Assembly: GCF_023195915.1 (NCBI RefSeq)
Contig: NZ_JALPRP010000002.1
Span: forward strand, 372,001-436,000
Source of the DNA: Methanoculleus sp. 7T
GTDB lineage: Archaea; Halobacteriota; Methanomicrobia; Methanomicrobiales; Methanoculleaceae
Reading direction: 5' to 3'
Length of the DNA: 64,000 nucleotides
A program made the position numbers and the translations under genes. A model generated the notes under the pieces. The model saw only the letters and a list, made by a program, of their open reading frames with translations. It was not told the DNA's origin and did not search any database. Of the stretch, positions 1 through 64,000 are shown one piece after another (position 1 is the first letter of the stretch; each line of letters begins with the position of its first letter).

Positions 1-63
1 GATGATGGTCCTGCCGGTATTCCGATCCATAATACGTTCCAGACGAATCTCTTTTCCTCTCAT
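1..63 (-). CDS. 2-amino-3,7-dideoxy-D-threo-hept-6-ulosonate synthase, N-terminal fragment (partial)
   Basis: Only the first 21 codons are inside the window; the gene runs off the left edge. Read on the minus strand it begins MRGKEIRLERIMDRNTGRTI, which is the characteristic opening of the archaeal class I aldolase family that makes the dehydroquinate precursor in methanogens, and of related FbaB-type aldolases. The start is the ATG whose complement lies at 61-63. A purine-rich GGGGGAG stretch lies just upstream and could be the ribosome binding site. The family call rests on this short segment only, so an ordinary class I fructose-bisphosphate aldolase cannot be excluded. Confidence 0.6.
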   Translation of the reverse strand, partial: MRGKEIRLERIMDRNTGRTII

Positions 64-443
64 AACCACAATCTCCCCCGGATTTTGAGTAACTACCGTT
101 TCCGGGACGATTTAATACTGGGTAAAATAGCGATAGAACACTGCCGTCCCGTAGTCACGGATACCGGCGGTCAAAAACTGGCGTGTTGCTCCTGCGCGGG
201 TGGCGGTTACTCCGTTAACCGAGGTAAAAGCGGTCACCGGCGAAAAAACATTCACCCTGCATTGCGTATATCGTTACGCGTTCCCGTATAAAAACATGCC
301 GGATGGTTGCGCGAGAGGCGGATCGGGGCCGGCCCCGCGAAAACCCGGGGGGCCCGGTATCGGAGAGCGATATTGGGGAAGAATCCCCCAAAGGATAGCC
401 GACGAGTCTCCACCCAGGCTTTGAAAAAGTATTGGGAGAAACC
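64..443. other. Intergenic region without a recognised gene
   Basis: About 380 bases separate the partial aldolase from mbf1. The open frames here are short and do not resemble proteins. On the minus strand a TATA-like tract (TTTTTATACGGG, near 285-297) could promote transcription toward the aldolase gene. A short GC-rich stretch near 325-360 can fold, but I could not assign it to a known RNA class. Confidence 0.5.
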
Positions 444-932
444 TTACTTTCGGCTCTTCTTGAATGATATGACGTCGCCGACGGTCATGGTCACCCGGCC
501 GGGCCCGCCGGTGGATGTGGTGTCTTCGGCGGAATCGATCAGCCTGATATTGAGTGCTCTCTCGAGTTTCCGCCGGACGTCGTCTTCGGGGATGAGGTCT
601 CCTTTCTCGATCTTCTTGATCAGGACCTCACGCTCCTTGATCGCCTGTGCGAGGTCGAGAGTGGACCATTCTTTCTCTTCACGGGCGATGCGGATCCTGT
701 CGGCGTAGTCTTCGACGATCTCTCCCTCCATCAGGTCGAAGACGTCCCGCGGTTTTCTCCGGGCTTGTGGGACGGCGAATCCCGGTGCCTTCTGCTGAAC
801 CCCTCTTCGTCGCGGCTGCTGGACTTCTGTACCGTGTTTTGCACATCGGACGCAGACACAGAGTTCTGCACCCTCGATCTGGATGGTTTTCGGCGGTCCT
901 TGTATGAGAGCGCCGCATAGTTCACACTGCAT
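444..932 (-). CDS. Multiprotein bridging factor 1 family protein (zinc ribbon plus HTH)
   Basis: A 162-residue protein with an N-terminal zinc ribbon (C3, C6, C27, C30) followed by a basic linker and an XRE-type helix-turn-helix at roughly residues 70-130, the order seen in archaeal MBF1. Archaeal MBF1 is a DNA- or ribosome-associated factor; the eukaryotic protein bridges activators and TBP. The start was set at the ATG giving MQCELCG. A longer frame begins nine codons earlier, but those codons overlap an AT-rich TATA-like element 25-30 nt upstream of 932, so a leaderless mRNA from 932 is more likely. The gene is divergent from pan. Family identity is firm; its targets are unknown. Confidence 0.88.
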   Translation of the reverse strand: MQCELCGALIQGPPKTIQIEGAELCVCVRCAKHGTEVQQPRRRGVQQKAPGFAVPQARRKPRDVFDLMEGEIVEDYADRIRIAREEKEWSTLDLAQAIKEREVLIKKIEKGDLIPEDDVRRKLERALNIRLIDSAEDTTSTGGPGRVTMTVGDVISFKKSRK

Positions 933-989
933 AAGTCTCGCAAACAACTTTATATTCATTTTAACCTATATAATTAATCGAGGAGACCT
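933..989. promoter_or_regulatory. Divergent promoter region between mbf1 and pan
   Basis: The 57-bp gap holds two AT-rich cores. TTTATATTC near 940-950 reads as a TATA box for mbf1 on the minus strand. CCTATATAATT near 963-973 reads as one for pan on the plus strand. A GAGGAG ribosome binding site precedes the pan ATG. Confidence 0.55.
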
Positions 990-2228
990 ATGGGAGATAT
1001 CGCTCGGCAGGCACCAGAGAAGGATACCGGTGAAGACATCTACCAGTATCTCCTGGAACGGATAACGAACCTCGAAAACCGAAATCTGGAGCTGCGCGAA
1101 CAGTTTCGCCAGATGGAGTCCGAGAAACGATATATTGAGACCCAGAAGATCCGCTACGAACGCGAGTTGCGAAAACTCAAGAGCGAAATCGAACAGCTAC
1201 GGAGCCCTCCTCTCGTGATCGGGACGGTTACGGACGTTATCGACAACAGCCGGGTGATTGTGCGGAGCAGCGCAGGGCCGCGGTTTTTGGTCCGTACATC
1301 GCAACTTATCGACCCCGATCTCCTCAAACCGGGGGTCCGGTGCACGCTCAATCAGCAGTCCTTGGCGATCGTGGATGTGCTCCCCACAAGCTACGACGCG
1401 CAGATCTACGGTATGGAATTGGTGGAGTCTCCGGAGGAGACCTACGAGAACATCGGCGGCCTTGAGCCGCAGATCGAGGAGGTCAGGGAAGCGGTCGAGC
1501 TCCCCCTGACAAAGCCGCACCTCTTCGAGAAGGTCGGCATCTCGCCCCCGAAGGGGGTGCTCCTCTACGGCCCGCCCGGGACGGGAAAGACGCTCCTTGC
1601 ACGGGCGGTCGCCCACCAGACGAACGCGCACTTCCTCCGTGTGGTCGGCTCGGAGCTGGTGCAGAAGTACATCGGCGAGGGTGCCCGCTTGGTCCGGGAG
1701 CTCTTCGACCTTGCGAAGCAGAAGTCGCCGTCGATCATCTTCATCGACGAGATCGATGCGATCGGCGCGCACCGGAACGACTCGACGACGTCGGGCGACC
1801 GGGAAGTCCAGCGGACGCTGATGCAACTCCTTGCCGAGATGGACGGGTTCGACAACCGCGGCGACGTCAAGATCATCGCGGCGACTAACCGGATCGATAT
1901 CCTCGACCGTGCCCTCCTCCGGCCGGGCCGGTTCGACCGGATGATCGAGATACCGCTCCCCGACCACCAGGGGCGGCACGCCATCCTTCTGATCCACACC
2001 CAGAGCATGAGCCTCGGTGAGGATGTCAACCTGGCGGAGGTGGCCCGGCTCACGGAGGGCAAGAACGGCGCGGACCTCCGAGCGATCTGCATGGAGGCGG
2101 GCATGTTCGCCATCAGGATGGAGCACGATACGGTCGGCCACGAGGACTTTATGAAGGCGATCGATAAACTCTCGGTGGACTTCGACCGGCATCACTTCCA
2201 CACCACCTTCGGCGAGATGTTCGCCTGA
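990..2228 (+). CDS. pan: Proteasome-activating nucleotidase (AAA+ ATPase)
   Basis: A 412-residue hexameric AAA+ ATPase that unfolds substrates and opens the 20S proteasome gate. An N-terminal coiled coil (about residues 18-72) is followed by an OB-like domain, then the ATPase with Walker A GPPGTGKT near residue 194, Walker B FIDEID near 251, and an arginine-rich second region of homology. Length matches archaeal PAN. The C-terminus ends MFA, a phenylalanine version of the hydrophobic-Tyr-X motif that docks into the proteasome. The start ATG has a GAGGAG site and an upstream TATA box. Confidence 0.96.
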
Positions 2229-2343
2229 AATCCACCCTATTTTTCAGGAATAACACTATTTTTGGCTTATGCGGCGGTCTAGAACTTGGAAGGCCGCCGC
2301 GACCGGAACGGGTTTCAGGCCCCGGAGAGGGGGGACGGGTGTG

Positions 2344-3378
2344 TCACCCGCCGTAAAAGATGCTTGCGATCTTGTAGAGGTCCATATCCACGGTCTTGAG
2401 GTTCGCTACAGCCTCCTCGAGCGGGACCGCGACGATATCGTTCCCCCGGAGCGCGACCATCTTCCCGAAGTCCTTCTCTTTGATGAGGTCCACCGCCGCC
2501 ACCCCGAACCTGGTCGCGAGCACCCGGTCGTGCGCCGTCGGGGACCCGCCCCGTTGGACGTGGCCGAGCACCGTCACCCGCGCCTCCATCCCGAGCCGGG
2601 CTTCGAGTTCATCGCGCAGGAACGTGCCGACACCGCCGAGCGTCACGTGCCCGAACTCGTCAGTCCGGGCCGACTGCGTGATCGCTCCCTCCATCCCCTT
2701 CGGCTGAGCGCCTTCGGCGACCACGACGATGCTGAACTTCTTCCCTTTCTCGTAGCGTGCTTGAAGGTGCCGGGTGACCTCGTCGAGATCGAACGGGACC
2801 TCCGGGATGAGGATCTCGTCGGCCCCGCCTGCGATCCCGGCCACGGTTGCGATCCAGCCCGCATGTCGCCCCATCACCTCCACCACCATGACCCGGTGGT
2901 GCGACTCCGCAGTCGTGTGGAGGCGGTCGATCGCCTCGGTGACGATCGAGACGGCGGTGTCGAACCCGAAGGTGTAGTCGGTCGCGGCGACGTCGTTGTC
3001 GATGGTCTTCGGGACCCCCACCACCGGGATGTCCATCTTTGAGAGTCTGTTCGCGACACCGAGAGTATCCTCGCCGCCGATGGCAACCAGCGCGTCGATC
3101 CCGAACCTCCTGATGTTGTCGCGCAACCGCTGGACGTCGGCCTCGTTCTTGAAGGGGTTCGTCCGCGACGTTCCGAGGATCGTCCCGCCCTTCGGGAGGA
3201 TCCCGGTCACCGAGTAGTCGGTGAGCGGTTCGACGTCGCCGGCGATCAACCCGTGCCAGCCGTCCCGGATCCCGATCGTGTCGAACCCGTACTTCGCCCC
3301 GGTCCGCACAACCGCCCGGATCACCGCGTTCAGTCCCGGGCAATCCCCTCCTCCCGTCAGTACACCGACCGTCGTCAT
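2344..3378 (-). CDS. 6-phosphofructokinase, predicted pyrophosphate-dependent type
   Basis: A 344-residue PfkA-family enzyme that would interconvert fructose 6-phosphate and fructose 1,6-bisphosphate. GGGDCPGLN lies at the N-terminus. The two donor-determining motifs read GGEDTL (about residues 100-106) and PKTIDND (about 124-130). Aspartate at the position equivalent to E. coli Gly104 and lysine at that of Gly124 are the pair associated with pyrophosphate-dependent enzymes; ATP enzymes carry glycine at the first. Length fits the group III, actinomycete-like branch. The ATG follows the aldolase stop by four bases, so the pair is an operon. The PPi preference is inferred from these residues, not demonstrated. 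Confidence 0.88.
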   Translation of the reverse strand: MTTVGVLTGGGDCPGLNAVIRAVVRTGAKYGFDTIGIRDGWHGLIAGDVEPLTDYSVTGILPKGGTILGTSRTNPFKNEADVQRLRDNIRRFGIDALVAIGGEDTLGVANRLSKMDIPVVGVPKTIDNDVAATDYTFGFDTAVSIVTEAIDRLHTTAESHHRVMVVEVMGRHAGWIATVAGIAGGADEILIPEVPFDLDEVTRHLQARYEKGKKFSIVVVAEGAQPKGMEGAITQSARTDEFGHVTLGGVGTFLRDELEARLGMEARVTVLGHVQRGGSPTAHDRVLATRFGVAAVDLIKEKDFGKMVALRGNDIVAVPLEEAVANLKTVDMDLYKIASIFYGG

Positions 3379-3382
3379 CGTA

Positions 3383-4306
3383 TCATTTACCTCCGCTGTA
3401 GATCTTCATCGCCTCGTCCACACCCACGTCGTCGAGGGTGATCGCCGATATCGCGTTGCAGAACCGGACTGCCTCGTCGAGCGACCGCTGGTGGATGTTC
3501 CTCCCGGTCGCGTTCCCGACCGTGCCGCCGATGTGGATCTGGTCGTGGAGTTGTTGCAGGAACTCCGGCACATCGGCATGTGATCCGCCCGCACAGACAA
3601 CCCCGGTCCTGCCGGCGGCCGCAACCGCCTCCCGGAGGAGCGCCGCGTCGACCGACCCCCCAATCTTTGGCGGGTTCACCTTCGCAAAATCGCTCCCGAG
3701 GGCCGCCGCGACGCCCGCCGCGCCCGCGATCAGGTGCGGGTCGCGCTCATCCTTGACCGCCTTGCCCCGGGGGTACACCCAGAGCACGGTGACGAGACCG
3801 TTTTGGTGCGCATGGTTGACGATCTGCGCCGCCTGATAGAGCATCATCGGCTCGTACTCGCTCCCGAGGTAGACCGTGTAGCCGACGCCGAGGATCGAGA
3901 GCCCTGCTTGGTCCCGAAGGTCGACGGCCTGCCGAACGTAGTAGAGTTCCGAACTGAGGGGGTCGCGCTGGGAGGTCCCGACCAGGTTGGTCTTGGAGTT
4001 GAGCTTGACGAGGTACGGCACGTCCGGGTAGTCCCTGCCGTACCGGGCGATCAGCCCGAGTTGCGTTGCAAAGACCCCGATCCTTCCTCTGCTTGCGATC
4101 CGGAAGAGATGTTCGGGGTCTGCGTCGTCGGGATGGATGCCCTCCCCGGCGAAGTCTTCGTTGAGGTGCTCGATCTTCTGATCCCCGGCAAAGAGCATCA
4201 GCCTCCCGGTGCCGTGGGTGATCGCCCGGTAGTTCTCGCGGTACCTCTCCTGCTCCTCGGAGGGCACATCGAGAGGAATCTTGATATCGGGTGCAGGTAG
4301 TGGCAT
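3383..4306 (-). CDS. Class I fructose-bisphosphate aldolase-like protein (DhnA/FbaB family)
   Basis: A 307-residue TIM-barrel aldolase of the archaeal class I type. Visible family segments are GDQKIEHLNEDF near the N-terminus, LGSEYEPMMLYQAAQ in the middle, and a DFAKVNPPK strand whose lysine is the likely Schiff-base residue, followed by the phosphate-binding GGTVGNATGRN. It would cleave or form fructose 1,6-bisphosphate, matching the phosphofructokinase that follows four bases downstream. The start was placed at the ATG at 4306, which has a GGGAGGAAGG site; a frame extending to 4378 lacks family similarity. The exact substrate is inferred from context. Confidence 0.85.
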   Translation of the reverse strand: MPLPAPDIKIPLDVPSEEQERYRENYRAITHGTGRLMLFAGDQKIEHLNEDFAGEGIHPDDADPEHLFRIASRGRIGVFATQLGLIARYGRDYPDVPYLVKLNSKTNLVGTSQRDPLSSELYYVRQAVDLRDQAGLSILGVGYTVYLGSEYEPMMLYQAAQIVNHAHQNGLVTVLWVYPRGKAVKDERDPHLIAGAAGVAAALGSDFAKVNPPKIGGSVDAALLREAVAAAGRTGVVCAGGSHADVPEFLQQLHDQIHIGGTVGNATGRNIHQRSLDEAVRFCNAISAITLDDVGVDEAMKIYSGGK

Positions 4307-4540
4307 ACCCCTTCCTCCCAATCCCCACATACTTAAGTGTTGCTGGGATGCCGGGAGGTGGGGCCAGCCAGGGATCACCGGCCGGCTCTTCTTAAGGATG
4401 ACGTATTTGCCGCCGGCAAGCGCCCGAGATTGAAGGGGATTTGGGAACGTTTATTTTACTTTCCGTCAGAATTATTCGTAGAGTAACCGGCCCCTCTTCC
4501 GGCTGAAGAGAGGGCCGCACAATAATTCAGGGAAAGCCAA

Positions 4541-5218
4541 ATGGGTGTTCTGTCAATCCTTATCGACTGGTCTCCATACATCGCCTCAGGCATCGCTGCC
4601 ACGCTCGGCCTTGTTCTGAGTGCCCTCGGCATCGGCGCCCTCCTCGGGCTCCCGATGGCGCTCGGCCAGGTCTACGGCTCCCGCCCAGTGCGCTGGGCCA
4701 TCGGGGTCTATGTCTGGTTCTTCAGGGGCCTCCCCATCCTCGTCCTGCTCTTCCTCTTCTGGTTCGGCATTTTTCCGGGGCTCGGGCTCGGCGACCTCCC
4801 GGCATTCGTCGTCGGAGCGGTCGTGCTGGGCCTCCGGGGGGCGGCATACCAGTCCCTGATCTTCAGCGGGGCTATCCGATCGGTCGGGGAAGGACAGATG
4901 ATTGCAGCGCGCTCCCTTGGTATGAGCAGGTTCACCGCCATCCGTTCCGTCGTCCTCCCCCAGGCGATGCGTATCGCGCTCCCCGGATGGTCGAACGAGT
5001 ACCCCATCATCCTGACCGACTCGGCGGTCTGTTACGCCATCGGGGTTGTTGAACTGCTCACCGTTACGTCGAGGGTCGTCACGCAGACCAACGTCATGAT
5101 GCCGATCTACCTCGCCACGGCGGGGATCTTCATCGTCATGAACTATGGGGGACTCAGGATCCTGCACGGACTTGAGAAGAGAATAGCAATTCCGGGATTT
5201 GGAGCCGGAGCGGTGTAG
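4541..5218 (+). CDS. Polar amino acid ABC transporter permease
   Basis: A 225-residue inner-membrane permease of the HisM/GlnP family with about five membrane segments. The EAA-like loop (GQMIAARSLGMSRFTAIRSVVLPQAMR, around residues 113-140) contacts the ATPase. It is the first gene of a permease-ATPase-permease operon; the next gene begins three bases after its stop. An AT-rich core (GTTTATTTTAC near 4448-4458) lies about 90 bp upstream and may be the operon promoter. The substrate cannot be read from the sequence. Confidence 0.9.
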   Translation: MGVLSILIDWSPYIASGIAATLGLVLSALGIGALLGLPMALGQVYGSRPVRWAIGVYVWFFRGLPILVLLFLFWFGIFPGLGLGDLPAFVVGAVVLGLRGAAYQSLIFSGAIRSVGEGQMIAARSLGMSRFTAIRSVVLPQAMRIALPGWSNEYPIILTDSAVCYAIGVVELLTVTSRVVTQTNVMMPIYLATAGIFIVMNYGGLRILHGLEKRIAIPGFGAGAV

Positions 5219-5221
5219 AGC

Positions 5222-5974
5222 ATGGATAGTAACGACATTGTGCTGAGGGTCGAGGACATACACAAGTCCTTCGGGAGTAAGGAGGTGCTGCAGGGGATCT
5301 CGTTCGACGTCCGAAGAGGCGAGACGAAAGTCTTCATCGGTCCGTCGGGGACCGGAAAGAGCACGCTCCTGCGGTGCATCAACCAACTGACGATACCCGA
5401 CCGGGGCCGGGTCTGGCTTGACGGGGAGGAGGTCACGAACTCGGGGGCCAGGATCAACTACTTCCGGCAGAAGATCGGGATGGTCTTCCAGAACTACTAC
5501 CTCTTCGACCATCTCACCGCACTCAAAAACGTCGAACTGGCGCTGCTCAAGGTCAGAGGCATGGGGCGGGCGGAGGCGCGCGAAAAAGCGCTCACCGAAC
5601 TCCGGCAGGTGGGGATGGAGGACTGGGCCGACCATTACCCGGCCGAGCTCTCCGGGGGTCAGGCCCAGCGGGTCTCCATCGCCCGGGCGCTTGCCATGGA
5701 CCCGGACGTCATCCTCTTCGACGAACCGACGTCCGCGCTCGACCCGGAGTTGACCCGGGAGGTGCTTGAGGTCATGAAGAGGCTGGCCCAGCAGGGGATG
5801 ACGATGCTCATCGTCACCCACGAGATGGGGTTTGCCTGCTCCGTGGCAAACGAGATCCTCTTCATGGAGAACGGCGTGGTGGCCGAGCAGGGGACGCCGG
5901 ACCTGCTCCTGCATGACCCGCGGTTCACTCGGATGAAGAACTTCATCGGCCGGCTCGATAGTCGGGGAGACTGA
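5222..5974 (+). CDS. Polar amino acid ABC transporter ATP-binding protein
   Basis: A 250-residue GlnQ-type ATPase. Walker A is GPSGTGKST (about residues 38-46), the signature is LSGGQAQRV, Walker B is DVILFDEPTSALD, and the switch histidine is in IVTHEMGFA. Length and motifs are standard for polar amino acid importers. It sits between two permeases, which suggests a heterodimeric membrane channel. The binding protein is encoded separately at 8125-8922 on the other strand. Confidence 0.95.
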   Translation: MDSNDIVLRVEDIHKSFGSKEVLQGISFDVRRGETKVFIGPSGTGKSTLLRCINQLTIPDRGRVWLDGEEVTNSGARINYFRQKIGMVFQNYYLFDHLTALKNVELALLKVRGMGRAEAREKALTELRQVGMEDWADHYPAELSGGQAQRVSIARALAMDPDVILFDEPTSALDPELTREVLEVMKRLAQQGMTMLIVTHEMGFACSVANEILFMENGVVAEQGTPDLLLHDPRFTRMKNFIGRLDSRGD

Positions 5975-5982
5975 AGAGCGGC

Positions 5983-6666
5983 ATGGATCAGGCAACCTTC
6001 CTCTTCGATATCCTCCTCCCGGCGCTGATGCAGGGGTTGGTCGTAACCCTCCAGCTGATCGCATGCTCCGCCCCCTTCGGCCTCGCGCTCGGGATCGGCG
6101 TCGCGGCGGGAAGGCAGTACGGCGGCCGGGTTCTCTCATGGGTCTGCAAGGCGTTTGTCTACCTCATCAAGGGCACGCCGCTCCTCCTCCTGCTCTTCAT
6201 CCTCTACTTCGGCCTCCCGTCGATAGGGATCACCTTCTCCGCGTTCTCCGCGTCGGTGATCGGGTTCATCCTCTGCAACGGGGCCTACAACTCCGAGTAC
6301 ATCAGGGGCGCCCTCCTCTCGATCAAGGACGGCCAGATGGTCGCCGCCCAGGCGCTCGGGATGACCCGGGCGCAGGCGATCAGAAACGTCGTCCTGCCGC
6401 AGGCCCTCCGCCGGGCGATACCCGGCCTCTCCAATGAGTTCACGTATCTGATCAAGTACTCGTCGCTTGCCTACATGCTCACGGTCATCGAACTCTCCGG
6501 TGCGGGCACGCTCGTGGCGACGAAATACTTCACCTACACGGAGACCTTCGTGGTCGTCGGCATCGTCTACCTCGCGCTGGTGACGATCACGACCGTTGCC
6601 GTCAACATTCTGGAGAAGCGTGTGGCCGTCCCCGGCATGAGCCGGCCCACCGCCGCCCAGTTGTAA
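5983..6666 (+). CDS. Polar amino acid ABC transporter permease
   Basis: A 227-residue second permease of the same family as the product of 4541-5218, with about five membrane segments and the EAA-like loop DGQMVAAQALGMTRAQAIRNVVLPQALR. It begins eight bases after the ATPase stop. The two permeases are clearly related but divergent, consistent with a heterodimer. Confidence 0.92.
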   Translation: MDQATFLFDILLPALMQGLVVTLQLIACSAPFGLALGIGVAAGRQYGGRVLSWVCKAFVYLIKGTPLLLLLFILYFGLPSIGITFSAFSASVIGFILCNGAYNSEYIRGALLSIKDGQMVAAQALGMTRAQAIRNVVLPQALRRAIPGLSNEFTYLIKYSSLAYMLTVIELSGAGTLVATKYFTYTETFVVVGIVYLALVTITTVAVNILEKRVAVPGMSRPTAAQL

Positions 6667-6932
6667 TCTTTTTCCATGAAATCGTAGTTAAATTGAAATT
6701 AAAGTCCTTTTTTGCGCTTCCGAGTCTGCACGTCCCCGTTTATCATATTCCCCGGTTGCGACGTGTGATGCTCCTACTGAATATCAGGAGCACCGCGGGA
6801 AACTCGAAGATTTTCGAGTTGCTCAGCCCTCCACAGCCGGATGTTCCGGGCTTTTTCACGGCCCGGCCCTGCTGTCTGTCACTACCCCTGCCTGCGGTAT
6901 TGGATCATTTATACCGGTAGAATTCGATCGCT
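6667..6932. other. Convergent intergenic region with hairpins
   Basis: No convincing gene. Two inverted repeats stand out: GCTCCT/AGGAGC around 6770-6791 and AACTCGAA/TTTCGAGTT around 6800-6821. They lie between the ends of the permease operon and the DMT transporter gene, so they may act as transcription terminators for either strand. Confidence 0.4.
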
Positions 6933-8060
6933 CTACCGCCGGTGCGAGTGCCGGTGGTGGATATCGGGCTGGTGCGGGTGCTCGTGGACGAGTTCGGCAT
7001 GTGCGTGCATATGGGAGTGCTCGCCGGTTGCAGGGAGCGGCGAGTCGTCGGCCGTGTGAGCGTGGTCGTGGTGGAGGTCGTCGTGGCGGTGGCGGTGCTC
7101 GTGGACGACCGGCGGATGTCGGTGGGGGTGGGAGTGCTCCTCGGAGACCAGCAGCCATGCACCGAACGCCATGACCGGGAGCGCGACATAGAACGCGCCG
7201 GTCGGCAGTTCGGCAAAGAGGCCGAGCGAGAAGAGGACCCCGAAGAACGGGGAGACGGCAAGGAGCGAGCCCGCCCGGGCGGCGCCGATACCCCGGAGGG
7301 CGAGAAGGAAGAGGATGCTCGTCAGACCCCCGTAGCAGAGAAACCCGACGACCATAGCGGCGGCCGTCGTGGCGGGGTCGGGGAGGTGCTCTCCGGCGGC
7401 GAGCGCGAAGAGGAGCGTGACGGTGCCGGCGCCGAGCCCCTTTACGGAGATGGTCAGGAGAGGGTCCTTCGCCGCGAGCCGCTGCCCCAGGTTGTTGTCG
7501 ACGGCCCAGAAGAGGCAGGTGAGCAGGACCCCGAGCGCCGGGAGGGATAGCCCGAAGCCCGCCGCCGGGTCCCAGGTGAGGAGGATGCACGACGCGGTTA
7601 TGCACCCGAGGGCAGCCCAGACCCTGCCGCTCACCGATTCTCCGAAGACCGCGGCGGCGATCAGGGTCGTCGCCACCGCCTCGAAGTTCAGAAGGAGGGC
7701 GGCCGTCGCCGCCGGCGTTCCCGGGAGGCTGAAGATCAGGGTGACCGGCGCGAGAATGCCCCCAAAGACCGTCACCCCGACGAGCCAGGGAAGTTCCCTC
7801 CTCCCGGGCGGGGCCTCAACGTTGCTCCGCCGGGTGCCCGCCGCAGCCCCGAGGAGAGAGAAGAGCAGGGCTCCGGAACCGCTCCCGAGCGAGACCAGTG
7901 CGGCGAGCGCAAGCGGATCGGCCCCGCCGATGAGGAGTTTGGTGAGCGGAGCGCTCCCGCCGATGAAGACCGCCGTTACCAGTGCGCAGAGAACGGGCGC
8001 TCGGTCGTGCGGCAGGGTGGATCTTTGGTGGTCTCTATCGGCGGGTCTGCGTGAGTACAA
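6933..8060 (-). CDS. DMT-superfamily (EamA) transporter with histidine-rich C-terminal tail
   Basis: A 375-residue membrane protein. Residues 20-300 contain two EamA repeats with about ten hydrophobic segments. The last ~70 residues are unusual: HSHPHRH, HEHRHRHDDLHHDHAH and HSHMHAHAELVHEHPHQPDIHHRHSHRR form a dense histidine tail that should face the cytoplasm and bind Ni, Co, Zn or Cu ions. EamA proteins export or import small metabolites, so the tail suggests a metal-linked substrate or metal sensing. The start is a TTG at 8060, chosen because GGAGG lies eight bases upstream and no ATG or GTG occurs before the first membrane segment. Confidence 0.85.
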   Translation of the reverse strand: MYSRRPADRDHQRSTLPHDRAPVLCALVTAVFIGGSAPLTKLLIGGADPLALAALVSLGSGSGALLFSLLGAAAGTRRSNVEAPPGRRELPWLVGVTVFGGILAPVTLIFSLPGTPAATAALLLNFEAVATTLIAAAVFGESVSGRVWAALGCITASCILLTWDPAAGFGLSLPALGVLLTCLFWAVDNNLGQRLAAKDPLLTISVKGLGAGTVTLLFALAAGEHLPDPATTAAAMVVGFLCYGGLTSILFLLALRGIGAARAGSLLAVSPFFGVLFSLGLFAELPTGAFYVALPVMAFGAWLLVSEEHSHPHRHPPVVHEHRHRHDDLHHDHAHTADDSPLPATGEHSHMHAHAELVHEHPHQPDIHHRHSHRR

Positions 8061-8124
8061 ACAAAGGGCCTCCGAATATGGTTGAGTGTTACGAAAAAGG
8101 GTGGAGACGGGTCGTCTCCAGAGG

Positions 8125-8922
8125 TTAGTTCAGGTTGTACTTCTCTTTGAGTTCTTCCCAGTAGGGGTCTGCCTGCAGTTCCGCGATCGCCTCATTCATG
8201 AACCCAAGGAGCGCAGTGTCCTCCTTCCGGATGGCGACGCCGAACTCTTCCTTCGTTTCGACGGACCCGATGACCTTCACCGGCATGCCCTTTGTGATGT
8301 CCTTTAACGAGACGTCGTCATACATGACCGCGTCGTTCCGGCCCGTCACGAGGTCGCTGACGGCAGCCTGCGTGTCGGCGTAGAGTTTCAGGTTCTTCTC
8401 CGGCAGTTTCCCGGTCTTGATCATGTTCTCATCGATCCAGTGGGCTGCGGTGCATCCCCGCTGCGCTCCGAGGACCACCTTTCCGGCAAGGACGTCATCG
8501 ATCGTCACGCTAGAGTCCTCACGAACAACGACGTCCTGATTGACTATCCAGTAAGGGTCGCTGAAGTTGACCACTTCAAGCCGTTCAGGGGTGATCGACA
8601 TGCCCGAGTAGACCATATCGATCTTCCCGGCCTGGAGGGCCGGGATGATTGCGTCCCAACGTACCGGCATAAACGTCACCTTAATGCCCTTCTTCTCGGC
8701 TATCCACCTCATCGAGTCGACATCGAACCCCGTGGGGTTGCCGTCCTTGTCGATGTAACTATACGGCTTGTACGAATCGTCAATGCCGACGACATAGGCG
8801 TCTTTCAGTCCCGCTCCTGCGGCACCGCCGGTCTGGTCGGCCGTGCCGGTGCACCCCGCGCCTGCGACTGCCAGAACTGCGACGATACAGGCCAGCAGCG
8901 CAAGAACACCATGCATCTTCAT
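8125..8922 (-). CDS. Amino acid ABC transporter substrate-binding lipoprotein
   Basis: A 265-residue family 3 solute-binding protein. A signal peptide ends in the lipobox AGAGC, so the mature protein is probably lipid-anchored outside the membrane. The body has the expected DSYKPYSYIDKDGNPTGFDVD opening and the GKIDMVYSGMSITPERLEVVNFSDPY segment. It likely serves the importer encoded at 4541-6666, although it is separate and on the opposite strand. The start at 8922 (MKMHGVL) was preferred over the longer frame because the signal peptide begins there; a TATA-like GGTTATTTTG lies about 30 nt upstream, suggesting a near-leaderless mRNA. Confidence 0.9.
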   Translation of the reverse strand: MKMHGVLALLACIVAVLAVAGAGCTGTADQTGGAAGAGLKDAYVVGIDDSYKPYSYIDKDGNPTGFDVDSMRWIAEKKGIKVTFMPVRWDAIIPALQAGKIDMVYSGMSITPERLEVVNFSDPYWIVNQDVVVREDSSVTIDDVLAGKVVLGAQRGCTAAHWIDENMIKTGKLPEKNLKLYADTQAAVSDLVTGRNDAVMYDDVSLKDITKGMPVKVIGSVETKEEFGVAIRKEDTALLGFMNEAIAELQADPYWEELKEKYNLN

Positions 8923-9164
8923 AGAAGAGAGGGTTAGAGAGGTAGACAAAATAACCTTTTGATTTGCTCCCCTCAGAAATGCCGATTTAACCAATTGCCG
9001 CGCCGATTCTTATTTTTTTGGCGGATATTCACGATTCTATCGAGGAAGTCGTCCCAAAAGTCTCTGGCGGTTGAAGATCCACAGGATTTAGAGCACTTTT
9101 ACGCACGTTCATGGAGATTTGCGCCTGACCTGACGTCAGATCGTGGACACGGCTTCCCTCCGGA

Positions 9165-9320
9165 CTGCGCATCTAGCGATGCTCGAACGCCCGCTGTGCC
9201 ACCGGGTATTTATCGCCACTTGGGGGAGGGTCCGGGAGGGGGGACACCCCCTCCCGGCTGAGGTGTTTTGGGACAACCTCGAGTTGTCCCGGGCTCCGCT
9301 ACGCTCGAGGGACGGCTTCG
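9165..9320. repeat. Dispersed GC-rich hairpin repeat, copy F
   Basis: Positions 9165-9230 match 55125-55187 in inverted orientation, including CGAACGCCCGCTGTGCCACC and a GCATC/GATGC hairpin. The rest holds two more strong hairpins: GGGAGGGGG/ACCCCCTCCC and GGGACAAC/GTTGTCCC. The architecture, a row of short perfect hairpins, is shared with the repeats at 26 kb, 33-34 kb and 55 kb. Confidence 0.6.
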
Positions 9321-9516
9321 GACCGAACGGTATCCCTCTCTTGAGATAATAGGGCGGAACGGGGACGCTCCTCGATGGGCTCGGGGTAACTGACCTACCC
9401 GATGCTCGGCCGCCTACGAGGAGTCTATGGGATATAACTGGCGTAACCTCGATTCTCCCGGGCAAAAGAGGTCAATCCAAGCACTGTGAGGGGTTCTTGC
9501 CGCTCCCGCATAGACG

Positions 9517-9535
9517 ATATGTATTTATATCATAT
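9517..9535 (+). promoter_or_regulatory. TATA-box promoter of the DUF2795 gene
   Basis: The sequence GTATTTATATCATATTA is a good archaeal TATA box and lies 60-70 bp before the ATG at 9592. Transcription would begin near 9550, leaving a leader of about 40 nt. Confidence 0.5.
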
Positions 9536-9591
9536 TACCCCTGCAAGGAGTCGCACCCTGAAAGGGAGCAGAGATTCGGTGGTGAAAAAGT

Positions 9592-9846
9592 ATGAGAGGT
9601 ACGCAGGAATCCGGCATGAGCGGACAGTCCGCTGTTGCCGGGACCATACAGGAGCTTGACCCGCAGATCATCGAGGCAAGCACCTCGGGGATGAAGTACC
9701 CGGCATCGAAGAGCGACCTGATTACCAGGGCAAAAGAGAGCGAAGCGCCCCAGATCGTCCTTGACGCGCTGAACCAGTTCGAAGAAAGACAGTACAGCGA
9801 CCCGGAAGACGTGAAATCCGAGTTCCGGAAGATCCAACAGCGATAA
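9592..9846 (+). CDS. DUF2795 domain protein
   Basis: An 84-residue soluble protein. The segment YPASKSDLITRAKES, then VLDALNQFEERQYSDPEDV, matches the DUF2795 family of small helical proteins with no established function. The first nine residues are poorly conserved in style, so the second methionine (codon at 9616, MSGQSAV) is a possible alternative start. It is monocistronic, with its own TATA box. Confidence 0.8.
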   Translation: MRGTQESGMSGQSAVAGTIQELDPQIIEASTSGMKYPASKSDLITRAKESEAPQIVLDALNQFEERQYSDPEDVKSEFRKIQQR

Positions 9847-9932
9847 CTCCTTTTTGACTGGGGGTGCCGCCCTCCGGCACCCCAGCTCCCGGGCTCCGCC
9901 ACGTATATCTGGTCCCGGGTGTACGGCGTGCC

Positions 9933-10637
9933 ATGCTCATCATCGGACACCGCGGCGCCAGGGCCCTCGAACCTGAGAACACCCTGCGAGCCCTGCGGAG
10001 AGGTATGGCGTGTGCCGACCTCGTCGAGGTCGACCTACGCCTCACACGGGACGGTATTCCGGTTGCGATCCATGACGCAACCGTCGACCGGACGACGGAC
10101 GGGACCGGGCCGGTCAAGGGCTACGCCATCGAGGAGTTGAAGAGGCTTGATGCAGGGGAGGGGGAGACTATCCCGACGCTCCATGAGGTTCTCGACCTCA
10201 TCCACGGCCGGGCCGGGCTCGTTGTGGAGATCAAGGAACCCGGGACCGAGGCGGTCATCGCTTCGGTGCTCATGGACCTGATGCCGGAGCGGCTCTTTCT
10301 GGTCTCGTTCCACCCGGAAAGCGTGGCGATGGCAAAGAGACTCCTCCCCGGAGTCCCGGCGGGCCTCATCTACTCAAAAGAGACCGTCGACCCAGCCGGG
10401 CTCGCCCGCTCGGTGCAGGCTGATATCATCCTCCCGCGCTGGGACCGGGTCTCGCGCGAGGTTGTTGAGCAGGCGCACGAGGCGGGCCTGCTCGTCGTCC
10501 CATGGACGCTGAACACCGAGGACGATTTCCGGGAGGCGACACGGCTCGGCCTCGACGGCTTTGCGACCGACGACCCCTGTGCCGCACAGCAATACCGGCA
10601 GGGTGTGACTGCGGAACGCCCGGCTCCGGCGAGGTGA
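9933..10637 (+). CDS. Glycerophosphodiester phosphodiesterase family protein
   Basis: A 234-residue GDPD-family TIM barrel. The catalytic signature is HRGARALEPENT at the N-terminus, followed by EVDLRLTRDGIPVAIHD with the metal and catalytic residues, and VVEIKEP. It would hydrolyse glycerophosphodiesters to glycerol phosphate and an alcohol; in archaea the natural substrate may be an ether-lipid head group. Start set at the ATG at 9933 (MLIIGHRG). The frame is open 23 codons further upstream, but a TATA box (GTATATC near 9902-9908) sits inside that extension and predicts a leaderless mRNA from 9933. Confidence 0.92.
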   Translation: MLIIGHRGARALEPENTLRALRRGMACADLVEVDLRLTRDGIPVAIHDATVDRTTDGTGPVKGYAIEELKRLDAGEGETIPTLHEVLDLIHGRAGLVVEIKEPGTEAVIASVLMDLMPERLFLVSFHPESVAMAKRLLPGVPAGLIYSKETVDPAGLARSVQADIILPRWDRVSREVVEQAHEAGLLVVPWTLNTEDDFREATRLGLDGFATDDPCAAQQYRQGVTAERPAPAR

Positions 10638-10672
10638 CGGGCCGGCTTCCCGGCCGAAAAAAGGGCGGTGTG

Positions 10673-11332
10673 TTACCTCTTCCGCCGCATCACGACGAGG
10701 AGCCCTGCGGCCGCAAGGCCCACGACGGCACTCTGGAGCGAGAGGGGCGTTGCCTGAGTCGAGGTCGAGTCGGGGTTCACTTCTGCCGCTATAATCGGTG
10801 TGAACGTCGGCATCTCGGCCGTGGACGTCTCGACCGGCGTCGCCTCGTCGGTCACGGTCGTCGCGGGGGGCTCGGTTTCCATAGCGGTCGTGTTGGTCGT
10901 CTCGTCTACCGTCGTGTTGGTTGCTATGGTGCCGCCGGTTGTATCGTTATCCTCGTCTAATGCGGACGTTTCCGTCGCGCTTGTGGTCTCTTCAGGAGTC
11001 TCGTTCAGGAGTTCGTCCGCACTCTCTTCCGGAGTTTCCTCCGAAGTCTCGTCCAGGGTCTCTTCGGGAGTCTCGCTCAGGGTTTCATCCGCACTCTCTT
11101 CCGAAGTCTCCTCCGGCGTTTCATTCAATGTCTCATCGGGAGTCTCTTCCTGCGTATCATCGCCTGTCTCGTCTAGGGTTCCGTCTTGGGTCCAGTTGAG
11201 GTCCTCGTTCCGGGTCCAACCCGCGGTCTCGCTTGGAGTCTCGTTTTGGGCGGCTACAGGGAACACAAAGGCCGCTGCTGCCATGAGCAGCGCCGCCAGG
11301 AGTGCTCCCCATCTCCATCGGTTTCCTGTCAT
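10673..11332 (-). CDS. Secreted, Thr/Glu-rich repeat surface protein
   Basis: A 219-residue protein with an N-terminal signal peptide, a long low-complexity region and a C-terminal hydrophobic segment ending in MRRKR. The middle is built from ETPEET and DETLSETPEET-like repeats, highly acidic and rich in N-x-T sequons (NET, NWT, NTT), so it is probably heavily glycosylated outside the cell. The C-terminal hydrophobic-plus-Arg/Lys end resembles archaeal surface anchoring signals. No enzymatic domain is visible. AT-rich DNA around 11350-11375 should hold its promoter. Confidence 0.75.
   Translation of the reverse strand: MTGNRWRWGALLAALLMAAAAFVFPVAAQNETPSETAGWTRNEDLNWTQDGTLDETGDDTQEETPDETLNETPEETSEESADETLSETPEETLDETSEETPEESADELLNETPEETTSATETSALDEDNDTTGGTIATNTTVDETTNTTAMETEPPATTVTDEATPVETSTAEMPTFTPIIAAEVNPDSTSTQATPLSLQSAVVGLAAAGLLVVMRRKR
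10970..11165 (-). repeat. Degenerate in-frame tandem repeat coding for ETPEET units
   Basis: The coding DNA repeats a 15-30 nt unit (variants of GAAACTCCGGAAGAG on the minus strand) many times, with silent and conservative drift between units. It encodes the acidic repeat region of the surface protein and is a likely site of length variation by slippage or recombination. Confidence 0.6.
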
Positions 11333-11434
11333 GAGGCCTACCTTCTTTACATAACTCTATTTTTATATTTCGGTTAATATCAAAAGTAGATCAATGGTTT
11401 ACCGACCTGCTTGCCGGGTCCGACGAAAGCGTAA

Positions 11435-11638
11435 CCTCCCTGCTTGGATGACCGTGGTCTCTCAACCTCGGTTCGTCCCGTCAGGCCTGTGGTTTCCTCT
11501 CCCACGGGAAACGGTCTCCTAAAGAGAACCGATGGGGTTACAACAGAGCCGAAACCAAATGAAACAATCGCCGCAGAGGCGAAGCAGATAAGAAAGAAGT
11601 GGCGATCAGATTGGCGCTTCACCAATCTTCTGGATTAA
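11435..11638 (+). pseudogene. Possible remnant of a transposase C-terminal tail (uncertain)
   Basis: A short open frame (DDRGLSTSVRPVRPVVSSPTG..., ending at 11638) has the loose style of C-terminal tails of IS605-type TnpB proteins, but there is no upstream transposase body, RuvC motif or zinc finger. It overlaps the 3' end of the DHH phosphoesterase gene on the other strand. It may equally be chance; I see no other gene in 11333-11605. Confidence 0.2.
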
Positions 11639-13432
11639 ACTTTCGAGGACCACTTCGCGCATACCTTCGACGAACTTGATGCTCCCGACGACCAAGTGGC
11701 CGCCGCCGCTCACTCCGCCGCCGACGATCTCGCTATGAAGTTCGCGCACCATCTTCGGTATGTTCATCATGACGCCCCGGGAACGCAAGACGGCAAAGTC
11801 AGGCCCGAACCCAAGCGTGACGACCGGTTCTCCCGGATGCTCCCGGACCAGCCGATCGTGCACCTCTCCCGACGTCTTCCCCGGCGGCGGGAACGTGAAC
11901 CGGTGAGCGAAGATCTCCACGTCGAGCATGAAGAGATGAGCACCGTTCGGCAGCACCCGGCTCTCGACATGCGGCATGATGGCCTCCATCTGCTCCTCGA
12001 TCGCCTTGTTCGCTTCTTCAACAAGGAGATCCACGAACTTCTCATGGCGTTCGGAGTCGCCGCCGAGGTTCAGGATATCCTTGACAATCTCCCTCCCATC
12101 GCTGAACCGGAGCCAGAACTGCTCGTAGTCGAGCGCCAGCGCAATATCGCGGCAATCGTCTTCCGAGTACTCGGGTGCGGCCAGTGCAAGGTAGCGGGCA
12201 CGCTCCGGCGCCTCGCTCCGGTCGCCGACCGCCGCGATCGCAGGCAGGTGCCGGATCTGGGCTTCGGTCGCCGGGTTGATCATCCGGGCGATCTCTGTTC
12301 CCAGCATCCCGGCCGTGATCCCGAAATCTCCTCCCACATGGTAGGGGTTCACGTGTCCGATCAGGTACTCGTCCACCGTCTCGTCAGGGTGGTGGTGGTC
12401 CACGACCAGCACCGGGAGACCGTAGATCCTGGTCACCTTCAGCGACGGCATATCCTCATCGGTGGACCCGTTGTCCATCAGGAGGACCATCGGCATCTTC
12501 TGTCCGTAGCGGGCGTGGTCCTTGAGGGCGAAGTCGAGGTCCCGCGTGATATCCTCAATCTCGTAGAACGGGGCCTTGGACGGAGACCGCTTGAAGAGGA
12601 AGTATTCAGCATCGAAGTCTCCGCCGCTCTCCCGGATCAGCGCGGTCACCGCCTGTTCGACGGCGACGGCGGCGCATATGCCGTCCGCGTCCGCGTGGTG
12701 CCGGAGGATGATCGGCCGGGAGGTCAAGACTGCTTTTCTGATCTCCTTCGCCACCAAGCGCATCTGCGGCCGCAGAGCCTCAAGGACCTCGCTCTCCACG
12801 AGGAACGGGAGGTCGGGCGGTTCCGCGCGCTCATCCAACGCCGCATCGATGCGCTCCCTGACCCGTGCCGCATCCTCAGGCTCCAGAACCGCCATCGACG
12901 CGACCTCGATCTGGAGCTGGTTGTTGCGCTGCATCACCTCACCCGTGAGGCCGACGATATCCCCGAGTTCGACTTCCGGATATGCGCGGACACCCGCCTC
13001 GATGAACGCAGCCGCGTTCTCGGTGCCGGACTCGTCCACGATGGTGAAGATCGTCGGACCCGACGTCTGCTTGATCTGGGCGACTTCGCCCTCGACCAGC
13101 ACCGTCCTCCCGATCTTCTTTCCGATGTCGGAGAGGAGCACGCTCGTCGTCTTCTTGGTCACGTTCTCAGTCTGGTAGACGGTCGGCGTGACTTCCTCAA
13201 GGTCGATGTTGCCGTTGCTCCGGATCTGGATGACGCGGACGATGATCGGGTCGCGTTCGCTATGCTGTACCTTCACGTTGCTCTTGTGGACGAGCCCTTT
13301 GACCCTGTCGTTTAGCTGGACAAAGACGCCGAACGGGGCAAAGCCCTGTACCCGTCCCAGGTAGGTCTTTCCTTCCTCCACCTCTTCGAGATCGCAGTTT
13401 GCTCCGAGGCGGTAAACAATCGTATCTTCCAT
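11606..13432 (-). CDS. DHH-family phosphoesterase with S1 and OB domains (RecJ-like)
   Basis: A 608-residue archaeal RecJ-like protein. It carries an S1 RNA-binding domain (residues ~20-80), an OB fold (~105-185) and a DHH phosphoesterase core with HHADADG near residue 245, LLMDNGS, and VVDHHHP, the metal-binding motifs. Such proteins are single-strand-specific exonucleases or oligonucleases; the S1 domain hints at RNA or DNA-RNA substrates. It is the last gene of a six-gene operon and follows the PhoU/TrkA-C gene by 15 bases. Family assignment is firm; the substrate is not known. Confidence 0.88.
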   Translation of the reverse strand: MEDTIVYRLGANCDLEEVEEGKTYLGRVQGFAPFGVFVQLNDRVKGLVHKSNVKVQHSERDPIIVRVIQIRSNGNIDLEEVTPTVYQTENVTKKTTSVLLSDIGKKIGRTVLVEGEVAQIKQTSGPTIFTIVDESGTENAAAFIEAGVRAYPEVELGDIVGLTGEVMQRNNQLQIEVASMAVLEPEDAARVRERIDAALDERAEPPDLPFLVESEVLEALRPQMRLVAKEIRKAVLTSRPIILRHHADADGICAAVAVEQAVTALIRESGGDFDAEYFLFKRSPSKAPFYEIEDITRDLDFALKDHARYGQKMPMVLLMDNGSTDEDMPSLKVTRIYGLPVLVVDHHHPDETVDEYLIGHVNPYHVGGDFGITAGMLGTEIARMINPATEAQIRHLPAIAAVGDRSEAPERARYLALAAPEYSEDDCRDIALALDYEQFWLRFSDGREIVKDILNLGGDSERHEKFVDLLVEEANKAIEEQMEAIMPHVESRVLPNGAHLFMLDVEIFAHRFTFPPPGKTSGEVHDRLVREHPGEPVVTLGFGPDFAVLRSRGVMMNIPKMVRELHSEIVGGGVSGGGHLVVGSIKFVEGMREVVLESLIQKIGEAPI

Positions 13433-13447
13433 AAGTAGTTCTCCAAG

Positions 13448-14650
13448 TTATTCTTCAGGCTCTTCGACGGTGTACCCGGCAAGTTCATACAACCGGCATT
13501 CACCATCCCGTCTGCCTTTTGCAATGATAATATCACCGCTTTCCAGTCGGACGCCCTTCCCCGGGCGGTAGACCCATCGGTCGCCGTGCTTGATGGCGAG
13601 CACGACCATCCCCGTCACCGTCCCGAGCGATGCCTCCTTGAGGGTCCTCCCCACAAGCGGCGACGACTCCGCCACCGGGATCCGCGTGATGATCTCGTCC
13701 GATTCCCGGACGATCTTCTTGAAGACCGGCGGGATCTCGATGTCGCGCAACAGGACGTCGACGATGGAGTGGGCCGAATCGCTGATCGCTTGCGCAAACG
13801 ACGACATGTACAGAAGGCCCCGGAGGTAGCGCACGTCGTCGATCTTCCGCGCCGCTTCGAGGATCCAGAGGTCCAGGTCGTAGCGCATATTATCCAGCGT
13901 CGTGTCGAGGGCGACCACCTCGTGCGCCACTTCCTTGTTGTTGAAGAGCAGGGAGGTGTACGCAAGCCCGACAGAGAGCTCCGAGAGGTTCTTCATCTCG
14001 ATGATCAACTGGACGGCCCGGTCGAGGTCGTCGACCGCACCCCCTGATGGGGGTTCGCTCCGGGGGCACTCCGCCGTCCCCGCCATCATGGAGAGGATAT
14101 CGGCCCCGCCTTCCGAGCCACGCGATATCAGGATATCTCCGCTCTCTATCCGGGTGGTCTTGTCGGGATCGTAGATCCAGCCCCTCCCGCGCCGGATGGC
14201 AATCACCTGCATGCCCGTCGTGCTCTGGACCTTCAGCTCCCCGAGCGTGCGGCCGGCAAGCTCGCTTCCTTGGCTGACGATAACCCTGGTGACAACCTCC
14301 TCCGCCTCGGGGAAGACGCGCTTGAGTTTTGCCGGAAACTTGATATCCTTCAAGATGAGCATCGCTATATCCGAAGCCGAGTTTGCGATCCTCTCGGCCG
14401 CTTCGGCCACCTGCAGCATGCCGCTCATCGCTTCCGCTTCTTCAAGCCTTCTCGCACCGAGAACGCTCTGGATTCTGGCCTGGTAGACCAGTTTATTCAT
14501 GCTCTCCTCGAGGTTGATCACTTCGAGCGCTATCTCTTTACTGTCGAAGAGTATTGCAGAGTAAGAGAGATCGACCATCAGCTCGGAGATGTCCTTCATC
14601 TCGATGAGAACATCTTTGAAGCTGATCGGCTGATATTCACGTTCCATCAT
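13448..14650 (-). CDS. PhoU/TrkA-C double-domain regulatory protein
   Basis: A 400-residue cytoplasmic protein made of two copies of a PhoU-like helical domain followed by a TrkA-C (RCK-C) ligand-binding domain: residues ~8-110 and ~115-195, then ~210-310 and ~315-395. Each TrkA-C half shows the pattern VGRTLKEASLGTVTGMVVLAIKHG / GRTLGELKVQSTTGMQVIAIRRG followed by LESGDIII. Related proteins gate ion channels or transporters by binding nucleotides. It lies 36 bases after the MgtE-like transporter gene and is probably its regulatory subunit. Two ATGs occur in tandem at the start. Confidence 0.88.
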   Translation of the reverse strand: MMEREYQPISFKDVLIEMKDISELMVDLSYSAILFDSKEIALEVINLEESMNKLVYQARIQSVLGARRLEEAEAMSGMLQVAEAAERIANSASDIAMLILKDIKFPAKLKRVFPEAEEVVTRVIVSQGSELAGRTLGELKVQSTTGMQVIAIRRGRGWIYDPDKTTRIESGDILISRGSEGGADILSMMAGTAECPRSEPPSGGAVDDLDRAVQLIIEMKNLSELSVGLAYTSLLFNNKEVAHEVVALDTTLDNMRYDLDLWILEAARKIDDVRYLRGLLYMSSFAQAISDSAHSIVDVLLRDIEIPPVFKKIVRESDEIITRIPVAESSPLVGRTLKEASLGTVTGMVVLAIKHGDRWVYRPGKGVRLESGDIIIAKGRRDGECRLYELAGYTVEEPEE

Positions 14651-14686
14651 GGGTCTGCTAACCGTTCTTTTCCATACATCCTATCA

Positions 14687-15892
14687 CTACAACAGCAGGT
14701 CTATCACTGCCACGAGCGTAGCTGCACCAATCAGGTCTATCAGGCTTGTGATGACAGGGATTCCGAAGTTATCGGGATCGAGACCGTACCGGAACGAAAG
14801 GCTCGCGGTGACGTACGCCGCGCCGTTCACCAGGGTCATGACGACCAGACCCGCTACAAGACTGATAACGACCAGCATTCCAAGGCCGGGGCTGTTTAAC
14901 CCCATGAGCACCGCCGCGCTGTGTGCGATGAGCGCCAGCAATGGAAGCAGTATCAACGTATAGAGATAGGAAATAATAAAATGATGCACAACGTCGCGCT
15001 CGGGGATGAACGAAGGGTTGAGCTCGCCGGTATGCATCCCGGTCGAGAGGCGCGACCCGAGGATACCGCCTATCGACCCGAGGCCGCCCATGAACGGGGG
15101 TATCAGGATGAGAAACGCCGCGAACGTCACCAGGTCGTCGAGGTTGAGCGAGTAGGTCACCCCGGCCAGCGTGCCGAGGATGCTGAGCGGGATGAGGAGG
15201 GAGAGGTTCTCCCGGACGATCGTTCCGATCCCTTCGGGCCGGCGGTGGGTGTAGAGGACGGCGGCGACGGCAGCGGCGACCGCGGCGACTCCCAGCGCCA
15301 GGCGTGCCCAGGGGGAGAGGAGCATGATGAAGACCGCGGAGAGCACGAGGATCGGGAGCGTGACGATGTCCCCCGAGGTGGTGACGGTCGGGGCGGCGAT
15401 CATGTCGAGGTCGAGACCGTAGCGGTAACTCGCAATGGCGATGATCAGGGTGATCCCCATCACCACAAGCCCCGAGACGACCCCGCTCGTGACCGAGATC
15501 AGCACGAGGTCGGTGACGCCCACCACCGGAAGCCCGGCAAGAGCGCTTGCTATGTAGGCGAAGATGCCGAGGACGAACGCTATGAGGACGGTAACCACGA
15601 ACGAGGCGCGAACGTTGTCGCCGAGGACGCAGCCTTCCCGAAAGTCGATAGAGAACTCTCCAAGATGCATCGACGACGAGAGGCGGGATGCGAGGACCCC
15701 GGCGATGTTGCCCCGCATATCGATGATCGACGGCAGGAGCACCATCAGGCCCGGTATCAGCCCGAGGACTTCACGAACCGACCCAAGATAGATGCCGGCA
15801 ATGCTCGATGCAGCGGCGCTGAGGAGCAGAGCACCGAGACCGGTCAGGATCAGGCGGCTCTGGCTGTATAGGCCCTGCCCCATCACCATCAC
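14687..15892 (-). CDS. MgtE/SLC41-type divalent cation transporter (double repeat)
   Basis: A 401-residue membrane protein with about ten hydrophobic segments arranged as two MgtE-like repeats. Each repeat begins with a conserved stretch: LPSIIDMRGNIAGVLASRLSSSMHLGEF in the first and PFMGGLGSIGGILGSRLSTGMHTGEL in the second. This is the SLC41-like form that carries both halves in one chain and lacks the cytoplasmic N and CBS domains of bacterial MgtE. Likely substrate Mg2+ or another divalent cation. The adjacent PhoU/TrkA-C gene may supply the missing regulation. Confidence 0.88.
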   Translation of the reverse strand: MMVMGQGLYSQSRLILTGLGALLLSAAASSIAGIYLGSVREVLGLIPGLMVLLPSIIDMRGNIAGVLASRLSSSMHLGEFSIDFREGCVLGDNVRASFVVTVLIAFVLGIFAYIASALAGLPVVGVTDLVLISVTSGVVSGLVVMGITLIIAIASYRYGLDLDMIAAPTVTTSGDIVTLPILVLSAVFIMLLSPWARLALGVAAVAAAVAAVLYTHRRPEGIGTIVRENLSLLIPLSILGTLAGVTYSLNLDDLVTFAAFLILIPPFMGGLGSIGGILGSRLSTGMHTGELNPSFIPERDVVHHFIISYLYTLILLPLLALIAHSAAVLMGLNSPGLGMLVVISLVAGLVVMTLVNGAAYVTASLSFRYGLDPDNFGIPVITSLIDLIGAATLVAVIDLLL

Positions 15893-15904
15893 CGTCCATC
15901 TCGA

Positions 15905-16858
15905 TCAACTCCGAAAAGGGATCTCCAGCACCGTCAGATCGGCCGGTAAGATCACGTCTCCCTCATATTGTCGCTTTGCATCGTGTATATGGTTTGCTGT
16001 ACTCGTATAGCGGGAACTGATATGCACCAGGGCAAGCATACGGGCGTTTGAGGCCGCCGCCGCCTCGCCGGCCTCTCCGGCGGTGGAGTGCAGGACCTCC
16101 TGTGCGCGGGCCGCCTCCTCGTCGTCGAACGTAGCGTCGTGGATCAGGAGATCAGCGTCCCGGATCATCGCGGCGACATCGGGCAGGTGCTGGAGGGGGC
16201 GCGTGTCTCCGGTATAGACGATCTTTCTTCCGGGGCGCGGCTCGCCCATCACGTCTACGGGCCGAACCTCGGTCTCGACGCCGTCACGGACGATGCGGAC
16301 CGTCTCACCGCGCTGCAACCGCCCGAAGAGCGGGCCGGGCGGGATGCCCAGCGCAATTGCCCGTTCGCGGTTGAACCTTCCCGGCCGCTCATCCTCCTCC
16401 ATGACGTAGCCGAGCCCGGGGATGCCGTGAAGCGCAGCGAACGCACGGACGGTGTAGCCGTTGAAGGGAACGACCATTCCGGGCTCGAGGGCATGGCCGG
16501 TGACGGGGAAACCCCGCGTATGGCGGCTGATCTTCTGTACGAGGTCGACGAACTCATTGACCCATGGCGGGCCGTAGATCGGAAGGGGGTCCGTCCGCCC
16601 CATGAAGGCGAGCGTCTCGACGAGTCCGAAGACGCCGAGGAAGTGGTCTGCGTGCCAGTGGGTGATGAAGACGGCATCCACGGTAAACCCGGTCTTGGCG
16701 CGCATCATCTGCTGCTGGGTGCCTTCTCCGCAGTCGAAGAGCAGGGTGCCGGACCCCCGCCGGATCAGGATCGAGGAGGGGTTGCGTTGCGGCGACGGGA
16801 GCGCTCCTGCCGTGCCGAGGAAGTGGACGTGCAGCGTTTCGCCGGCTATACGAACCAC
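15905..16858 (-). CDS. rnz: Ribonuclease Z (tRNA 3' endonuclease)
   Basis: A 317-residue metallo-beta-lactamase fold enzyme that removes tRNA 3' trailers. The N-terminus has FLGTAGALPSPQRNPSSILI, then DCGEGTQQQMM, the zinc motif THWHADHFLG, and later YTGDTRPL and DATFDDEEA, all hallmarks of RNase Z. The start codon is GTG at 16858, and it overlaps the preceding TIM-barrel gene by 13 bases. It is part of the operon running from 18164 down to 11606. Confidence 0.95.
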   Translation of the reverse strand: MVRIAGETLHVHFLGTAGALPSPQRNPSSILIRRGSGTLLFDCGEGTQQQMMRAKTGFTVDAVFITHWHADHFLGVFGLVETLAFMGRTDPLPIYGPPWVNEFVDLVQKISRHTRGFPVTGHALEPGMVVPFNGYTVRAFAALHGIPGLGYVMEEDERPGRFNRERAIALGIPPGPLFGRLQRGETVRIVRDGVETEVRPVDVMGEPRPGRKIVYTGDTRPLQHLPDVAAMIRDADLLIHDATFDDEEAARAQEVLHSTAGEAGEAAAASNARMLALVHISSRYTSTANHIHDAKRQYEGDVILPADLTVLEIPFRS

Positions 16859-17619
16859 TTCCTGAATGCCGCAAGGCTTCGCTTCGCCTCATCAAGCGTC
16901 CGGCCCTCGATCACGACGGGGCCGGAGTATTCGCGGGCGACGGCCCGCCCGACCTTCTCCCAGACGATGGTCCCGTCCCCGAGCGCCAGGTGCTCGTCCG
17001 ACTGCCCGTGGTTGTCATGGATGTGCAGGTGGTCGACCTCTCCGACATGCTTGATGAACGCATCGACCAAACCGTTGGTGTTCGCGTGCCCCACGTCGAG
17101 GGTGATCCCGATCCCGGGGATTCCTTCGGTGAGGCCGAGGATCTCCTCGGGGTAGCGGCAGAGGAAATCCTTGATGCTGATCATGTTCTCAACGCATGCA
17201 AGGACGCCGCGATCCTCCGCGTACTTCCCGATCTCGACGAGCGCGGTCTTCTGCATCTCCCAGACCTTCTCGGGGACGAGTTTCCCCACAGGGGAGACGA
17301 AACCGGGGTGGATCGTCACCCGGTCGGTCAGGTCGGCCGCGTAGCGGATGCAGCAGCAGGTCTGCCGTATGGACTCGCGCCAGATGGGATAGTTCAGCGA
17401 CGCGAGGTTCAAGTCGCTGTAGGGAGCGTGGACGGTCGCAAGAAGGCCTGTGCTATCAAGATTCTCCCGGATCGCGGCGAAGTTCTCGGGGTTGTCCAAG
17501 CGGTACTTCCCGTCGGCGACGATCTCCCACCCGGCATACCCGAGTTCCTCAAGCCCGAAGACCCAGTCCCTCGACTCCCAGACTTTCGATGAGGATGAGA
17601 AGTATGGAACAAGACTCAT
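16846..17619 (-). CDS. Sugar phosphate isomerase/epimerase-like TIM barrel protein
   Basis: A 257-residue protein of the xylose isomerase-like/AP endonuclease IV TIM barrel superfamily. Metal-ligand-type segments are visible: VHAPYSDLN, TIHPGF, CVENM, TLDVGHANTN and HIHDNHGQSDEHLALGDGTI, followed by IEGR. The set of His, Glu and Asp ligands is complete, so it is probably an active metalloenzyme, but neither sugar epimerisation nor DNA repair can be chosen from sequence alone. Its ATG overlaps the UPF0200 stop by four bases and its 3' end overlaps rnz. Confidence 0.85.
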   Translation of the reverse strand: MSLVPYFSSSSKVWESRDWVFGLEELGYAGWEIVADGKYRLDNPENFAAIRENLDSTGLLATVHAPYSDLNLASLNYPIWRESIRQTCCCIRYAADLTDRVTIHPGFVSPVGKLVPEKVWEMQKTALVEIGKYAEDRGVLACVENMISIKDFLCRYPEEILGLTEGIPGIGITLDVGHANTNGLVDAFIKHVGEVDHLHIHDNHGQSDEHLALGDGTIVWEKVGRAVAREYSGPVVIEGRTLDEAKRSLAAFRKWFV

Positions 17620-18164
17620 GCCATCCCTCCCAAGCGGCGGAGCAGGGCACGGACCTCTGCGGTAAACTCTTCAAGCGTGCCTTCGTTCGTGATTCGGCAG
17701 TCCGCCTGCGAAAGAGCTCGCCCAAGCCCCCATCCGAGTTCACGCTCGTCGCGGACACGGAGTTCTTCGGCGGTGAGGGAGTCGTCGGACCGGCCCCGGT
17801 TCGCGAGCCTCCGGTAGCGCGTCTCAAACGACGAGGCGATCCCGATGAGCGTGAAGTCGGGGAAGTGTTCTTTGAACGTCGCCACCTCGTAGTCCCCTCT
17901 GATGCCGTCCACCAGGACCACCGGAGCTGACGCTGCCTCAATGACCGGAATGGTGATCCGGGCGATGGCGTCCATGCCGAGTTCCGACCGCAACTCCCCC
18001 GAGATCGCGCCGAGGTTTGCGTCGGTCGCCGGAAGCCCGGCCTCCTTTACCCGTTCCCGTACCACATCCCCCATGACCACAACCGGAATCCCAAGGTCCC
18101 GGGCGATCCTCGATACCTCTCCTTTCCCGCTTGCCGGCATACCTACGATTCCAATGACCTTCAT
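17616..18164 (-). CDS. UPF0200 family P-loop kinase-like protein
   Basis: A 182-residue P-loop protein of the archaeal UPF0200 family (related to adenylate and dephospho-CoA kinases). It begins MKVIGIVGMPASGKGEVSRIARDLG with the Walker A loop, and has VVVMGDVVRERVKE and a LVDGIRGDYEV segment that fits Walker B. The substrate is unknown. The ATG at 18164 has a GAGGAGAAG site; the frame extends 30 codons upstream but without family similarity. It is the first gene of the six-gene operon. Confidence 0.88.
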   Translation of the reverse strand: MKVIGIVGMPASGKGEVSRIARDLGIPVVVMGDVVRERVKEAGLPATDANLGAISGELRSELGMDAIARITIPVIEAASAPVVLVDGIRGDYEVATFKEHFPDFTLIGIASSFETRYRRLANRGRSDDSLTAEELRVRDERELGWGLGRALSQADCRITNEGTLEEFTAEVRALLRRLGGMA

Positions 18165-18309
18165 CAGGGCTTCTCCTCTATTCAGAACAGCGGGCCGTGC
18201 CGGTAGAGACCGGCTGCACAATCCCGGTGGCGCAGGTTGTGGCGGCCGCCACAAAGATCTTCATAAACGTGCGTTCCCGACGATATTATGCTTAACGTCG
18301 ATGGAACGG

Positions 18310-19008
18310 TTACCGCTCCGGATCGTAGCAGACCTCGCCGTCCTCCCGGGTCCGCACCCGGACTTTCCGCCCGAGCGGTGCTGCCGCGGCCTCGAGTTCC
18401 TGCCTGGTCAGGGGATCGAAGCCGGGGGCCACCCCCTGCTGGAGCACGAGGTCCAGCCCGCAGGTAGCCTCTGCGATTGCGGGGATGTCCCCCTCGCGGC
18501 CCCGGAAGAGGGTGACCACGGCCTGGCACGACTCGAGGGTTCCGTCGGCCTTTGCCCGCCTGCAGACGGCGAGCGACTCCTTCACCGCATCGACGGCAGC
18601 CACGCCCAAGAGGTCGTCGTAGCGCTCCCACGTGGTCTTGACGTCGAGGGCGATCATATCCACCAGGTGTCTGTCGAGCAGGCCTTCGATCACACGGGGG
18701 AACATGCCGTTCGTGTGCAGGCCGACGGAGAACCCCATCTTCCGGGAAGCGGCGGCGAGATGGGCGAGCGCCGGCCCCTGCAGGGTCGCCTCCCCGCCCG
18801 AGAAGACTACGGCGCCTGCAACCGTGCGGGAACTCCGGATCATCGCAATGACCTCGTCCGCGTCGCGGAGGTCTTTGCCGCCTTGGAGAGCGGCGTTGTG
18901 GCAGTAGAAGCATCGCGCGGGGCACCCCCTGAAGAAGACGGTGCAGGCGGCCCGTCCCCGCCAGTCGACGGTGCTGAACGGGACAAATCCTCCGAAATTG
19001 ACGTACAC
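18310..19008 (-). CDS. Radical SAM activating enzyme, anaerobic ribonucleotide reductase activase type
   Basis: A 232-residue NrdG/pyruvate-formate-lyase-activase-like protein. The radical SAM motif CPARCFYC (CxxxCxxC) lies near residue 30, followed by VVFSGGEATLQG and HTNGMFPR, as in glycyl radical activases. NFGGFVPFSTVDWRGRAACTVF is typical of the methanogen NrdG-like group. It would transfer an electron to S-adenosylmethionine to activate a partner such as the class III ribonucleotide reductase, which is not in the window. Start is a GTG at 19008 with a GGTGAT site. Confidence 0.88.
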   Translation of the reverse strand: MYVNFGGFVPFSTVDWRGRAACTVFFRGCPARCFYCHNAALQGGKDLRDADEVIAMIRSSRTVAGAVVFSGGEATLQGPALAHLAAASRKMGFSVGLHTNGMFPRVIEGLLDRHLVDMIALDVKTTWERYDDLLGVAAVDAVKESLAVCRRAKADGTLESCQAVVTLFRGREGDIPAIAEATCGLDLVLQQGVAPGFDPLTRQELEAAAAPLGRKVRVRTREDGEVCYDPER

Positions 19009-19096
19009 GTGATCACCAGACGGTACAGTGATGCTCCCCCTATTCTTGTAAGTCTTGGCTTTCCGGCTACGAAAAAAGATCTGAATAAGAGTAAGT

Positions 19097-19120
19097 CAAG
19101 TTTACTTGTTGAGAGAACAA
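19097..19120. promoter_or_regulatory. Overlapping inverted repeats upstream of thiC (putative operator)
   Basis: Two dyads sit side by side: CAAGT-TT-ACTTG (19097-19108) and TTGTT-GAGAG-AACAA (19106-19120). They lie about 20 bp upstream of a TATA-like TTTTTAAAAACA (around 19136-19147), the position expected for an archaeal regulator site. No TPP riboswitch motif was seen. Which regulator binds is unknown. Confidence 0.4.
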
Positions 19121-19183
19121 CCTTATTTTAGCCCGGTTTTTAAAAACAAGCCTTTATCATCTCTTTCTTCCAACTATAAAGCC

Positions 19184-20458
19184 ATGGGTCTCATAGAAGA
19201 CGCAAAGCGAGGCGTCATCACCGAGGAGATGCGAATCGTCGCAGCAGCGGAAGGTGTAACTGAAGATTTCGTCAGGCGCGGCGTGGCCGAAGGCCACATC
19301 GTCATTCCGGTCTCTCCCTATCGGAAGGTAAAGATCTGCGGCATCGGCGAAGGGCTCCGCACGAAGGTCAACGCGAGCATCGGCACGTCGTCGGATATCG
19401 TCGACGTCGATATGGAGGTCGAGAAGGCCCGGCAGGCCGAGCGTGCCGGTGCCGATACGCTGATGGAACTCTCCACCGGCGGCGACTTCGCAGAGATCCG
19501 GCGCCGGGTCGTCGAGGCGACCACCCTCTCGGTCGGGTCGGTCCCGCTCTACCAGGCGTTCATCGAGGCCGCCCGGAAGCACGGGGCGGTCGTCCATATG
19601 GAAGAGGACGACCTCTTCCGGATTACGGCGGAGCAGGCGAAGCTCGGGACCAACTTCATGGCGATCCATACCGGGATCAACTATGAGACGATGAAGCGCC
19701 TGCAGAACCAGGGGCGGCACGGCGGGCTCGTCTCTCGGGGCGGGGCCTTCATGACGGCCTGGATGCTCCACAACGAGAAGGAGAACCCGCTCTACGCCGA
19801 ATTCGACTACCTTGTCGAGATCTTAAAAGAGCACGAGGTCACGCTCTCGTTCGGCAACGGCATGCGGGCGGGCGCGGTCCACGACGCCACCGACCGTGCC
19901 CAGATCCAAGAACTGCTCATCAACGCGGAACTCGCCGACAAGGCGCATGCGGCTGGCGTGCAGGCGATCATCGAGGGGCCGGGGCATATCCCGGTCGACG
20001 AGATCGAGACCAACGTCGTTCTGCAGAAGCGGGTCACGAACCGGAAGCCCTTCTATATGCTCGGGCCCCTGGTCACCGATATCGCGCCCGGCTACGACGA
20101 CCGGGTGGCCGCGATCGGGGCCGCGCTCTCCTCCTCCTACGGCGCCGACTTTATCTGCTACGTGACGCCGGCCGAGCACCTAGCGCTCCCCACGGCCGAG
20201 GAGGTCTACGAGGGCGTCATCAGTTCGAGGATCGCCGCCCACGTCGGCGACATGATCAAACTCAAGAAGCGGGACGCCGACCTCGAGATGGGGCACGCCC
20301 GCCGCGACCTCGACTGGGAGCGGCAGTTTGCGGTCGCGATCAACCCCGAACGCGCCCGGGCGATCAGGGCCGAGCGGATGCCGGCAGACGCCGATGCCTG
20401 CACGATGTGCGGGGACTACTGTGCGTTGAAGATCGTCGGCCGCCACTTCAACTTCTGA
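19184..20458 (+). CDS. thiC: Phosphomethylpyrimidine synthase family protein (ThiC)
   Basis: A 424-residue ThiC-family radical SAM enzyme that makes the hydroxymethylpyrimidine part of thiamine from aminoimidazole ribotide. Family segments include KVNASIGTSSD, TLMELSTGGD, NFMAIHTGIN, SRGGAFMTAWMLHN and VQAIIEGPGHIPVDEI. The C-terminal iron-sulfur motif reads CTMCGDYC, i.e. CX2CX3C, one residue shorter than the usual CX2CX4C. The start at 19184 (MGLIEDAKRG) was chosen because the frame upstream overlaps the TATA box and dyads. It is monocistronic and divergent from the nrdG-like gene. Confidence 0.93.
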   Translation: MGLIEDAKRGVITEEMRIVAAAEGVTEDFVRRGVAEGHIVIPVSPYRKVKICGIGEGLRTKVNASIGTSSDIVDVDMEVEKARQAERAGADTLMELSTGGDFAEIRRRVVEATTLSVGSVPLYQAFIEAARKHGAVVHMEEDDLFRITAEQAKLGTNFMAIHTGINYETMKRLQNQGRHGGLVSRGGAFMTAWMLHNEKENPLYAEFDYLVEILKEHEVTLSFGNGMRAGAVHDATDRAQIQELLINAELADKAHAAGVQAIIEGPGHIPVDEIETNVVLQKRVTNRKPFYMLGPLVTDIAPGYDDRVAAIGAALSSSYGADFICYVTPAEHLALPTAEEVYEGVISSRIAAHVGDMIKLKKRDADLEMGHARRDLDWERQFAVAINPERARAIRAERMPADADACTMCGDYCALKIVGRHFNF

Positions 20459-20510
20459 AGGGAGTCTCCGGCGGGACCCCGCCACCCATACTATTTTAAG
20501 CAGAAACGGC

Positions 20511-20945
20511 ATGGCAGAGTTCATTATGCCGACCAAATTGATGGAGTACTTTAACAAACAACCGAGGATCGGCGTCCTCAGCACCTCAAACAAAAACGGC
20601 AAGGTCGATGCGGCGGTCTTCGGCTCGCCGCAGATGACCGATGAGAAGACCGTCGTTGTAGCCTTGGGAAAGAACCGCACGTTCGAGTACCTGCAGGAGA
20701 ACCCGAACGCCGTCTTCACCATCGTGGAGCAGGGTGAGACGATCATGGACTGGAAGGGAGTTAGGGTCTACCTGAGGATGAAGGGGTATGCGACGTCGGG
20801 GGAGATGCTGGACGCCTACAAGAGAGGGATCGCCCGCGTCGTGGGCGAGGAGGCGGCGGCGATGGTCCATGCCGTGGTGACGTTCGATGTCGGTGAGGTG
20901 CGGCCTCTCGTCGATATGGGCCAGGGCTGGGAGAGATCAATTTGA
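20511..20945 (+). CDS. Pyridoxamine 5'-phosphate oxidase-like flavin-binding protein
   Basis: A 144-residue split-barrel protein of the PNPOx-like superfamily; it would bind FMN or F420. RIGVLSTSNKNGKVDAAVFGSP and TVVVALGKNRTFEYLQENPNAVFTIVE are typical of the small methanogen members. A TATA box (CTATTTTAAG near 20489-20498) lies only 13-20 bp before the ATG at 20511. The second methionine (20526, MPTKLMEYF) is therefore a real alternative and would give a leaderless mRNA. Substrate unknown. Confidence 0.85.
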   Translation: MAEFIMPTKLMEYFNKQPRIGVLSTSNKNGKVDAAVFGSPQMTDEKTVVVALGKNRTFEYLQENPNAVFTIVEQGETIMDWKGVRVYLRMKGYATSGEMLDAYKRGIARVVGEEAAAMVHAVVTFDVGEVRPLVDMGQGWERSI

Positions 20946-20992
20946 TTTTTTTGGCTTTGCTTTAGTCTCGTGAAAGGCGATTGCGGCACCGC

Positions 20993-21745
20993 CTACTCCC
21001 GTGACCTCTGGTAGAGGAGGACCCCGACGGCCTGGAAGAGGATGATCGCCAGCACCAGAATGGCGGTATCAGGGAGCGGGCCGAAGAGGGTCGTTCCGTC
21101 GAACGCAAAGAGTATCAGGTCGTGAGCGTAGGTGAGGGGAGAGAGGAGAGCAATGCTCTGCCCCCATGCCGGCATGCTCGCGATGGGGATGAAGACCCCG
21201 CTGATGAAGAGAAGGGGCAGGCGGACGAGGTTCAAGAGCGACATCACCTCGCCCACGTTCTCCGTGCGGTAGGCGGCGAAGAGCGTGCCCATCGTCGAGA
21301 AACAGAGCGAGGTGAGCGCGAGCCCGAGAAGGAGCGCCGCGATGTGGATAGGTCCGGTGCGGAAGGCGACCATACCGATCGCGGCCGTCGCGACACCGAT
21401 CGCCGACGCGAATATCGCGCCGCTCAGGCTCGCCCCGAGGACGATCGCCCGAACCGATACCGGGGCGGAGAGGAGGCGGTCGAAGGTCTTCGTCCTCCGT
21501 TCGATGGGGATGGAGACCGGCTCGATGGAAGAGGCGCTGAAGAGGAGGGTGATGGCAAGGAGGCCGGGGATCAGGGTTCCCGGCGGAGCGCTCCTCCCTA
21601 TGGCGAAGGCGAGGAACATCACGAACGGAAAGAGCAGACTGGATACCAGGATAGAGGATTTGAGGTAGTAGATCTTCATGTCCTTCCTCGCTATCGCCCA
21701 TGCGGCGCCGAGATCATAGGAGATCTCTTCAAGCAAGTCCGGCAT
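20993..21745 (-). CDS. ABC-2 type transporter permease
   Basis: A 250-residue permease with six hydrophobic segments, of the DrrB/NodJ-type ABC-2 family. The start overlaps the end of the ATPase gene (21729-22700) by 17 bases, so both are translated from one mRNA. Together they would form an exporter; no substrate can be read from the sequence. Confidence 0.9.
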   Translation of the reverse strand: MPDLLEEISYDLGAAWAIARKDMKIYYLKSSILVSSLLFPFVMFLAFAIGRSAPPGTLIPGLLAITLLFSASSIEPVSIPIERRTKTFDRLLSAPVSVRAIVLGASLSGAIFASAIGVATAAIGMVAFRTGPIHIAALLLGLALTSLCFSTMGTLFAAYRTENVGEVMSLLNLVRLPLLFISGVFIPIASMPAWGQSIALLSPLTYAHDLILFAFDGTTLFGPLPDTAILVLAIILFQAVGVLLYQRSRE

Positions 21746-22700
21746 CGGCTCCTCCCGTCTCCTTGTTCGTGCCGACGGAGAGCCCCGTGAGGCGGATGAA
21801 GACGTCCTCTAGGCTCGGTCCGTGGGTGGTGACGCTGATGGGGCGCAGGTTCCGCTCCTTTGCAAACACACAGAGAGAGCCGAGAACCTCCGGGGGGTCG
21901 GCGGTGTAGAGCCGGAACTTATCCCCCTCTTTCCGGACCGCGTTAACTTGTGGGAGCGTCCTGAGCGCCTCGAGGAGACCGGGCCCCGCGGCATCGAAGG
22001 AGACCTCGACCGACTGGAGGCTCTCGAAAGTCTGCTTCAACTTTTCGGGCGCATCAATACCCGCGATCGTTCCCCGGTTGATGATGGCGACCCGGTCGCA
22101 GGTGACGTTCGCCTCCTCGATGTCATGGGTCGTCAGGAAGATGGTGACGTTCCCCCGTGCGAGGTCCTGGATTACGTCCCTGATGAGCCGCCGGCTCTGG
22201 ACGTCAAGCCCGGACGTGGGTTCGTCGAGGAAGAGGATCCTTGGTCTGTTCATGAGCCCCATGGCAAGCGTCAGGCGGCGCTTCATCCCCTTCGAGAACG
22301 CCTCTGCAGGCTCGTGGCGCCGCTCGTAGAGGCCGAAGGTCTCGAGGAGGTCCCGGGCGTTCCTCAGAATCTCCGCCTTCCCGAGGTGGTAGAGCCGGCC
22401 GGTGAAGATAAGGTTGTCCCAGGCGGAGAGCTCATCATAGACGTTTGACGTCTCGGAGACGACGCCCATCAGCCTTTTTGCGGCCAGGGTGTCGCGGACG
22501 ATGTCGTGGCCGTGGATCAGGGCACGGCCGCTCGTGATGCCGGTCATGCCGGTGAGCATCCTGATGGTGGTGGTCTTGCCCGCACCGTTCGGGCCGAGAA
22601 ACCCGAACGTCTCTCCCTCCCTCACCTCGAACCTGATGCCGTTCACGGCGATGTTCTCGCCGAACCGTTTGGTGAGGTCGATCACCTCGATTGCGTTCAT
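21729..22700 (-). CDS. ABC exporter ATP-binding protein (DrrA/NatA type)
   Basis: A 323-residue ATPase with Walker A GPNGAGKTT near residue 38, a signature region KGMKRRLTLAMGLM in place of the usual LSGGQ, Walker B ILFLDEPTSGLD and a switch histidine in LTTHDIEEA. A ~90-residue C-terminal extension with a conserved GPSLEDVFIRLTG end is typical of drug or lipid exporters of this class. Paired with the overlapping permease gene downstream. Confidence 0.93.
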   Translation of the reverse strand: MNAIEVIDLTKRFGENIAVNGIRFEVREGETFGFLGPNGAGKTTTIRMLTGMTGITSGRALIHGHDIVRDTLAAKRLMGVVSETSNVYDELSAWDNLIFTGRLYHLGKAEILRNARDLLETFGLYERRHEPAEAFSKGMKRRLTLAMGLMNRPRILFLDEPTSGLDVQSRRLIRDVIQDLARGNVTIFLTTHDIEEANVTCDRVAIINRGTIAGIDAPEKLKQTFESLQSVEVSFDAAGPGLLEALRTLPQVNAVRKEGDKFRLYTADPPEVLGSLCVFAKERNLRPISVTTHGPSLEDVFIRLTGLSVGTNKETGGADAGLA

Positions 22701-22766
22701 CGGATCAACCCTAGCCTCTTATCCCCACGGGATAGAAGGAGTCCATCGTGTGCTGCTCACCCGACC

Positions 22767-23738
22767 TTACCCGGAGAGGATGGCGAATATCCGCCGTAAG
22801 GTCTCGTTAAGCGGTTTCTTCTTCTGCCAGGTCTCTTCGAGCGGGGTGCATGCGAGGTCTCCCCGGATCTCTCCCACCATGCACCCGCTTCGGCCGTCGA
22901 GCAGCGCCTCGACGGCGGCCACACCGAGGGCGCTCCCGAGCACCCGGTCGCGGAGCGTCGGCGGCCCGCCCCGCTGGAGGTGCCCGAGGACGACGACCCG
23001 GGAGTCAACGTTGAGGCGCTTTTTGATGTCTCTGGCAATCTGGAAGGAGACGCCGGGCGTCTTTCCCTCAGCCACCACAACAATCGCGCTCTTCTTCCCG
23101 ATGGAAAACCCCTCGCGGATGTGCTCGCTCATCCGGGCGACTGATGCCTCTTCTTCCGGGATGACCAGTTCCTCGGCGCCGCCGGCGACACCGCTCTCGA
23201 GCGCCAAGAACCCTGCCGTGCGCCCCATCACCTCGATGAAGAAGAGCCGCTCGTGTGACCGTGCCGTGTCGCGGATGCGGTCGATCGCCTCGACCGCGCA
23301 GTTTGCCGCCGTATCGAACCCGATGCAGTAGTCGGTCCCGTAAACGTCGTTGTCGATGCTCCCCGGGACCCCGATGAGCGGCGCCGTATCGGCATCGGCG
23401 GCAAGCAGGCTTGCGCCGTGGAACGTACCCTCGCCTCCGATCAGGACCACGCCGTCGAGGTCCATCCACTCGATGGCCGCCGCTGCCCGAAGCCTCCCTT
23501 CCCTCGTGTAGAAGTCCGGGTTCCGAGAGGTCTCAAGGATGGTGCCGCCGAGATGGATGGTGTTTCGGATCGCAGCCCGGTCCAGCGGTATCGTATCGGC
23601 GCCGATGAGCCCGGTATACCCCCGGCGTATCCCGACGATGACGAGGTCGTTTGCAAGCGCGGTCCGCACCGCCGCCCGGATGCAGGCGTTCATGCCCGGG
23701 GCGTCGCCGCCGCTCGTTAGGATGCCGATGCGTTTCAT
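22767..23738 (-). CDS. 6-phosphofructokinase, ATP-dependent type
   Basis: A 323-residue bacterial-type PfkA that would phosphorylate fructose 6-phosphate. It opens [25 protein letters not shown] and carries GGEGTF (about residue 102) and PGSIDND (about 124). Glycine at both donor-determining positions is the ATP-dependent signature, unlike the enzyme at 2344-3378. Length matches E. coli PfkA (320). Its ATG overlaps the pgk stop by four bases, so the order pgk-pfk forms one operon. Most methanogens with a dedicated PFK use an unrelated ADP-dependent enzyme, so this gene was probably acquired from bacteria. Confidence 0.93.
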   Translation of the reverse strand: MKRIGILTSGGDAPGMNACIRAAVRTALANDLVIVGIRRGYTGLIGADTIPLDRAAIRNTIHLGGTILETSRNPDFYTREGRLRAAAAIEWMDLDGVVLIGGEGTFHGASLLAADADTAPLIGVPGSIDNDVYGTDYCIGFDTAANCAVEAIDRIRDTARSHERLFFIEVMGRTAGFLALESGVAGGAEELVIPEEEASVARMSEHIREGFSIGKKSAIVVVAEGKTPGVSFQIARDIKKRLNVDSRVVVLGHLQRGGPPTLRDRVLGSALGVAAVEALLDGRSGCMVGEIRGDLACTPLEETWQKKKPLNETLRRIFAILSG

Positions 23739-24946
23739 GGCTCCTCCGCCTCTTCGAGCGCCTCCACGCCCGGAAGCGGCTTTCCCGCAAGCATCGTGAG
23801 CGCGGCCCCGCCGCCCGTCGAGACGTGGGTCATCTTATCGGCAAGCCCGAACCGGGTCACTGCATCAGCGGTCGAACCGCCGCCGATGACCGTGGTGCCG
23901 TGGAGGTTGGCGAGGGTCGCAGCGACCCGGCGGGTTCCTTCCGCAAACTCCGGGACCTCGAAGACCCCCATCGGGCCGTTCCAGACGACGGTCCGGCATT
24001 CTGCAAGTTCCCGGCAGAACTCGCTTGCGGCCTCGGGCCCGATGTCGGCGATGATGAGGTCGTCGGGGATCTCCGAGGCGGGCACTACCCGGGCTCTGGT
24101 GCCTGAATCAAGACTCTCGGCGACGACGACGTCGCGGGGCAGGAGGAGGCGAACGCCGAGTTCCGCTGCCTTCGCGGAGATCCGCTCAACGTCGTCGAGT
24201 CGATCGGTCTCGACGGTCGATGCACCGGTCCCGTAGCCCCGGCTCGCAAGAAACGTCGCCGCCATGCCGCCTCCGATGAGGAGGAGGTCCACCCTCGGGA
24301 TGATGTTTTCAAGGACGCCCAGTTTGTCGCTCACCTTGGCCCCGCCGATCACGGCCGCAAACGGCCGTTCGGGGTTCTGCAGGACGCGCGCGAACGCATC
24401 CAGTTCCTTTGCGAGCAAAAGCCCGGCAACTGCCGGCAGGTGCTCCGGAACACCCACGATCGAGGCGTGAGCCCGGTGAGAGGCCCCGAAGGCGTCGTTG
24501 ACGTAGACCTCGGCGAGGCGGGAGAGGTTCTCTGCGAAGGCGGGGTCGTCCGCCTTCTCTTCCGGGTGGAACCTGAGGTTCTCAAGGAGGACGATGTCTC
24601 CGCCGCTCATCGCGGCTACAGCGCTCTCGACCTCCGGGCCGATGCAGTCGTGGAGCGCGGCGACCGGCCGGTCGAGGAGCACGGAGAGTCGGTTTGCCAC
24701 AAGGGCGAGACGCAACCGCTCTACGACGGTCCCCTGCGGCCGGTCCAAGTGGGAGCAGAGGATGACCCGTGCGTCCCGCTCGCAGAGGTAGCGGATCGTC
24801 GGTAGACTGGCCCGGATACGGGTGTCGTCGGCGATTGTGCCGTCTTCGTTGAGCGGTACGTTGAAATCGGCGCGGACAAGCACCTGTTTCCCTCTCACAT
24901 CGATATCCTTGATGGTCTTCTTCCGTCTCGTTATCATCTTCTGCAT
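23735..24946 (-). CDS. pgk: Phosphoglycerate kinase (bacterial-type)
   Basis: A 403-residue phosphoglycerate kinase. Conserved segments include [92 protein letters not shown] and [11 protein letters not shown]. The N-terminal [16 protein letters not shown] style is that of bacterial rather than archaeal PGK. The start at 24946 ([10 protein letters not shown]) has a GGAGGTG site seven bases upstream; the frame extends 45 more codons without similarity. First gene of the pgk-pfk operon; divergent from the phosphoglycerate mutase gene. Confidence 0.96.
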
Positions 24947-25152
24947 GCTGGCACACCTCCGGCGCGGCGGAGAACAGCAGGATGCTTCCCGCGCCTTCCG
25001 GCCGTTCCCCGCAGGATTACAGTGCTTCAGTGCATGCGTGCATTGACATATATACTGTTCGCCGAGGGCGTGCACAAGCATTTATCCGGTGCGGAGGACT
25101 ATGCCGGGTGCTGGGGGGCCGGCGGGCACCCCAGGTGTGGGAGCGAGATACG

Positions 25153-25899
25153 ATGGTAGAGTTGATCCTGCTACGGCATGGTGAGAGTCTCTGGAACAGG
25201 GAGAATCGGTTCACGGGCTGGACCGATGTGGACCTCTCCCCCCACGGCATAGAAGAGGCCCACCGGGCGGCGGCGCTCCTCGACGACGGCGGGTATACGT
25301 TCCGCGTCGCCTACACCTCAGTCCTGAAGCGGGCCATTCGGACGCTCTGGATCGTCATGGACGACCTCGACCTCATGTACGTCCCGGTGCACCGGTCGTG
25401 GCGTCTGAACGAGAAGAGTTACGGCGCTCTGCAGGGCTTAAACAAGCAGGAGACCGCCGAGAACTACGGTGCGGAGCAGGTGCGCCTCTGGCGCAGGGCA
25501 TACGACGTGCGGCCGCCGCCGCTCTCGCGGGACGACCCAAGGCACCCGCGGTTTGACCCCCGTTACGCCGACTTGGATCCCGAGAGCCTCCCTGCGACCG
25601 AGTCCCTGCGCGACACGCTTGAGCGGGTGCTCCCGTACTGGGGGAGCCACATCACGGTGGGCCTCCGGCAGGGCTCGCCGGTTCTCGTAGCCGCCCACGG
25701 GAACAGCCTCAGAGCCCTCGTCAAGTATCTGGACGGGATCCCGGACGACGAGATCGCGGGCCTCAACATCCCCACCGGCTACCCCCTCATCTATGAACTG
25801 GACGGCGACCTGAAAGCCGTCAGGCACTATTACTTAGGCGACCCGGAGGAGGTCGTGGCGGCCGCCCGGGGCGTGGCCAGGCAGGCAGGGCCGGGGTAA
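25153..25899 (+). CDS. gpmA: 2,3-bisphosphoglycerate-dependent phosphoglycerate mutase
   Basis: A 248-residue dPGM-type enzyme. It begins [32 protein letters not shown] with the catalytic histidine in RHGE, and has [29 protein letters not shown] and the second catalytic histidine in [17 protein letters not shown]. Length and motifs match bacterial GpmA; archaea usually use cofactor-independent mutases. The start ATG at 25153 follows GGGAGCG. A TATA box (CATATATAC near 25047-25055) lies in the divergent region with pgk. Confidence 0.95.
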
Positions 25900-26023
25900 G
25901 TTTGGGGCGACGGGCTACCCACCCTGCGAGCCCAGCCCCGGGCGGGGCAGTGCGTAGGGATTTCCGGTGGCAATTGGTGTTTAGGAGTGGCTCCGGAGAG
26001 GAGTTCCCCGGACTTGTCCCAGT

Positions 26024-26280
26024 ACACCGGACTGTGGTAACTATCGCCTCTGGGAGAGGGGGCTGACGGGGAGGGGGGCTCCCCTGTCTCTCGCAAGGCA
26101 TTACCCGCAACCCCCCACCCCGCCCGCGCTTCGCGCTCCTCACTCGAAACCCTTCGGGTTTCTCACGCTCCCTTCGGTCGGCGACTCGCACCTCCGGTGC
26201 TCAAACTCCGCTCCGGCCGGAGCGTCGATTCCCCGCCCCCGGGGCGGGGGTCAGTGCGTGGCGATACCCGGGGGAAATCC
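26024..26280. repeat. Dispersed GC-rich modular hairpin repeat, copy A
   Basis: About 257 bp. The core at 26111-26209 is identical over 99 bp to 33568-33666. It contains short perfect hairpins in series: GCGC-TTC-GCGC, AAACCC-TTC-GGGTTT and GCACC-TCC-GGTGC, then GCTCC-GGCC-GGAGC. The left arm (ACCGGACTGTGGTAACTATC) and right end (GGGCGGGGGTCAGTGCGTGG, GATACCCGG) recur in copies B and C. No open frame is conserved among the copies. Confidence 0.75.
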
Positions 26281-26338
26281 ATGCTGAGTGTGGCTCTAGA
26301 CTCGGTTCTTCCCCGGGGTCGAACCCCGGTTGAGGAAG

Positions 26339-26351
26339 ATCATATATACCA
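26339..26351 (+). promoter_or_regulatory. TATA-box promoter of the gap operon
   Basis: GATCATATATACC lies about 45 bp upstream of the gap ATG, predicting a leader of roughly 20 nt that would include the GGGGGAAG ribosome binding site. A 7-bp hairpin abuts its upstream side. Confidence 0.5.
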
Positions 26352-26391
26352 TCCTGCAGAGGGGGACCCCTGTCAGACAGGGGGAAGTGTC

Positions 26392-27399
26392 ATGAAGAAA
26401 GTTGCCATAAACGGGTTCGGACGGATCGGGCGGAAGGTCCTCTACAACTACTTGACCGATGCACCGGGGAATATCGAGATCGTCGCGGTAAACGACCCAA
26501 ATCCGCTGGATGAACTCGCCTACCTGATGAAATACGACTCGGTCCACGGGCGGGCGCCCTTCCCGGTCGAGGCCGGCCCTGACCATCTCAGGTTCGGGTC
26601 GAAGGAAGTGCGGGTCCTAGGTGAGAGAGACCCTACACGCCTCCCGTGGAACGAACTCGGCGTGGATATGGTGCTTGAATGCACGGGACGCTTCACCGAA
26701 CGGGCGGCCTCCGCAAAGCACCTGGATGCCGGGGCTGCACGGGTCGTCATCAGCGCACCTTCGCCCGATGCAGACCTGACGGTCGTGCTCGGCGTCAACG
26801 AGAGCGCCTACGACCCCGCAAAGCATACCATCGTCTCGAACGCCTCCTGCACGACCAACGCGCTTGCGCCGGCGGCGAAGGTGCTCAACGACTCGTTCGG
26901 CGTCGAACGGCTGATGGCGACGGCGATCCATGCCTACACCGCCACCCAAGCGCTGGTCGACCGTGCCACAAAAAAGCCGCGCCGGGGACGTGCCGCGGCT
27001 GTCTCGCTCATCCCGACATCGACCGGCGCCGCCGTCGCCACCACCCACGTCCTCCCTGAACTCACCGGGAAGATGGACGCGATAGCGATCCGGGCCCCCA
27101 TCCCCGACGGGTCGGTCGTCGACATCGTCGCAGACCTGAAGCGGGATGCGACAGGAGATGCAGTGAACGCCGCGATGAAGCAGGCGGCAGAGGGGCACAT
27201 GAAGGGGTTCCTCGCGTACACCGATGACCCGATCGTCTCGGCCGATATCGTCGGGGACCCGCACTCCGGGGTCGTCGACGGGAGGTCCACGAGCGTCGTC
27301 GGCGGGCGGATGGCCCGGGTTCTGGTCTGGTACGACAACGAGTTTGCGTACGCGAAAAGGCTGGTCGACATCGCCTCCTACATGGCTTCGCGGGAGTGA
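26392..27399 (+). CDS. gap: Glyceraldehyde-3-phosphate dehydrogenase (bacterial-type)
   Basis: A 335-residue phosphorylating GAPDH. It opens MKKVAINGFGRIGRKVLYNYL (Rossmann fold, NAD-type) and has the catalytic cysteine in SNASCTTNALAPAAKVL near residue 152, HAYTATQALVDR, and WYDNEFAYAKRLVD at the end. These are the bacterial/eukaryotic type I features. Archaea normally carry the divergent type II enzyme, so this copy is probably transferred. The start at 26392 has GGGGGAAG upstream. The next gene starts seven bases after its stop. Confidence 0.96.
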   Translation: MKKVAINGFGRIGRKVLYNYLTDAPGNIEIVAVNDPNPLDELAYLMKYDSVHGRAPFPVEAGPDHLRFGSKEVRVLGERDPTRLPWNELGVDMVLECTGRFTERAASAKHLDAGAARVVISAPSPDADLTVVLGVNESAYDPAKHTIVSNASCTTNALAPAAKVLNDSFGVERLMATAIHAYTATQALVDRATKKPRRGRAAAVSLIPTSTGAAVATTHVLPELTGKMDAIAIRAPIPDGSVVDIVADLKRDATGDAVNAAMKQAAEGHMKGFLAYTDDPIVSADIVGDPHSGVVDGRSTSVVGGRMARVLVWYDNEFAYAKRLVDIASYMASRE

Positions 27400-27406
27400 G
27401 AGGTCT

Positions 27407-28465
27407 ATGATAAAACTGGTCTTCTTCGACCTCGACGAGCACGAACAGGACGTGGTCAGGGACACCTTCGCCCGCGAGAGCGGCTACGAGGTCGACCTGC
27501 ACTCTGATGCGCTCACGAGCGAGAACGCATCCCTCGCCCACGACGCCGACGGTATCGGGGTCTTCGTCACGTCGCACGTCACCCGTGACGTCCTCGGCCG
27601 CCTGCCGCATCTCAAGGTAATCGCCGCCATGTCCACCGGGTACGACCATATCGACGTTGACGCCTGCCGGGAGAGGAAGATCGCCGTCTGCAACGTGCCG
27701 CTCTACGGCGACACCACCGTGGCAGAGTTCGCGTTCGGGCTCATCCTCGCCCTCGCCCGGAGGTTCAGGCCTACGTTTGCGCGAACTGCCCGGGGTGACT
27801 TTTCCCGGACCGGTCTCCAAGGCATGGACCTCGCCGGAAAGACCCTCGGCCTGATCGGGACCGGGCGCATTGGGTCGCACCTCGCCCGCATCGCCCACGC
27901 GGCGGGGATGAACGTGATCGCCTACGACCTGCGGCCGAACCCGGACCTCACCCGGGACTACGGCGTCCGCTACCTAGACCTCGACGACCTCCTCCGTCAG
28001 GCAGACGTCATCAGCCTGCACGTCCCCTACACGAAGGCCACGCACCACCTCATCAACGCAGAGCGGCTGCGGCTGGTCAAGGATACCGCGCTCCTCATCA
28101 ACACATCCCGGGGCGGCGTGGTGGACATAAGGGCGGTCGCGGGCGCCCTCCGCGAGGGCCGCCTCGGGGGGGTCGCGCTCGATACCTTCGAGGGAGAGCA
28201 GGTCTGGATCGAGGAGGAGTTCTCGGGGACTGGCGAGCCCCCGGCGGCTGAACTCAAGGAGGCGCTTGAGAGTTTCGCCATCCTGCACTCTGACCGGGCA
28301 ATTCTCTCGCCGCACAACGCTTTCAACACCCGCGAGGCGCTCGGGCGGATCCTCGCCACCAGTATCGAGAACATCACGGCCTTCTTTGCCGGGAACCCGC
28401 AGAACATCGTTGCCGAGACCTACCTGGTGCCGGCGACGCCGCCGGCCGGGGGTGGGAGAGCATGA
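27407..28465 (+). CDS. D-2-hydroxyacid dehydrogenase, D-lactate dehydrogenase-like
   Basis: A 352-residue NAD-dependent enzyme of the D-isomer 2-hydroxyacid dehydrogenase family. The Rossmann motif is GLIGTGRIGSHLARIA; catalytic Arg is in NTSRGGVVDIRAV, Glu in DTFEGE and His in SPHNAFNTREA. STGYDHIDVDAC and the long loop before the histidine resemble fermentative D-lactate dehydrogenase. It would reduce pyruvate to D-lactate or a related keto acid. It lies in an operon with gap upstream (7-bp gap) and ppsA downstream (4-bp overlap), so it may recycle NADH made by GAPDH. The exact substrate is inferred. Confidence 0.88.
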   Translation: MIKLVFFDLDEHEQDVVRDTFARESGYEVDLHSDALTSENASLAHDADGIGVFVTSHVTRDVLGRLPHLKVIAAMSTGYDHIDVDACRERKIAVCNVPLYGDTTVAEFAFGLILALARRFRPTFARTARGDFSRTGLQGMDLAGKTLGLIGTGRIGSHLARIAHAAGMNVIAYDLRPNPDLTRDYGVRYLDLDDLLRQADVISLHVPYTKATHHLINAERLRLVKDTALLINTSRGGVVDIRAVAGALREGRLGGVALDTFEGEQVWIEEEFSGTGEPPAAELKEALESFAILHSDRAILSPHNAFNTREALGRILATSIENITAFFAGNPQNIVAETYLVPATPPAGGGRA

Positions 28466-30900
28466 AGCAGGATGCGACCTACATCCGCTGGTTCTCCGAT
28501 ATCAGAAACGAGGACGTCGGCCTCGTCGGGGGGAAGAACGCATCCCTCGGCGAGATGTACAGCGAACTGACCCCGAAAGGCGTGAAGATCCCAGACGGGT
28601 TCGCCGTGACCGCCGGGGGTTACCGGCACGTCCTCGAGTCCGCGGGGATCCTCGACGACCTGAAGGAGACGCTTGCAGGCCTCGACCGGAACAACGTCGC
28701 CGATCTTGCAGAGCGGGGGAAACGGGCCCGTGATCTCATCCTTTCAGCCGGGATCCCCGACGACCTCTGGAGCGAGATCAAGGCTGCCTACGACATGCTC
28801 TGCGACGAGTACGGACCTGATGCCGATGTCGCCGTCCGGAGTTCCGCAACCGCCGAAGACCTCCCGACGGTCTCGTTTGCGGGCCAGCAGGAGACCTACC
28901 TGAACGTCCGCGGCTACCAAGCGCTGCGGGAGGCGATCGTCCGGTGCCTCGCCTCTCTCTTCACCGACCGGGCGATCGCCTACCGGATAGACAACCATTT
29001 CGACCACTTCAAGGTCGCCCTCTCGGTCGGGGTCATGAAGATGGTCCGTTCAGACCTGGCCGCAAGCGGGGTCATCTTCACGCTCGACACCGACACCGGC
29101 TTCCGGGACGTCGTCCTCATCACCGGGTCCTATGGGCTCGGCGAGATGATCGTTCAGGGCGCCGTCAACCCCGACGAGTTCTATGTCTTCAAACCGACAT
29201 TCCGGAAGGGTTACCGTGCTATCGTCAGGAAGAACCTCGGCGAGAAGAAGGTGAAACTGATCTACGGCCACGGCGGGGCGAAAGAGGTCACCCGAACCGT
29301 CGATGTCCCGGAGGCCGACCGGAAGAGGTTCTGCATCGCCGACGACGATGTCCTGACGCTTGCCGGGTATGCGCTCACGATCGAGGACCACTACTCGACA
29401 AAGGCCGGCAAGCCGGTGCCGATGGATATCGAATGGGCAAAGGACGGCGAGACCGGAGAACTCTTCATCGTCCAGGCCCGGCCCGAGACGGTGCAGTCGC
29501 AGAAGGCGGGGGACGTCCTCGAGACCTACCACCTGGACGAACGCGGGGCGGTACTTGCCGTCGGAAAGAGCATCGGTGACGCGATCGCCGCCGGGAAGGC
29601 CAGGGTCATCACCGATGTCAGCCGTCTCCCCGACTTCAGGGCGGGGGAGGTCCTCGTCTCCGACACCACCACGCCCGACTGGGAGCCCGTGATGAAGACG
29701 GCCGCCGCCATCGTGACGAACCGGGGCGGGCGGACCTCCCACGCCGCGATCGTCAGCAGGGAGCTCGGCATCCCCGCGGTCGTCGGCACGGGCGACGCGA
29801 CCGAGAAGGTCCCGACGGGCCGAGAGGTGACGGTCAGCTGTGCCGAGGGGGAGGAGGGGTTCGTCTACAGTGGCACCCTCCCGTTCCACGTCGAGAAGAT
29901 CCGGCTCTCGGACCTGCGGCGGCCGAAGACCGAGGTGATGATGAACCTCGGAAACCCGGATGCGGCGTTTGGTCTTGCCATGGTCCCGAACGACGGTATC
30001 GGGCTCGCCCGGATGGAGTTCATCATCAGCAGTTACATCAAGGTCCACCCGATGGCGCTCGTCCACCCGGAGCGGGTCACAGACGAATCGGTCCGGAGAT
30101 CAATCGCAGAACTCATCTACGGCTACCCGGACGGTGAGGAGTACTTCGTGGAGAGGCTCGCGGAAGGCGCCGGGACCATCGCCGCGGCGTTCTACCCGAA
30201 CCCGGTGGTCGTCCGGATGAGCGACTTCAAGACCAACGAGTATGCAAGTCTGCTCGGCGGGACCTACTTCGAGCCGAAGGAAGCAAACCCGATGCTTGGG
30301 TTCCGCGGCGCCTCCCGTTACTACGACGAGCGCTACCGGGAGGGGTTCCGCCTCGAGTGCCGGGCGATGAAGCGGGTCAGAGAGGAGATGGGGCTTGCAA
30401 ACCTGATCATCATGATCCCCTTCTGCCGCCGGGTGGAGGAGGCAAAGCGGGTCATCGAGGAACTCGGGAAGAACGGTCTCCGGCGGGGCGAAAACGGCCT
30501 TCAGGTCTACCAGATGTGCGAGATACCGAACAACGTCGTCCAGATCGATGCGTTCAGCGACTACTTCGACGGGTTCTCGATAGGCTCAAACGACCTGACC
30601 CAGCTGACGCTCGGCATCGACCGCGACTCCGCGGTCGTGGGCGGGGCCTTTGATGAACGTGACCCGGGCGTCAAGCGGATGGTCGCCATGGCAGTCGAGG
30701 GGTGCCGGCGGAACGGGCGGCACAGCGGGCTCTGCGGCGAGGCGCCGAGCACCTACCCGGAGTTCGCCGACTTCTTGGTGGAGCAGGGGATCGACTCGAT
30801 ATCGGTCGAGCCCGACGCGATACTGAAGATCACCCTCCGTGTGGCCGAGGTCGAGGAGCGGCTTATGGGCGCAAAGAGGATGGCCCCGCTGCCTCGGTGA
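28462..30900 (+). CDS. ppsA: Phosphoenolpyruvate synthase
   Basis: An 812-residue PEP synthase converting pyruvate and ATP to PEP, AMP and phosphate. The N-terminal ATP-grasp part begins VGGKNASLGEMY and contains VAVRSSATAEDLPTVSFAGQQ. The phosphohistidine domain has GGRTSHAAIVSRELGIPAVVG. The C-terminal PEP barrel has GIGLARMEFIISSYIKVHP, GSNDLTQLTLGIDRDS and GLCGEAPSTYPEF, with the catalytic cysteine in LCGEAP. Length fits archaeal and bacterial PpsA. It overlaps the dehydrogenase gene by four bases. Confidence 0.95.
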   Translation: MKQDATYIRWFSDIRNEDVGLVGGKNASLGEMYSELTPKGVKIPDGFAVTAGGYRHVLESAGILDDLKETLAGLDRNNVADLAERGKRARDLILSAGIPDDLWSEIKAAYDMLCDEYGPDADVAVRSSATAEDLPTVSFAGQQETYLNVRGYQALREAIVRCLASLFTDRAIAYRIDNHFDHFKVALSVGVMKMVRSDLAASGVIFTLDTDTGFRDVVLITGSYGLGEMIVQGAVNPDEFYVFKPTFRKGYRAIVRKNLGEKKVKLIYGHGGAKEVTRTVDVPEADRKRFCIADDDVLTLAGYALTIEDHYSTKAGKPVPMDIEWAKDGETGELFIVQARPETVQSQKAGDVLETYHLDERGAVLAVGKSIGDAIAAGKARVITDVSRLPDFRAGEVLVSDTTTPDWEPVMKTAAAIVTNRGGRTSHAAIVSRELGIPAVVGTGDATEKVPTGREVTVSCAEGEEGFVYSGTLPFHVEKIRLSDLRRPKTEVMMNLGNPDAAFGLAMVPNDGIGLARMEFIISSYIKVHPMALVHPERVTDESVRRSIAELIYGYPDGEEYFVERLAEGAGTIAAAFYPNPVVVRMSDFKTNEYASLLGGTYFEPKEANPMLGFRGASRYYDERYREGFRLECRAMKRVREEMGLANLIIMIPFCRRVEEAKRVIEELGKNGLRRGENGLQVYQMCEIPNNVVQIDAFSDYFDGFSIGSNDLTQLTLGIDRDSAVVGGAFDERDPGVKRMVAMAVEGCRRNGRHSGLCGEAPSTYPEFADFLVEQGIDSISVEPDAILKITLRVAEVEERLMGAKRMAPLPR

Positions 30901-30910
30901 GGGAGATCCC

Positions 30911-33358
30911 TCACCGGACAAACGGTATACTGCCGCGGTCGATGAGGCGGTAGACGTAGACCTTTATCGGGTCCATGATCGCAAACGCCCAGACCAGTGC
31001 GTAGACCCAGACGAAGATCGCAAGCGGCCAGCCGATAGGCGTTATGATGAACCCGTAGACCGTGATCAGGGTCGCGACCACTTTTGTGGCGATCGCCGAC
31101 CAGAGCAGGGCCGGCCCGGGTTTGACGGACCAGAACGGGCCACGGGTGCGGGCGACGAAGATGGTGAGGTGGCCGGCGACCGCGAGTTTGAGGAAGATGA
31201 GCGACCGGATGACATCTAGGGAGAGGTGCAGCGGCCCTTCGGCGATGGCAAGCATGGTAAACGAGGATACGACGCCCACAAACCCGATAATTGTCGCAAG
31301 CGTGAGGATCTCACGCATCTTCCACCGCTCGGGGGACCGGGAGTAGAGGACATTATCCCAGGCGATGGTCATGATCGGGATGTCGTTTAAGAGGGCGAGG
31401 AGCACGATCATCAGGGCGGTTATCGGGAAGAACCCAAAGAGCAGGATCGAGAGGGTGATGAAGAAGAGGACCCGGATTGTCTCGGCGATCCGGTAGGTGA
31501 CATAGTGGCTCATGCGCTGAAAGATCATCCGGCTCTCTTTGATCGCGTCGATGATCACCGAGAGCCCGGGTTTTGTGAGGACGATCGCAGCCGCCGATTT
31601 TGCCGCGTCCGTGGCCCCAGCAACCGCGATCCCGACATCAGCCTTCTTCAGGGCGGGAGCGTCGTTCACGCCGTCGCCGGTCATGCCGACGATGTGGCCC
31701 CGGGACTGGAGGAGTGAGACGATGCGGTATTTGTGTTCGGGGAAGACCTCGGCGAACCCGGCCGCTTTCTCGACGATCTCCGCCGCTTTGGGGTCGGGCT
31801 CCTTTATGAATGCGTCGGCGGTGGCGATATCGGTCTTGAGGTTCACCTCCCTGGCGACTTCGCGGGCGATCGCTACATGGTCGCCGGTGACCATCTTGAC
31901 GTCGAGTCCCATATCCGCCGCCGTTTTGATGGTCGTCGCAGAGTCGTCGCGGGGCGGGTCGTGGAGCCCGATGACGCCGGCGTAGGTCCAGGCGCCGGGA
32001 GTATCGCTCCTTGCGACGCCGAGCATCCGGTAGCCTTTCTTGGCGAAGGTTCCGGAGAGGCGATCGATCGCCTCTGTAAGATCTTTCCCACCACCGGCGA
32101 GGGCGAGGATCACCTGCGGCGCACCCTTTGCGACCGAAAACTTCCGGCCGTCACTGCTCCGGACTGTGGCCTCGGTGCGCTTCACCACCGGGTCGAAGGG
32201 CTTAAATCCGGTGACGGTATAGGCGGTGAGCCGTTCTTTGATGTCCTGCGCCTCCGTCGACTCGATGATCGCGATGTCGATGGGGTCCTGGTCCTCCTCC
32301 CGGGATGCGAGGAGGGCGGCGAGGAGCACGTCGTCCTCCCGAAATCCCTCAAACGGGGCGACATCGGCGAGGGTGAGTTTATTCTCGGTGATCGTCCCTG
32401 TCTTGTCTGAGCAGAGGACGTCCACCCCGGCCATCTCCTCGATGGCGACGAGTTTGCTGACGATGGCCTCTCGCTGTGCAAGCGCCGTCGCTCCCACGGC
32501 CATGGTGATCGAGAGGACGGCCGGCAGCGCAGCTGGGATCGCCGCCACGATCAGGACAAGCGCGAACTGGAGGGTTTCAAGGATGCTCTCATGCCTGACC
32601 AGCGAAACGACGAAGACTATAGCGACGAGGGCGATCGCGAGCACAATCAGGTAGTCGCCGATCCTGACGACAGCCTTCTGGAAGTGGCTGGCCGTCATCG
32701 CCTCCCCGGCGAGTTGGGCGGTCCTGCCGAAGAAGGTCGCCTGCCCTGTGGCCACCACGAGCGCGGTCATCTCGCCTTGTTTGACGGTGGAGCCGGAGTA
32801 GGCGATGTCCGATGCGTGCTTCTCGACCGGCATCGACTCACCGGTGAGAGCGGATTCGTCGGCCGAGAGGAAGTCCCCCTCGACGAGTTTGATGTCGGCG
32901 GGCACGATGTCCCCGTTCCTGACCCGGACGATATCGCCGGGGACGAGGTCCCGTGCGGCGGCCTTCTGCCACCTGCCGTCGCGAAGCACCCTTGCTTCGA
33001 GCGCGAGCCGCCGTTTCAGCATGGCGATGGCGTTGCCTGCCTGATACTCCTGCCAGAAACCGACGATGGCGTTGATGAGGAGGAGGGCGAGGATGATCGC
33101 GAAGTCCTCCCAGCGCCCGATGGCGGCGGAGATGACGACCGCCGCCTCGATCATCCACGGGATGGGGCCCCAGAAGTAGCGGAGGAATTTCAGGACCGCG
33201 CTCTCCTCCTTCTCGGGGAGCTCGTTGGGGCCGAACCTCCGGATGCGGTCCGCCGCCTCAGCTTGGGTCAGGCCGTCCCGTTGGGATGAGAGGGCCCGGT
33301 AGAGATCGTCGACGGCCATGCCCCGGGCTTCATCAGTGCCGATTGTCTGGCGCTCCAT
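30911..33358 (-). CDS. Plasma-membrane H+-transporting P-type ATPase (type IIIA)
   Basis: An 815-residue P-type ATPase close to the fungal/plant Pma1 and archaeal type IIIA group. It has the actuator motif ADESALTGESMPVEK (~residue 170), phosphorylation site CSDKTGTITENKLTL (Asp near 318), GMTGDGVNDAPALKKADVGIAV, and about ten membrane segments. It would pump protons outward using ATP. It is convergent with ppsA, 10 bp apart. In a methanogen, which normally makes ATP from an ion gradient, the role may be pH homeostasis or reversed ion pumping; this is inference. Confidence 0.92.
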   Translation of the reverse strand: MERQTIGTDEARGMAVDDLYRALSSQRDGLTQAEAADRIRRFGPNELPEKEESAVLKFLRYFWGPIPWMIEAAVVISAAIGRWEDFAIILALLLINAIVGFWQEYQAGNAIAMLKRRLALEARVLRDGRWQKAAARDLVPGDIVRVRNGDIVPADIKLVEGDFLSADESALTGESMPVEKHASDIAYSGSTVKQGEMTALVVATGQATFFGRTAQLAGEAMTASHFQKAVVRIGDYLIVLAIALVAIVFVVSLVRHESILETLQFALVLIVAAIPAALPAVLSITMAVGATALAQREAIVSKLVAIEEMAGVDVLCSDKTGTITENKLTLADVAPFEGFREDDVLLAALLASREEDQDPIDIAIIESTEAQDIKERLTAYTVTGFKPFDPVVKRTEATVRSSDGRKFSVAKGAPQVILALAGGGKDLTEAIDRLSGTFAKKGYRMLGVARSDTPGAWTYAGVIGLHDPPRDDSATTIKTAADMGLDVKMVTGDHVAIAREVAREVNLKTDIATADAFIKEPDPKAAEIVEKAAGFAEVFPEHKYRIVSLLQSRGHIVGMTGDGVNDAPALKKADVGIAVAGATDAAKSAAAIVLTKPGLSVIIDAIKESRMIFQRMSHYVTYRIAETIRVLFFITLSILLFGFFPITALMIVLLALLNDIPIMTIAWDNVLYSRSPERWKMREILTLATIIGFVGVVSSFTMLAIAEGPLHLSLDVIRSLIFLKLAVAGHLTIFVARTRGPFWSVKPGPALLWSAIATKVVATLITVYGFIITPIGWPLAIFVWVYALVWAFAIMDPIKVYVYRLIDRGSIPFVR

Positions 33359-33470
33359 GGTCTCCCCGCCCGCCCCCCTCTCTACGCGATCGTATATAGG
33401 TGCCGCTGTCGGCCCCGGGGACTAGTGTGTCTGTGGGCTTGATGCATCTTCCCCCGCCCCACCGGCGTAG

Positions 33471-33735
33471 CAGTGGACTGTGGTGGATATCGCCATTGGG
33501 GGAAGGGGGCCGGGGAGAGGGTCTCCCCCTCCCACAAGGGGATAGCCGTTAGTTCTCTCCCCGAACCCCCCCCACCCCGCCCGCGCTTCGCGCTCCTCAC
33601 TCGAAACCCTTCGGGTTTCTCACGCTCCCTTCGGTCGGCGACTCGCACCTCCGGTGCTCAAACTCCTGCCCTTTTGGCCAGTCGTTCCCCGCCCCGGGGG
33701 CGGGGGCAGTGCGTGGGGATAGCCGGTGGGAAGCC
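33471..33735. repeat. Dispersed GC-rich modular hairpin repeat, copy B
   Basis: Contains the 99-bp block (33568-33666) identical to that of copy A. The flanks also align: CAGTGGACTGTGGTGGATATCGCC at the left and GGGGGCAGTGCGTGGGGATAGCC at the right. The last hairpin module differs from copy A, showing modular exchange. Confidence 0.75.
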
Positions 33736-33829
33736 TTGAATGGGGAGCGACTCTAACGATGGTTTCCCGGAGAAGGTAAGGTGAGGGCCAGAGATAGACG
33801 GGATCAGGTTCTTTTCCACCAATCCCAAT

Positions 33830-34056
33830 ACACTGGACCGTGGTGGCTATCCCCTTTGGGGGAGGGGCTGACGGGGAGGGGGGCTTGCCCCCCTCCCCTG
33901 TCTCACCGGGTCGCGATACCTGTAAGCCCCCACCCCACCCGGCCTGCGGCCTCCTCATTCGCACCTAGCGGTGCTCAAACTCCGCTCCTATCGGAGCGTC
34001 GATTCCCCGCCCCCCGGGGGCGGGGGCAGTGCGTGATGATACCCGGTGGGAAGCCG
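33830..34056. repeat. Dispersed GC-rich modular hairpin repeat, copy C
   Basis: Same flanks as copies A and B, but the core modules are replaced by GGCC-TGC-GGCC, GCACC-TAGC-GGTGC and GCTCC-TATC-GGAGC. The stems are conserved as base-paired units while their sequence and loops vary. Confidence 0.7.
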
Positions 34057-34113
34057 TGCCCGGGGGTGGGTGCAGGGATAGACAGAACCTGGATATTTCC
34101 AGTCTTTCCCCGG

Positions 34114-34236
34114 ACACTGGACCGTGGTGGCTATCGCATCCGGGGGGGCCGGGGAGGGGAGACCCCCACCCCGCGAGGGGCGATTCGCTGTAACCCCCCC
34201 TCGCAAGGCGGTACCCGCAAGCCCCCACCCAGCCCT
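34114..34236. repeat. Dispersed GC-rich modular hairpin repeat, partial copy D
   Basis: Starts with the same left arm as copy C (ACACTGGACCGTGGTGGCTATC) and continues through GGGGAGGGGAGACCCCC and CAAGGCGGTACCCGCAAGCC, then stops before the hairpin core. It is a truncated member of the family. Confidence 0.6.
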
Positions 34237-34368
34237 CCAGGAGCAGTGCATGGGGTACCAGAGAGAAATCGGGCTACGGATGTCTGTGAATGGTGCTATA
34301 CTGCGCAAACCCGGCCCCATCCCCCGGTGCGTCGGCAGGTTCATATAAGGCCCGGTGAATGCAGGGCC

Positions 34369-36141
34369 ATGGCGGCGAGGGACCCCGTCTGCGGGATGCC
34401 GGTGGACCCGGCAAAGGCGGCGTACTCGGTGGAGGCCCGCGGCGGGACCTATTACTTCTCAAGCGAACTCTGTAGGGATACGTTCGTCGAGGGAGAGAAG
34501 ATCGCCTATTTCTCCATGGAGATCGGCCTTGAAAGCGATATACCGACCTACAGCGGCGGCCTCGGGGTGCTTGCCGGGGACGTCATCCGATCGAGCGCCG
34601 ACCTCCTCATCCCGATGGTCGCGGTGACGCTCGTCAATCGGAAAGGCTACGTGCAGCAGCGGTTGACTCCTGAGGGCGACCAGATCGACCTCCCGGACGA
34701 GTGGAAACCCAAGGAGCATATGCGGGAACTCCCCCGGCGGGTGACCGTGCAGATCGGGGACGCAAGCGTCGCCGTCCGGGCCTGGCTCTACGACTACTGG
34801 AGCCCTGTCGGCGGCCTCGTGCCGGTGCTCTTCCTCGATACCGACCTTCCTGAGAACGCACCCGGGGACCGGGAAATAACCGACTATCTCTACGGCGGCG
34901 ATCAGGAGTACCGGCTGAAACAGGCAGTTGTGCTCGGGATCGGCGGGGCCCGGATGCTGGATGCGCTGGGTATCAAGGTCGGCAAGTACCACATCAACGA
35001 GAGCCACTCAAGCCTCCTTACCCTCGAACTCCTCAAGCGCCCGGGGATGGATGAGGAGAAGGTGCAGACGCACTGCATCTTCACCACCCACACCCCGGTG
35101 GCGGTGGCGTTCGAGACGTTCCCGCAGGATATGGCGGTTCGCCTGCTCAGGGGAGAGATCCCGCAGACCCTGCTCGACGACTATATCGGTGAGGGCGGGC
35201 TTGCGCTTGCGACCCTCGCGTTCCGCCTGAGCAGGTACGTCAACGGCGTGACGACGGCGCATATGAACTTCTCGCGGCGGCTCTTCCCGGGGTTCCACAT
35301 CCGGGCGGTGACGAACGGCGTCCACCCGCATACCTGGACGTCAGGGCCGTTCCGGGACCTCTATGACCGTTACATTTCGGGCTGGGCGCAGGAGCCGGAA
35401 CTGCTCGTCAGGGTCGACGAGATCCCGCACGAGGATATCAGGCACGCCCACCAGCAGGCGAAGCAGGCCCTGGTCGACTACGTCGCAGAGAAGAACGGTG
35501 TGGACCTGGACCTCCGAGCCCTCACGATCGGGTTCGCCCGGCGGGCGGCGGCCTACAAGCGGGCAACCCTGATCTTCTCGAATCTCGAAAAACTGCGGGA
35601 GGCCGGCAGACAGGGGGCGATCCAGCTCGTCTTCGCCGGAAAGGCTCATCCGGCGGATGCGGTCGGCAAGCAGGAGATCCGCGAGGTCCACGACGCCATG
35701 CGCGACCTCGACGGAGAAGTGACGGCCGTCTACCTCGAGAACTACACGATGGACCTTGCGGGCCTGATGACCGCCGGGGTGGATGTCTGGCTGAACACGC
35801 CCCTGCCGCCCTACGAGGCGAGCGGCACAAGCGGTATGAAGGCCGCCCTCAACGGCGTGGTCAACTTCAGCGTCCTCGACGGGTGGTGGATCGAAGGCTG
35901 GATCGAGGGGACAACCGGATGGGCGATCGGTCCAGAACCGAGTGCGCCGGTGAACGAGGCCGAGCGGCGGTCCCGGGAACTCCAGGACCTCTACAGTAAG
36001 CTCGAGTACCTGATCATCCCTACCTACTACCTCCGGAAGGACGAGTGGGCGACGATCATGCGGAGTTCGATCGCAAAGATTGCCTACTACTTCAACACTC
36101 ACCGGATGATGCGGCGCTACGCGACGGAGGCATACTTGTGA
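34369..36141 (+). CDS. Alpha-glucan phosphorylase with N-terminal YHS domain
   Basis: A 590-residue protein. Residues 1-40 (RDPVCGMPVD..., TYYFSSELCRDTF) form a YHS-type metal-binding domain with cysteines at 8 and 35. From residue 45 it is a short-form GT35 phosphorylase: IAYFSMEIGLESDIPTYSGGLGVLAGD, HTPV, the PLP-lysine region EASGTSGMKAALNGVVN (Lys near 490) and a YFNTHRMMRRY end. It would release glucose 1-phosphate from storage glucan. The start ATG at 34369 is about 25 nt after a TATA box (34340-34350), suggesting a leaderless mRNA, and the YHS part is in frame and contiguous with the phosphorylase. Confidence 0.93.
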   Translation: MAARDPVCGMPVDPAKAAYSVEARGGTYYFSSELCRDTFVEGEKIAYFSMEIGLESDIPTYSGGLGVLAGDVIRSSADLLIPMVAVTLVNRKGYVQQRLTPEGDQIDLPDEWKPKEHMRELPRRVTVQIGDASVAVRAWLYDYWSPVGGLVPVLFLDTDLPENAPGDREITDYLYGGDQEYRLKQAVVLGIGGARMLDALGIKVGKYHINESHSSLLTLELLKRPGMDEEKVQTHCIFTTHTPVAVAFETFPQDMAVRLLRGEIPQTLLDDYIGEGGLALATLAFRLSRYVNGVTTAHMNFSRRLFPGFHIRAVTNGVHPHTWTSGPFRDLYDRYISGWAQEPELLVRVDEIPHEDIRHAHQQAKQALVDYVAEKNGVDLDLRALTIGFARRAAAYKRATLIFSNLEKLREAGRQGAIQLVFAGKAHPADAVGKQEIREVHDAMRDLDGEVTAVYLENYTMDLAGLMTAGVDVWLNTPLPPYEASGTSGMKAALNGVVNFSVLDGWWIEGWIEGTTGWAIGPEPSAPVNEAERRSRELQDLYSKLEYLIIPTYYLRKDEWATIMRSSIAKIAYYFNTHRMMRRYATEAYL

Positions 36142-36142
36142 A

Positions 36143-37311
36143 CTACCCCCCGCTTGCGCAGGGGGCTTCCTGCTTCATCCCCCTCCCCACCGGGAGCGAG
36201 TCCACAGGCTCGACGGCGCGTTCCGCGCCTGCAAGTGCGAATTGTTTGATATTGGTCGCGGCGTTCAGGTCCCGGTCGTGGGTCGTCCCGCAGTCCGGGC
36301 ACGTCCATTCCCGGTCCTTCAGCGTCAGATCGGCCTTCCGGTAGCCGCAGACCGAGCAGGTCTTTGAGGACGGTTCGAAGACCCCGATCGTCAGCAGGGT
36401 CTTCCCCGCCCCCTGACACTTGTACGCCAGCATCGAAAGGAACGTTCCCCATCCGGCATCGCTGATCGCCCGGGCCAGAGAGTGGTTCTTCACCATGCTG
36501 TCCACGTTTAGGGACTCCACGGCTAGTGCTTGGTTTTCGCGGACCAGTCGAGAAGAGAGCTGGTGCTGGAAGTCCCGCCGTTGAGCGGCAATCTTCTGGT
36601 GACATCGGGCAACCTTGAGCCGGGCTTTGTTCCGGTTCTTCGAGCCCTTTTTCTTGCGGTCGAGCCTGCGCTGGAGCACGGCCAACCGCGTTTGAGCGTT
36701 CCTGAGATACTTAGGGTTCTCTACTTTCTCCCCCGTCGAGAGAACCGCGTAGTGCGCGAGCCCCAGGTCGATCCCGACCGTCTGATCCGAGATCGGATCG
36801 GCGGGCTTCGGCGGCTTCCGGCCGTCCTCGACCACGATGCTGAGGAAGTACCGACCGGTCGAAGTTCGGATCACCGTCGCGGACTTCATCGTGTCCACGA
36901 AGGTGCGGTGGTACTTGACCTTGACCACCCCGATCTTCGGGAGCTTCACGGTACCCCGCTCGAAGTCCACGGTGTAGGATTGTGGGACCGTGAACGCCTG
37001 CTCGGGGGCATGCTTCGCCTTGAAGGTCGGCTCTTCGGCCCGCCCCTCGAAGAAGTTCGTGAACGCGCGGAAAAGGTGTGGATCGATTGCTGCAGCGACT
37101 GGGCGTTGACCTCCTTGAGCCACGGCAACTCCGCTTTGAGCGCGGGGAGCTGCTTCATGAGGTCGTATCTGGACAAGCTGATACCATCGTCCCGGTATGC
37201 CAGGTTCTTGCGGGCAAGCGCCCAGTTGTACACAAACCGGCAGCACCCAAGGTGCCTGGCGATCAGGGTCTTCTGATCCTTCGTGGGATACAGCCGGTAC
37301 CTCCGCAGCAT
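36143..37311 (-). pseudogene. tnpB: IS605-type TnpB RNA-guided nuclease, frameshifted
   Basis: TnpB-like protein split over two reading frames. The N-terminal part (MLRRYRLYPTKDQKTLIARHLG..., from 37311) reads in one frame up to about 37080. The rest (FRAFTNFFEGRAEEPTFK... to 36143) reads in the frame one base over. A single-base indel near 37070-37090 explains both. Downstream the catalytic set is intact: GIDLGLAHYAVLS, AVESLNVD and HDRDLNAATNI for the RuvC Asp-Glu-Asp, plus the zinc finger CSVCGYR...CPDCG. No tnpA is adjacent. The element ends one base after the phosphorylase stop, with a CCCCC/GGGGG hairpin near 36146-36165 marking its right end. Confidence 0.85.
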
Positions 37312-37464
37312 ACGATAGCGTCATGTTGATCCTCCGCTGGCATAAAGAAGCGCCGTGCGGCGTGAAAGTGAAGAAGGGGCGCCGCTCTCACCTCCCCCCT
37401 CGCGGAGGGACCCCTCTCGCTCATGCCCCGAGAGCCCCGCAGAGGTAGAAGATCCGGCCCGGCG

Positions 37465-39645
37465 CTAGAGGAGCTCGTTTCTCCTCAAAAACTCCCGGAT
37501 CTCCCTCGACTCGACCCAGCCTTCGTCGAGTTGTTTGACGATCCCGTTGATCCGCTCAACCTGCTTCCGGATCTTCTTCGCCGCCTCCTCATCCTCGATC
37601 AGGTCAGCCGTGCCGAGGATCACTTGCAGGGGCAGGCGGATATGGTCCGCGAGGACTGCGAACTGCTCGATGTTCTGCTCGATCTGGTAAAACGCCTGCT
37701 GCCGCTGGTCTTCCATCCACACGCGGTCGGTGACGTCCACGATCTGCACCAGGATGCCCTTGAGGATCCCGGTCTTGCGGTCGTGCACCGGGCTTGCATG
37801 GACGTCGATGAAGATCGTTCCGGACCGGGTCGTCGGGTAGGCCCCGACCTGCCGAGCGAGGTCCAGGTCGACGGGAATCGTATAGTGCACCTCATCCCCG
37901 CGCCTGAACCGCTCTCGGGCCCACGTGGGGGTGCTCGGGTCCTCGAAGAGGTTGTACCCCATTACGTCGCGTCTGCTTGGTATCCCGAATATCGCCAGAC
38001 TTGCCCGGTTGATGTGAAGCAGCCTCCCTTCGGGGTTGTAATACTCAATTCCGACGGGGGACTGGTTGAAGATCCTCCTGAACCGCTCCCCGGTCCGCCG
38101 CAGCGCCGCCTCGTACCGTTTCCTCCGGGTGATATCGCGCATGACGACCTGCACCATCTTCTTGCCGTGATAGGCCACCGGCGATGCGGCCGATTCGATG
38201 GGCACAGGGCTTCCGTCGAGCCTGAGGATCTGCGTCTCGCGGGGCGGAAAGATCTTTCCCCTGCAGACCTCCACCATCCGCTCCCCGATCTCATCGCGTG
38301 CATCGGGATGCACCCGGTCGATGACGCTCAGTCCCACCAGGTCCTCCGGCCGTTCGGCCCCGAAGAGGTCTCGGGCGGCGGGGTTTGCATAGAGGAACGT
38401 TTGGGTGTCGTGGACGAGGATGGCATCCCGGGCCGTCTCGACCAGCGTGCGGTACTTCTCCTCACTCTCCCGCAACGCTTCTTCGGCCTTCTTTTGTACG
38501 GTGACGTCGTTGACGATAAGGACTATCCGGTTGGGCTGCGGCAGGTAGGCCCGCAGGTTGTAGTGCCCACCGAGTTTTCGGCAGCGTGTCTCGCAGTGTC
38601 CGGGTGCTCCGGTTGTTGCGACGTGGTGGAGCAGGACTCGGAACTCGGGGGAGGAACCGGGGAAGAACTTGAAGAGAGTTTTTCCGGCGACTTCGCTCCT
38701 CTGGTACCCGATCTCCCTCTCTGCTTGGTCGTTAATATCGATGCACCGATAGTCGATGGGTTCTCCTGCGCCGTCACGGACGATCTCCAGTAGGCAGACG
38801 GATTCCTGCATCTGGTCGGAGAGGAGGCGGAACTGTTTCTCCAACGATCGAAGCGCCGCTTTCGTCTCTTCGCGGGCGATGGCGGTCCCGAGCATCGCGG
38901 CGACCGCGTGTACGAAGTCGCGCTCTTGGGGCCGGAACCGGCCTTTCATATCCTGCGGCGGCGCTCCCTGATACTCAACCTCAAGGTAGCCGGCGACCCC
39001 GTCGCCGGAGGGAATCTCGGCGACGATCCTCGCGGGATGGTCGTTGCCGGACGTGGTGAATGCTGCCCGGCCGATCACGATCCGTGCAACTATCCGCTCC
39101 GGGTGCCGGAACCCATCGGGCATTCGGGCGACCACCCGTTGCCATGTCTCCTGCAAGGTACCCTCTCCCCGTGCGATAACCCCGGAGATCTCGGAGAGAG
39201 CCTGTATCCTCCGCCCCCTCGTCTTCTCCGGAGGGTGCTGCCGGAGTTCCGTCCGGCCATCGGCATCGAGGTTGACCCCGGCCCAGAGCAGAACCTCTCC
39301 TTCCTCGTTCCCGACGGGGATACCTCTGCTCCTGACGGTGTGGTACTCACCGTCGGCACCGAGGACCCGGAACCGGCGGTCCCAGCGCTCCCCGGTAGCG
39401 ATGCAGTGCCCCCAGTCGGCAAGCACCGGGCCTGCGTCGTCCGGGTGAAGGCGGGATACCAAGCCGAACTGCCGGTACTCATCGAGCGTCATCCCGATGA
39501 GGTCGAGGAACGAGTCGGCGAGGTAGAAAACGTCACCCATGGGCCCGCAGACCCAGGTGCCGTAAGATGCCGCTTCACCGGGTGCTTCGGCTGAAATCGG
39601 ACGTTGGACGGCTTTCTCCGGATCCGGTTCTTTCATATCGTGCAT
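37465..39645 (-). CDS. Multi-PAS/GAF sensor protein without a kinase ATPase domain
   Basis: A 726-residue soluble protein: a PAS domain (~25-145), a GAF-like segment (~150-270), and three further PAS domains (~270-395, ~395-515, ~520-640). The last ~75 residues resemble the dimerisation helix of a histidine kinase, with a His-containing box ADHIRLPLQVILG, but no HATPase domain follows. The same C-terminal module ends the protein at 60042-62912. It may sense small ligands or redox state and signal through a partner kinase. Role inferred from domains only. Confidence 0.85.
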   Translation of the reverse strand: MHDMKEPDPEKAVQRPISAEAPGEAASYGTWVCGPMGDVFYLADSFLDLIGMTLDEYRQFGLVSRLHPDDAGPVLADWGHCIATGERWDRRFRVLGADGEYHTVRSRGIPVGNEEGEVLLWAGVNLDADGRTELRQHPPEKTRGRRIQALSEISGVIARGEGTLQETWQRVVARMPDGFRHPERIVARIVIGRAAFTTSGNDHPARIVAEIPSGDGVAGYLEVEYQGAPPQDMKGRFRPQERDFVHAVAAMLGTAIAREETKAALRSLEKQFRLLSDQMQESVCLLEIVRDGAGEPIDYRCIDINDQAEREIGYQRSEVAGKTLFKFFPGSSPEFRVLLHHVATTGAPGHCETRCRKLGGHYNLRAYLPQPNRIVLIVNDVTVQKKAEEALRESEEKYRTLVETARDAILVHDTQTFLYANPAARDLFGAERPEDLVGLSVIDRVHPDARDEIGERMVEVCRGKIFPPRETQILRLDGSPVPIESAASPVAYHGKKMVQVVMRDITRRKRYEAALRRTGERFRRIFNQSPVGIEYYNPEGRLLHINRASLAIFGIPSRRDVMGYNLFEDPSTPTWARERFRRGDEVHYTIPVDLDLARQVGAYPTTRSGTIFIDVHASPVHDRKTGILKGILVQIVDVTDRVWMEDQRQQAFYQIEQNIEQFAVLADHIRLPLQVILGTADLIEDEEAAKKIRKQVERINGIVKQLDEGWVESREIREFLRRNELL

Positions 39646-39957
39646 TGGCTCAGTCCGGTTGGGCGGCGTGACCCGTGATCGGGTATTCTGATGGTGCGCA
39701 TGACAAGGAGGTTTTGTCGGCCCGTCGTGCGCAGGCCGCGCATGGTAAACGATCTCCTGATGACGTTATTACGCTTTCCGATTCTTCACGGTCGGGGGAA
39801 GGTTGTCTTGCGTAAGAATGGGGGATTCTCCGACCATAAGGATTACCGTATGGAGGCGGATGGCGGAGCGGTCTTGCGGCGTAATGCATTCCCCGCGGCG
39901 AGGCGGTCGATCCGACGTTGAAGAAGAGTAGAGGGAGAGTTTTTGAGGCCGGTGCGG
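39646..39957. other. Intergenic region with no recognised gene
   Basis: About 310 bases between the PAS-sensor gene and the rubrerythrin-like gene. Both lie on the minus strand. I see no conserved coding frame, RNA or strong repeat; it probably contains the sensor's promoter. Confidence 0.45.
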
Positions 39958-40413
39958 TTACCACGCCTCAGGGTATGCCATGTTTGTGTAGAGATCCTCA
40001 AGCCGTGCCTTGTGCCCCTTCTCCATGTTTGCAAGCTGCTCAAAGACCATCTTCTGTTCCATACTGGAACTTGCACCGGCAAGCCGGGTGTACATCTGTG
40101 CGGCATGCAGTTCTTTCTTGATGGCCAGGAGCAAGCCTTCGAGCGGCTTCATATCGACCGAGAGCTCGGGCTCTTCAATGGCATCGGTGACCTTGTAGTC
40201 GCTGACCGCCTTAAACTGCATCTTCTCTACCTTGCCGAGCAGCACGTTCTGGAGGTACTCGCGGTGGTGCTTCTCGTCCTCTGCGAGGTCGAGGAAGATG
40301 GTCTTCAGGCTTGGATCTTTGGCTCTATCAGACACCGACTTGTAGAAGGTGTACGATTCTACTTCGCTGTCGATTGCGTTTGCGATGATCTTCTGGAAAT
40401 CTTCGGACTTCAT
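39958..40413 (-). CDS. Rubrerythrin-like ferritin-fold diiron protein
   Basis: A 151-residue ferritin-like four-helix bundle. The diiron ligands are visible as EVESYTFYKSVSDRA, EDEKHHREYL, ELHAAQMYTRLAG and NMEKGHKARLE, in the ExxY...ExxH pattern of rubrerythrin. The C-terminal rubredoxin domain is missing, as in many archaeal members. It probably reduces peroxide or handles iron under oxidative stress. AAGGAGAT precedes the ATG. The dyad at 40476-40499 sits about 65-85 bp upstream, near the expected transcription start. Confidence 0.9.
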   Translation of the reverse strand: MKSEDFQKIIANAIDSEVESYTFYKSVSDRAKDPSLKTIFLDLAEDEKHHREYLQNVLLGKVEKMQFKAVSDYKVTDAIEEPELSVDMKPLEGLLLAIKKELHAAQMYTRLAGASSSMEQKMVFEQLANMEKGHKARLEDLYTNMAYPEAW

Positions 40414-40470
40414 GATGGGTATCTCCTTGTTCTGCGTTCTCCGGGTCTTTCGGGCCGGCTGCAGAATTTG

Positions 40471-40499
40471 TTCGTATTGTTCGTACTAATACGAACAAT
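40471..40499. promoter_or_regulatory. Redox-regulator-like operator dyad upstream of the rubrerythrin-like gene
   Basis: A TTCGTA-N4-TACGAA dyad (40480-40495), extended by flanking complementary bases to a 24-bp inverted repeat, with an extra TTCGTA half-site at 40471-40476. It overlaps the position where transcription toward the rubrerythrin-like gene should begin, given a TATA-like CATAAATC near 40515-40530. The arrangement matches my recollection of sites bound by the methanogen regulator MsvR. Confidence 0.6.
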
Positions 40500-40676
40500 A
40501 CATGTTCGGAGCCAGTAGATTTATGGTTTTCGTTTTGATGCCGCCGGGATACCTGATGCACGAGTTCCCCCCGCCGGGCTCCTTTGGAAGGGACTCGCCA
40601 CAGGATCAGACTTTTTGGGTTTCCCGACCTACGATATACGCAAGAGCGGTACTCTACTTCATGCGAGGAGGATCGG

Positions 40677-41384
40677 ATGACGCAGATTAGGAATACAGGT
40701 GCTCCCGGGCGGGTCGTTGAGGTTGTGCAGGACAGGCGCGGGAATCAGATCGAGATATTCGACCCTCCTTTCTACCGGAAGGAGTTTGAGGACGCATACC
40801 GGTTCATTATCGACGATTATCCGGTGGCGCCGAAGGAGATTGGGCTATTCCTGCCCTGCGCCGTGCGGAAACCCTATAGCCAGAGCCCGAGCCATAAACT
40901 CTTCCGGCGGATCATCGACGGCGTCCTCGACCCGGAGGACTACCATATCGTCATATTCGGCACCTGCGGGACCGTCCCCGCGGAGCTCGAAGGCATGTAT
41001 CCCTACCGAAACTATCACTACATGCTCGGCAAGACCACGGACGGCCGGGTCCGGCGGGACTTCCACCGGATTGAGGTATACCGGCTGAAAGGCTACCTCG
41101 AGAAGACCCGTGATACCTACCGGCACCGGCTCGCCTACTGTATCGGGCCGTTTCGGAAAGCGATGGTGGAGGCGTCCGAGGAGACCGGGATCGCCGTCGA
41201 CCTGCTGCCCTCCGACCCCATGATCGAACGGCTCTATGATATCGACTGCCCATTCCCGGAGGGCAGCCTCTCGATGCAGGGGTATATCGACGAGTTCCGG
41301 GAGGGCCTCGCGAGGTTGTCGCAGTTGCTCCCAGGGAAGAGGGGGATTGGACTCGGAACAGCGCACGATAGCAGGAACCCCTGA
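40677..41384 (+). CDS. DUF5591 domain protein (archaeosine synthase-related)
   Basis: A 235-residue protein. The segment IGLFLPCAVRKPYSQSPSHKLFRRIIDGVL, followed by YHIVIFGTCGTVPAELEGMYPYRNYHYMLGK, matches the DUF5591-type domain found in archaeosine synthase ArcS and as a stand-alone protein in methanogens. Here it lacks the tRNA-binding PUA part, so it may act on tRNA with a partner, or on something else. Start at 40677 has GAGGAGGAT just upstream and a TATA-like CGATATACG near 40632. Confidence 0.75.
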   Translation: MTQIRNTGAPGRVVEVVQDRRGNQIEIFDPPFYRKEFEDAYRFIIDDYPVAPKEIGLFLPCAVRKPYSQSPSHKLFRRIIDGVLDPEDYHIVIFGTCGTVPAELEGMYPYRNYHYMLGKTTDGRVRRDFHRIEVYRLKGYLEKTRDTYRHRLAYCIGPFRKAMVEASEETGIAVDLLPSDPMIERLYDIDCPFPEGSLSMQGYIDEFREGLARLSQLLPGKRGIGLGTAHDSRNP

Positions 41385-41411
41385 TCCGCTCGTGTCCCCA
41401 CAAAAAGGTGA

Positions 41412-42704
41412 TTATTTCGGTTTATAGTAACCCCACTTCTCGAGGGCCTCTCTGAGTTCCGGGGCTCGTTTCGCCTTCTCATCGAGCGTCTCGCCCTCTT
41501 CCCACGCCTCTATCGCCTGCATGGTGGCCTCTGCGCCGGCCCGCGTGCCCTTCGGGTGGCCGTGGATGCCGCCGCTGACGAGGAGGACGAGTTCGCTGCC
41601 GTAGATATCGAGCACATCCGGCACAAGCCCGGGGTGGAGCCCGCCCGAAGAGACCGGGAAGGCACTCTTGATCCCGCCCCAGTCCTGGTCGAGGGCCATG
41701 TGGTTCACTGCGTTCGTATGCTTCTCCCGGACCATATCGGCAAGCAGGGTGGCCTCCGCTCTCGTGCCGACCAGTTTCCCGACGGCTGTCCCGGTGTGGA
41801 TCTGCGAAACGCCGATGAGCCGCATGATCTTCGCGAGGAACTGCATCGTGATGCCGTGCTTCTCGTCCCGGTCGAAGGCCGCGTGCATCGCCCGGTGGGC
41901 ATGGATGGCAAGCCCGAGGTCCGAGCAGTAGTCCCGGAGGGTCGCGACTGCGGCGGTCCCGGCGACTACGACATCGATCATCGCGTAGTTCCAGCCGTAG
42001 TCCGCAAGCATCTTCGCCCGTTTCTTCATCGTCTCCGTATCGGCCGTGATGTTGATGAGCGCGGACTTCACGTCGCCGGTCTCCTGCTCGGCTTTATTGC
42101 GCATCTTCGTCATGGCCCGGACGCGGTCCTCGAACCGGTTGAACGAGAGCGAGGTCAGGTTCTCGTCGTCCTTCACGAAGTCGAACCCGCCCATCCAGGT
42201 CTCGTAGCCGACCTCCGCGTGCTCTGCCGCGGTGAACCCCACCTTCGGCTTCGGCACCGCTCCCGTGAGCGGCCGCCCCCGGACCTTCATCATGTCGCGG
42301 ATCCCATCCATACCGAAGTGCGGCCCCGCAAAGTGCCGGAGGTATTCGGCCGGGAGCGAGGCGTCGATCAGCCGCAGGCTCGCCAGGGCCTTCATGCCGA
42401 AGACGTTCCCCGCGATGCCGCTTAAGAGTTGGGCTGCGTTCCCCTCCTCCCAGAGGGCGAGGGGATAGGCAATCTTTACGTAGTTTCCCTCAATCTCGAA
42501 AGCCTTCGCTTGGAGTTCCCGCATCCGGGGCGGCATGGTAAAGAGCGTGGTCCAGGTCCCGGTCGAGCTCTCGGACGCGATCCTCCCCACCGCCTCCTCC
42601 CTGCTGATTCCCGCCGCAGGTTCGAAGTAGTAAAGAGCTACGAGTTCGTCAGGGTTTGGGGTGTGGTTTAGGTCAACAAATTCTTCATACCAGTCGATTG
42701 CCAT
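41412..42704 (-). CDS. rbcL: Form III ribulose-bisphosphate carboxylase
   Basis: A 430-residue archaeal form III RuBisCO large subunit. Active-site segments: TGAVPKPKVGF (catalytic Lys), GGFDFVKDDENL with the carbamylated Lys and metal ligands, AIHAHRAMHAAFDR, and the loop-6 region GTAVGKL. It fixes CO2 onto ribulose 1,5-bisphosphate made from nucleosides, or in the reductive hexulose-phosphate pathway described in Methanospirillum. The ATG at 42704 has a GGTGAT site; a longer frame to 42779 has no family similarity. Confidence 0.97.
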   Translation of the reverse strand: MAIDWYEEFVDLNHTPNPDELVALYYFEPAAGISREEAVGRIASESSTGTWTTLFTMPPRMRELQAKAFEIEGNYVKIAYPLALWEEGNAAQLLSGIAGNVFGMKALASLRLIDASLPAEYLRHFAGPHFGMDGIRDMMKVRGRPLTGAVPKPKVGFTAAEHAEVGYETWMGGFDFVKDDENLTSLSFNRFEDRVRAMTKMRNKAEQETGDVKSALINITADTETMKKRAKMLADYGWNYAMIDVVVAGTAAVATLRDYCSDLGLAIHAHRAMHAAFDRDEKHGITMQFLAKIMRLIGVSQIHTGTAVGKLVGTRAEATLLADMVREKHTNAVNHMALDQDWGGIKSAFPVSSGGLHPGLVPDVLDIYGSELVLLVSGGIHGHPKGTRAGAEATMQAIEAWEEGETLDEKAKRAPELREALEKWGYYKPK

Positions 42705-43127
42705 ATCATCACCGCATGAATGGAAGGGGTGCGCTGATAGAAAAAACTTCCATTTGGGGTAGGATATGCAGACCTGCATGCTACCAGTGCGGACCCCTCT
42801 GCCGGAAGAGGCTGGAAGGCGCGTCGGAGGCCTGCAGTCGCTCCGCGACCGACGGAGGAGTCGACCAGTTTGTGGTACAAGGATACGCTTCGTCCCTTGC
42901 GAGAGGGGCGGCGGCAGTCGGAGCAGAACGGGCTGTTGTTACGTTCGTTAAAATATTTTATATTAGGTAAAATTATTATGTTTTGAGTTCACACTAGTGT
43001 GTGGCCAGGTATCACCCATGATGGAACCTTGCCTGTGCCCGAGCCTCTATCCCATACCCTTCCAGTGCACCACTGCACGTCCACTATACCCTCATATTTT
43101 TTGCGGCTCGCTGCCTGATGGGGCGCA
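42705..43127. other. Long region upstream of rbcL, possible structured leader and promoter
   Basis: About 420 bases with no gene. On the minus strand an AT-rich core (TTAAAATATTTTATATTA, 42950-42967) is the best TATA box for rbcL and predicts a leader of over 200 nt. A perfect 12-bp palindrome CACACTAGTGTG (42990-43001) lies just upstream of it and could be an operator. The predicted leader region 42770-42940 has several stem-forming stretches but matches no RNA family I recognise. Confidence 0.45.
42990..43001. promoter_or_regulatory. Perfect 12-bp palindrome upstream of the rbcL promoter
   Basis: CACACTAGTGTG is self-complementary and lies about 25-40 bp upstream of the predicted TATA core for rbcL on the minus strand, a position typical for activator or repressor sites. 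Confidence 0.4.
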
Positions 43128-43454
43128 TCACTCCGAGACCTCGGCGAGGATCTTCTCGATCCGGTCCACTTTCGCCTCGATTCGCTTCAACGACTGTTGC
43201 AGCGCTTCTTGTTCGCCACCCTTCCGGTTCGCGACGTTCGCCACCTGCGCCTCGACCCACTCTTTGAGCCTCACAATGATGATGAGGAGCAGCGTAAGGA
43301 CGGCGAGCAGCGTTACGACGTGGACGGACCCGGCGAGCATGAAATTCCATGAATCCGATCCGGCAACCGCCCCGATGATGAGGCTGATCACCAGCAGTGC
43401 TATGACGGCGCCCCATAGCGCCTTCAGGTAGAGTTTCCATCTATCCTGTTCCAT
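43128..43454 (-). CDS. Small two-helix membrane protein with coiled coil
   Basis: A 108-residue protein of unknown function. Two hydrophobic segments (~residues 12-33 and ~42-62) are followed by a charged helix (EQEALQQSLKRIEAKVDRIEKIL) predicted as coiled coil. It overlaps the ArsR-type regulator gene upstream by 14 bases, so the two are co-expressed. It may be a membrane partner or target of that regulator. Confidence 0.7.
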   Translation of the reverse strand: MEQDRWKLYLKALWGAVIALLVISLIIGAVAGSDSWNFMLAGSVHVVTLLAVLTLLLIIIVRLKEWVEAQVANVANRKGGEQEALQQSLKRIEAKVDRIEKILAEVSE

Positions 43455-43764
43455 CTTCAGACCTCGGTAGTGACACGATCAGGTCCAGATTCAGCACCAG
43501 CTCAAACGGCACCGCCCGGTAGTACCTCCGGAGATACGGCGGTTCGTCCGATGTCCTGCTCTTCCCCTCCGCAAGACCGAGTTTCTCAAGTTGCCGGAGG
43601 TAGATGGCAACCAGCGGGCGCGATATACCAAGTTCCTCGGCAATCTCGCGGGCGTACTTCTCGTCGGTCGCGATTGCCCGGAGTATGGCGAGCCGCTGCT
43701 CGTTTCCAAGCAAGGACAGCAACTGTGCTAGTTCGGGGATAGTGCTGAAAGATAATGTCAACAT
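43441..43764 (-). CDS. ArsR-family winged-helix regulator
   Basis: A 107-residue winged helix-turn-helix protein. LGNEQRLAILRAIATDEKYAREIAEELGISRPLVAIYLRQLEKLGLAEGKS is a clear ArsR-type DNA-binding domain; no metal-binding cysteines are present. The start at 43764 (MLTLSFSTIPELAQ) was chosen because the longer frame is not protein-like and a TATA-like GTAAAAAATAATC lies just upstream. An imperfect dyad CAACA-TG-TGTTG (43759-43770) covers the start codon and may mediate autoregulation. Confidence 0.82.
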   Translation of the reverse strand: MLTLSFSTIPELAQLLSLLGNEQRLAILRAIATDEKYAREIAEELGISRPLVAIYLRQLEKLGLAEGKSRTSDEPPYLRRYYRAVPFELVLNLDLIVSLPRSEDGTG

Positions 43765-43770
43765 GTGTTG
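43759..43770. promoter_or_regulatory. Dyad at the start of the ArsR-type gene
   Basis: CAACA-TG-TGTTG is an inverted repeat centred on the predicted start codon. With a TATA-like core about 10-20 bp upstream, a bound protein would block initiation. Autoregulation is a guess from position. Confidence 0.3.
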
Positions 43771-44449
43771 ATTATTTTTTACACATATGAACGTTGCGAT
43801 ACCACGCTGCATGCTCCGCCCGAGTTTTCCGGCACAGGGACCCATAGCCCTCTTATCCGCCGGGCGCGTCGGAGGGGTATGACCAACAACATGGTAAGAG
43901 AGCACGCGGCAACGTTGGGAGCCACGGCCGTGCTCTGTGACGGCGCTTTGAGCAGCGGAAGAACGGCATGGATAGCGGCAGGGGAGAACTCCCCGAGGGA
44001 TGTGCCGCTCGGGGATCTTATGTGTAGGATAGGTGGGTTGTAGGAGAGCCACTCAAAAGTGGAGAGGGCCGGCGCCCTCCCCCTGTTGTGCGTTCTCCCC
44101 GCCGGCATCATCGGGACGGGCGGGCTTTGCCGGACCCGCTCGGGCCCGGTCTCCGGCGGCGGTATCATCTGCGCGAGCGCCGCCGTTGTGGTGCTGGTGT
44201 GGGGTGCCGCCCGCACCCGGTGCATTCGGGGCAACCGCCGAGTACATGGCTGTGTGGTCCGGCCGGAGGGCATTTTTTGGTCCGCCGCATCTGCCGGAAG
44301 TGCGACGGCGATGGTGGGGAGAATCCCTCCGAGCCTGATTATCGCGTTGTCCCCTGCGGTGGGAATGACTCCGCACCGGTATACAAAAGTCGGCCGGGTT
44401 AGGGATATATTGTTAAGGCGCTCCCGGTGGGATCGTTGAACCGGCCGGT
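43765..44449. other. Long intergenic region, one weak small ORF
   Basis: About 685 bases with no clear gene. The longest frames on either strand are compositionally GC-driven. The best candidate is the 54-codon frame at 43879-44043, listed separately. Near 44405-44420 GGGATATATTG could be a TATA box, but no plus-strand gene follows it. Confidence 0.4.
43879..44043 (+). CDS. Possible small ORF of unknown function
   Basis: A 54-residue frame starting ATG at 43879 (MTNNMVREHAATLG...) and ending GGL at 44043. Composition is protein-like (balanced charge, mixed hydrophobics), and GGAGGGG lies just before the ATG, although very close to it. A second ATG four codons in is better spaced. No family recognised; it may be a decayed gene fragment. 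Confidence 0.25.
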   Translation: MTNNMVREHAATLGATAVLCDGALSSGRTAWIAAGENSPRDVPLGDLMCRIGGL

Positions 44450-44454
44450 TCAAC
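44435..44454. terminator. Perfect 20-bp palindrome at the tfuA stop
   Basis: GTTGAACCGG and its exact complement abut, forming a 10-bp perfect hairpin that spans the tfuA stop codon. There is no T-run after it on the minus strand, so it could be a terminator-like or mRNA-protecting structure, or a protein binding site. Confidence 0.35.
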
Positions 44455-45100
44455 CCTCGGCGAGACCCCTGATATACCTGAGCGCCGAGAGAGCGTCCTC
44501 GCGTTTCTGGTCTACGGCTTGCTCCCCGGCAAACGCCGCAAACCCGGCGAGGTCCTCCGGGTCCACCTTTCCTTCCGCCGCCTCGACGACCGCATCGTAG
44601 GTCCGCTCCGGGAAGTAGAGGCTCCGCGCGGCGTCAAGGAGTACCCGGGCAGCGTCGGCGCCGATCACCCCGCATTCCAGCGCCCGCTGGAGGGTCGCTC
44701 GGATGTTCACGAGCGGCTCCGAGAGCGGGGCGAACGTCTCCGGGTCGAAGAGGAGCGCCACCTCGTCGTCGGCGACGAGCCTTCCTTCCCGGTAGGCCCG
44801 GTAGATCTCCCCGACGCCCTCCATCCCGAGGCTGTCGAGTTCCGCGGCCCGGAGCGCTCCCATGCTCGAGGCGCCGACGACCCGCACCCCGGCCCTGAGC
44901 GCGGCGAGGATCTCCCGGTGGGCGACGGCGCAGTCCTGAAAGAAGACCCCGTCGATGAGTCCGATGATCCTGGCCCCGGCGTTTGCGGCCTCCGCTATGT
45001 CGCCTCTCTTCGCCGGCGGCCGGTAGTCGGCGTCGAGGATCTCCCGGGCGGTCGCCCGGTCACAACTGGGACCGAGGAAGACGACGATTCCGTGCGTCAC
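44450..45100 (-). CDS. tfuA: TfuA-related protein
   Basis: A 216-residue TfuA-like protein. GIVVFLGPSCDRATAREIL, ALRAGVRVVGASSMGALRAAELDSLGM and GRLVADDEVALLF are family segments. With YcaO, TfuA is needed for thioamidation of the active-site glycine of methyl-coenzyme M reductase in methanogens, and is thought to deliver or activate sulfide. It starts inside the end of ycaO (41-bp overlap), so it is translated from the same mRNA. It is the last gene of a five-gene operon. Confidence 0.9.
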   Translation of the reverse strand: MTHGIVVFLGPSCDRATAREILDADYRPPAKRGDIAEAANAGARIIGLIDGVFFQDCAVAHREILAALRAGVRVVGASSMGALRAAELDSLGMEGVGEIYRAYREGRLVADDEVALLFDPETFAPLSEPLVNIRATLQRALECGVIGADAARVLLDAARSLYFPERTYDAVVEAAEGKVDPEDLAGFAAFAGEQAVDQKREDALSALRYIRGLAEG

Positions 45101-46274
45101 GGCACCTCCTCCCGATCCGGTCCTGGTCCATCGCGTACATCTCCAGCCCCGGCACGACCACCCTGACGACCGGTATGCCGATCTCGGGCCGGGTGAGGTC
45201 TACCACGACCACCCGAGAGAGTCCGGCGGCGTTGAGCCGGTCGGTGACGTGGTTGATGTCGGTGAGGAAGTCATCGCTGTCGAGCGACGGCATGGCCGCA
45301 AACTCGACAGTGTCGCTCTCCGCGAACCAGTGCCGGTTCAGCCGTTTCGTCCGGTCGTAGCCGATCATCTTCCTGACGTCCGCGGTGTCGGTATCCTCTC
45401 GTGCACCGTGGATCTGAGTCAGCCTGCTCTGCGCGACCTCCGTGAGCGCCCGGAGGACCGCGATCCCGGCGTTCGTGTGCGACCCCATCCCGATCGTCAG
45501 GAGCGCAGGGTCTTTGAGCACCACGTCGTCGGCCACCGCGGCCACCGTGGGGATCCCGATGTCGCTCGTGATGTCCTTGAGGGTGACCTCGACGCCGGCG
45601 GCCGCAAATTTTGCGAGGAGATCGGCGGCAAGCCCGTCGGTGATCCCCTTGATCCGGGGGCCGGTGTTCCGCGTCACCTCGACAAGCGACCATGCGTCAC
45701 GCTCGACCACCTCCATCAGGGCGTGGAAGGTCGCTTCTTCAAGGGTGTTTCCGGAGGCAAGCCCGTTGGTGTTGGTCCGGAAGAGGCGGCCGCAGGTCAC
45801 CGGCAGGGGGTGGAAGACCGCATGGGCCGGGACGAGCACCTCCTCGTCCTGCACGATGTCGTAGCCGCGGACCCAGGGGACCGGTATGTCGGCCGGGACC
45901 AGGGGCGGGAGGATCAGGTCCGCCGGGTTAAGCGCGGCTTCACCGGCCGAGACCTCGCTGTAGCGCCCGACAAAGGTCTCCCGGTCGCCCATCTCTCCCG
46001 AGTAGCGTTCGATCCCTTCCATCACCGCCGAGACTTCAGCCTCGATCGGGGTGGCGCCTTTGCCGTTGTAGACCGATATCGCCCCCGTCTCGGCGGTCGG
46101 CCGGATGCTCGAGAAGACCGGGATCCCAATCCGGTCGAGGTTCGTGATATCGGCGACCCGGGTGATCCCGGCCGCAGGGAGTCTCTCCCGCGCCCGGCGA
46201 AGCGTCTCCGCCGGCGGGACGACCCGCTGGGTCTCCTTCGCGTAGGCCTTCCGGCACGACTGCAGCCTGATCAC
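45060..46274 (-). CDS. ycaO: YcaO-domain ATP-dependent cyclodehydratase/thioamidase
   Basis: A 404-residue YcaO protein. Family parts include TEAEVSAVMEGIERYSGE-type segments (here IEAEVSAVMEGIERYSGE), TNTNGLASGNTLEEATFHALMEVVERDAW with the ATP-site glutamates, and a C-terminal PEIGIPVVRVVVPGLEMYAM. In methanogens this enzyme with TfuA makes thioglycine in McrA. The last ~20 residues (RRCRDARNRRLPRSQL) overlap tfuA and are unlike the family, suggesting the natural end may be short. Its ATG overlaps the moaE stop by four bases. Confidence 0.92.
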   Translation of the reverse strand: MIRLQSCRKAYAKETQRVVPPAETLRRARERLPAAGITRVADITNLDRIGIPVFSSIRPTAETGAISVYNGKGATPIEAEVSAVMEGIERYSGEMGDRETFVGRYSEVSAGEAALNPADLILPPLVPADIPVPWVRGYDIVQDEEVLVPAHAVFHPLPVTCGRLFRTNTNGLASGNTLEEATFHALMEVVERDAWSLVEVTRNTGPRIKGITDGLAADLLAKFAAAGVEVTLKDITSDIGIPTVAAVADDVVLKDPALLTIGMGSHTNAGIAVLRALTEVAQSRLTQIHGAREDTDTADVRKMIGYDRTKRLNRHWFAESDTVEFAAMPSLDSDDFLTDINHVTDRLNAAGLSRVVVVDLTRPEIGIPVVRVVVPGLEMYAMDQDRIGRRCRDARNRRLPRSQL

Positions 46275-46684
46275 GCGTCGCCTCCAGGGTATTCTCCCGG
46301 AACCCAGCGTTCGCCGCCTCTCCCGATCTCCTTCTTCCAGATCGGCACGCTCTGCTTGATCCGCTCGAGGACATACTCGCAGGCGTCGAAAGCTTCCTTC
46401 CGGTGCCCGGCGCCGACGACGATAAGGAGGATGTTATCCCCGACCCGGAGCCTTCCTATCCGGTGGATGATCTCGACGGACTCGATGGGGTATTTTGCAA
46501 ACGCCTCGTCCCGGATTGCCGCAAGTTCCTCTCTCGCGACCTCCTCGTAAGCTTCAAGTTCCATCTCCTCAATCCCGTCGTCCCTGACGACGCCGAGGAA
46601 GGTGACCAGGGCGCCCATATCGGGCTTTCTCACTCGGTCGATCACTGCGTTTACGTCAAAATCGTCTCGTGTTACGCTGATCAT
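46271..46684 (-). CDS. moaE: Molybdopterin synthase catalytic subunit (MoaE family)
   Basis: A 137-residue MoaE protein. GALVTFLGVVRDDG, ELEAYEEVAREEL, IIHRIGRLRVGDNILLIVVGAGHRKEAFDACEYVLERIKQSVPIWKKEI contain the conserved histidine/lysine residues. It would use thiocarboxylated MoaD to make the dithiolene of molybdopterin. The ATG at 46684 follows GGTGAT; a TTG two codons upstream is also possible. It sits between moaD (6-bp gap) and ycaO (4-bp overlap). Confidence 0.93.
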   Translation of the reverse strand: MISVTRDDFDVNAVIDRVRKPDMGALVTFLGVVRDDGIEEMELEAYEEVAREELAAIRDEAFAKYPIESVEIIHRIGRLRVGDNILLIVVGAGHRKEAFDACEYVLERIKQSVPIWKKEIGRGGERWVPGEYPGGDA

Positions 46685-46690
46685 GCCCAA

Positions 46691-46969
46691 TCACCCGCCC
46701 GCCACCGGCGGGAAGAGGGCGACCTCATCCCCGTCGGCGAGGGCGAGGGTCTCCACCTCCGCCCTGCGCACGCGTTTGCTGTTCCGCATTAATATCACGT
46801 ATCCCCGGAGTTCTCCGCTCTCCTCAAAGAGCGCCTGGTGTGCCTCTCCCGAGATCTCCCCGACCGCCGCAAGCAGCCGGGCCATCGTCGCGTCCCGAGG
46901 AACCTCGAGCGTGAGGTCACCCCCGATGACCTCGCGCAACCGGGCGAAAGCTCTTACTCGAATCTGCAT
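46691..46969 (-). CDS. moaD: MoaD/ThiS-family sulfur carrier protein
   Basis: A 92-residue ubiquitin-like protein (MQIRVRAFARLREVIGGD...) ending ALFPPVAGG. The C-terminal Gly-Gly is the site of adenylation and thiocarboxylation by a ThiF/MoeB-type enzyme, encoded just upstream (16-bp gap). It would carry sulfur for molybdopterin, or for other acceptors such as a thioamidase. Start at 46969 has GAGGAGAAG. Confidence 0.92.
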   Translation of the reverse strand: MQIRVRAFARLREVIGGDLTLEVPRDATMARLLAAVGEISGEAHQALFEESGELRGYVILMRNSKRVRRAEVETLALADGDEVALFPPVAGG

Positions 46970-46985
46970 GCCTCTTCTCCTCTCC

Positions 46986-47720
46986 TCAACACCGGCCTTT
47001 CCCGCACGCCCTGCAGTCTTCCTGCCGCTCGAGCGGCAGGGTCGCCATGGCGGCGGCCCGTCCGTCCCAGACGAGGAGCCTATTCGTGAGAAGGTCGCCG
47101 ATGCCGGTGATGTACTTGATCGCCTCGTTCGCCTGGACAAGCCCGATGATCCCGGGCGTGGTGCCGACCACGGGGATGACGCCCTCCTCCGGCGGGGCCA
47201 CCGGGAAGGTGCACTCCAAGCAGGCCGTCCGGCCGGGGATGATCGTCGTCGCCTGCCCGTCGAATCCCCTGACCGCCCCGTGGATGAGCGGCACCCCGAG
47301 GCGGAGCGCCGCTCGGTTCAGGGCGTAGCGAACCGGGAAGTTATCGGTGGCGTCGATGATAAGGTCGGCCCCGTCTGCGAGCGCGGCGGCGTTCTCTTCA
47401 TCGACGGCCGCATACGTCGCGATAACCGTGATCTCCGGGTTCTGTGCCCGGAGTTTCTCGGCCGCCGACTCGACCTTCGCCCGCCCGACATCACGGTCGC
47501 CGTGGAGCACCTGCCGGTTTAGGTTGGTCCGGTCGACGACATCGCCGTCGATCAGCCGGATCTCCCCGACACCGGCGGCGGCAAGGTAGAGGGCGACCGG
47601 GCACCCGAGCCCGCCCGCCCCGGCAACAACGGTTCGGGCGCTCGCAAGCCGTTCCTGAGCCTCCTCTCCGAAGAGCGCAATCTGCCGCCGGTAGCGTTCC
47701 AGTTCCCGTTCCGTGAGCAT
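46986..47720 (-). CDS. ThiF/MoeB/HesA-family E1-like adenylyltransferase
   Basis: A 244-residue E1-like enzyme that adenylates the Gly-Gly end of a MoaD/ThiS protein. Rossmann motif VVAGAGGLGCPVALYLAAAG, IDGDVVDRTNLNRQVLHGDRDVGRAK, DATDNFPVRYALNRAA, and zinc-binding-type cysteines at CLEC...CRACGKGRC are present. Start at 47720 has GGCGGAAAG; a longer frame to 47759 is not conserved. It is first in the operon with moaD, moaE, ycaO and tfuA. Confidence 0.92.
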   Translation of the reverse strand: MLTERELERYRRQIALFGEEAQERLASARTVVAGAGGLGCPVALYLAAAGVGEIRLIDGDVVDRTNLNRQVLHGDRDVGRAKVESAAEKLRAQNPEITVIATYAAVDEENAAALADGADLIIDATDNFPVRYALNRAALRLGVPLIHGAVRGFDGQATTIIPGRTACLECTFPVAPPEEGVIPVVGTTPGIIGLVQANEAIKYITGIGDLLTNRLLVWDGRAAAMATLPLERQEDCRACGKGRC

Positions 47721-47874
47721 CTTTCCGCCAGTCCTCCTGTGCGATGCGCAGGTGAACACGCATCTATGTGGTTTCCCGGGCGATTTGAAGGTTGTGATTC
47801 CGTAAAGGCGCTCTAATCTGCGGACATGCCGCCCGCAGCCGGTGCGGGGGAGATAGTGCCGGCCCCCTTCGGGG

Positions 47875-47890
47875 AAAGTATATATCGACT
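47875..47890 (+). promoter_or_regulatory. TATA-box promoter of the acyltransferase gene
   Basis: AAAGTATATATCGACT is a strong TATA core about 60 bp before the ATG at 47943; an AAGGAGCGAG ribosome binding site lies in the predicted leader. Confidence 0.5.
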
Positions 47891-47942
47891 GCCATGGATA
47901 TTCCGCCGAACCAGCGTACGCATCGAATCAAGGAGCGAGAGC

Positions 47943-48971
47943 ATGACGACAGAGATCATCGACGATAGGGATACTTGGGATACGTTCGTAGATAAGAGCG
48001 CTTCAGGCCGCCTTTTTCACAAATGGGATTTTTTAAAGATTACCGAGAAGCATACCGGCTTTACGTTTCTCCCCTACGGGATATTCAAGGGCAACGAGTT
48101 GATCTGCATCTTTCCGCTCTTCCGGAAGCAGATGCATGGGTTCAGCGTCCTCCTCTCACCGCCTCCCCTCCAGTCGGCGATACCGTATCTCGGGTTTATC
48201 ATGGGCCGCCGGTATGATACCGCCAAACAGAGCAAGAAGGAGTCGATGCTCCGGACCGTCGCCGAGCACTTCGAGGCCGAGATCGCGGATCCGGCGCCGA
48301 ACTACTTTGCCGTAACGTTGGTCCCGGGTTTCATCGACATTCGGCAGTTCCTCCGGGAGGGCTATGACGCCCGGGTCCACTTCTCGTACGTCATCGACCT
48401 TGAGCCGCCGCTTTCGGAGATATGGAGCGGCTTTTCGTCCAACCTTCGCACCAACCTGCGGAAAGTGGAGAAGAACGGGTATCGCATCGAGAAGAGCACC
48501 GATATATCGACCTTCTACTCTGCGATCGCGGAGCGGTTCAGTAGTCCGGAGATGAGCATCCCCATGATCAGCCGGGCCTACTTCGAGGACCTCTTCCGGG
48601 CATATCCCGATGAACTCGGGCTTTACTACCTCTACGATAGGGACGGCGCACTGACCGGCGTGCAGGCCACCCAGGAATACAAAGTCTTCACCCTATGGAT
48701 GGGGGCCCCGAAGATGAGCGCAATGCCGGGCAACGAGTTTCTGCAGTGGCTCCTCCTCCGGCGGGCGAAGGACGAGGGGTTCCTGCAGATGGAGAACGTC
48801 GGGGCGAACAACGAGAACTTAAACCTCTTCAAGTCCAAGTTCAACCCCTCCCTTACCCTGTTTCTGGAAGTGGGCCGGCAGGACCTCCTCGGCAGGGTTG
48901 CACGGTGGGCCTACAGCACCGTCGCAAGCAAAGGCCCGATGAAGCGCAAGGTCCTCTCGTACATCGAGTGA
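47943..48971 (+). CDS. GNAT/FemAB-like acyltransferase
   Basis: A 342-residue protein with two GNAT-like halves, similar to the FemAB/BioF2-type group. Recognisable parts are FHKWDFLKITEKHTGF, SSNLRTNLRKVEKNGYRIE, and GVQATQEYKVFTLWMGAPKMSAMPGNEFLQWLLLRRAKDEG. Such proteins transfer aminoacyl or other acyl groups to cell-surface or small-molecule acceptors. The substrate is unknown. It is convergent with the PIN gene; the two stop codons abut. Confidence 0.78.
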   Translation: MTTEIIDDRDTWDTFVDKSASGRLFHKWDFLKITEKHTGFTFLPYGIFKGNELICIFPLFRKQMHGFSVLLSPPPLQSAIPYLGFIMGRRYDTAKQSKKESMLRTVAEHFEAEIADPAPNYFAVTLVPGFIDIRQFLREGYDARVHFSYVIDLEPPLSEIWSGFSSNLRTNLRKVEKNGYRIEKSTDISTFYSAIAERFSSPEMSIPMISRAYFEDLFRAYPDELGLYYLYDRDGALTGVQATQEYKVFTLWMGAPKMSAMPGNEFLQWLLLRRAKDEGFLQMENVGANNENLNLFKSKFNPSLTLFLEVGRQDLLGRVARWAYSTVASKGPMKRKVLSYIE

Positions 48972-49664
48972 TTATTCCCTGCCTTCGAACCCGACCAGCG
49001 CCGGCGACGGCGGCCTTCCGACGAGTTTCAGCACATCGGATATCCGGTCGGTGATGGTCAGGTTGCTGCCGGTCCTCTCCCGATACTCCTCCGCGAGGTA
49101 GGCGGTGTGGTAGTAAAACATCCGGTCCCGGGTGACGAAGATCAGGTCTTCCGCAAGGTTCAGAAGGAGCGTCTCCCAGATGAGTTCGTCGCCGATGGTA
49201 TCCGTACCCGGGCTCTTCGGAGGGTTGCCGAGAAGTTTGCGGCGGTGAGCCCGCGCTATAAGTTCCTCGGTCCGTCGGAAGACCCGTACGCCCGGGTCAC
49301 GGGCAAGGTCGCCGAACGCCCGGGCGACCGGGTCGACGGCGGGATCTACGATCATTCTCCGGATGTCTGCGTAGAGAACCCCGACCACCCGGTTGTACTC
49401 CTCGCCTGCCCGCTGCAGCGCGGCGATGTTTGGGTTCTTTCGGATGACCGACGGCAACGGGACCTCTCCGGTCTCCCGCTTCCGCACGTCGTCCGCGATC
49501 CTGTCGAGAACCCTCGAGCGATTGCGAAGGAACTCGTCGAAGATGATGTCGGGGAAGACGAGGTGCTCCCTCACGGCCCCGATATCTGCGAATATCTCCT
49601 CCGGGTCCTCAGCCGTTCCGTAGAGTTCGAGGAAGAGGTTTGTATCGATACATATGGCTGTCAT
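48972..49664 (-). CDS. PIN-domain protein (DUF4935-like)
   Basis: A 230-residue protein. The PIN signature acidic residues are in AICIDTNLFLELYG, FPDIIFDEFLRNRSRVL, DTIGDELIWETLLLNLAEDLIFVTRDR. It is longer than VapC toxins and fits the DUF4935 group of PIN-like RNases. No antitoxin-like partner is beside it, so it may act alone in RNA processing. Confidence 0.75.
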   Translation of the reverse strand: MTAICIDTNLFLELYGTAEDPEEIFADIGAVREHLVFPDIIFDEFLRNRSRVLDRIADDVRKRETGEVPLPSVIRKNPNIAALQRAGEEYNRVVGVLYADIRRMIVDPAVDPVARAFGDLARDPGVRVFRRTEELIARAHRRKLLGNPPKSPGTDTIGDELIWETLLLNLAEDLIFVTRDRMFYYHTAYLAEEYRERTGSNLTITDRISDVLKLVGRPPSPALVGFEGRE

Positions 49665-49765
49665 CCTGCCCGGCGGAGGGGTGGCGCCGGGATGTGATAA
49701 TTGTTTCCCGGGGCGGGGGCCGATGGCTGGCCGTATTGCGTACTTCTCCGTTATAGGATGAGTGT

Positions 49766-49927
49766 ATGCCCCGTGTTCTCGCGATCGAGGAGGTTCAGGT
49801 CGAGACGGCGCCGCCGCCCGGGCCTTGGACCCTTCCGAAGCTGTGCGAGGGAACGCTGATCGGGGACCGGAACGAACCCCTCGAAGCGCTCGCCATCGGG
49901 CCGACGCACCGGCCGGAAAAAAAATAG
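49766..49927 (+). CDS. Possible 53-residue protein
   Basis: Frame MPRVLAIEEVQVETAPPPGPW...THRPEKK. The composition is balanced and the sequence is more protein-like than neighbouring frames. It lies in the 280-bp gap between the PIN gene and the NEW3 protein gene. An AT-rich GTTATAGG sits only about 15 bp upstream, so the promoter is uncertain. No family recognised. Confidence 0.3.
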   Translation: MPRVLAIEEVQVETAPPPGPWTLPKLCEGTLIGDRNEPLEALAIGPTHRPEKK

Positions 49928-49945
49928 ATGGTCAGGGTTCCGGCC

Positions 49946-51373
49946 CTACCTGCGGCCGTACTTCCTGAACATATACCAGAGCCCTGCGGCGACTCCGGCC
50001 ATCACCAAGAGGCCGAGCAGCGCTACGTAGGATTGTTCCTTCACCACAACCCGGAACTCATCTTCACCTTTGGCCTGGTCGCTCTTCACCTGGGCGACGA
50101 TCTTGTACTCGCCGGCGACGATGTCGGCAGGCGGGACCACCGTCACGCGCACCGTCGCCCGCTCGCCCGGCTCAAGGCTCGCGACCGAGGCCGGGTCGAC
50201 GGTCGCCCGCCATCCTTCCGGTGCGGTCATGTTGATCCCGATGTTCGTCAATGCTCCCCCGACACCGGCGTTCGTGACGGTCATATCGAACGTGAGCGTG
50301 TCGCCGCGGTTGATATCATGGCGGTAACTCTTCGCGTAGGTCCGCATATTGTACGACCCCCGGAGTTTGAGCGTCAGGTTCTCTTCGTACTGCCGGGCGG
50401 AGGAGTCGATCACCGCCGTGAAGTTGTACTCCCCGACATCGACCGAGTAGGGCGGGATGAGATCGAGGTAGAGCGTCTTCTCCTCTCCTGCCGGGATGTA
50501 GATCTCCGAGACCTCCTCGGTGGCATCCCGGCTCTCCTTGAACCGAGCGTACCACTGCTCGGGGAGAGCCTGGACCGAGAGGGCATAGGTATCGCTGTTT
50601 CTGCCGGCGTTCTTCAGGGTCATCTCATATTGGGTGTTGCTGCCGATCGCCGCCATCCGAGACGGAGACTTTACCCTGAGTTCGGCAAAGAAGTTCTCTT
50701 TATCGAGCGGCACGATCCCGAGATTGGTCGTCCGGCCGATCCGAACTTCGACGTCCTCTTTATCCCATGCCCGGTACCCGGGCTTGGTGACCTTGACGGT
50801 GTAGGTGCCCATCGGGGCGCCGATGCTCACCTTGCCTTCAGCTGTCGTCAGCATTCCCTCGACCCGGAAGTCGCCGTCGTAGATGCCGACGTCGGCGCCC
50901 TTCACGACGTTTCCTTCCTTATCGACGACGGTGGCCTCGAGGGTGCCGGTCTCGCCGCTGTGGGTCTTCGTGACCTTGACGTAGACCCAGATCGTGCCCT
51001 CGCCGATGCCGACCCGGATGGGATACTCCCCTACCGCAGCCTGGCCGGAGGTCTCCGCCACCAAGCGGACGGACTTGGTCTCGCCGGCCGGGATCAGCAT
51101 CCGGTAGACCTCACGGTCGTTGTCCACGAATCGGATATTCCAGCCGTCGGTGCCTCGGTAGGCCCAGTAGTTGAGGTAGCATGTCCCGGTATCCCCCCGG
51201 TTCGTGACCGAGAGGTCGAAGACGGCGGTGTCGCCCGCCTCGATCATCTCGCCCGGAAAATCGCACCGGATCTCGGTCGACATCGAACCGCTCTTTGCGG
51301 CCGCCGCTCCTTGGACGGCTAGCGCCGCGACGAGGAGGACGATGAGAAACATACCGTATCTTCTGCCGATCAT
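49946..51373 (-). CDS. NEW3-domain surface protein (ABC-associated)
   Basis: A 475-residue exported protein. N-terminal signal peptide (residues 1-26), two regions with NEW3/CARDB-like beta folds (VFDLSVTNRGDTGTCYL and TFDMTVTNAGVGGALTNIGINMTAPEGW...), a carboxypeptidase-regulatory-like stretch (VVDKEGNVVKGADVGIYDGD...), and one C-terminal membrane anchor ending MFRKYGRR. It starts four bases after the ABC-2 permease stop and is likely an extracellular partner of that transporter. Confidence 0.82.
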   Translation of the reverse strand: MIGRRYGMFLIVLLVAALAVQGAAAAKSGSMSTEIRCDFPGEMIEAGDTAVFDLSVTNRGDTGTCYLNYWAYRGTDGWNIRFVDNDREVYRMLIPAGETKSVRLVAETSGQAAVGEYPIRVGIGEGTIWVYVKVTKTHSGETGTLEATVVDKEGNVVKGADVGIYDGDFRVEGMLTTAEGKVSIGAPMGTYTVKVTKPGYRAWDKEDVEVRIGRTTNLGIVPLDKENFFAELRVKSPSRMAAIGSNTQYEMTLKNAGRNSDTYALSVQALPEQWYARFKESRDATEEVSEIYIPAGEEKTLYLDLIPPYSVDVGEYNFTAVIDSSARQYEENLTLKLRGSYNMRTYAKSYRHDINRGDTLTFDMTVTNAGVGGALTNIGINMTAPEGWRATVDPASVASLEPGERATVRVTVVPPADIVAGEYKIVAQVKSDQAKGEDEFRVVVKEQSYVALLGLLVMAGVAAGLWYMFRKYGRR

Positions 51374-51377
51374 CGTC

Positions 51378-52469
51378 TCACCTGATATCCATCCGCATGA
51401 ACTTCACGTATGTCGCAGCAAAGAAGACCGACGGGAAGACGATGAGCGCCGCGATGTTCATCCAGACCTGGCCGAGTGCCTCGGCAAGCCCCGGGGCCTC
51501 CTCCGGCGCCGGGCCGTAGGATGTGTACATCATTGAGGAGATCCGGGGGTTCGTGACCGCCATCGCGACCTTGTAAAAGTTCATCTGCGGTGAGAGGAGG
51601 TTTGATACGTCGTTGATGAGTCTCCGTTTCTCAGTATACGCCTTTACATCCTCTTCGTACTGTTGCCACGCCGGGTCCACCTCCTCGTTGTGCGTGACGG
51701 TCTGCGAGACGCTGGTGGTGAAATATCCGCTGCCGGCGACATTCATGACCGCTTTCGACATGGGGGCTGTTTGGGGCGGCTCGGGCGGATCGCCTGCAAA
51801 CGCATCGCCGGCCATCATCCCGAGCATCGGGAGGACCGATGAGACGGCGAAGAAGATCACAAGGGTGTAGATGAGCGCGTTCCCGCTCTCTTTTGAGACC
51901 GTCGACATCGTCAGCGCGACGGCGAAGTAGGCGAGCAGGAACCCGAGCGAGACCGCCCCGAAGATCAGGATGGCGGCGAACTCGCCCGCCGTTGGGACGA
52001 TCGAGAAGAGGAGGAGCATCGCAAGCGAGAGGGCGAGCGCAAGCACCATGGCAAATCCGAGCGCGCCGATGCCCCCGAGCGCTTTGCCGTTGATGATCTC
52101 GTCGCGATAGAGCGGGTGCGCAAGGAGCGTCTTTAACGACCGCGTCTCTTTCTCCTTTGAGACGAGGTCGAACCCAATGGCGATGGCGAGGACGCCGCCG
52201 AGCGTCGTCATGTAGCCCATCATGGACATGAAGACGAACATGACCGAGGGTTTCTCGGGCATCCAGCCGGAATAGGGCCCCTCGATCTCTTCCATGGACT
52301 GCAACTGCTCGTTATACGACTTCAGGTTGTCGTTGTACCGCCCGATGCCGTCGTACATGCTGATCGCTGATATCACAAGGAGCAGCGCGAGGATGATGAT
52401 GAACCTCCTGCTGGTGATATGGTCGGAGAACTCTTTTCGTGCTACGTTAAACAGTCGTTCCGCTGCCAT
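51378..52469 (-). CDS. ABC-2 type transporter permease
   Basis: A 363-residue permease with about six hydrophobic segments and a large external loop between the first two (residues ~35-85). KEFSDHITSRRF and KEKETRSLKTLLAHPLYRDEIINGKALGG are typical ABC-2 (NatB-like) elements. It starts three bases after the ATPase stop and is followed by the NEW3 gene. Probably an exporter; substrate unknown. Confidence 0.9.
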   Translation of the reverse strand: MAAERLFNVARKEFSDHITSRRFIIILALLLVISAISMYDGIGRYNDNLKSYNEQLQSMEEIEGPYSGWMPEKPSVMFVFMSMMGYMTTLGGVLAIAIGFDLVSKEKETRSLKTLLAHPLYRDEIINGKALGGIGALGFAMVLALALSLAMLLLFSIVPTAGEFAAILIFGAVSLGFLLAYFAVALTMSTVSKESGNALIYTLVIFFAVSSVLPMLGMMAGDAFAGDPPEPPQTAPMSKAVMNVAGSGYFTTSVSQTVTHNEEVDPAWQQYEEDVKAYTEKRRLINDVSNLLSPQMNFYKVAMAVTNPRISSMMYTSYGPAPEEAPGLAEALGQVWMNIAALIVFPSVFFAATYVKFMRMDIR

Positions 52470-52472
52470 GCG

Positions 52473-53378
52473 TCACCTCCGGTAGACTGCCATGAAGACG
52501 TCCTCGATGTCCGGCTCCTCGACCCGCATCTCGCGGATATGCACGCCCTGCTCGAAGAGGGCTGTTGCAAGCCGGTCCCGGATATCCGTCTTCGCCAGGA
52601 CGACCGCCCGGTTCCCGTTCCGCTCGACGTCGACAATATCCGAATCCTCGATCTCGGGCAGCCGCTCTCGGGTCTCGACCACGATCCTGACTGCGTCGCC
52701 GTCGGAAGGGGCAAGCGTCCTAGCGACCTCCTCAAGCGTCCCCTGCGCGACGAGTTTTCCCTTTGCGAGGAGTCCGACGGTTCGGCAGACCTCCCGGACC
52801 TCGGAGAGGATGTGGGAGGAGACGAAGATCGTCTTTCCTTCGCCGGCGAGGTGCTCGACGAGTTCTCGGTACTCCCTGACGCCCTCCGGGTCGAGGTTTG
52901 CCGTCGGTTCGTCGAGGAAGAGCACTTTGGGATCGTTGATCAGCGCTTGGGCGAGCCCGAGCCGCTGTTTCATTCCGCGGGAGTACTCCCCGGCCTTCTG
53001 GGTGACGCCGTCGAGGTGGACCAGTTTGAGCAGTTCGGCGATCCGCTCCCTTCGCCCCTTCGCGTCCATCCCGTAGAACCGAGCGAAGTAGTCGAGGTTC
53101 TGCTCGGCGGTCATATTCCCGTAAAACCCGACGTCTTCGGGGAGGTAGCCGATGATCTCCTTTACTTTCAGCGGGTTCTTGGCAACCTCAATGCCGTCGA
53201 CGAGGCAACGCCCGTCGGTGGGCTCGATCATGCCGGTGAGCATCAGGATCGTCGTGCTCTTTCCCGCTCCGTTCGGGCCGAGGAAACCGAATATCTCCCC
53301 CTCCCCGACCACGAGGTTCAGGCCGTCGACGGCCGTCTTCCCATTATACACTTTGGTGAGGTTCTCAGTTTGTATCAT
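52473..53378 (-). CDS. ABC transporter ATP-binding protein
   Basis: A 301-residue ATPase with Walker A GPNGAGKST (near residue 38), YSRGMKQRLGLAQAL in place of LSGGQ, Walker B VLFLDEPTANLDPEG, and HILSEV. It ends with an MRVEEPDIEDVFMAVYRR tail, typical of the NatA/DrrA class. The start at 53378 was preferred because a GGTGGAG site lies just upstream; a GTG at 53390 would overlap that site. First gene of the ATPase-permease-NEW3 operon. A 54-bp promoter element at 53415-53468 is shared with the gene at 53931-54629. Confidence 0.93.
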   Translation of the reverse strand: MIQTENLTKVYNGKTAVDGLNLVVGEGEIFGFLGPNGAGKSTTILMLTGMIEPTDGRCLVDGIEVAKNPLKVKEIIGYLPEDVGFYGNMTAEQNLDYFARFYGMDAKGRRERIAELLKLVHLDGVTQKAGEYSRGMKQRLGLAQALINDPKVLFLDEPTANLDPEGVREYRELVEHLAGEGKTIFVSSHILSEVREVCRTVGLLAKGKLVAQGTLEEVARTLAPSDGDAVRIVVETRERLPEIEDSDIVDVERNGNRAVVLAKTDIRDRLATALFEQGVHIREMRVEEPDIEDVFMAVYRR

Positions 53379-53414
53379 TTCATACTCCACCTGGGCCTGT
53401 GGTGGCGCCTACTG

Positions 53415-53468
53415 CAGACTTTGATATCCTCTTATTAACGTTTTCTGTGTCACGCGTCTACACGTCGG
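53415..53468 (-). promoter_or_regulatory. Shared promoter element upstream of the ABC ATPase gene
   Basis: On the plus strand this contains TATTAACGTTTTCTGTGTC, repeated exactly within a ~54-bp similar stretch at 54781-54834. Read on the minus strand it supplies a TATA-like AACGTTAATA about 50 bp before the ATPase gene. Both copies precede minus-strand genes for surface-related proteins, suggesting common regulation. Confidence 0.5.
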
Positions 53469-53744
53469 GGCGGGATCGGGATTCTAATTTTTCTGATCCG
53501 AGGTTTTACCGGCATTCCGCCGGTAATTGCCTCGCTTCCGATGATCGCTCCGCATGCCGGCTCCCGCGCGATGCGGGTCGGGGACTTGTGATCTCCCGGA
53601 CCTCCAAACTGCGCTAGGTGCCGAGGAAATCGCTGTAGGCCACTCCTCGTCGCCCCTGTGATGATTCGGGTCCTGATCGATCCCCTATTCTGCGCCCAGC
53701 GTCTGAGTATAGACCGGATTGGGAAATAAAGCAATGGTAAACTA

Positions 53745-53851
53745 CGAAAAAAGTCGAACCTATGTGTTCGGGGGTCCGGCGGCCTCGGGCAGGGGTAACC
53801 GTAGACCTCATTCCAAGACCACTATGCGGTTGTACCGGCCATAGGTTCGAC
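53745..53851 (-). ncRNA. Candidate structured small RNA bounded by a 12-bp inverted repeat
   Basis: GTCGAACCTATG (53753-53764) pairs perfectly with CATAGGTTCGAC (53840-53851). The 75-base interior has shorter complementary stretches. On the minus strand the closing stem is followed by TTTTTT, as after an archaeal RNA 3' end. It is not a tRNA and does not fit C/D or H/ACA boxes clearly. A small mobile inverted-repeat element is an alternative. Confidence 0.35.
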
Positions 53852-53930
53852 CAACAAAGGGGTTTCGGCTTGCAGGATGCAGATTTCCCGCGCTGTCCGG
53901 TCTTCCCGAACTCATGCCGCTTCGGCGGCA

Positions 53931-54629
53931 TCAGCGCTTTCTCAGCCGTCCGGCAGCAGCAAACAGCCCCATGATCGCCCCCGCCGTCCCGGGCCCGGGG
54001 AGCGAGGCGGGTGCCGCCTCCGTTGTCGGGGCGGCGGAGGCATACGGTGCCGTCTGCACCGCCGTATAGACGTGGACCGTCCCTCCTCGCGGCGGCAGCG
54101 GCGGGACCTCGTGCCGGGACATCGTCCATCCGTCTCCTTTCCTGCAGGTGAATTCCTTTGCAGGCGGCATCGTGGTGTTCACCGCGACCCGGAGGACGCC
54201 GCCTTCTACAATGCCCATAAACTCGCCGTCGAAGTAGACCGCCTCCCCGTCGCTCATGCGGTAGATCAGGTACCAGCCGGTATCGTTCACCTCAGTCCCG
54301 GGGAGAGGCTCCTCAACTTCATGGTACCGCGGAAAGAGGTCGATCGTCTCCCCGGCGGCAGGGGTCCTGCTGATGAAGCCGGTGTATACCACGCGCTCTC
54401 CTCTTCGGACGGTGTACTCACGTGCGGGCTGGGCTGTCGGGTCCACTGCTACCGCAAGTTCGGCATTGGCGATGGTTCCCCTATACTCGTCATCGAAGTA
54501 GACCCCGGCACCGTCGCTGTTGAACCAGTGAACGAGGTACCGCCCGGTATCGCCCTCTTCGGCCGCAGCCGCCGGAAGAACCGCAGCAAGGAGGAGGATG
54601 CATGCGAGGCAGACGGCGGAGGCCCTCAT
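53931..54629 (-). CDS. Secreted protein with a duplicated domain and C-terminal anchor
   Basis: A 232-residue exported protein. Signal peptide (1-23), then two related halves: GDTGRYLVHWFNSDGAGVYFDDEYRGTI...AREYTVRRGER and NDTGWYLIYRMSDGEAVYFDGEFMGIV...AKEFTCRKGDG. Each resembles a PEGA-like repeat. The end PGPGTAGAIMGLFAAAGRLRKR looks like an archaeal PGF-CTERM-type sorting signal. Function unknown, probably cell-envelope. Start at 54629 has GGAGG; the longer frame to 54674 lacks a signal peptide. Confidence 0.75.
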   Translation of the reverse strand: MRASAVCLACILLLAAVLPAAAAEEGDTGRYLVHWFNSDGAGVYFDDEYRGTIANAELAVAVDPTAQPAREYTVRRGERVVYTGFISRTPAAGETIDLFPRYHEVEEPLPGTEVNDTGWYLIYRMSDGEAVYFDGEFMGIVEGGVLRVAVNTTMPPAKEFTCRKGDGWTMSRHEVPPLPPRGGTVHVYTAVQTAPYASAAPTTEAAPASLPGPGTAGAIMGLFAAAGRLRKR

Positions 54630-54780
54630 TCTCGTCCTCCGAATGGTATGAGGATAATCATATCGCGATTTCATACTCTCTTACCTCATCACGGACCCTG
54701 CCTACACCATCAATCTGTGTGATATCGAGCGAGCGGTACCTCCAGGATGATTCAACACGCGGGCCGTCGACACTTACCGG

Positions 54781-54834
54781 AGACTTCGACATCCCTCTAT
54801 TAACGTTTTCTGTGTCGCGTATCTGCATGTCGAG
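54781..54834 (-). promoter_or_regulatory. Second copy of the shared promoter element
   Basis: Matches 53415-53468, including the identical TATTAACGTTTTCTGTGTC. On the minus strand it lies about 150 bp upstream of the secreted-protein gene at 53931-54629, giving a predicted leader of some 140 nt. Confidence 0.45.
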
Positions 54835-54994
54835 GGAAGAGCGTGGTTTCGACCGTCGCAAATCCATGCTCTTCCCCAATGAAGCCCATGTTCGTCGCTG
54901 TTCGGGGGGTTGCCGGTGTTACGGGTTCCGCGCGCACCACGTGAGGGCGCTGATCTGCGTGATGAGTAGCCGAGGGGGGGTTATGAGTATCGCT

Positions 54995-55155
54995 ACCCGG
55001 TGAGACAGGGGAGGGGAGACCCCCTCCTCACCTAGCGGTGGTCGAGCTCAGGGCGTTCCGCCCATCGCACTCGAAGACCTTCGGTCTTCTCAAGCTCCCT
55101 TTGGTCGCACTCCCCGTCGGCCCCTCCCCCCGAGGCGATAAACGCCCGGTGGCAC
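54995..55155. repeat. Dispersed GC-rich modular hairpin repeat, copy E
   Basis: Has the same architecture as the repeats at 26 and 33-34 kb: GGGGAGGGGAGACCCCC, then hairpins CACC-TAGC-GGTG, GGGCG-TTC-CGCCC and AAGACC-TTC-GGTCTT, and the linker GCTCCCTTTGGTCG. Stem sequences differ from the other copies but pairing is kept. It runs directly into the tandem array. Confidence 0.65.
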
Positions 55156-55156
55156 A

Positions 55157-55373
55157 GCGGGCGTTCGAGCATCGTCAGATGCGCAGTAGGACCGGCCGCA
55201 GGGCGGGCGTTCGAGCATCGTCAGATGCGCAGTAGGACCGGCCGCAGGGCGGGCGTTCGAGCACCGGAGGTGCGCAGTAGGACCGGCCGCAGGGCGGGCG
55301 TTCGAGCATCGTCAGATGCGCAGTAGGACCGGCCGCAGGGCGGGCATTCGAACACCGAAGGTGTGCAGGCCGC
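55157..55373. repeat. 46-bp tandem repeat array with hairpins
   Basis: Four complete units of 45-46 bp (starting at 55157, 55203, 55249, 55294) plus a partial one from 55340, each GCGGGCGTTCGAG-hairpin-GCGCAGTAGGACCGGCCGCAGG. The hairpin reads GCATC-GTCA-GATGC in units 1, 2 and 4, GCACC-GGA-GGTGC in unit 3 and ACACC-GAA-GGTGT in unit 5. Stem changes are compensatory. Confidence 0.8.
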
Positions 55374-55534
55374 CACGGTCCGGTGTGTATGGGGCAAGTC
55401 CAGTGATAACCCGTGTATCTTACCGCAGGGCAGCAGGACCCGCGCTACCGCAAGCAGCGTCTCAGGCAGACCGATAGAGGGGCGCAACACGGAAACCTTT
55501 TCTTCTGCGGCCCTGAAGGTAACCTTGATGCGCT

Positions 55535-56542
55535 ATGAGAGAGTTGTTGGGTGCAGCAGCGGTCGTCGTGCTCCTGTCCCTGGTGCTTGCGGCCGGATGC
55601 ACGTCGCCTCAGCCCCAGACGGGATACGTGACTATCCGGGGCGTTGATATCAGTATCCCGGACGGTCAGCCGCCCTCGAACGTCACCCGTATCACGGTAG
55701 TCCCGTACCTCGATGCGGTGTATGCGGCAGTGGAGGGTGTCGACCTGCAGGTCAGTGTGAAGGAGGCCGGGACCGATATCGTCGTTACGGAGAAGGTCCT
55801 CCCGGTCGGCAACCTGACGCCGGGGAAGACGGCAAAAGAGGAGGTTTCCTTGGTGCTTGAGAACGGCAGGCGTTATGCCGTCTGGGTAACGGTATGGCAG
55901 GACGGACGTATGCGGGAGTCGGGGTCGGTAGACGTCTTCCTCCCCGACAGGACGGTTGCCGAGCGGAGACTGGCCTACTCGCTCCTCTCCATCGCCGCGA
56001 TCGATGTCATGACCCCGGACCTCAAGGCCGACCCGGTCACGCTTGATATCATCACCGAGATCGCGAACAGCGGCCGCGCCTCCTCCGGGGATCTTACCGT
56101 GGATCTCCGGGCCGTCAACCTCCAGACCGGGATCACGGCCGTCCGCGAGTCCCGGTCGCTTGGGACGGTCGCCGGGGGCTCGACAGCCGAACGGCGGGTG
56201 AGCGTTACGGTTCCGAACGGCTACGACTACGAGATCGGCATCCGGCTCGCCGAAAGCGGCGCGGCCTTTGCGACCAGCACCGGCCGGATCACCCTGGCTC
56301 CGCCGCCGCAGGTGGTCCTCGCCGGCGGTGCGGTGCTCGACTCCGGCAAGGACACATCGCCGATCTCCCTCCCGGTCCCGACCTCGGCACCGGCGAAGCC
56401 GCCCTCCGCGCAGGTCGGGCAGTTTAAGGTCCAGAGCAGCGGCGCGCCGATGCCGTCGCAGGCTCCCGGGTTAGGGGCCGCGCTTGCCGTCGCCGGGACC
56501 CTCGGTGCAGGGCTTGCGGTGCTTGCAGGCCGGAGGAGGTAG
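55535..56542 (+). CDS. Envelope lipoprotein with C-terminal anchor signal
   Basis: A 335-residue exported protein. It has a lipobox LAAGC in the N-terminal signal peptide and two beta-rich halves (VTRITVVPYLDAVYAAVEGVDLQVSVKEAG; VTLDIITEIANSGRASSGDLTVDLRAVNLQTG), the second resembling a CARDB-like fold. The C-terminus APGLGAALAVAGTLGAGLAVLAGRRR is a PGF-CTERM-like segment. Similar methanogen proteins are of unknown function. It is followed two bases later by a small membrane protein gene. Confidence 0.78.
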   Translation: MRELLGAAAVVVLLSLVLAAGCTSPQPQTGYVTIRGVDISIPDGQPPSNVTRITVVPYLDAVYAAVEGVDLQVSVKEAGTDIVVTEKVLPVGNLTPGKTAKEEVSLVLENGRRYAVWVTVWQDGRMRESGSVDVFLPDRTVAERRLAYSLLSIAAIDVMTPDLKADPVTLDIITEIANSGRASSGDLTVDLRAVNLQTGITAVRESRSLGTVAGGSTAERRVSVTVPNGYDYEIGIRLAESGAAFATSTGRITLAPPPQVVLAGGAVLDSGKDTSPISLPVPTSAPAKPPSAQVGQFKVQSSGAPMPSQAPGLGAALAVAGTLGAGLAVLAGRRR

Positions 56543-56544
56543 GC

Positions 56545-56790
56545 GTGGCGCTCCAGGGCCTCACTGCGTGGAGGGCCTACCTCTACGCCGTCTCGTTCAT
56601 CGCGCTCATCGTCGCGATCATCGGTGCCGTGGACCTCATCGCCATTGCAATCGAGGCCTTCATCTACCCTGCACCCCAGCCCTATCCCGCGTCGCAGTAT
56701 TACCCCGGCCTTCCCGGGAGCGTGGCGCAGGTCGTGGTGGGGCTCATTGTCTGGGGTTATCACTGGAGGCTGCTCCGGAAGGAGCGCTGA
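56545..56790 (+). CDS. Small two-helix membrane protein
   Basis: An 81-residue protein with two hydrophobic segments (~12-36 and ~58-74) and a proline/tyrosine-rich linker (YPAPQPYPASQYYPGLPG). The GTG start at 56545 lies next to a GGAGGAGG site that overlaps the end of the lipoprotein gene, so the two form an operon. Function unknown. Confidence 0.65.
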   Translation: MALQGLTAWRAYLYAVSFIALIVAIIGAVDLIAIAIEAFIYPAPQPYPASQYYPGLPGSVAQVVVGLIVWGYHWRLLRKER

Positions 56791-56827
56791 CGGTTGTTGT
56801 GGGCTTTGGTAAGAGCCTCCTCATGGT

Positions 56828-57232
56828 TTAAGCGACGAGCGGCGGACGCATGGCGTCCCGGCATCTCATCGGGAGCGCGTATATGGCGAGGGCTGCGGCC
56901 GGGGCGAGCAACAGGAGGAGGGCGGGGTTCACCGGCCCGGGGTTGAGACCGGCCGGTCCTGCCGCCGCGTTCCAGGCCGCGAGGGGTATGCTGGCGGGCC
57001 ATCGGTTCGATTCGCTGCGCAACTCCCGGAGGAAGAGGGCCGCCCCGGCGAGCGAGACAAGGGAGAGCGCGATGAGCAGGACCGCGAAGCCGGGGATGAC
57101 AGTTGCAACCGGTATCCCCACCCAGACGGAGAAGAAGACCGCTGAGGCTACCGTGAGCGGGAGTGCGAAAGGCCGTGCTTGCCGCTCTTTAGTGGTTGTT
57201 GCCCGGATATCCTCATCGGCTGGGAGATGCAT
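56828..57232 (-). CDS. Membrane protein of unknown function
   Basis: A 134-residue protein with about four hydrophobic segments. The start at 57232 (MHLPADEDIRATTTKERQ) was chosen because a TATA-like CGCATAAAAGAT lies about 30 bp upstream, giving a leaderless mRNA; a longer frame to 57322 overlaps the neighbouring gene. No family recognised. Confidence 0.6.
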   Translation of the reverse strand: MHLPADEDIRATTTKERQARPFALPLTVASAVFFSVWVGIPVATVIPGFAVLLIALSLVSLAGAALFLRELRSESNRWPASIPLAAWNAAAGPAGLNPGPVNPALLLLLAPAAALAIYALPMRCRDAMRPPLVA

Positions 57233-57282
57233 GAAAGAACGAAAGGGCAGGAGCCATACATCTTTTATGCGTCGGCTTCCCG

Positions 57283-57738
57283 TCACAGACTCTGCGCCAC
57301 GCCGTAGACGGTCCCGTTCCATTCACAAAGCGAGTATTTTGCGAGGACCTGGCGCATCTCTTTCTCGGATATGCGCAACGAACTGTACTTCGTAGGCTCA
57401 CTGCCTCCCGAGTTGTACGCGGAGCGGGGATCGAGCCGGAGGAGGAGGTCGAAGAAGGGGCCTTTTGAGACCAGAACATTCCTCCCGTCTAGGATGAGCG
57501 CCGTAAGCGCGGGATGGTCCCGGAAGTCCTCTTCGGTGAGGTGGATCACGGCGGCCGCATCTACGGGCCCTTCTCGGGGAGACGCGGCAAGATGCGTCTC
57601 GTCGATCAGGTTGATCCAGTGGATGGACCCAACGACGACGGCGCATGCAATGACGAGGATGAGAAGTATGCCGATGACCGGACCTCGCCATGGTGCCCTG
57701 CCGGTCTCACTCTCTGTCCCCCGCATCTCCTCGGTCAT
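57283..57738 (-). CDS. Membrane-anchored protein of unknown function
   Basis: A 151-residue protein with one N-terminal membrane helix (residues ~18-42) and a soluble outer domain of about 105 residues (VIHLTEEDFRDHPALTALILDGRNVLVSK..., WNGTVYGVAQSL). A TATA box (GATTATATGC, 57761-57770 on the minus strand) lies about 25-30 nt upstream of the ATG. No family recognised. Confidence 0.65.
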   Translation of the reverse strand: MTEEMRGTESETGRAPWRGPVIGILLILVIACAVVVGSIHWINLIDETHLAASPREGPVDAAAVIHLTEEDFRDHPALTALILDGRNVLVSKGPFFDLLLRLDPRSAYNSGGSEPTKYSSLRISEKEMRQVLAKYSLCEWNGTVYGVAQSL

Positions 57739-57857
57739 GAAGGAGGCTGGACTCTTCAGGCATATAATCTATGCTGATAAGGAAGAGCAACGGGCACGGT
57801 GCACGCCGGCACGAACCCAGACAGGCGTTTATCCCATGTTTTGGTTCACTGCAGGCC

Positions 57858-59699
57858 TTAAACATCCCCATCCCCACACCGCCACCCCCCGTTCGGCACC
57901 CTGATCTCAAACCGTGCCCCTTCCCCGAAGACCCCCGTCTCCCGGATCGTCATCCCGGTGATCCCGAGGATCCCGGAGACCAGAAAGAGCCCATGGCCGT
58001 AGCGCCGCTTGTATGCTTCCCGGAAGATCGCCTCCTTCTCGCTCTCCGGGATGCCGGTGCCGTCGTCCTCGCAGACGATCGTCAGGTCCTGCCCGCACTT
58101 CACGTACGAGAACCGGACCTCCGTCACCGCACCGCCGTGGCGGACGGCGTTGTCGATGAGGTTGTAGAAGACCTTCTTCACCATCGGGTCCGCGTAGACC
58201 TCAAGACCCGCAAGGTCCGTCCGGACCCGGACCCCCGCCGGGAGGGCGAGGTCGGCGACGCTCTCCCGGATGAGGTCTTTCGGCCTCTGCCAGGCGGGCG
58301 CCTTCACCCCCAGGTCCTGGTAGTCGCGGCTGAACTCGACCTGCTTCTGGATCTCGTCGACGGCAGCCCGGGCACGCTCTAGGTATGTCGGGATAGCAGA
58401 ATCTCCGCCGCCTTCCCCGGCAAAGTCGATGTAGGCGCGTGCGACGTTGATCTGGTTGAGGATATCGTGGCGCGTGATCCCGGAGAGCAGGTTCAACTTC
58501 GCGTTCGCCTGCCGGAGCGCCTCCTCTGCATACTGCCGCTCGGTGATGTCCTCCCCGGAGCTGAGCGTTCCGCAGGCGGCGCCGGCATCGTCGCGGAGCA
58601 CGGTGTTGTGCCACTCAATGATCCGCTCGCTCCCGTCGGCAGTGAGGACCGGTGTCTTTGCATACCTGCCTGACTCGGCATCCCCTCGCATCAGCCCGAG
58701 AAAGAGCGCACGGTGGCGCGCCTGCACCCCCGGCGGGAGGAACCGCTCGATCCAAGGCTCGCCCACGACCGCATCCGCCGGGTAGCCGAGGATCTCGGAC
58801 GTCCGGCGGTTGATGAGGGTGACTCGCCCGTCACGGTCGAGGACTACAAAAAGGGCGCCGGCGATATCGAGATACTGCCTGAGCCGGTCTTTCTCCCGCC
58901 GGAGCTGCTCTTCGCTCGCCACGAGATCGGTGAAGAGCACCGCGTAGGGCTGACGGATCCCGGTCTCGACGAACGCCAGGTAGATGAACCCGAAGGAGAG
59001 CACCATGAGGAGATGGCCGATCAGGTTCGAGATCCCGTAGACGCTGACATAGAGCGTGAAGGCAAGTTCCGAGGCGATCGCAACCACGATGGCCGCGACC
59101 AGATGGTTGACCACCCATGGCGAGAATGCACTCCTCCGTTGGTAGACGGCGACGGCGCCGAGGGCGAGCAGGGCCGATATGATGTACTCGCTCCAGACCT
59201 TGAACGGGGTCAGTCCGACGCCCTCGATGTAGCAGTCGGGAAAGACCGGGACGACGAAGATCGAGAGAAGGAGGATCCCGGATATCCCGGCAAAGATCGA
59301 GAAGACCTTCCAAGGCTCCGGTTTCCGCCTGATCATGAACGGCGCAACGAGCAGGGTCACGGCAAGGAGGTAGCGGGTGGCGATCCAGAGCTGCGTCGGG
59401 AGGTTTGCGTCGTAGCCGACGAAGATCCCCATCCCCTTGTACGCAAGGGTGTGGAGCAGTTCGATGCCGGCCACAAAGAGGAGCCCGATGCCGGTGACCA
59501 GCAGGTAACTGTTGTCGAGCATCGTCCGGGCGTTCCACGCCACGATGAAGACCGCTATTGCGATAACGATGGTTACGAATTCGGCGATGACGTGGAAGAG
59601 AAGATAACTGTACAGGCTGGTCGCTGCAAGGGCGGTGAGGAGCACTGCAAAGACGATCAGCGACCTCTGTATGCCTGGTTCCGCGTTCTCGTGCCTCAT
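57858..59699 (-). CDS. Membrane sensor histidine kinase (MASE3-like, PAS, HisKA-like, HATPase)
   Basis: A 613-residue kinase. The first ~250 residues form eight hydrophobic segments of the MASE3 type (LPTQLWIATRYLLAVTLLVAPF). Then a PAS domain (~265-395), a dimerisation helix with GITRHDILNQINVARAYIDFA (phospho-acceptor His in RHDILNQ), and a HATPase domain with IDNAVRHG, EDDGTGIPESEKEAIF and YGHGLFLVSGILG. It should autophosphorylate and pass phosphate to a response regulator, none of which is in the window. Its gene lies 340 bp downstream of the kinase-less PAS protein gene. Confidence 0.92.
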   Translation of the reverse strand: MRHENAEPGIQRSLIVFAVLLTALAATSLYSYLLFHVIAEFVTIVIAIAVFIVAWNARTMLDNSYLLVTGIGLLFVAGIELLHTLAYKGMGIFVGYDANLPTQLWIATRYLLAVTLLVAPFMIRRKPEPWKVFSIFAGISGILLLSIFVVPVFPDCYIEGVGLTPFKVWSEYIISALLALGAVAVYQRRSAFSPWVVNHLVAAIVVAIASELAFTLYVSVYGISNLIGHLLMVLSFGFIYLAFVETGIRQPYAVLFTDLVASEEQLRREKDRLRQYLDIAGALFVVLDRDGRVTLINRRTSEILGYPADAVVGEPWIERFLPPGVQARHRALFLGLMRGDAESGRYAKTPVLTADGSERIIEWHNTVLRDDAGAACGTLSSGEDITERQYAEEALRQANAKLNLLSGITRHDILNQINVARAYIDFAGEGGGDSAIPTYLERARAAVDEIQKQVEFSRDYQDLGVKAPAWQRPKDLIRESVADLALPAGVRVRTDLAGLEVYADPMVKKVFYNLIDNAVRHGGAVTEVRFSYVKCGQDLTIVCEDDGTGIPESEKEAIFREAYKRRYGHGLFLVSGILGITGMTIRETGVFGEGARFEIRVPNGGWRCGDGDV

Positions 59700-60041
59700 G
59701 TGACCTCGCCTACACCCTCTGCGCCGCTCCGAGCCGCGTGCGGGGCGGAGATTCCGTTACGCTGCGTTTGCGTATAGTCGTTGTGCATAAAGGCCCAACT
59801 CTTCAGGGCACAACCTGATTCTGGACTGTTCTAAAACAAGGCAACGTGAAGGCCCACCCGTCACAATAGTCATGATGAGATTTTTATTGAGTACACGTTA
59901 TATTTGCCGGACCATTGGCTTAACTTTTCCTGTGCCGGGGATATGATATGAGGGGAAATCTGCAAAAACGGATTGCACCGAATAAGGAAATAACTTTTCT
60001 CGGCGGCAGAACCCACCGAAGGCGAGGAGCGGCCTCGACTG
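59700..60041. other. Intergenic region between the two sensor genes
   Basis: About 340 bases. AT-rich segments near 59765-59795 (CTATACGC, CCTTTATGC on the minus strand) likely promote the histidine kinase gene. The rest, 59860-60020, is AT-rich with no gene or repeat that I recognise. Confidence 0.45.
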
Positions 60042-62912
60042 CTACACCAGTTCGTTCCTGCGCAGGAACTCCCGGATCTCGCGCGATTCGACCCAACCCT
60101 CGTCGAGCTGTTTGACGATCCCGTCGATCCGCCGGACCTGTCTATGGATCTTCTCCGACACCTCTTCATCCTCGATCAGGTCGGCCATGCCGAGGATCAC
60201 CTGCAGGGGCAGACGGATGTGGTCTGCAAGGATTGCGAACTGCTCGATATTCTGCTCGATCTGGCTGAAAGCCTGCAGCCGAAGGTCTTCGTAGCGTTTC
60301 CGGTCGGAGACGTCCCGGCCGACGGTCTGGACGCCGACTACTTTCCCATCCTCCACAATCGGAGACTCGTTCATCTCGACGGCCGCGGTCGCCCCATCCT
60401 TCCGGAGGAGTTCCACCAGCAGCCCCTCGACGGGCTTCCCCCGAACAATCCGGGCCCTGGCCTCCTCCCAGTCAGGACGGCTCTTCTCGAGGACGTAGTC
60501 GCTGCACTGCACGCCGATCATCTCTTCAGGGGTATAACCCAGGATCCGCGTCACCGCCGGAGAGATGTAGGTGATCCCGCGGTCGGCGTAGCAGGTGTAG
60601 ATCATATCGAAACTCCGCTGGGCAATCTCCCGGAACCGTTCTTCGCTCTCCCTGAGCGCGTTCTGCATCTCTCGCCGGTCGGTGATGTCCTCCACCATCC
60701 CGATGACGAGCCCCTTCTCTTCAGGGCCGCGGAGCAGGGATGTGGTCAGGCGTCCCCAGATGACTCTGCCGTCCTTTGTCACGTAGCGCTTCTCCCGGCG
60801 GGCGTTCTCCCCCGAGGCCGCCTCACGGAGGAGAGCCTCGGCCTTCTCTCTATCGGGCGTGTAGATCAGGTCGTGAAACTTCATCAAGCGGAGTTCGTCC
60901 TTGTTGTAGCCGAACATACGCATGAACGCCGGGTTCGCCCCCGTGATCCTCCCCTCCGGATCGATGAGCGTGATCCCGGTCCCTGCCTGCTCGAAGATCC
61001 CCCTGAACCGTTCTTCGCTCTTCCGCAAGGCGATCTCGGCCCTCCGCTGCTCGGTAATATCTTGGCCGATGACTGCCAGCCTCCCGGCTTGCGGGCGATA
61101 GATGTGCAGTTCATACCACCGCCCGGTCTTCGGGTCTTGCATCGGCCGTTGCACCGGAACACCCGTCTCGGCGACTTCCCCGTAGAGGGCGCGGGCGCCT
61201 TCGCGGATCGCCGGGAAGATGTCGAAGAGTCGCCGCCCGACCAACTCTTCACGGCTGCGGCCGAAGACGTCGGCCGCCTTCTCGTTCAACTCGATGAAAC
61301 GGTAATCAGAGGGGCTGCCGTCGCCGTCTCGGACGATCTCGTAGAGCGTGTAACTCTCAAGCATCTGCTCAAAGAGGAGGCGGTATTTTTCCTCGCTCTT
61401 CCTGAGCCCCTCATCCGCGCGCATCCGCTCGATGATCCGGCCGAGCCGCTCCGCGACGGCGTCGATCAGGGGGCGCTCGCCGGCGAGGAACGGCCCCTCG
61501 TCTTCCTCGGGCTGCTCGTGGAGATAGCAGACCTCAACCCTACCGGCGGTCCGGCCGTAGACGACGATCGGGCTCTCCTGCCGCCAGGGGGTCTCGCGAA
61601 ACCCGGCCGAGAGGTACTCCCGGCCGTCGACCGTGATCCGAGCGGCGGCCTCCTCCCGATTATGCCACCCGGCAGGGAGGACTTGGGCGACATCTCGGAG
61701 GATCGCATCGATCGACACTCCGGGCCGCTTGACGATGCCGGTCATGGCGTAGAGGGTCGCAAGTTCTCTCATCCGGTTATCCAGGTCGTTTCGCTGCCGT
61801 CGGAGCATCTCTTCCGCCCGCCGCCGATCCGTGATATCGTTTGCGATGACGACGAGCCGGTTGTGCTGCGGCCGGTATGCCTTCAGCTCGTAGTAGGTAT
61901 CGGATTCCGGGCTGTGGACCTCGCGGTGCTCCGGCGTCCCGGTCCGTGCGACCCTGCGGAAGAGGTCGAGCGCGGCAGAGCTGAACGATGGGGCGACCGC
62001 GGCGAGGTCTTTTCCGGCGACCTCATCCCCTCGGCACCCGAGACTCTCTTCGGCCTGCCGGTTAATGTGGATGAACCGGAAGCCGAGGGATTCCCCCGAA
62101 TCGTCGTCGACGATCTCAAAGAGAAATCCGGCGTCCAGCATATGATCGAAGAGGAGGCGGTACTGCCGCTCGGAGGCTGCCGTCGCCGCTTTTGCCTCGG
62201 CCTGCGCGACGGCGGCCCCGAGCATCGCAGCGACCGCGTTGACGAGGTCGCGCTCCTGCGGCCGGACGGGGTCTTTCGTCTCCACAACGAGGTGCCCTGT
62301 CAGGAGACCTCCTGCGGCGATCTCGGCAACGATACTTCCAAAACCCGGTGCGGCGGCACCGGATACGACCCGTGCCGATACTAGTTCCGGGTGCCGGAAC
62401 CCACGGGGCAGGAGGTCGGCCGTCTGCCGGAAGACCTCCTCGAGGTCGGCGCCGCCCGTTCCGATCACTTGGGATACCGCGTAAAGCGTCCGGAGCTCCT
62501 TCACCTGCCCTTGCAGTTCGTCCCGGCCGGTGATGTCGAGATTGACTCCCGCCCAGAGGACGATCCGGCCGGAGGCATCCCGGATCGGAGCGCCCCGGCT
62601 CGCGATGGCATGATACTCTCCGTCAGAGCCGAGGATGCGGTAGTTACAGCTCCAGATCGTGCCGGTTGTGGTACAGCGCTCCCATGCGGCGAGCACCGCA
62701 TCAGCGTCGTCCGGGTGGAGGTTGCGTGCCCATCCAGAACCCCGGCACTCCGCAAGTGTCATTCCGGCAAGGTCGAGATAGGACTCGGAGAGATAGAGCA
62801 CCCCGCCGTCGGGCCCGCAGATCCAGATGCCGTAAGGGACCGTCTCGTCGGCAAACCGAGCAGGAACTTCCGGTCCTTTCGGTGGGGGCGAATTGAAGTC
62901 TGACGTAGGCAT
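60042..62912 (-). CDS. Multi-PAS/GAF sensor protein without a kinase ATPase domain
   Basis: A 956-residue soluble protein. Order: PAS (~20-135), GAF-like (~140-245), PAS (~250-370), GAF-like (~375-500), then three PAS domains (~505-625, ~630-755, ~755-880). The C-terminal ~75 residues are nearly the same as in 37465-39645: a His-box helix ADHIRLPLQVILGMADL followed by DEGWVESREIREFLRRNELV, with no HATPase. Its signalling partner is unknown; the adjacent kinase at 57858-59699 is a candidate. Confidence 0.87.
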   Translation of the reverse strand: MPTSDFNSPPPKGPEVPARFADETVPYGIWICGPDGGVLYLSESYLDLAGMTLAECRGSGWARNLHPDDADAVLAAWERCTTTGTIWSCNYRILGSDGEYHAIASRGAPIRDASGRIVLWAGVNLDITGRDELQGQVKELRTLYAVSQVIGTGGADLEEVFRQTADLLPRGFRHPELVSARVVSGAAAPGFGSIVAEIAAGGLLTGHLVVETKDPVRPQERDLVNAVAAMLGAAVAQAEAKAATAASERQYRLLFDHMLDAGFLFEIVDDDSGESLGFRFIHINRQAEESLGCRGDEVAGKDLAAVAPSFSSAALDLFRRVARTGTPEHREVHSPESDTYYELKAYRPQHNRLVVIANDITDRRRAEEMLRRQRNDLDNRMRELATLYAMTGIVKRPGVSIDAILRDVAQVLPAGWHNREEAAARITVDGREYLSAGFRETPWRQESPIVVYGRTAGRVEVCYLHEQPEEDEGPFLAGERPLIDAVAERLGRIIERMRADEGLRKSEEKYRLLFEQMLESYTLYEIVRDGDGSPSDYRFIELNEKAADVFGRSREELVGRRLFDIFPAIREGARALYGEVAETGVPVQRPMQDPKTGRWYELHIYRPQAGRLAVIGQDITEQRRAEIALRKSEERFRGIFEQAGTGITLIDPEGRITGANPAFMRMFGYNKDELRLMKFHDLIYTPDREKAEALLREAASGENARREKRYVTKDGRVIWGRLTTSLLRGPEEKGLVIGMVEDITDRREMQNALRESEERFREIAQRSFDMIYTCYADRGITYISPAVTRILGYTPEEMIGVQCSDYVLEKSRPDWEEARARIVRGKPVEGLLVELLRKDGATAAVEMNESPIVEDGKVVGVQTVGRDVSDRKRYEDLRLQAFSQIEQNIEQFAILADHIRLPLQVILGMADLIEDEEVSEKIHRQVRRIDGIVKQLDEGWVESREIREFLRRNELV

Positions 62913-63106
62913 CGTCTAAGTCCTGAAGAGATAGCGAACAAGGCAATCTCCCGGATCACTTGGGGTGACTCCATCATAACGCTTCTGCTCGATGAATATG
63001 CAACCTTATGTTTCATCCCTATTTTCGGGGATGATCGCGCCGGTGCTATCTTTTATGATGCAGGCGCTCAAAGACCCGTATACCTATGACGGAGAACTAC
63101 GTCCGG

Positions 63107-63133
63107 AGTGTTGCAGCTGGAAAGTGCAACACT
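63107..63133. promoter_or_regulatory. Hairpin/operator-like inverted repeat upstream of the metal ATPase
   Basis: AGTGTTGCA and TGCAACACT pair perfectly across a nine-base spacer. It lies 23 bases before the GTG at 63156 and downstream of a TATA-like TATCTTTTATG near 63047-63057. A metal-responsive repressor site or an RNA hairpin is plausible. Confidence 0.45.
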
Positions 63134-63155
63134 CCAGGATACCGGGAGGCCGGTC

Positions 63156-64000
63156 GTGCACGAGCATGAGGAGTGCCCCTCCTGCCCCCGCTGCCGTGCC
63201 GGGGTCTGCGAGATCCACAGGCCGGTCGTCGACCGCCGCGAGGTCGCGGTCTTCGCGGTCGCGGGGCTCCTCCTTGCGGCAGGAGTATACGTCGAGTATT
63301 TCACTCCGTATCCCCCCGCAGGAACACTCCTGCTGCTCGCCGCCGCAGTCGTATCCGGCTACGACGTCCTGAAGGCCGGGCTCCTCGCCCTCATCCGGTT
63401 CAGGTTCAACATCGCCGTGCTCATCTCGATCGCGGCGGCGGGCGCGTTCCTGACCGCCAACCCCGCCGAGGGAGCAATCGTCCTCTACCTCTACGCCATC
63501 GCCGAGTTCTTGGAGGAGTATGCGGCCGGGAGAGCGCAGCGCTCGATCGCATCGCTCCTTGAGATCGCGCCGCAGACGGCCCGGGTCCGGCGGGACGGCG
63601 GGGAGGTGACCGTCCCTGTCGGCGACGTCGGCGTGGGAGAGACCGTGATCGTCAGGCCGGGCGATACGGTCCCGCTTGACGGCACCGTCACTGCCGGCGC
63701 TTCCTCGGTCGACCAGGCACCGATCACGGGAGAGAGCGTCCCGGCGGCAAAGGGTATCGGGGACGAGGTTTACGCCGGGACCCGAAACGTGGAAGGCTAC
63801 ATGGAAGTTCGGGTGACGAAGCGGGAAGAGGAGAGCACGATAGCACGCGTCGTGGCCTTGGTCGCGGAGGCCCAGGCGCACACCTCCCCCACCGAGGCGT
63901 TCATCGAACGGTTCTCCCGCTACTATACGCCGGCGGTCATCCTCGTCGCCGGGCTCCTCGTCGTGGTCCCGCCGCTCGCCTTCGGCGTCCCGTTCCTCGA
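63156..64000 (+). CDS. Heavy-metal-transporting P1B-type ATPase, N-terminal part (partial)
   Basis: The gene runs off the right edge; 281 codons are present. It starts MHEHEECPSCPRCRAGVC, with cysteines at 7, 10, 13 and 18 that form a likely metal site in place of an HMA domain. Then come membrane segments ([65 protein letters not shown]), and the actuator domain with VDQAPITGESVPAAKG. FIERFSRYYTPAVIL is typical of Zn/Cd/Co exporters. The GTG start is supported by GGGAGG six bases upstream. The CPC and DKTGT motifs lie outside the window. Confidence 0.88.
   Translation, partial: MHEHEECPSCPRCRAGVCEIHRPVVDRREVAVFAVAGLLLAAGVYVEYFTPYPPAGTLLLLAAAVVSGYDVLKAGLLALIRFRFNIAVLISIAAAGAFLTANPAEGAIVLYLYAIAEFLEEYAAGRAQRSIASLLEIAPQTARVRRDGGEVTVPVGDVGVGETVIVRPGDTVPLDGTVTAGASSVDQAPITGESVPAAKGIGDEVYAGTRNVEGYMEVRVTKREEESTIARVVALVAEAQAHTSPTEAFIERFSRYYTPAVILVAGLLVVVPPLAFGVPFL

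What the first reader, a model, noticed from the sequence alone, without database searches (positions are those of the whole stretch)
34369..36141. YHS metal-binding domain fused to alpha-glucan phosphorylase
Residues 1-40 match the YHS pattern (DPVCGM...YYFSSELC) and continue in frame into the phosphorylase core at IAYFSMEIGL. YHS domains are usually on metal ATPases, hydroxylases or small metal proteins. The fusion suggests metal or redox control of glucan breakdown.
Basis: partly seen in the sequence, partly recalled or inferred. Interest (0 to 1): 0.6.

Follow-up and report, generated by a model that had tools for sequence, protein, structure and literature searches.

The report
YHS domain fused to glucan phosphorylase
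A methanogen enzyme that breaks down stored sugar polymer really does carry a small domain of a kind that often binds metal; the join is old and maintained by selection, but the metal-gripping residues are decaying in many of its relatives, so metal control of the enzyme is possible rather than established.

Summary
ORF 34369-36141(+) encodes 590 aa: residues 4-41 match YHS (PF04945, 34.3 bits, cut-off 30.3) and 45-589 match alpha-glucan phosphorylase TIGR02094 (505 bits). It is not a start-site artefact. The same gapless fusion is in 18 of 35 Methanoculleus genomes (17 intact at the N-terminus, one split copy lacking it) and five other archaea. Those rows form one clade (100/100), so the archaeal fusion arose once, and the YHS part is under purifying selection.

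The metal/redox interpretation is only partly supported. By the published ligand spacing (Asp, Cys, Cys, Cys), this protein has D5, C8 and C35 but Ser at 31. The sites read D/C/C/C in the deepest branch, D/C/C/H in two others, and are largely lost in others (D/S/D/H; D/W/V/H), while fold residues persist. I favour a fixed N-terminal structural or allosteric module with an eroding ancestral metal site.

No paper in the held library describes either.

The parts
34369..36141 (+). YHS-alpha-glucan phosphorylase, 590 aa, complete
   Evidence: 590/590 residues aligned with relatives
34378..34491 (+). YHS domain, residues 4-41 (ligand positions D5 34381-34383, C8 34390-34392, S31 34459-34461, C35 34471-34473)
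   Evidence: PF04945 34.3 bits, profile 2-38 of 47; ligand spacing as in PMC4626032
34501..36138 (+). phosphorylase core, residues 45-590
   Evidence: TIGR02094 505 bits; AlphaFold2 pLDDT mostly 85-98; Foldseek best match S. copri glycogen phosphorylase 9l6i, TMq 0.83
35110..35112 (+). F248, replacing the near-invariant His of TTHTPVxAGHD
   Evidence: F/M in 17 of 17 archaeal fused rows, His in 42 of 43 others
35839..35841 (+). K491, putative PLP lysine in EASGTSGMKA
   Evidence: invariant column in A1; role from knowledge of the family
34340..34358 (+). TATA-like TTCATATAAG (34340-34349) and Shine-Dalgarno GGTGA (34354-34358)
   Evidence: read; partly conserved; function inferred
30911..33358 (-). 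type IIIA proton-efflux P-type ATPase, conserved neighbour
   Evidence: TIGR01647 1037 bits; synteny
28462..30900 (+). PEP synthase, conserved neighbour
   Evidence: NF005057/TIGR01418; synteny; directly downstream of the fused gene in G045
26197..27399 (+). type I GAPDH (HMM match starts near codon 66 of this ORF)
   Evidence: TIGR01534 389 bits; synteny
27224..28465 (+). D-2-hydroxyacid dehydrogenase
   Evidence: PF02826/PF00389
24982..25899 (+). 2,3-BPG-dependent phosphoglycerate mutase
   Evidence: NF010713/TIGR01258
22767..25081 (-). 6-phosphofructokinase (22767-23738) and phosphoglycerate kinase (23735-25081)

Best explanation
A specialised short-form (GT35, TIGR02094, no DUF3417) alpha-glucan phosphorylase of methanogens acquired a YHS domain once. 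The YHS part was shortened at its C-terminus and joined without a linker to the first core strand, so it now forms a fixed N-terminal module. Shown: the fusion, its single archaeal origin, its purifying selection, its gapless junction, and loss of metal ligands in some branches while fold residues (D5, P6, G9, P11, G25, Y28, F30, F39, E41, G42) stay. Inferred: the module's retained job is to stabilise or allosterically tune the core (or its oligomer). It began as a metal-binding domain and still may bind metal where ligands survive, perhaps weakly here (D5, C8, C35). Inferred role of the enzyme: glucan + Pi -> glucose 1-phosphate, feeding the adjacent glycolytic genes.
For: Two family models over cut-off in one ORF. 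Fused clade one side of a branch, 100/100. No indel at the junction in any fused row examined. dN below dS in the YHS part in informative pairs. Ligand states against invariant fold residues. Catalytic motifs kept. Clade-wide active-site-motif change. Conserved neighbours GAPDH-I, PEP synthase and H+-ATPase in most fused Methanoculleus loci. Among 24 near-complete Methanoculleus genomes 11 of 12 with the fusion have GAPDH-I against 5 of 12 without (one-sided Fisher p about 0.014 by hand, genomes not independent).
Against: No experimental data. AlphaFold2 gave pLDDT 34-44 for residues 1-40, and the fused-only alignment failed altogether, so packing of YHS on the core is not shown. Retained C8 and C35 in all Methanoculleus-core sequences fits a metal or thiol role there just as well. 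dN/dS over 39 codons is imprecise.
Confidence: 0.5

Rival explanations
1. The YHS part is a working metal or thiol sensor in this protein: D5, C8 and C35, plus a water or core ligand, bind Cu(I)/Zn(II) or react with oxidants and switch phosphorolysis.
For: D5, C8 and C35 invariant in the Methanoculleus core clade. YHS-dependent Cu(II) activation of an adenylyl cyclase (PMC4626032). Complete ligand sets in G257 and in the cyanobacterial fusions, one of which lies near a YHS-bearing copper-type ATPase and a small YHS protein.
Against: The third Cys is Ser31 throughout the window's lineage. Ligands are lost in G002 and G026/G081/G122 of the same clade. No metal gene next to the window's copy.
Confidence: 0.3
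2. The YHS part is a passenger left by the fusion event, tolerated because the N-terminus is free, with no function.
For: Unfused orthologues at 50-61% identity start just before IAYFS. Ligand erosion; G002 falls below the YHS cut-off (16.3 bits).
Against: No indels or loss of the domain in any of the 17 archaeal rows placed on the tree; invariant fold residues; dN below dS.
Confidence: 0.15
3. Annotation artefact: translation starts downstream of the YHS part, or the two parts are separate genes.
For: Unfused orthologues start near IAYFS.
Against: No start codon between V21 and M50; same-frame gapless fusion in many independent assemblies; conserved ATG with Shine-Dalgarno.
Confidence: 0.02

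Closest known systems
YHS-bearing adenylyl cyclase of Mycobacterium phlei (PMC4626032)
   Same: A YHS domain fused to an unrelated enzyme; the ligand spacing (D178, C181, C204, C208) is matched position for position by D5, C8, 31 and 35.
   Different: YHS is C-terminal with an 8-residue linker and has all four ligands; here it is N-terminal, truncated, linker-less and has Ser for the second Cys. Cu activation is measured there, nothing here.
Short-form alpha-glucan phosphorylases (TIGR02094 without DUF3417) of Methanosarcina, Bathyarchaeota, Nitrospirota
   Same: Orthologous core, 50-61% identity, same catalytic motifs.
   Different: They have no YHS part and keep His at the AGHD motif.
YHS-GlgP on cyanobacterial plasmids (Stanieria, Leptolyngbya, Aulosira, Chroococcidiopsis)
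   Same: N-terminal YHS on a short-form GlgP.
   Different: Apparently separate origin (one fused clade rejected, p-AU 0.011); full-length YHS with all ligands, about 15-residue linker, AGHD kept in the two read in full, metal or stress gene neighbours.
Paralogous long-form phosphorylases of the same genome (788 aa and 758 aa frames)
   Same: TIGR02094-type core, about 42% identity.
   Different: A different N-terminal extension of about 120-150 aa, of the DUF3417 type by eye, in place of YHS; AGHD/AAHD kept.

Membership tests
YHS domain (PF04945) | Score over the curated cut-off | tested here: met
   34.3 against 30.3 bits
YHS domain (PF04945) | Metal-ligand set Asp + three Cys | tested here: not met
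   D5, C8, S31, C35: three of four; positions from PMC4626032. Not required for Pfam membership
YHS domain (PF04945) | Full-length domain | tested here: not met
   profile 2-38 of 47; the C-terminal segment is replaced by the core start
Metal-sensing YHS enzyme (M. phlei cyclase type) | Metal-dependent change of activity through YHS | not testable with these tools
   needs biochemistry
alpha-glucan phosphorylase TIGR02094 (GT35) | Score over cut-off along the full model | tested here: met
   505.3 against 191.7 bits, model 1-598 of 600
alpha-glucan phosphorylase TIGR02094 (GT35) | PLP lysine and phosphate-site motifs | tested here: met
   K491, R391/R392, K397/R398, H241 invariant in A1; roles from knowledge of the family
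alpha-glucan phosphorylase TIGR02094 (GT35) | Phosphorolysis activity | not testable with these tools
   no assay
Long-form GlgP with N-terminal DUF3417 | DUF3417 (PF11897) present | tested here: not met
   absent from the Pfam scan of the protein at E <= 1; only sub-threshold 13-16 bit matches around the junction in N-terminal fragments of four fused relatives

The most novel reading that the evidence does not exclude
Metal-gated glycogen mobilisation arose at least twice, in methanogens and in cyanobacterial plasmids, by fusing a YHS metal sensor to the short-form phosphorylase, linking metal or ion stress to release of stored sugar; in some archaeal lineages the sensor then lost its metal site.
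Probability: 0.2. Interest if true: 0.7.

Novelty: new variant of a known kind. Interest (0 to 1): 0.48.

Why it matters
YHS domains are widespread, yet in the held literature an enzyme-regulating role rests on one adenylyl cyclase. This fused clade is a natural series from complete to absent metal ligands on one enzyme, so it can separate the structural from the metal-dependent role of a YHS domain. It would also bear on how methanogens control glycogen use, which a 2024 review calls mainly unexplored in archaea (PMC11046441).

Tried and rejected
Downstream start: rejected (no start codon V21-M50). Frameshift or assembly artefact: rejected by recurrence. Truncation of the 3' end by the adjacent TnpB element: rejected, all 590 residues align with relatives. 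Structure of the YHS part: AlphaFold2 with 57 rows gave a good core but pLDDT 34-44 for residues 1-40; 11 fused rows alone gave a useless model (pLDDT 33); no coordinates were available for packing analysis. PDB sequence search with the YHS part found only ribosomal eL24, E 0.41. Co-inheritance with phosphofructokinase: not specific, 31 of 35 genomes have it. Rfam: nothing in the window. Papers naming YHS together with glycogen or glucan phosphorylase: none.

Full report
What is there. The ORF at 34369-36141(+) is exactly as described. Residues 4-41 match the YHS domain at 34.3 bits (cut-off 30.3), and residues 45-589 match alpha-glucan family phosphorylase TIGR02094 at 505 bits along the full model. 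AlphaFold2 models the core with high confidence, and the best fold match is the Segatella copri glycogen phosphorylase (TMq 0.83). Motif residues expected for phosphorylase catalysis are invariant in a 57-row alignment; their roles are from knowledge of the GT35 family.

Start site. No ATG, GTG or TTG lies between V21 and M50, and M50 is inside the conserved first motif of the core, so a start just after the YHS part is impossible in this sequence (read). The ATG at 34369 is invariant across 12 Methanoculleus-type loci, with GGTGA 10 nt upstream in the window, while the sequence upstream of it contains out-of-frame gaps between species.

Distribution and origin. A whole-protein search of 35 Methanoculleus genomes found the fused form in 18; in one (G028) the gene is split over contigs without its N-terminal part. 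Others are in G081 (same family), G045 and G122 (same order), and in G257 and G526 elsewhere in the phylum. G536, of the same genus as G526, has a broken copy; only these 2 of 31 genomes of that genus carry it. Related unfused enzymes from Methanosarcina, Bathyarchaeota and Nitrospirota begin directly before IAYFS. On a maximum-likelihood tree of core sequences alone the 17 fused rows are one side of a branch with 100/100 support, so the archaeal fusion happened once; patchy distribution and near-identity across families (G026, G122) suggest horizontal transfer, or in G122 bin contamination.

Selection and erosion. The junction has no gap in any fused row examined and dN in the YHS part is below dS in informative pairs, comparable with the core though imprecise over 39 codons. 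Ligand positions were set by the spacing of D178, C181, C204 and C208 in the M. phlei adenylyl cyclase (PMC4626032), which fits D5, C8, 31 and 35 exactly. The states are D/C/C/C (G257), D/C/C/H (G526, G045), D/C/S/C (window and the Methanoculleus core clade), D/S/D/H (G026, G081, G122) and D/W/V/H (G002). Eight diverse sequences keep D5, P6, G9, P11, G25, Y28, F30, F39, E41 and G42 but not the Cys. The first position is thus always Asp and position 35 always Cys or His, while 8 and 31 have been lost more than once.

A core change that goes with the fusion. In the motif TTHTPVxAGHD the His is present in 42 of 43 unfused sequences and is F or M in all 17 archaeal fused ones; the preceding Gly is Ala in all 17. 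By comparison with rabbit phosphorylase (from memory) this is the 380s loop near the acceptor site, so a changed glucan preference is a testable guess.

Neighbourhood. Around the gene lie phosphofructokinase, phosphoglycerate kinase, dPGM, type I GAPDH, a 2-hydroxyacid dehydrogenase, PEP synthase and a type IIIA proton P-type ATPase. GAPDH, PEP synthase and the ATPase recur beside the fused gene in most Methanoculleus loci examined, several of them also in G026 and G081; in G122 the ATPase, PFK and dPGM are there; in G045 PEP synthase follows directly. G002 lacks this arrangement. The fusion and GAPDH-I co-occur in 11 of 12 near-complete fused genomes against 5 of 12 unfused. Unfused short-form GlgP genes of Methanotrichaceae and some Bathyarchaeota also have a P-type ATPase nearby, there of Ca-like type II; I did not measure a background rate, so this linkage is suggestive only.

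Second fusion. A plasmid search returned cyanobacterial GlgP proteins matching from query residue 4. Two were scanned and have YHS over cut-off (35.1 and 32.2 bits); all four read show complete D/C/C/C ligands and a linker before the core. They lie far from the archaeal clade, and a single fused clade is rejected with p-AU 0.011; the group was named after seeing the tree, long branches are involved, and one ancient fusion with many losses is not formally excluded. Neighbours include heavy-metal ATPases and a multicopper oxidase, or phytochelatin synthase, a YHS-bearing copper-type ATPase and a small YHS protein; in Chroococcidiopsis and Leptolyngbya they are stress or Mg-ATPase genes instead.

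Judgement. The fusion is genuine and inherited. Its general role in archaea cannot depend on metal, because ligands are lost in parts of the clade; a structural or allosteric role is the best-supported reading (0.5), with a metal or thiol switch in this particular protein still open (0.3). I found no description of either fusion in the held papers, which does not exclude database listings.

Noticed in passing
33687-34340: GC-rich interspersed repeat: the stretch 34005-34340 has 58 matches across the genome (many partial), and diverged direct repeats lie just upstream of the fused gene.
   Followed up: partly
36143-37324: IS605-type TnpB (OrfB/Cas12f1-like) ORF ends, convergent, two bases after the stop codon of the fused gene.
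   Followed up: partly
41412-42779: Type III RuBisCO large subunit about 5 kb downstream, in a carbon-metabolism-rich window.
   Followed up: no
L145 10300-10500, - strand: G002, whose fused YHS has lost its Cys ligands, has a stand-alone canonical YHS gene (60-aa frame) about 1.8 kb upstream.
   Followed up: partly
L193 8689-8982: Broken copy of the YHS-phosphorylase gene (97-aa open frame) in G536.
   Followed up: no
L149 9173-10981: G122's fused protein is nearly identical to that of G026 from a different family: recent transfer or MAG contamination.
   Followed up: no
L197 2361-4731: Aulosira plasmid: small YHS protein and YHS-bearing copper-type P-type ATPase about 2-4 kb from the YHS-GlgP gene.
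   Followed up: partly
L056, L060, L061, L062: Unfused GlgP directly followed by a P-type ATPase (type II, Ca-like where scanned) in Methanotrichaceae-type genomes.
   Followed up: partly
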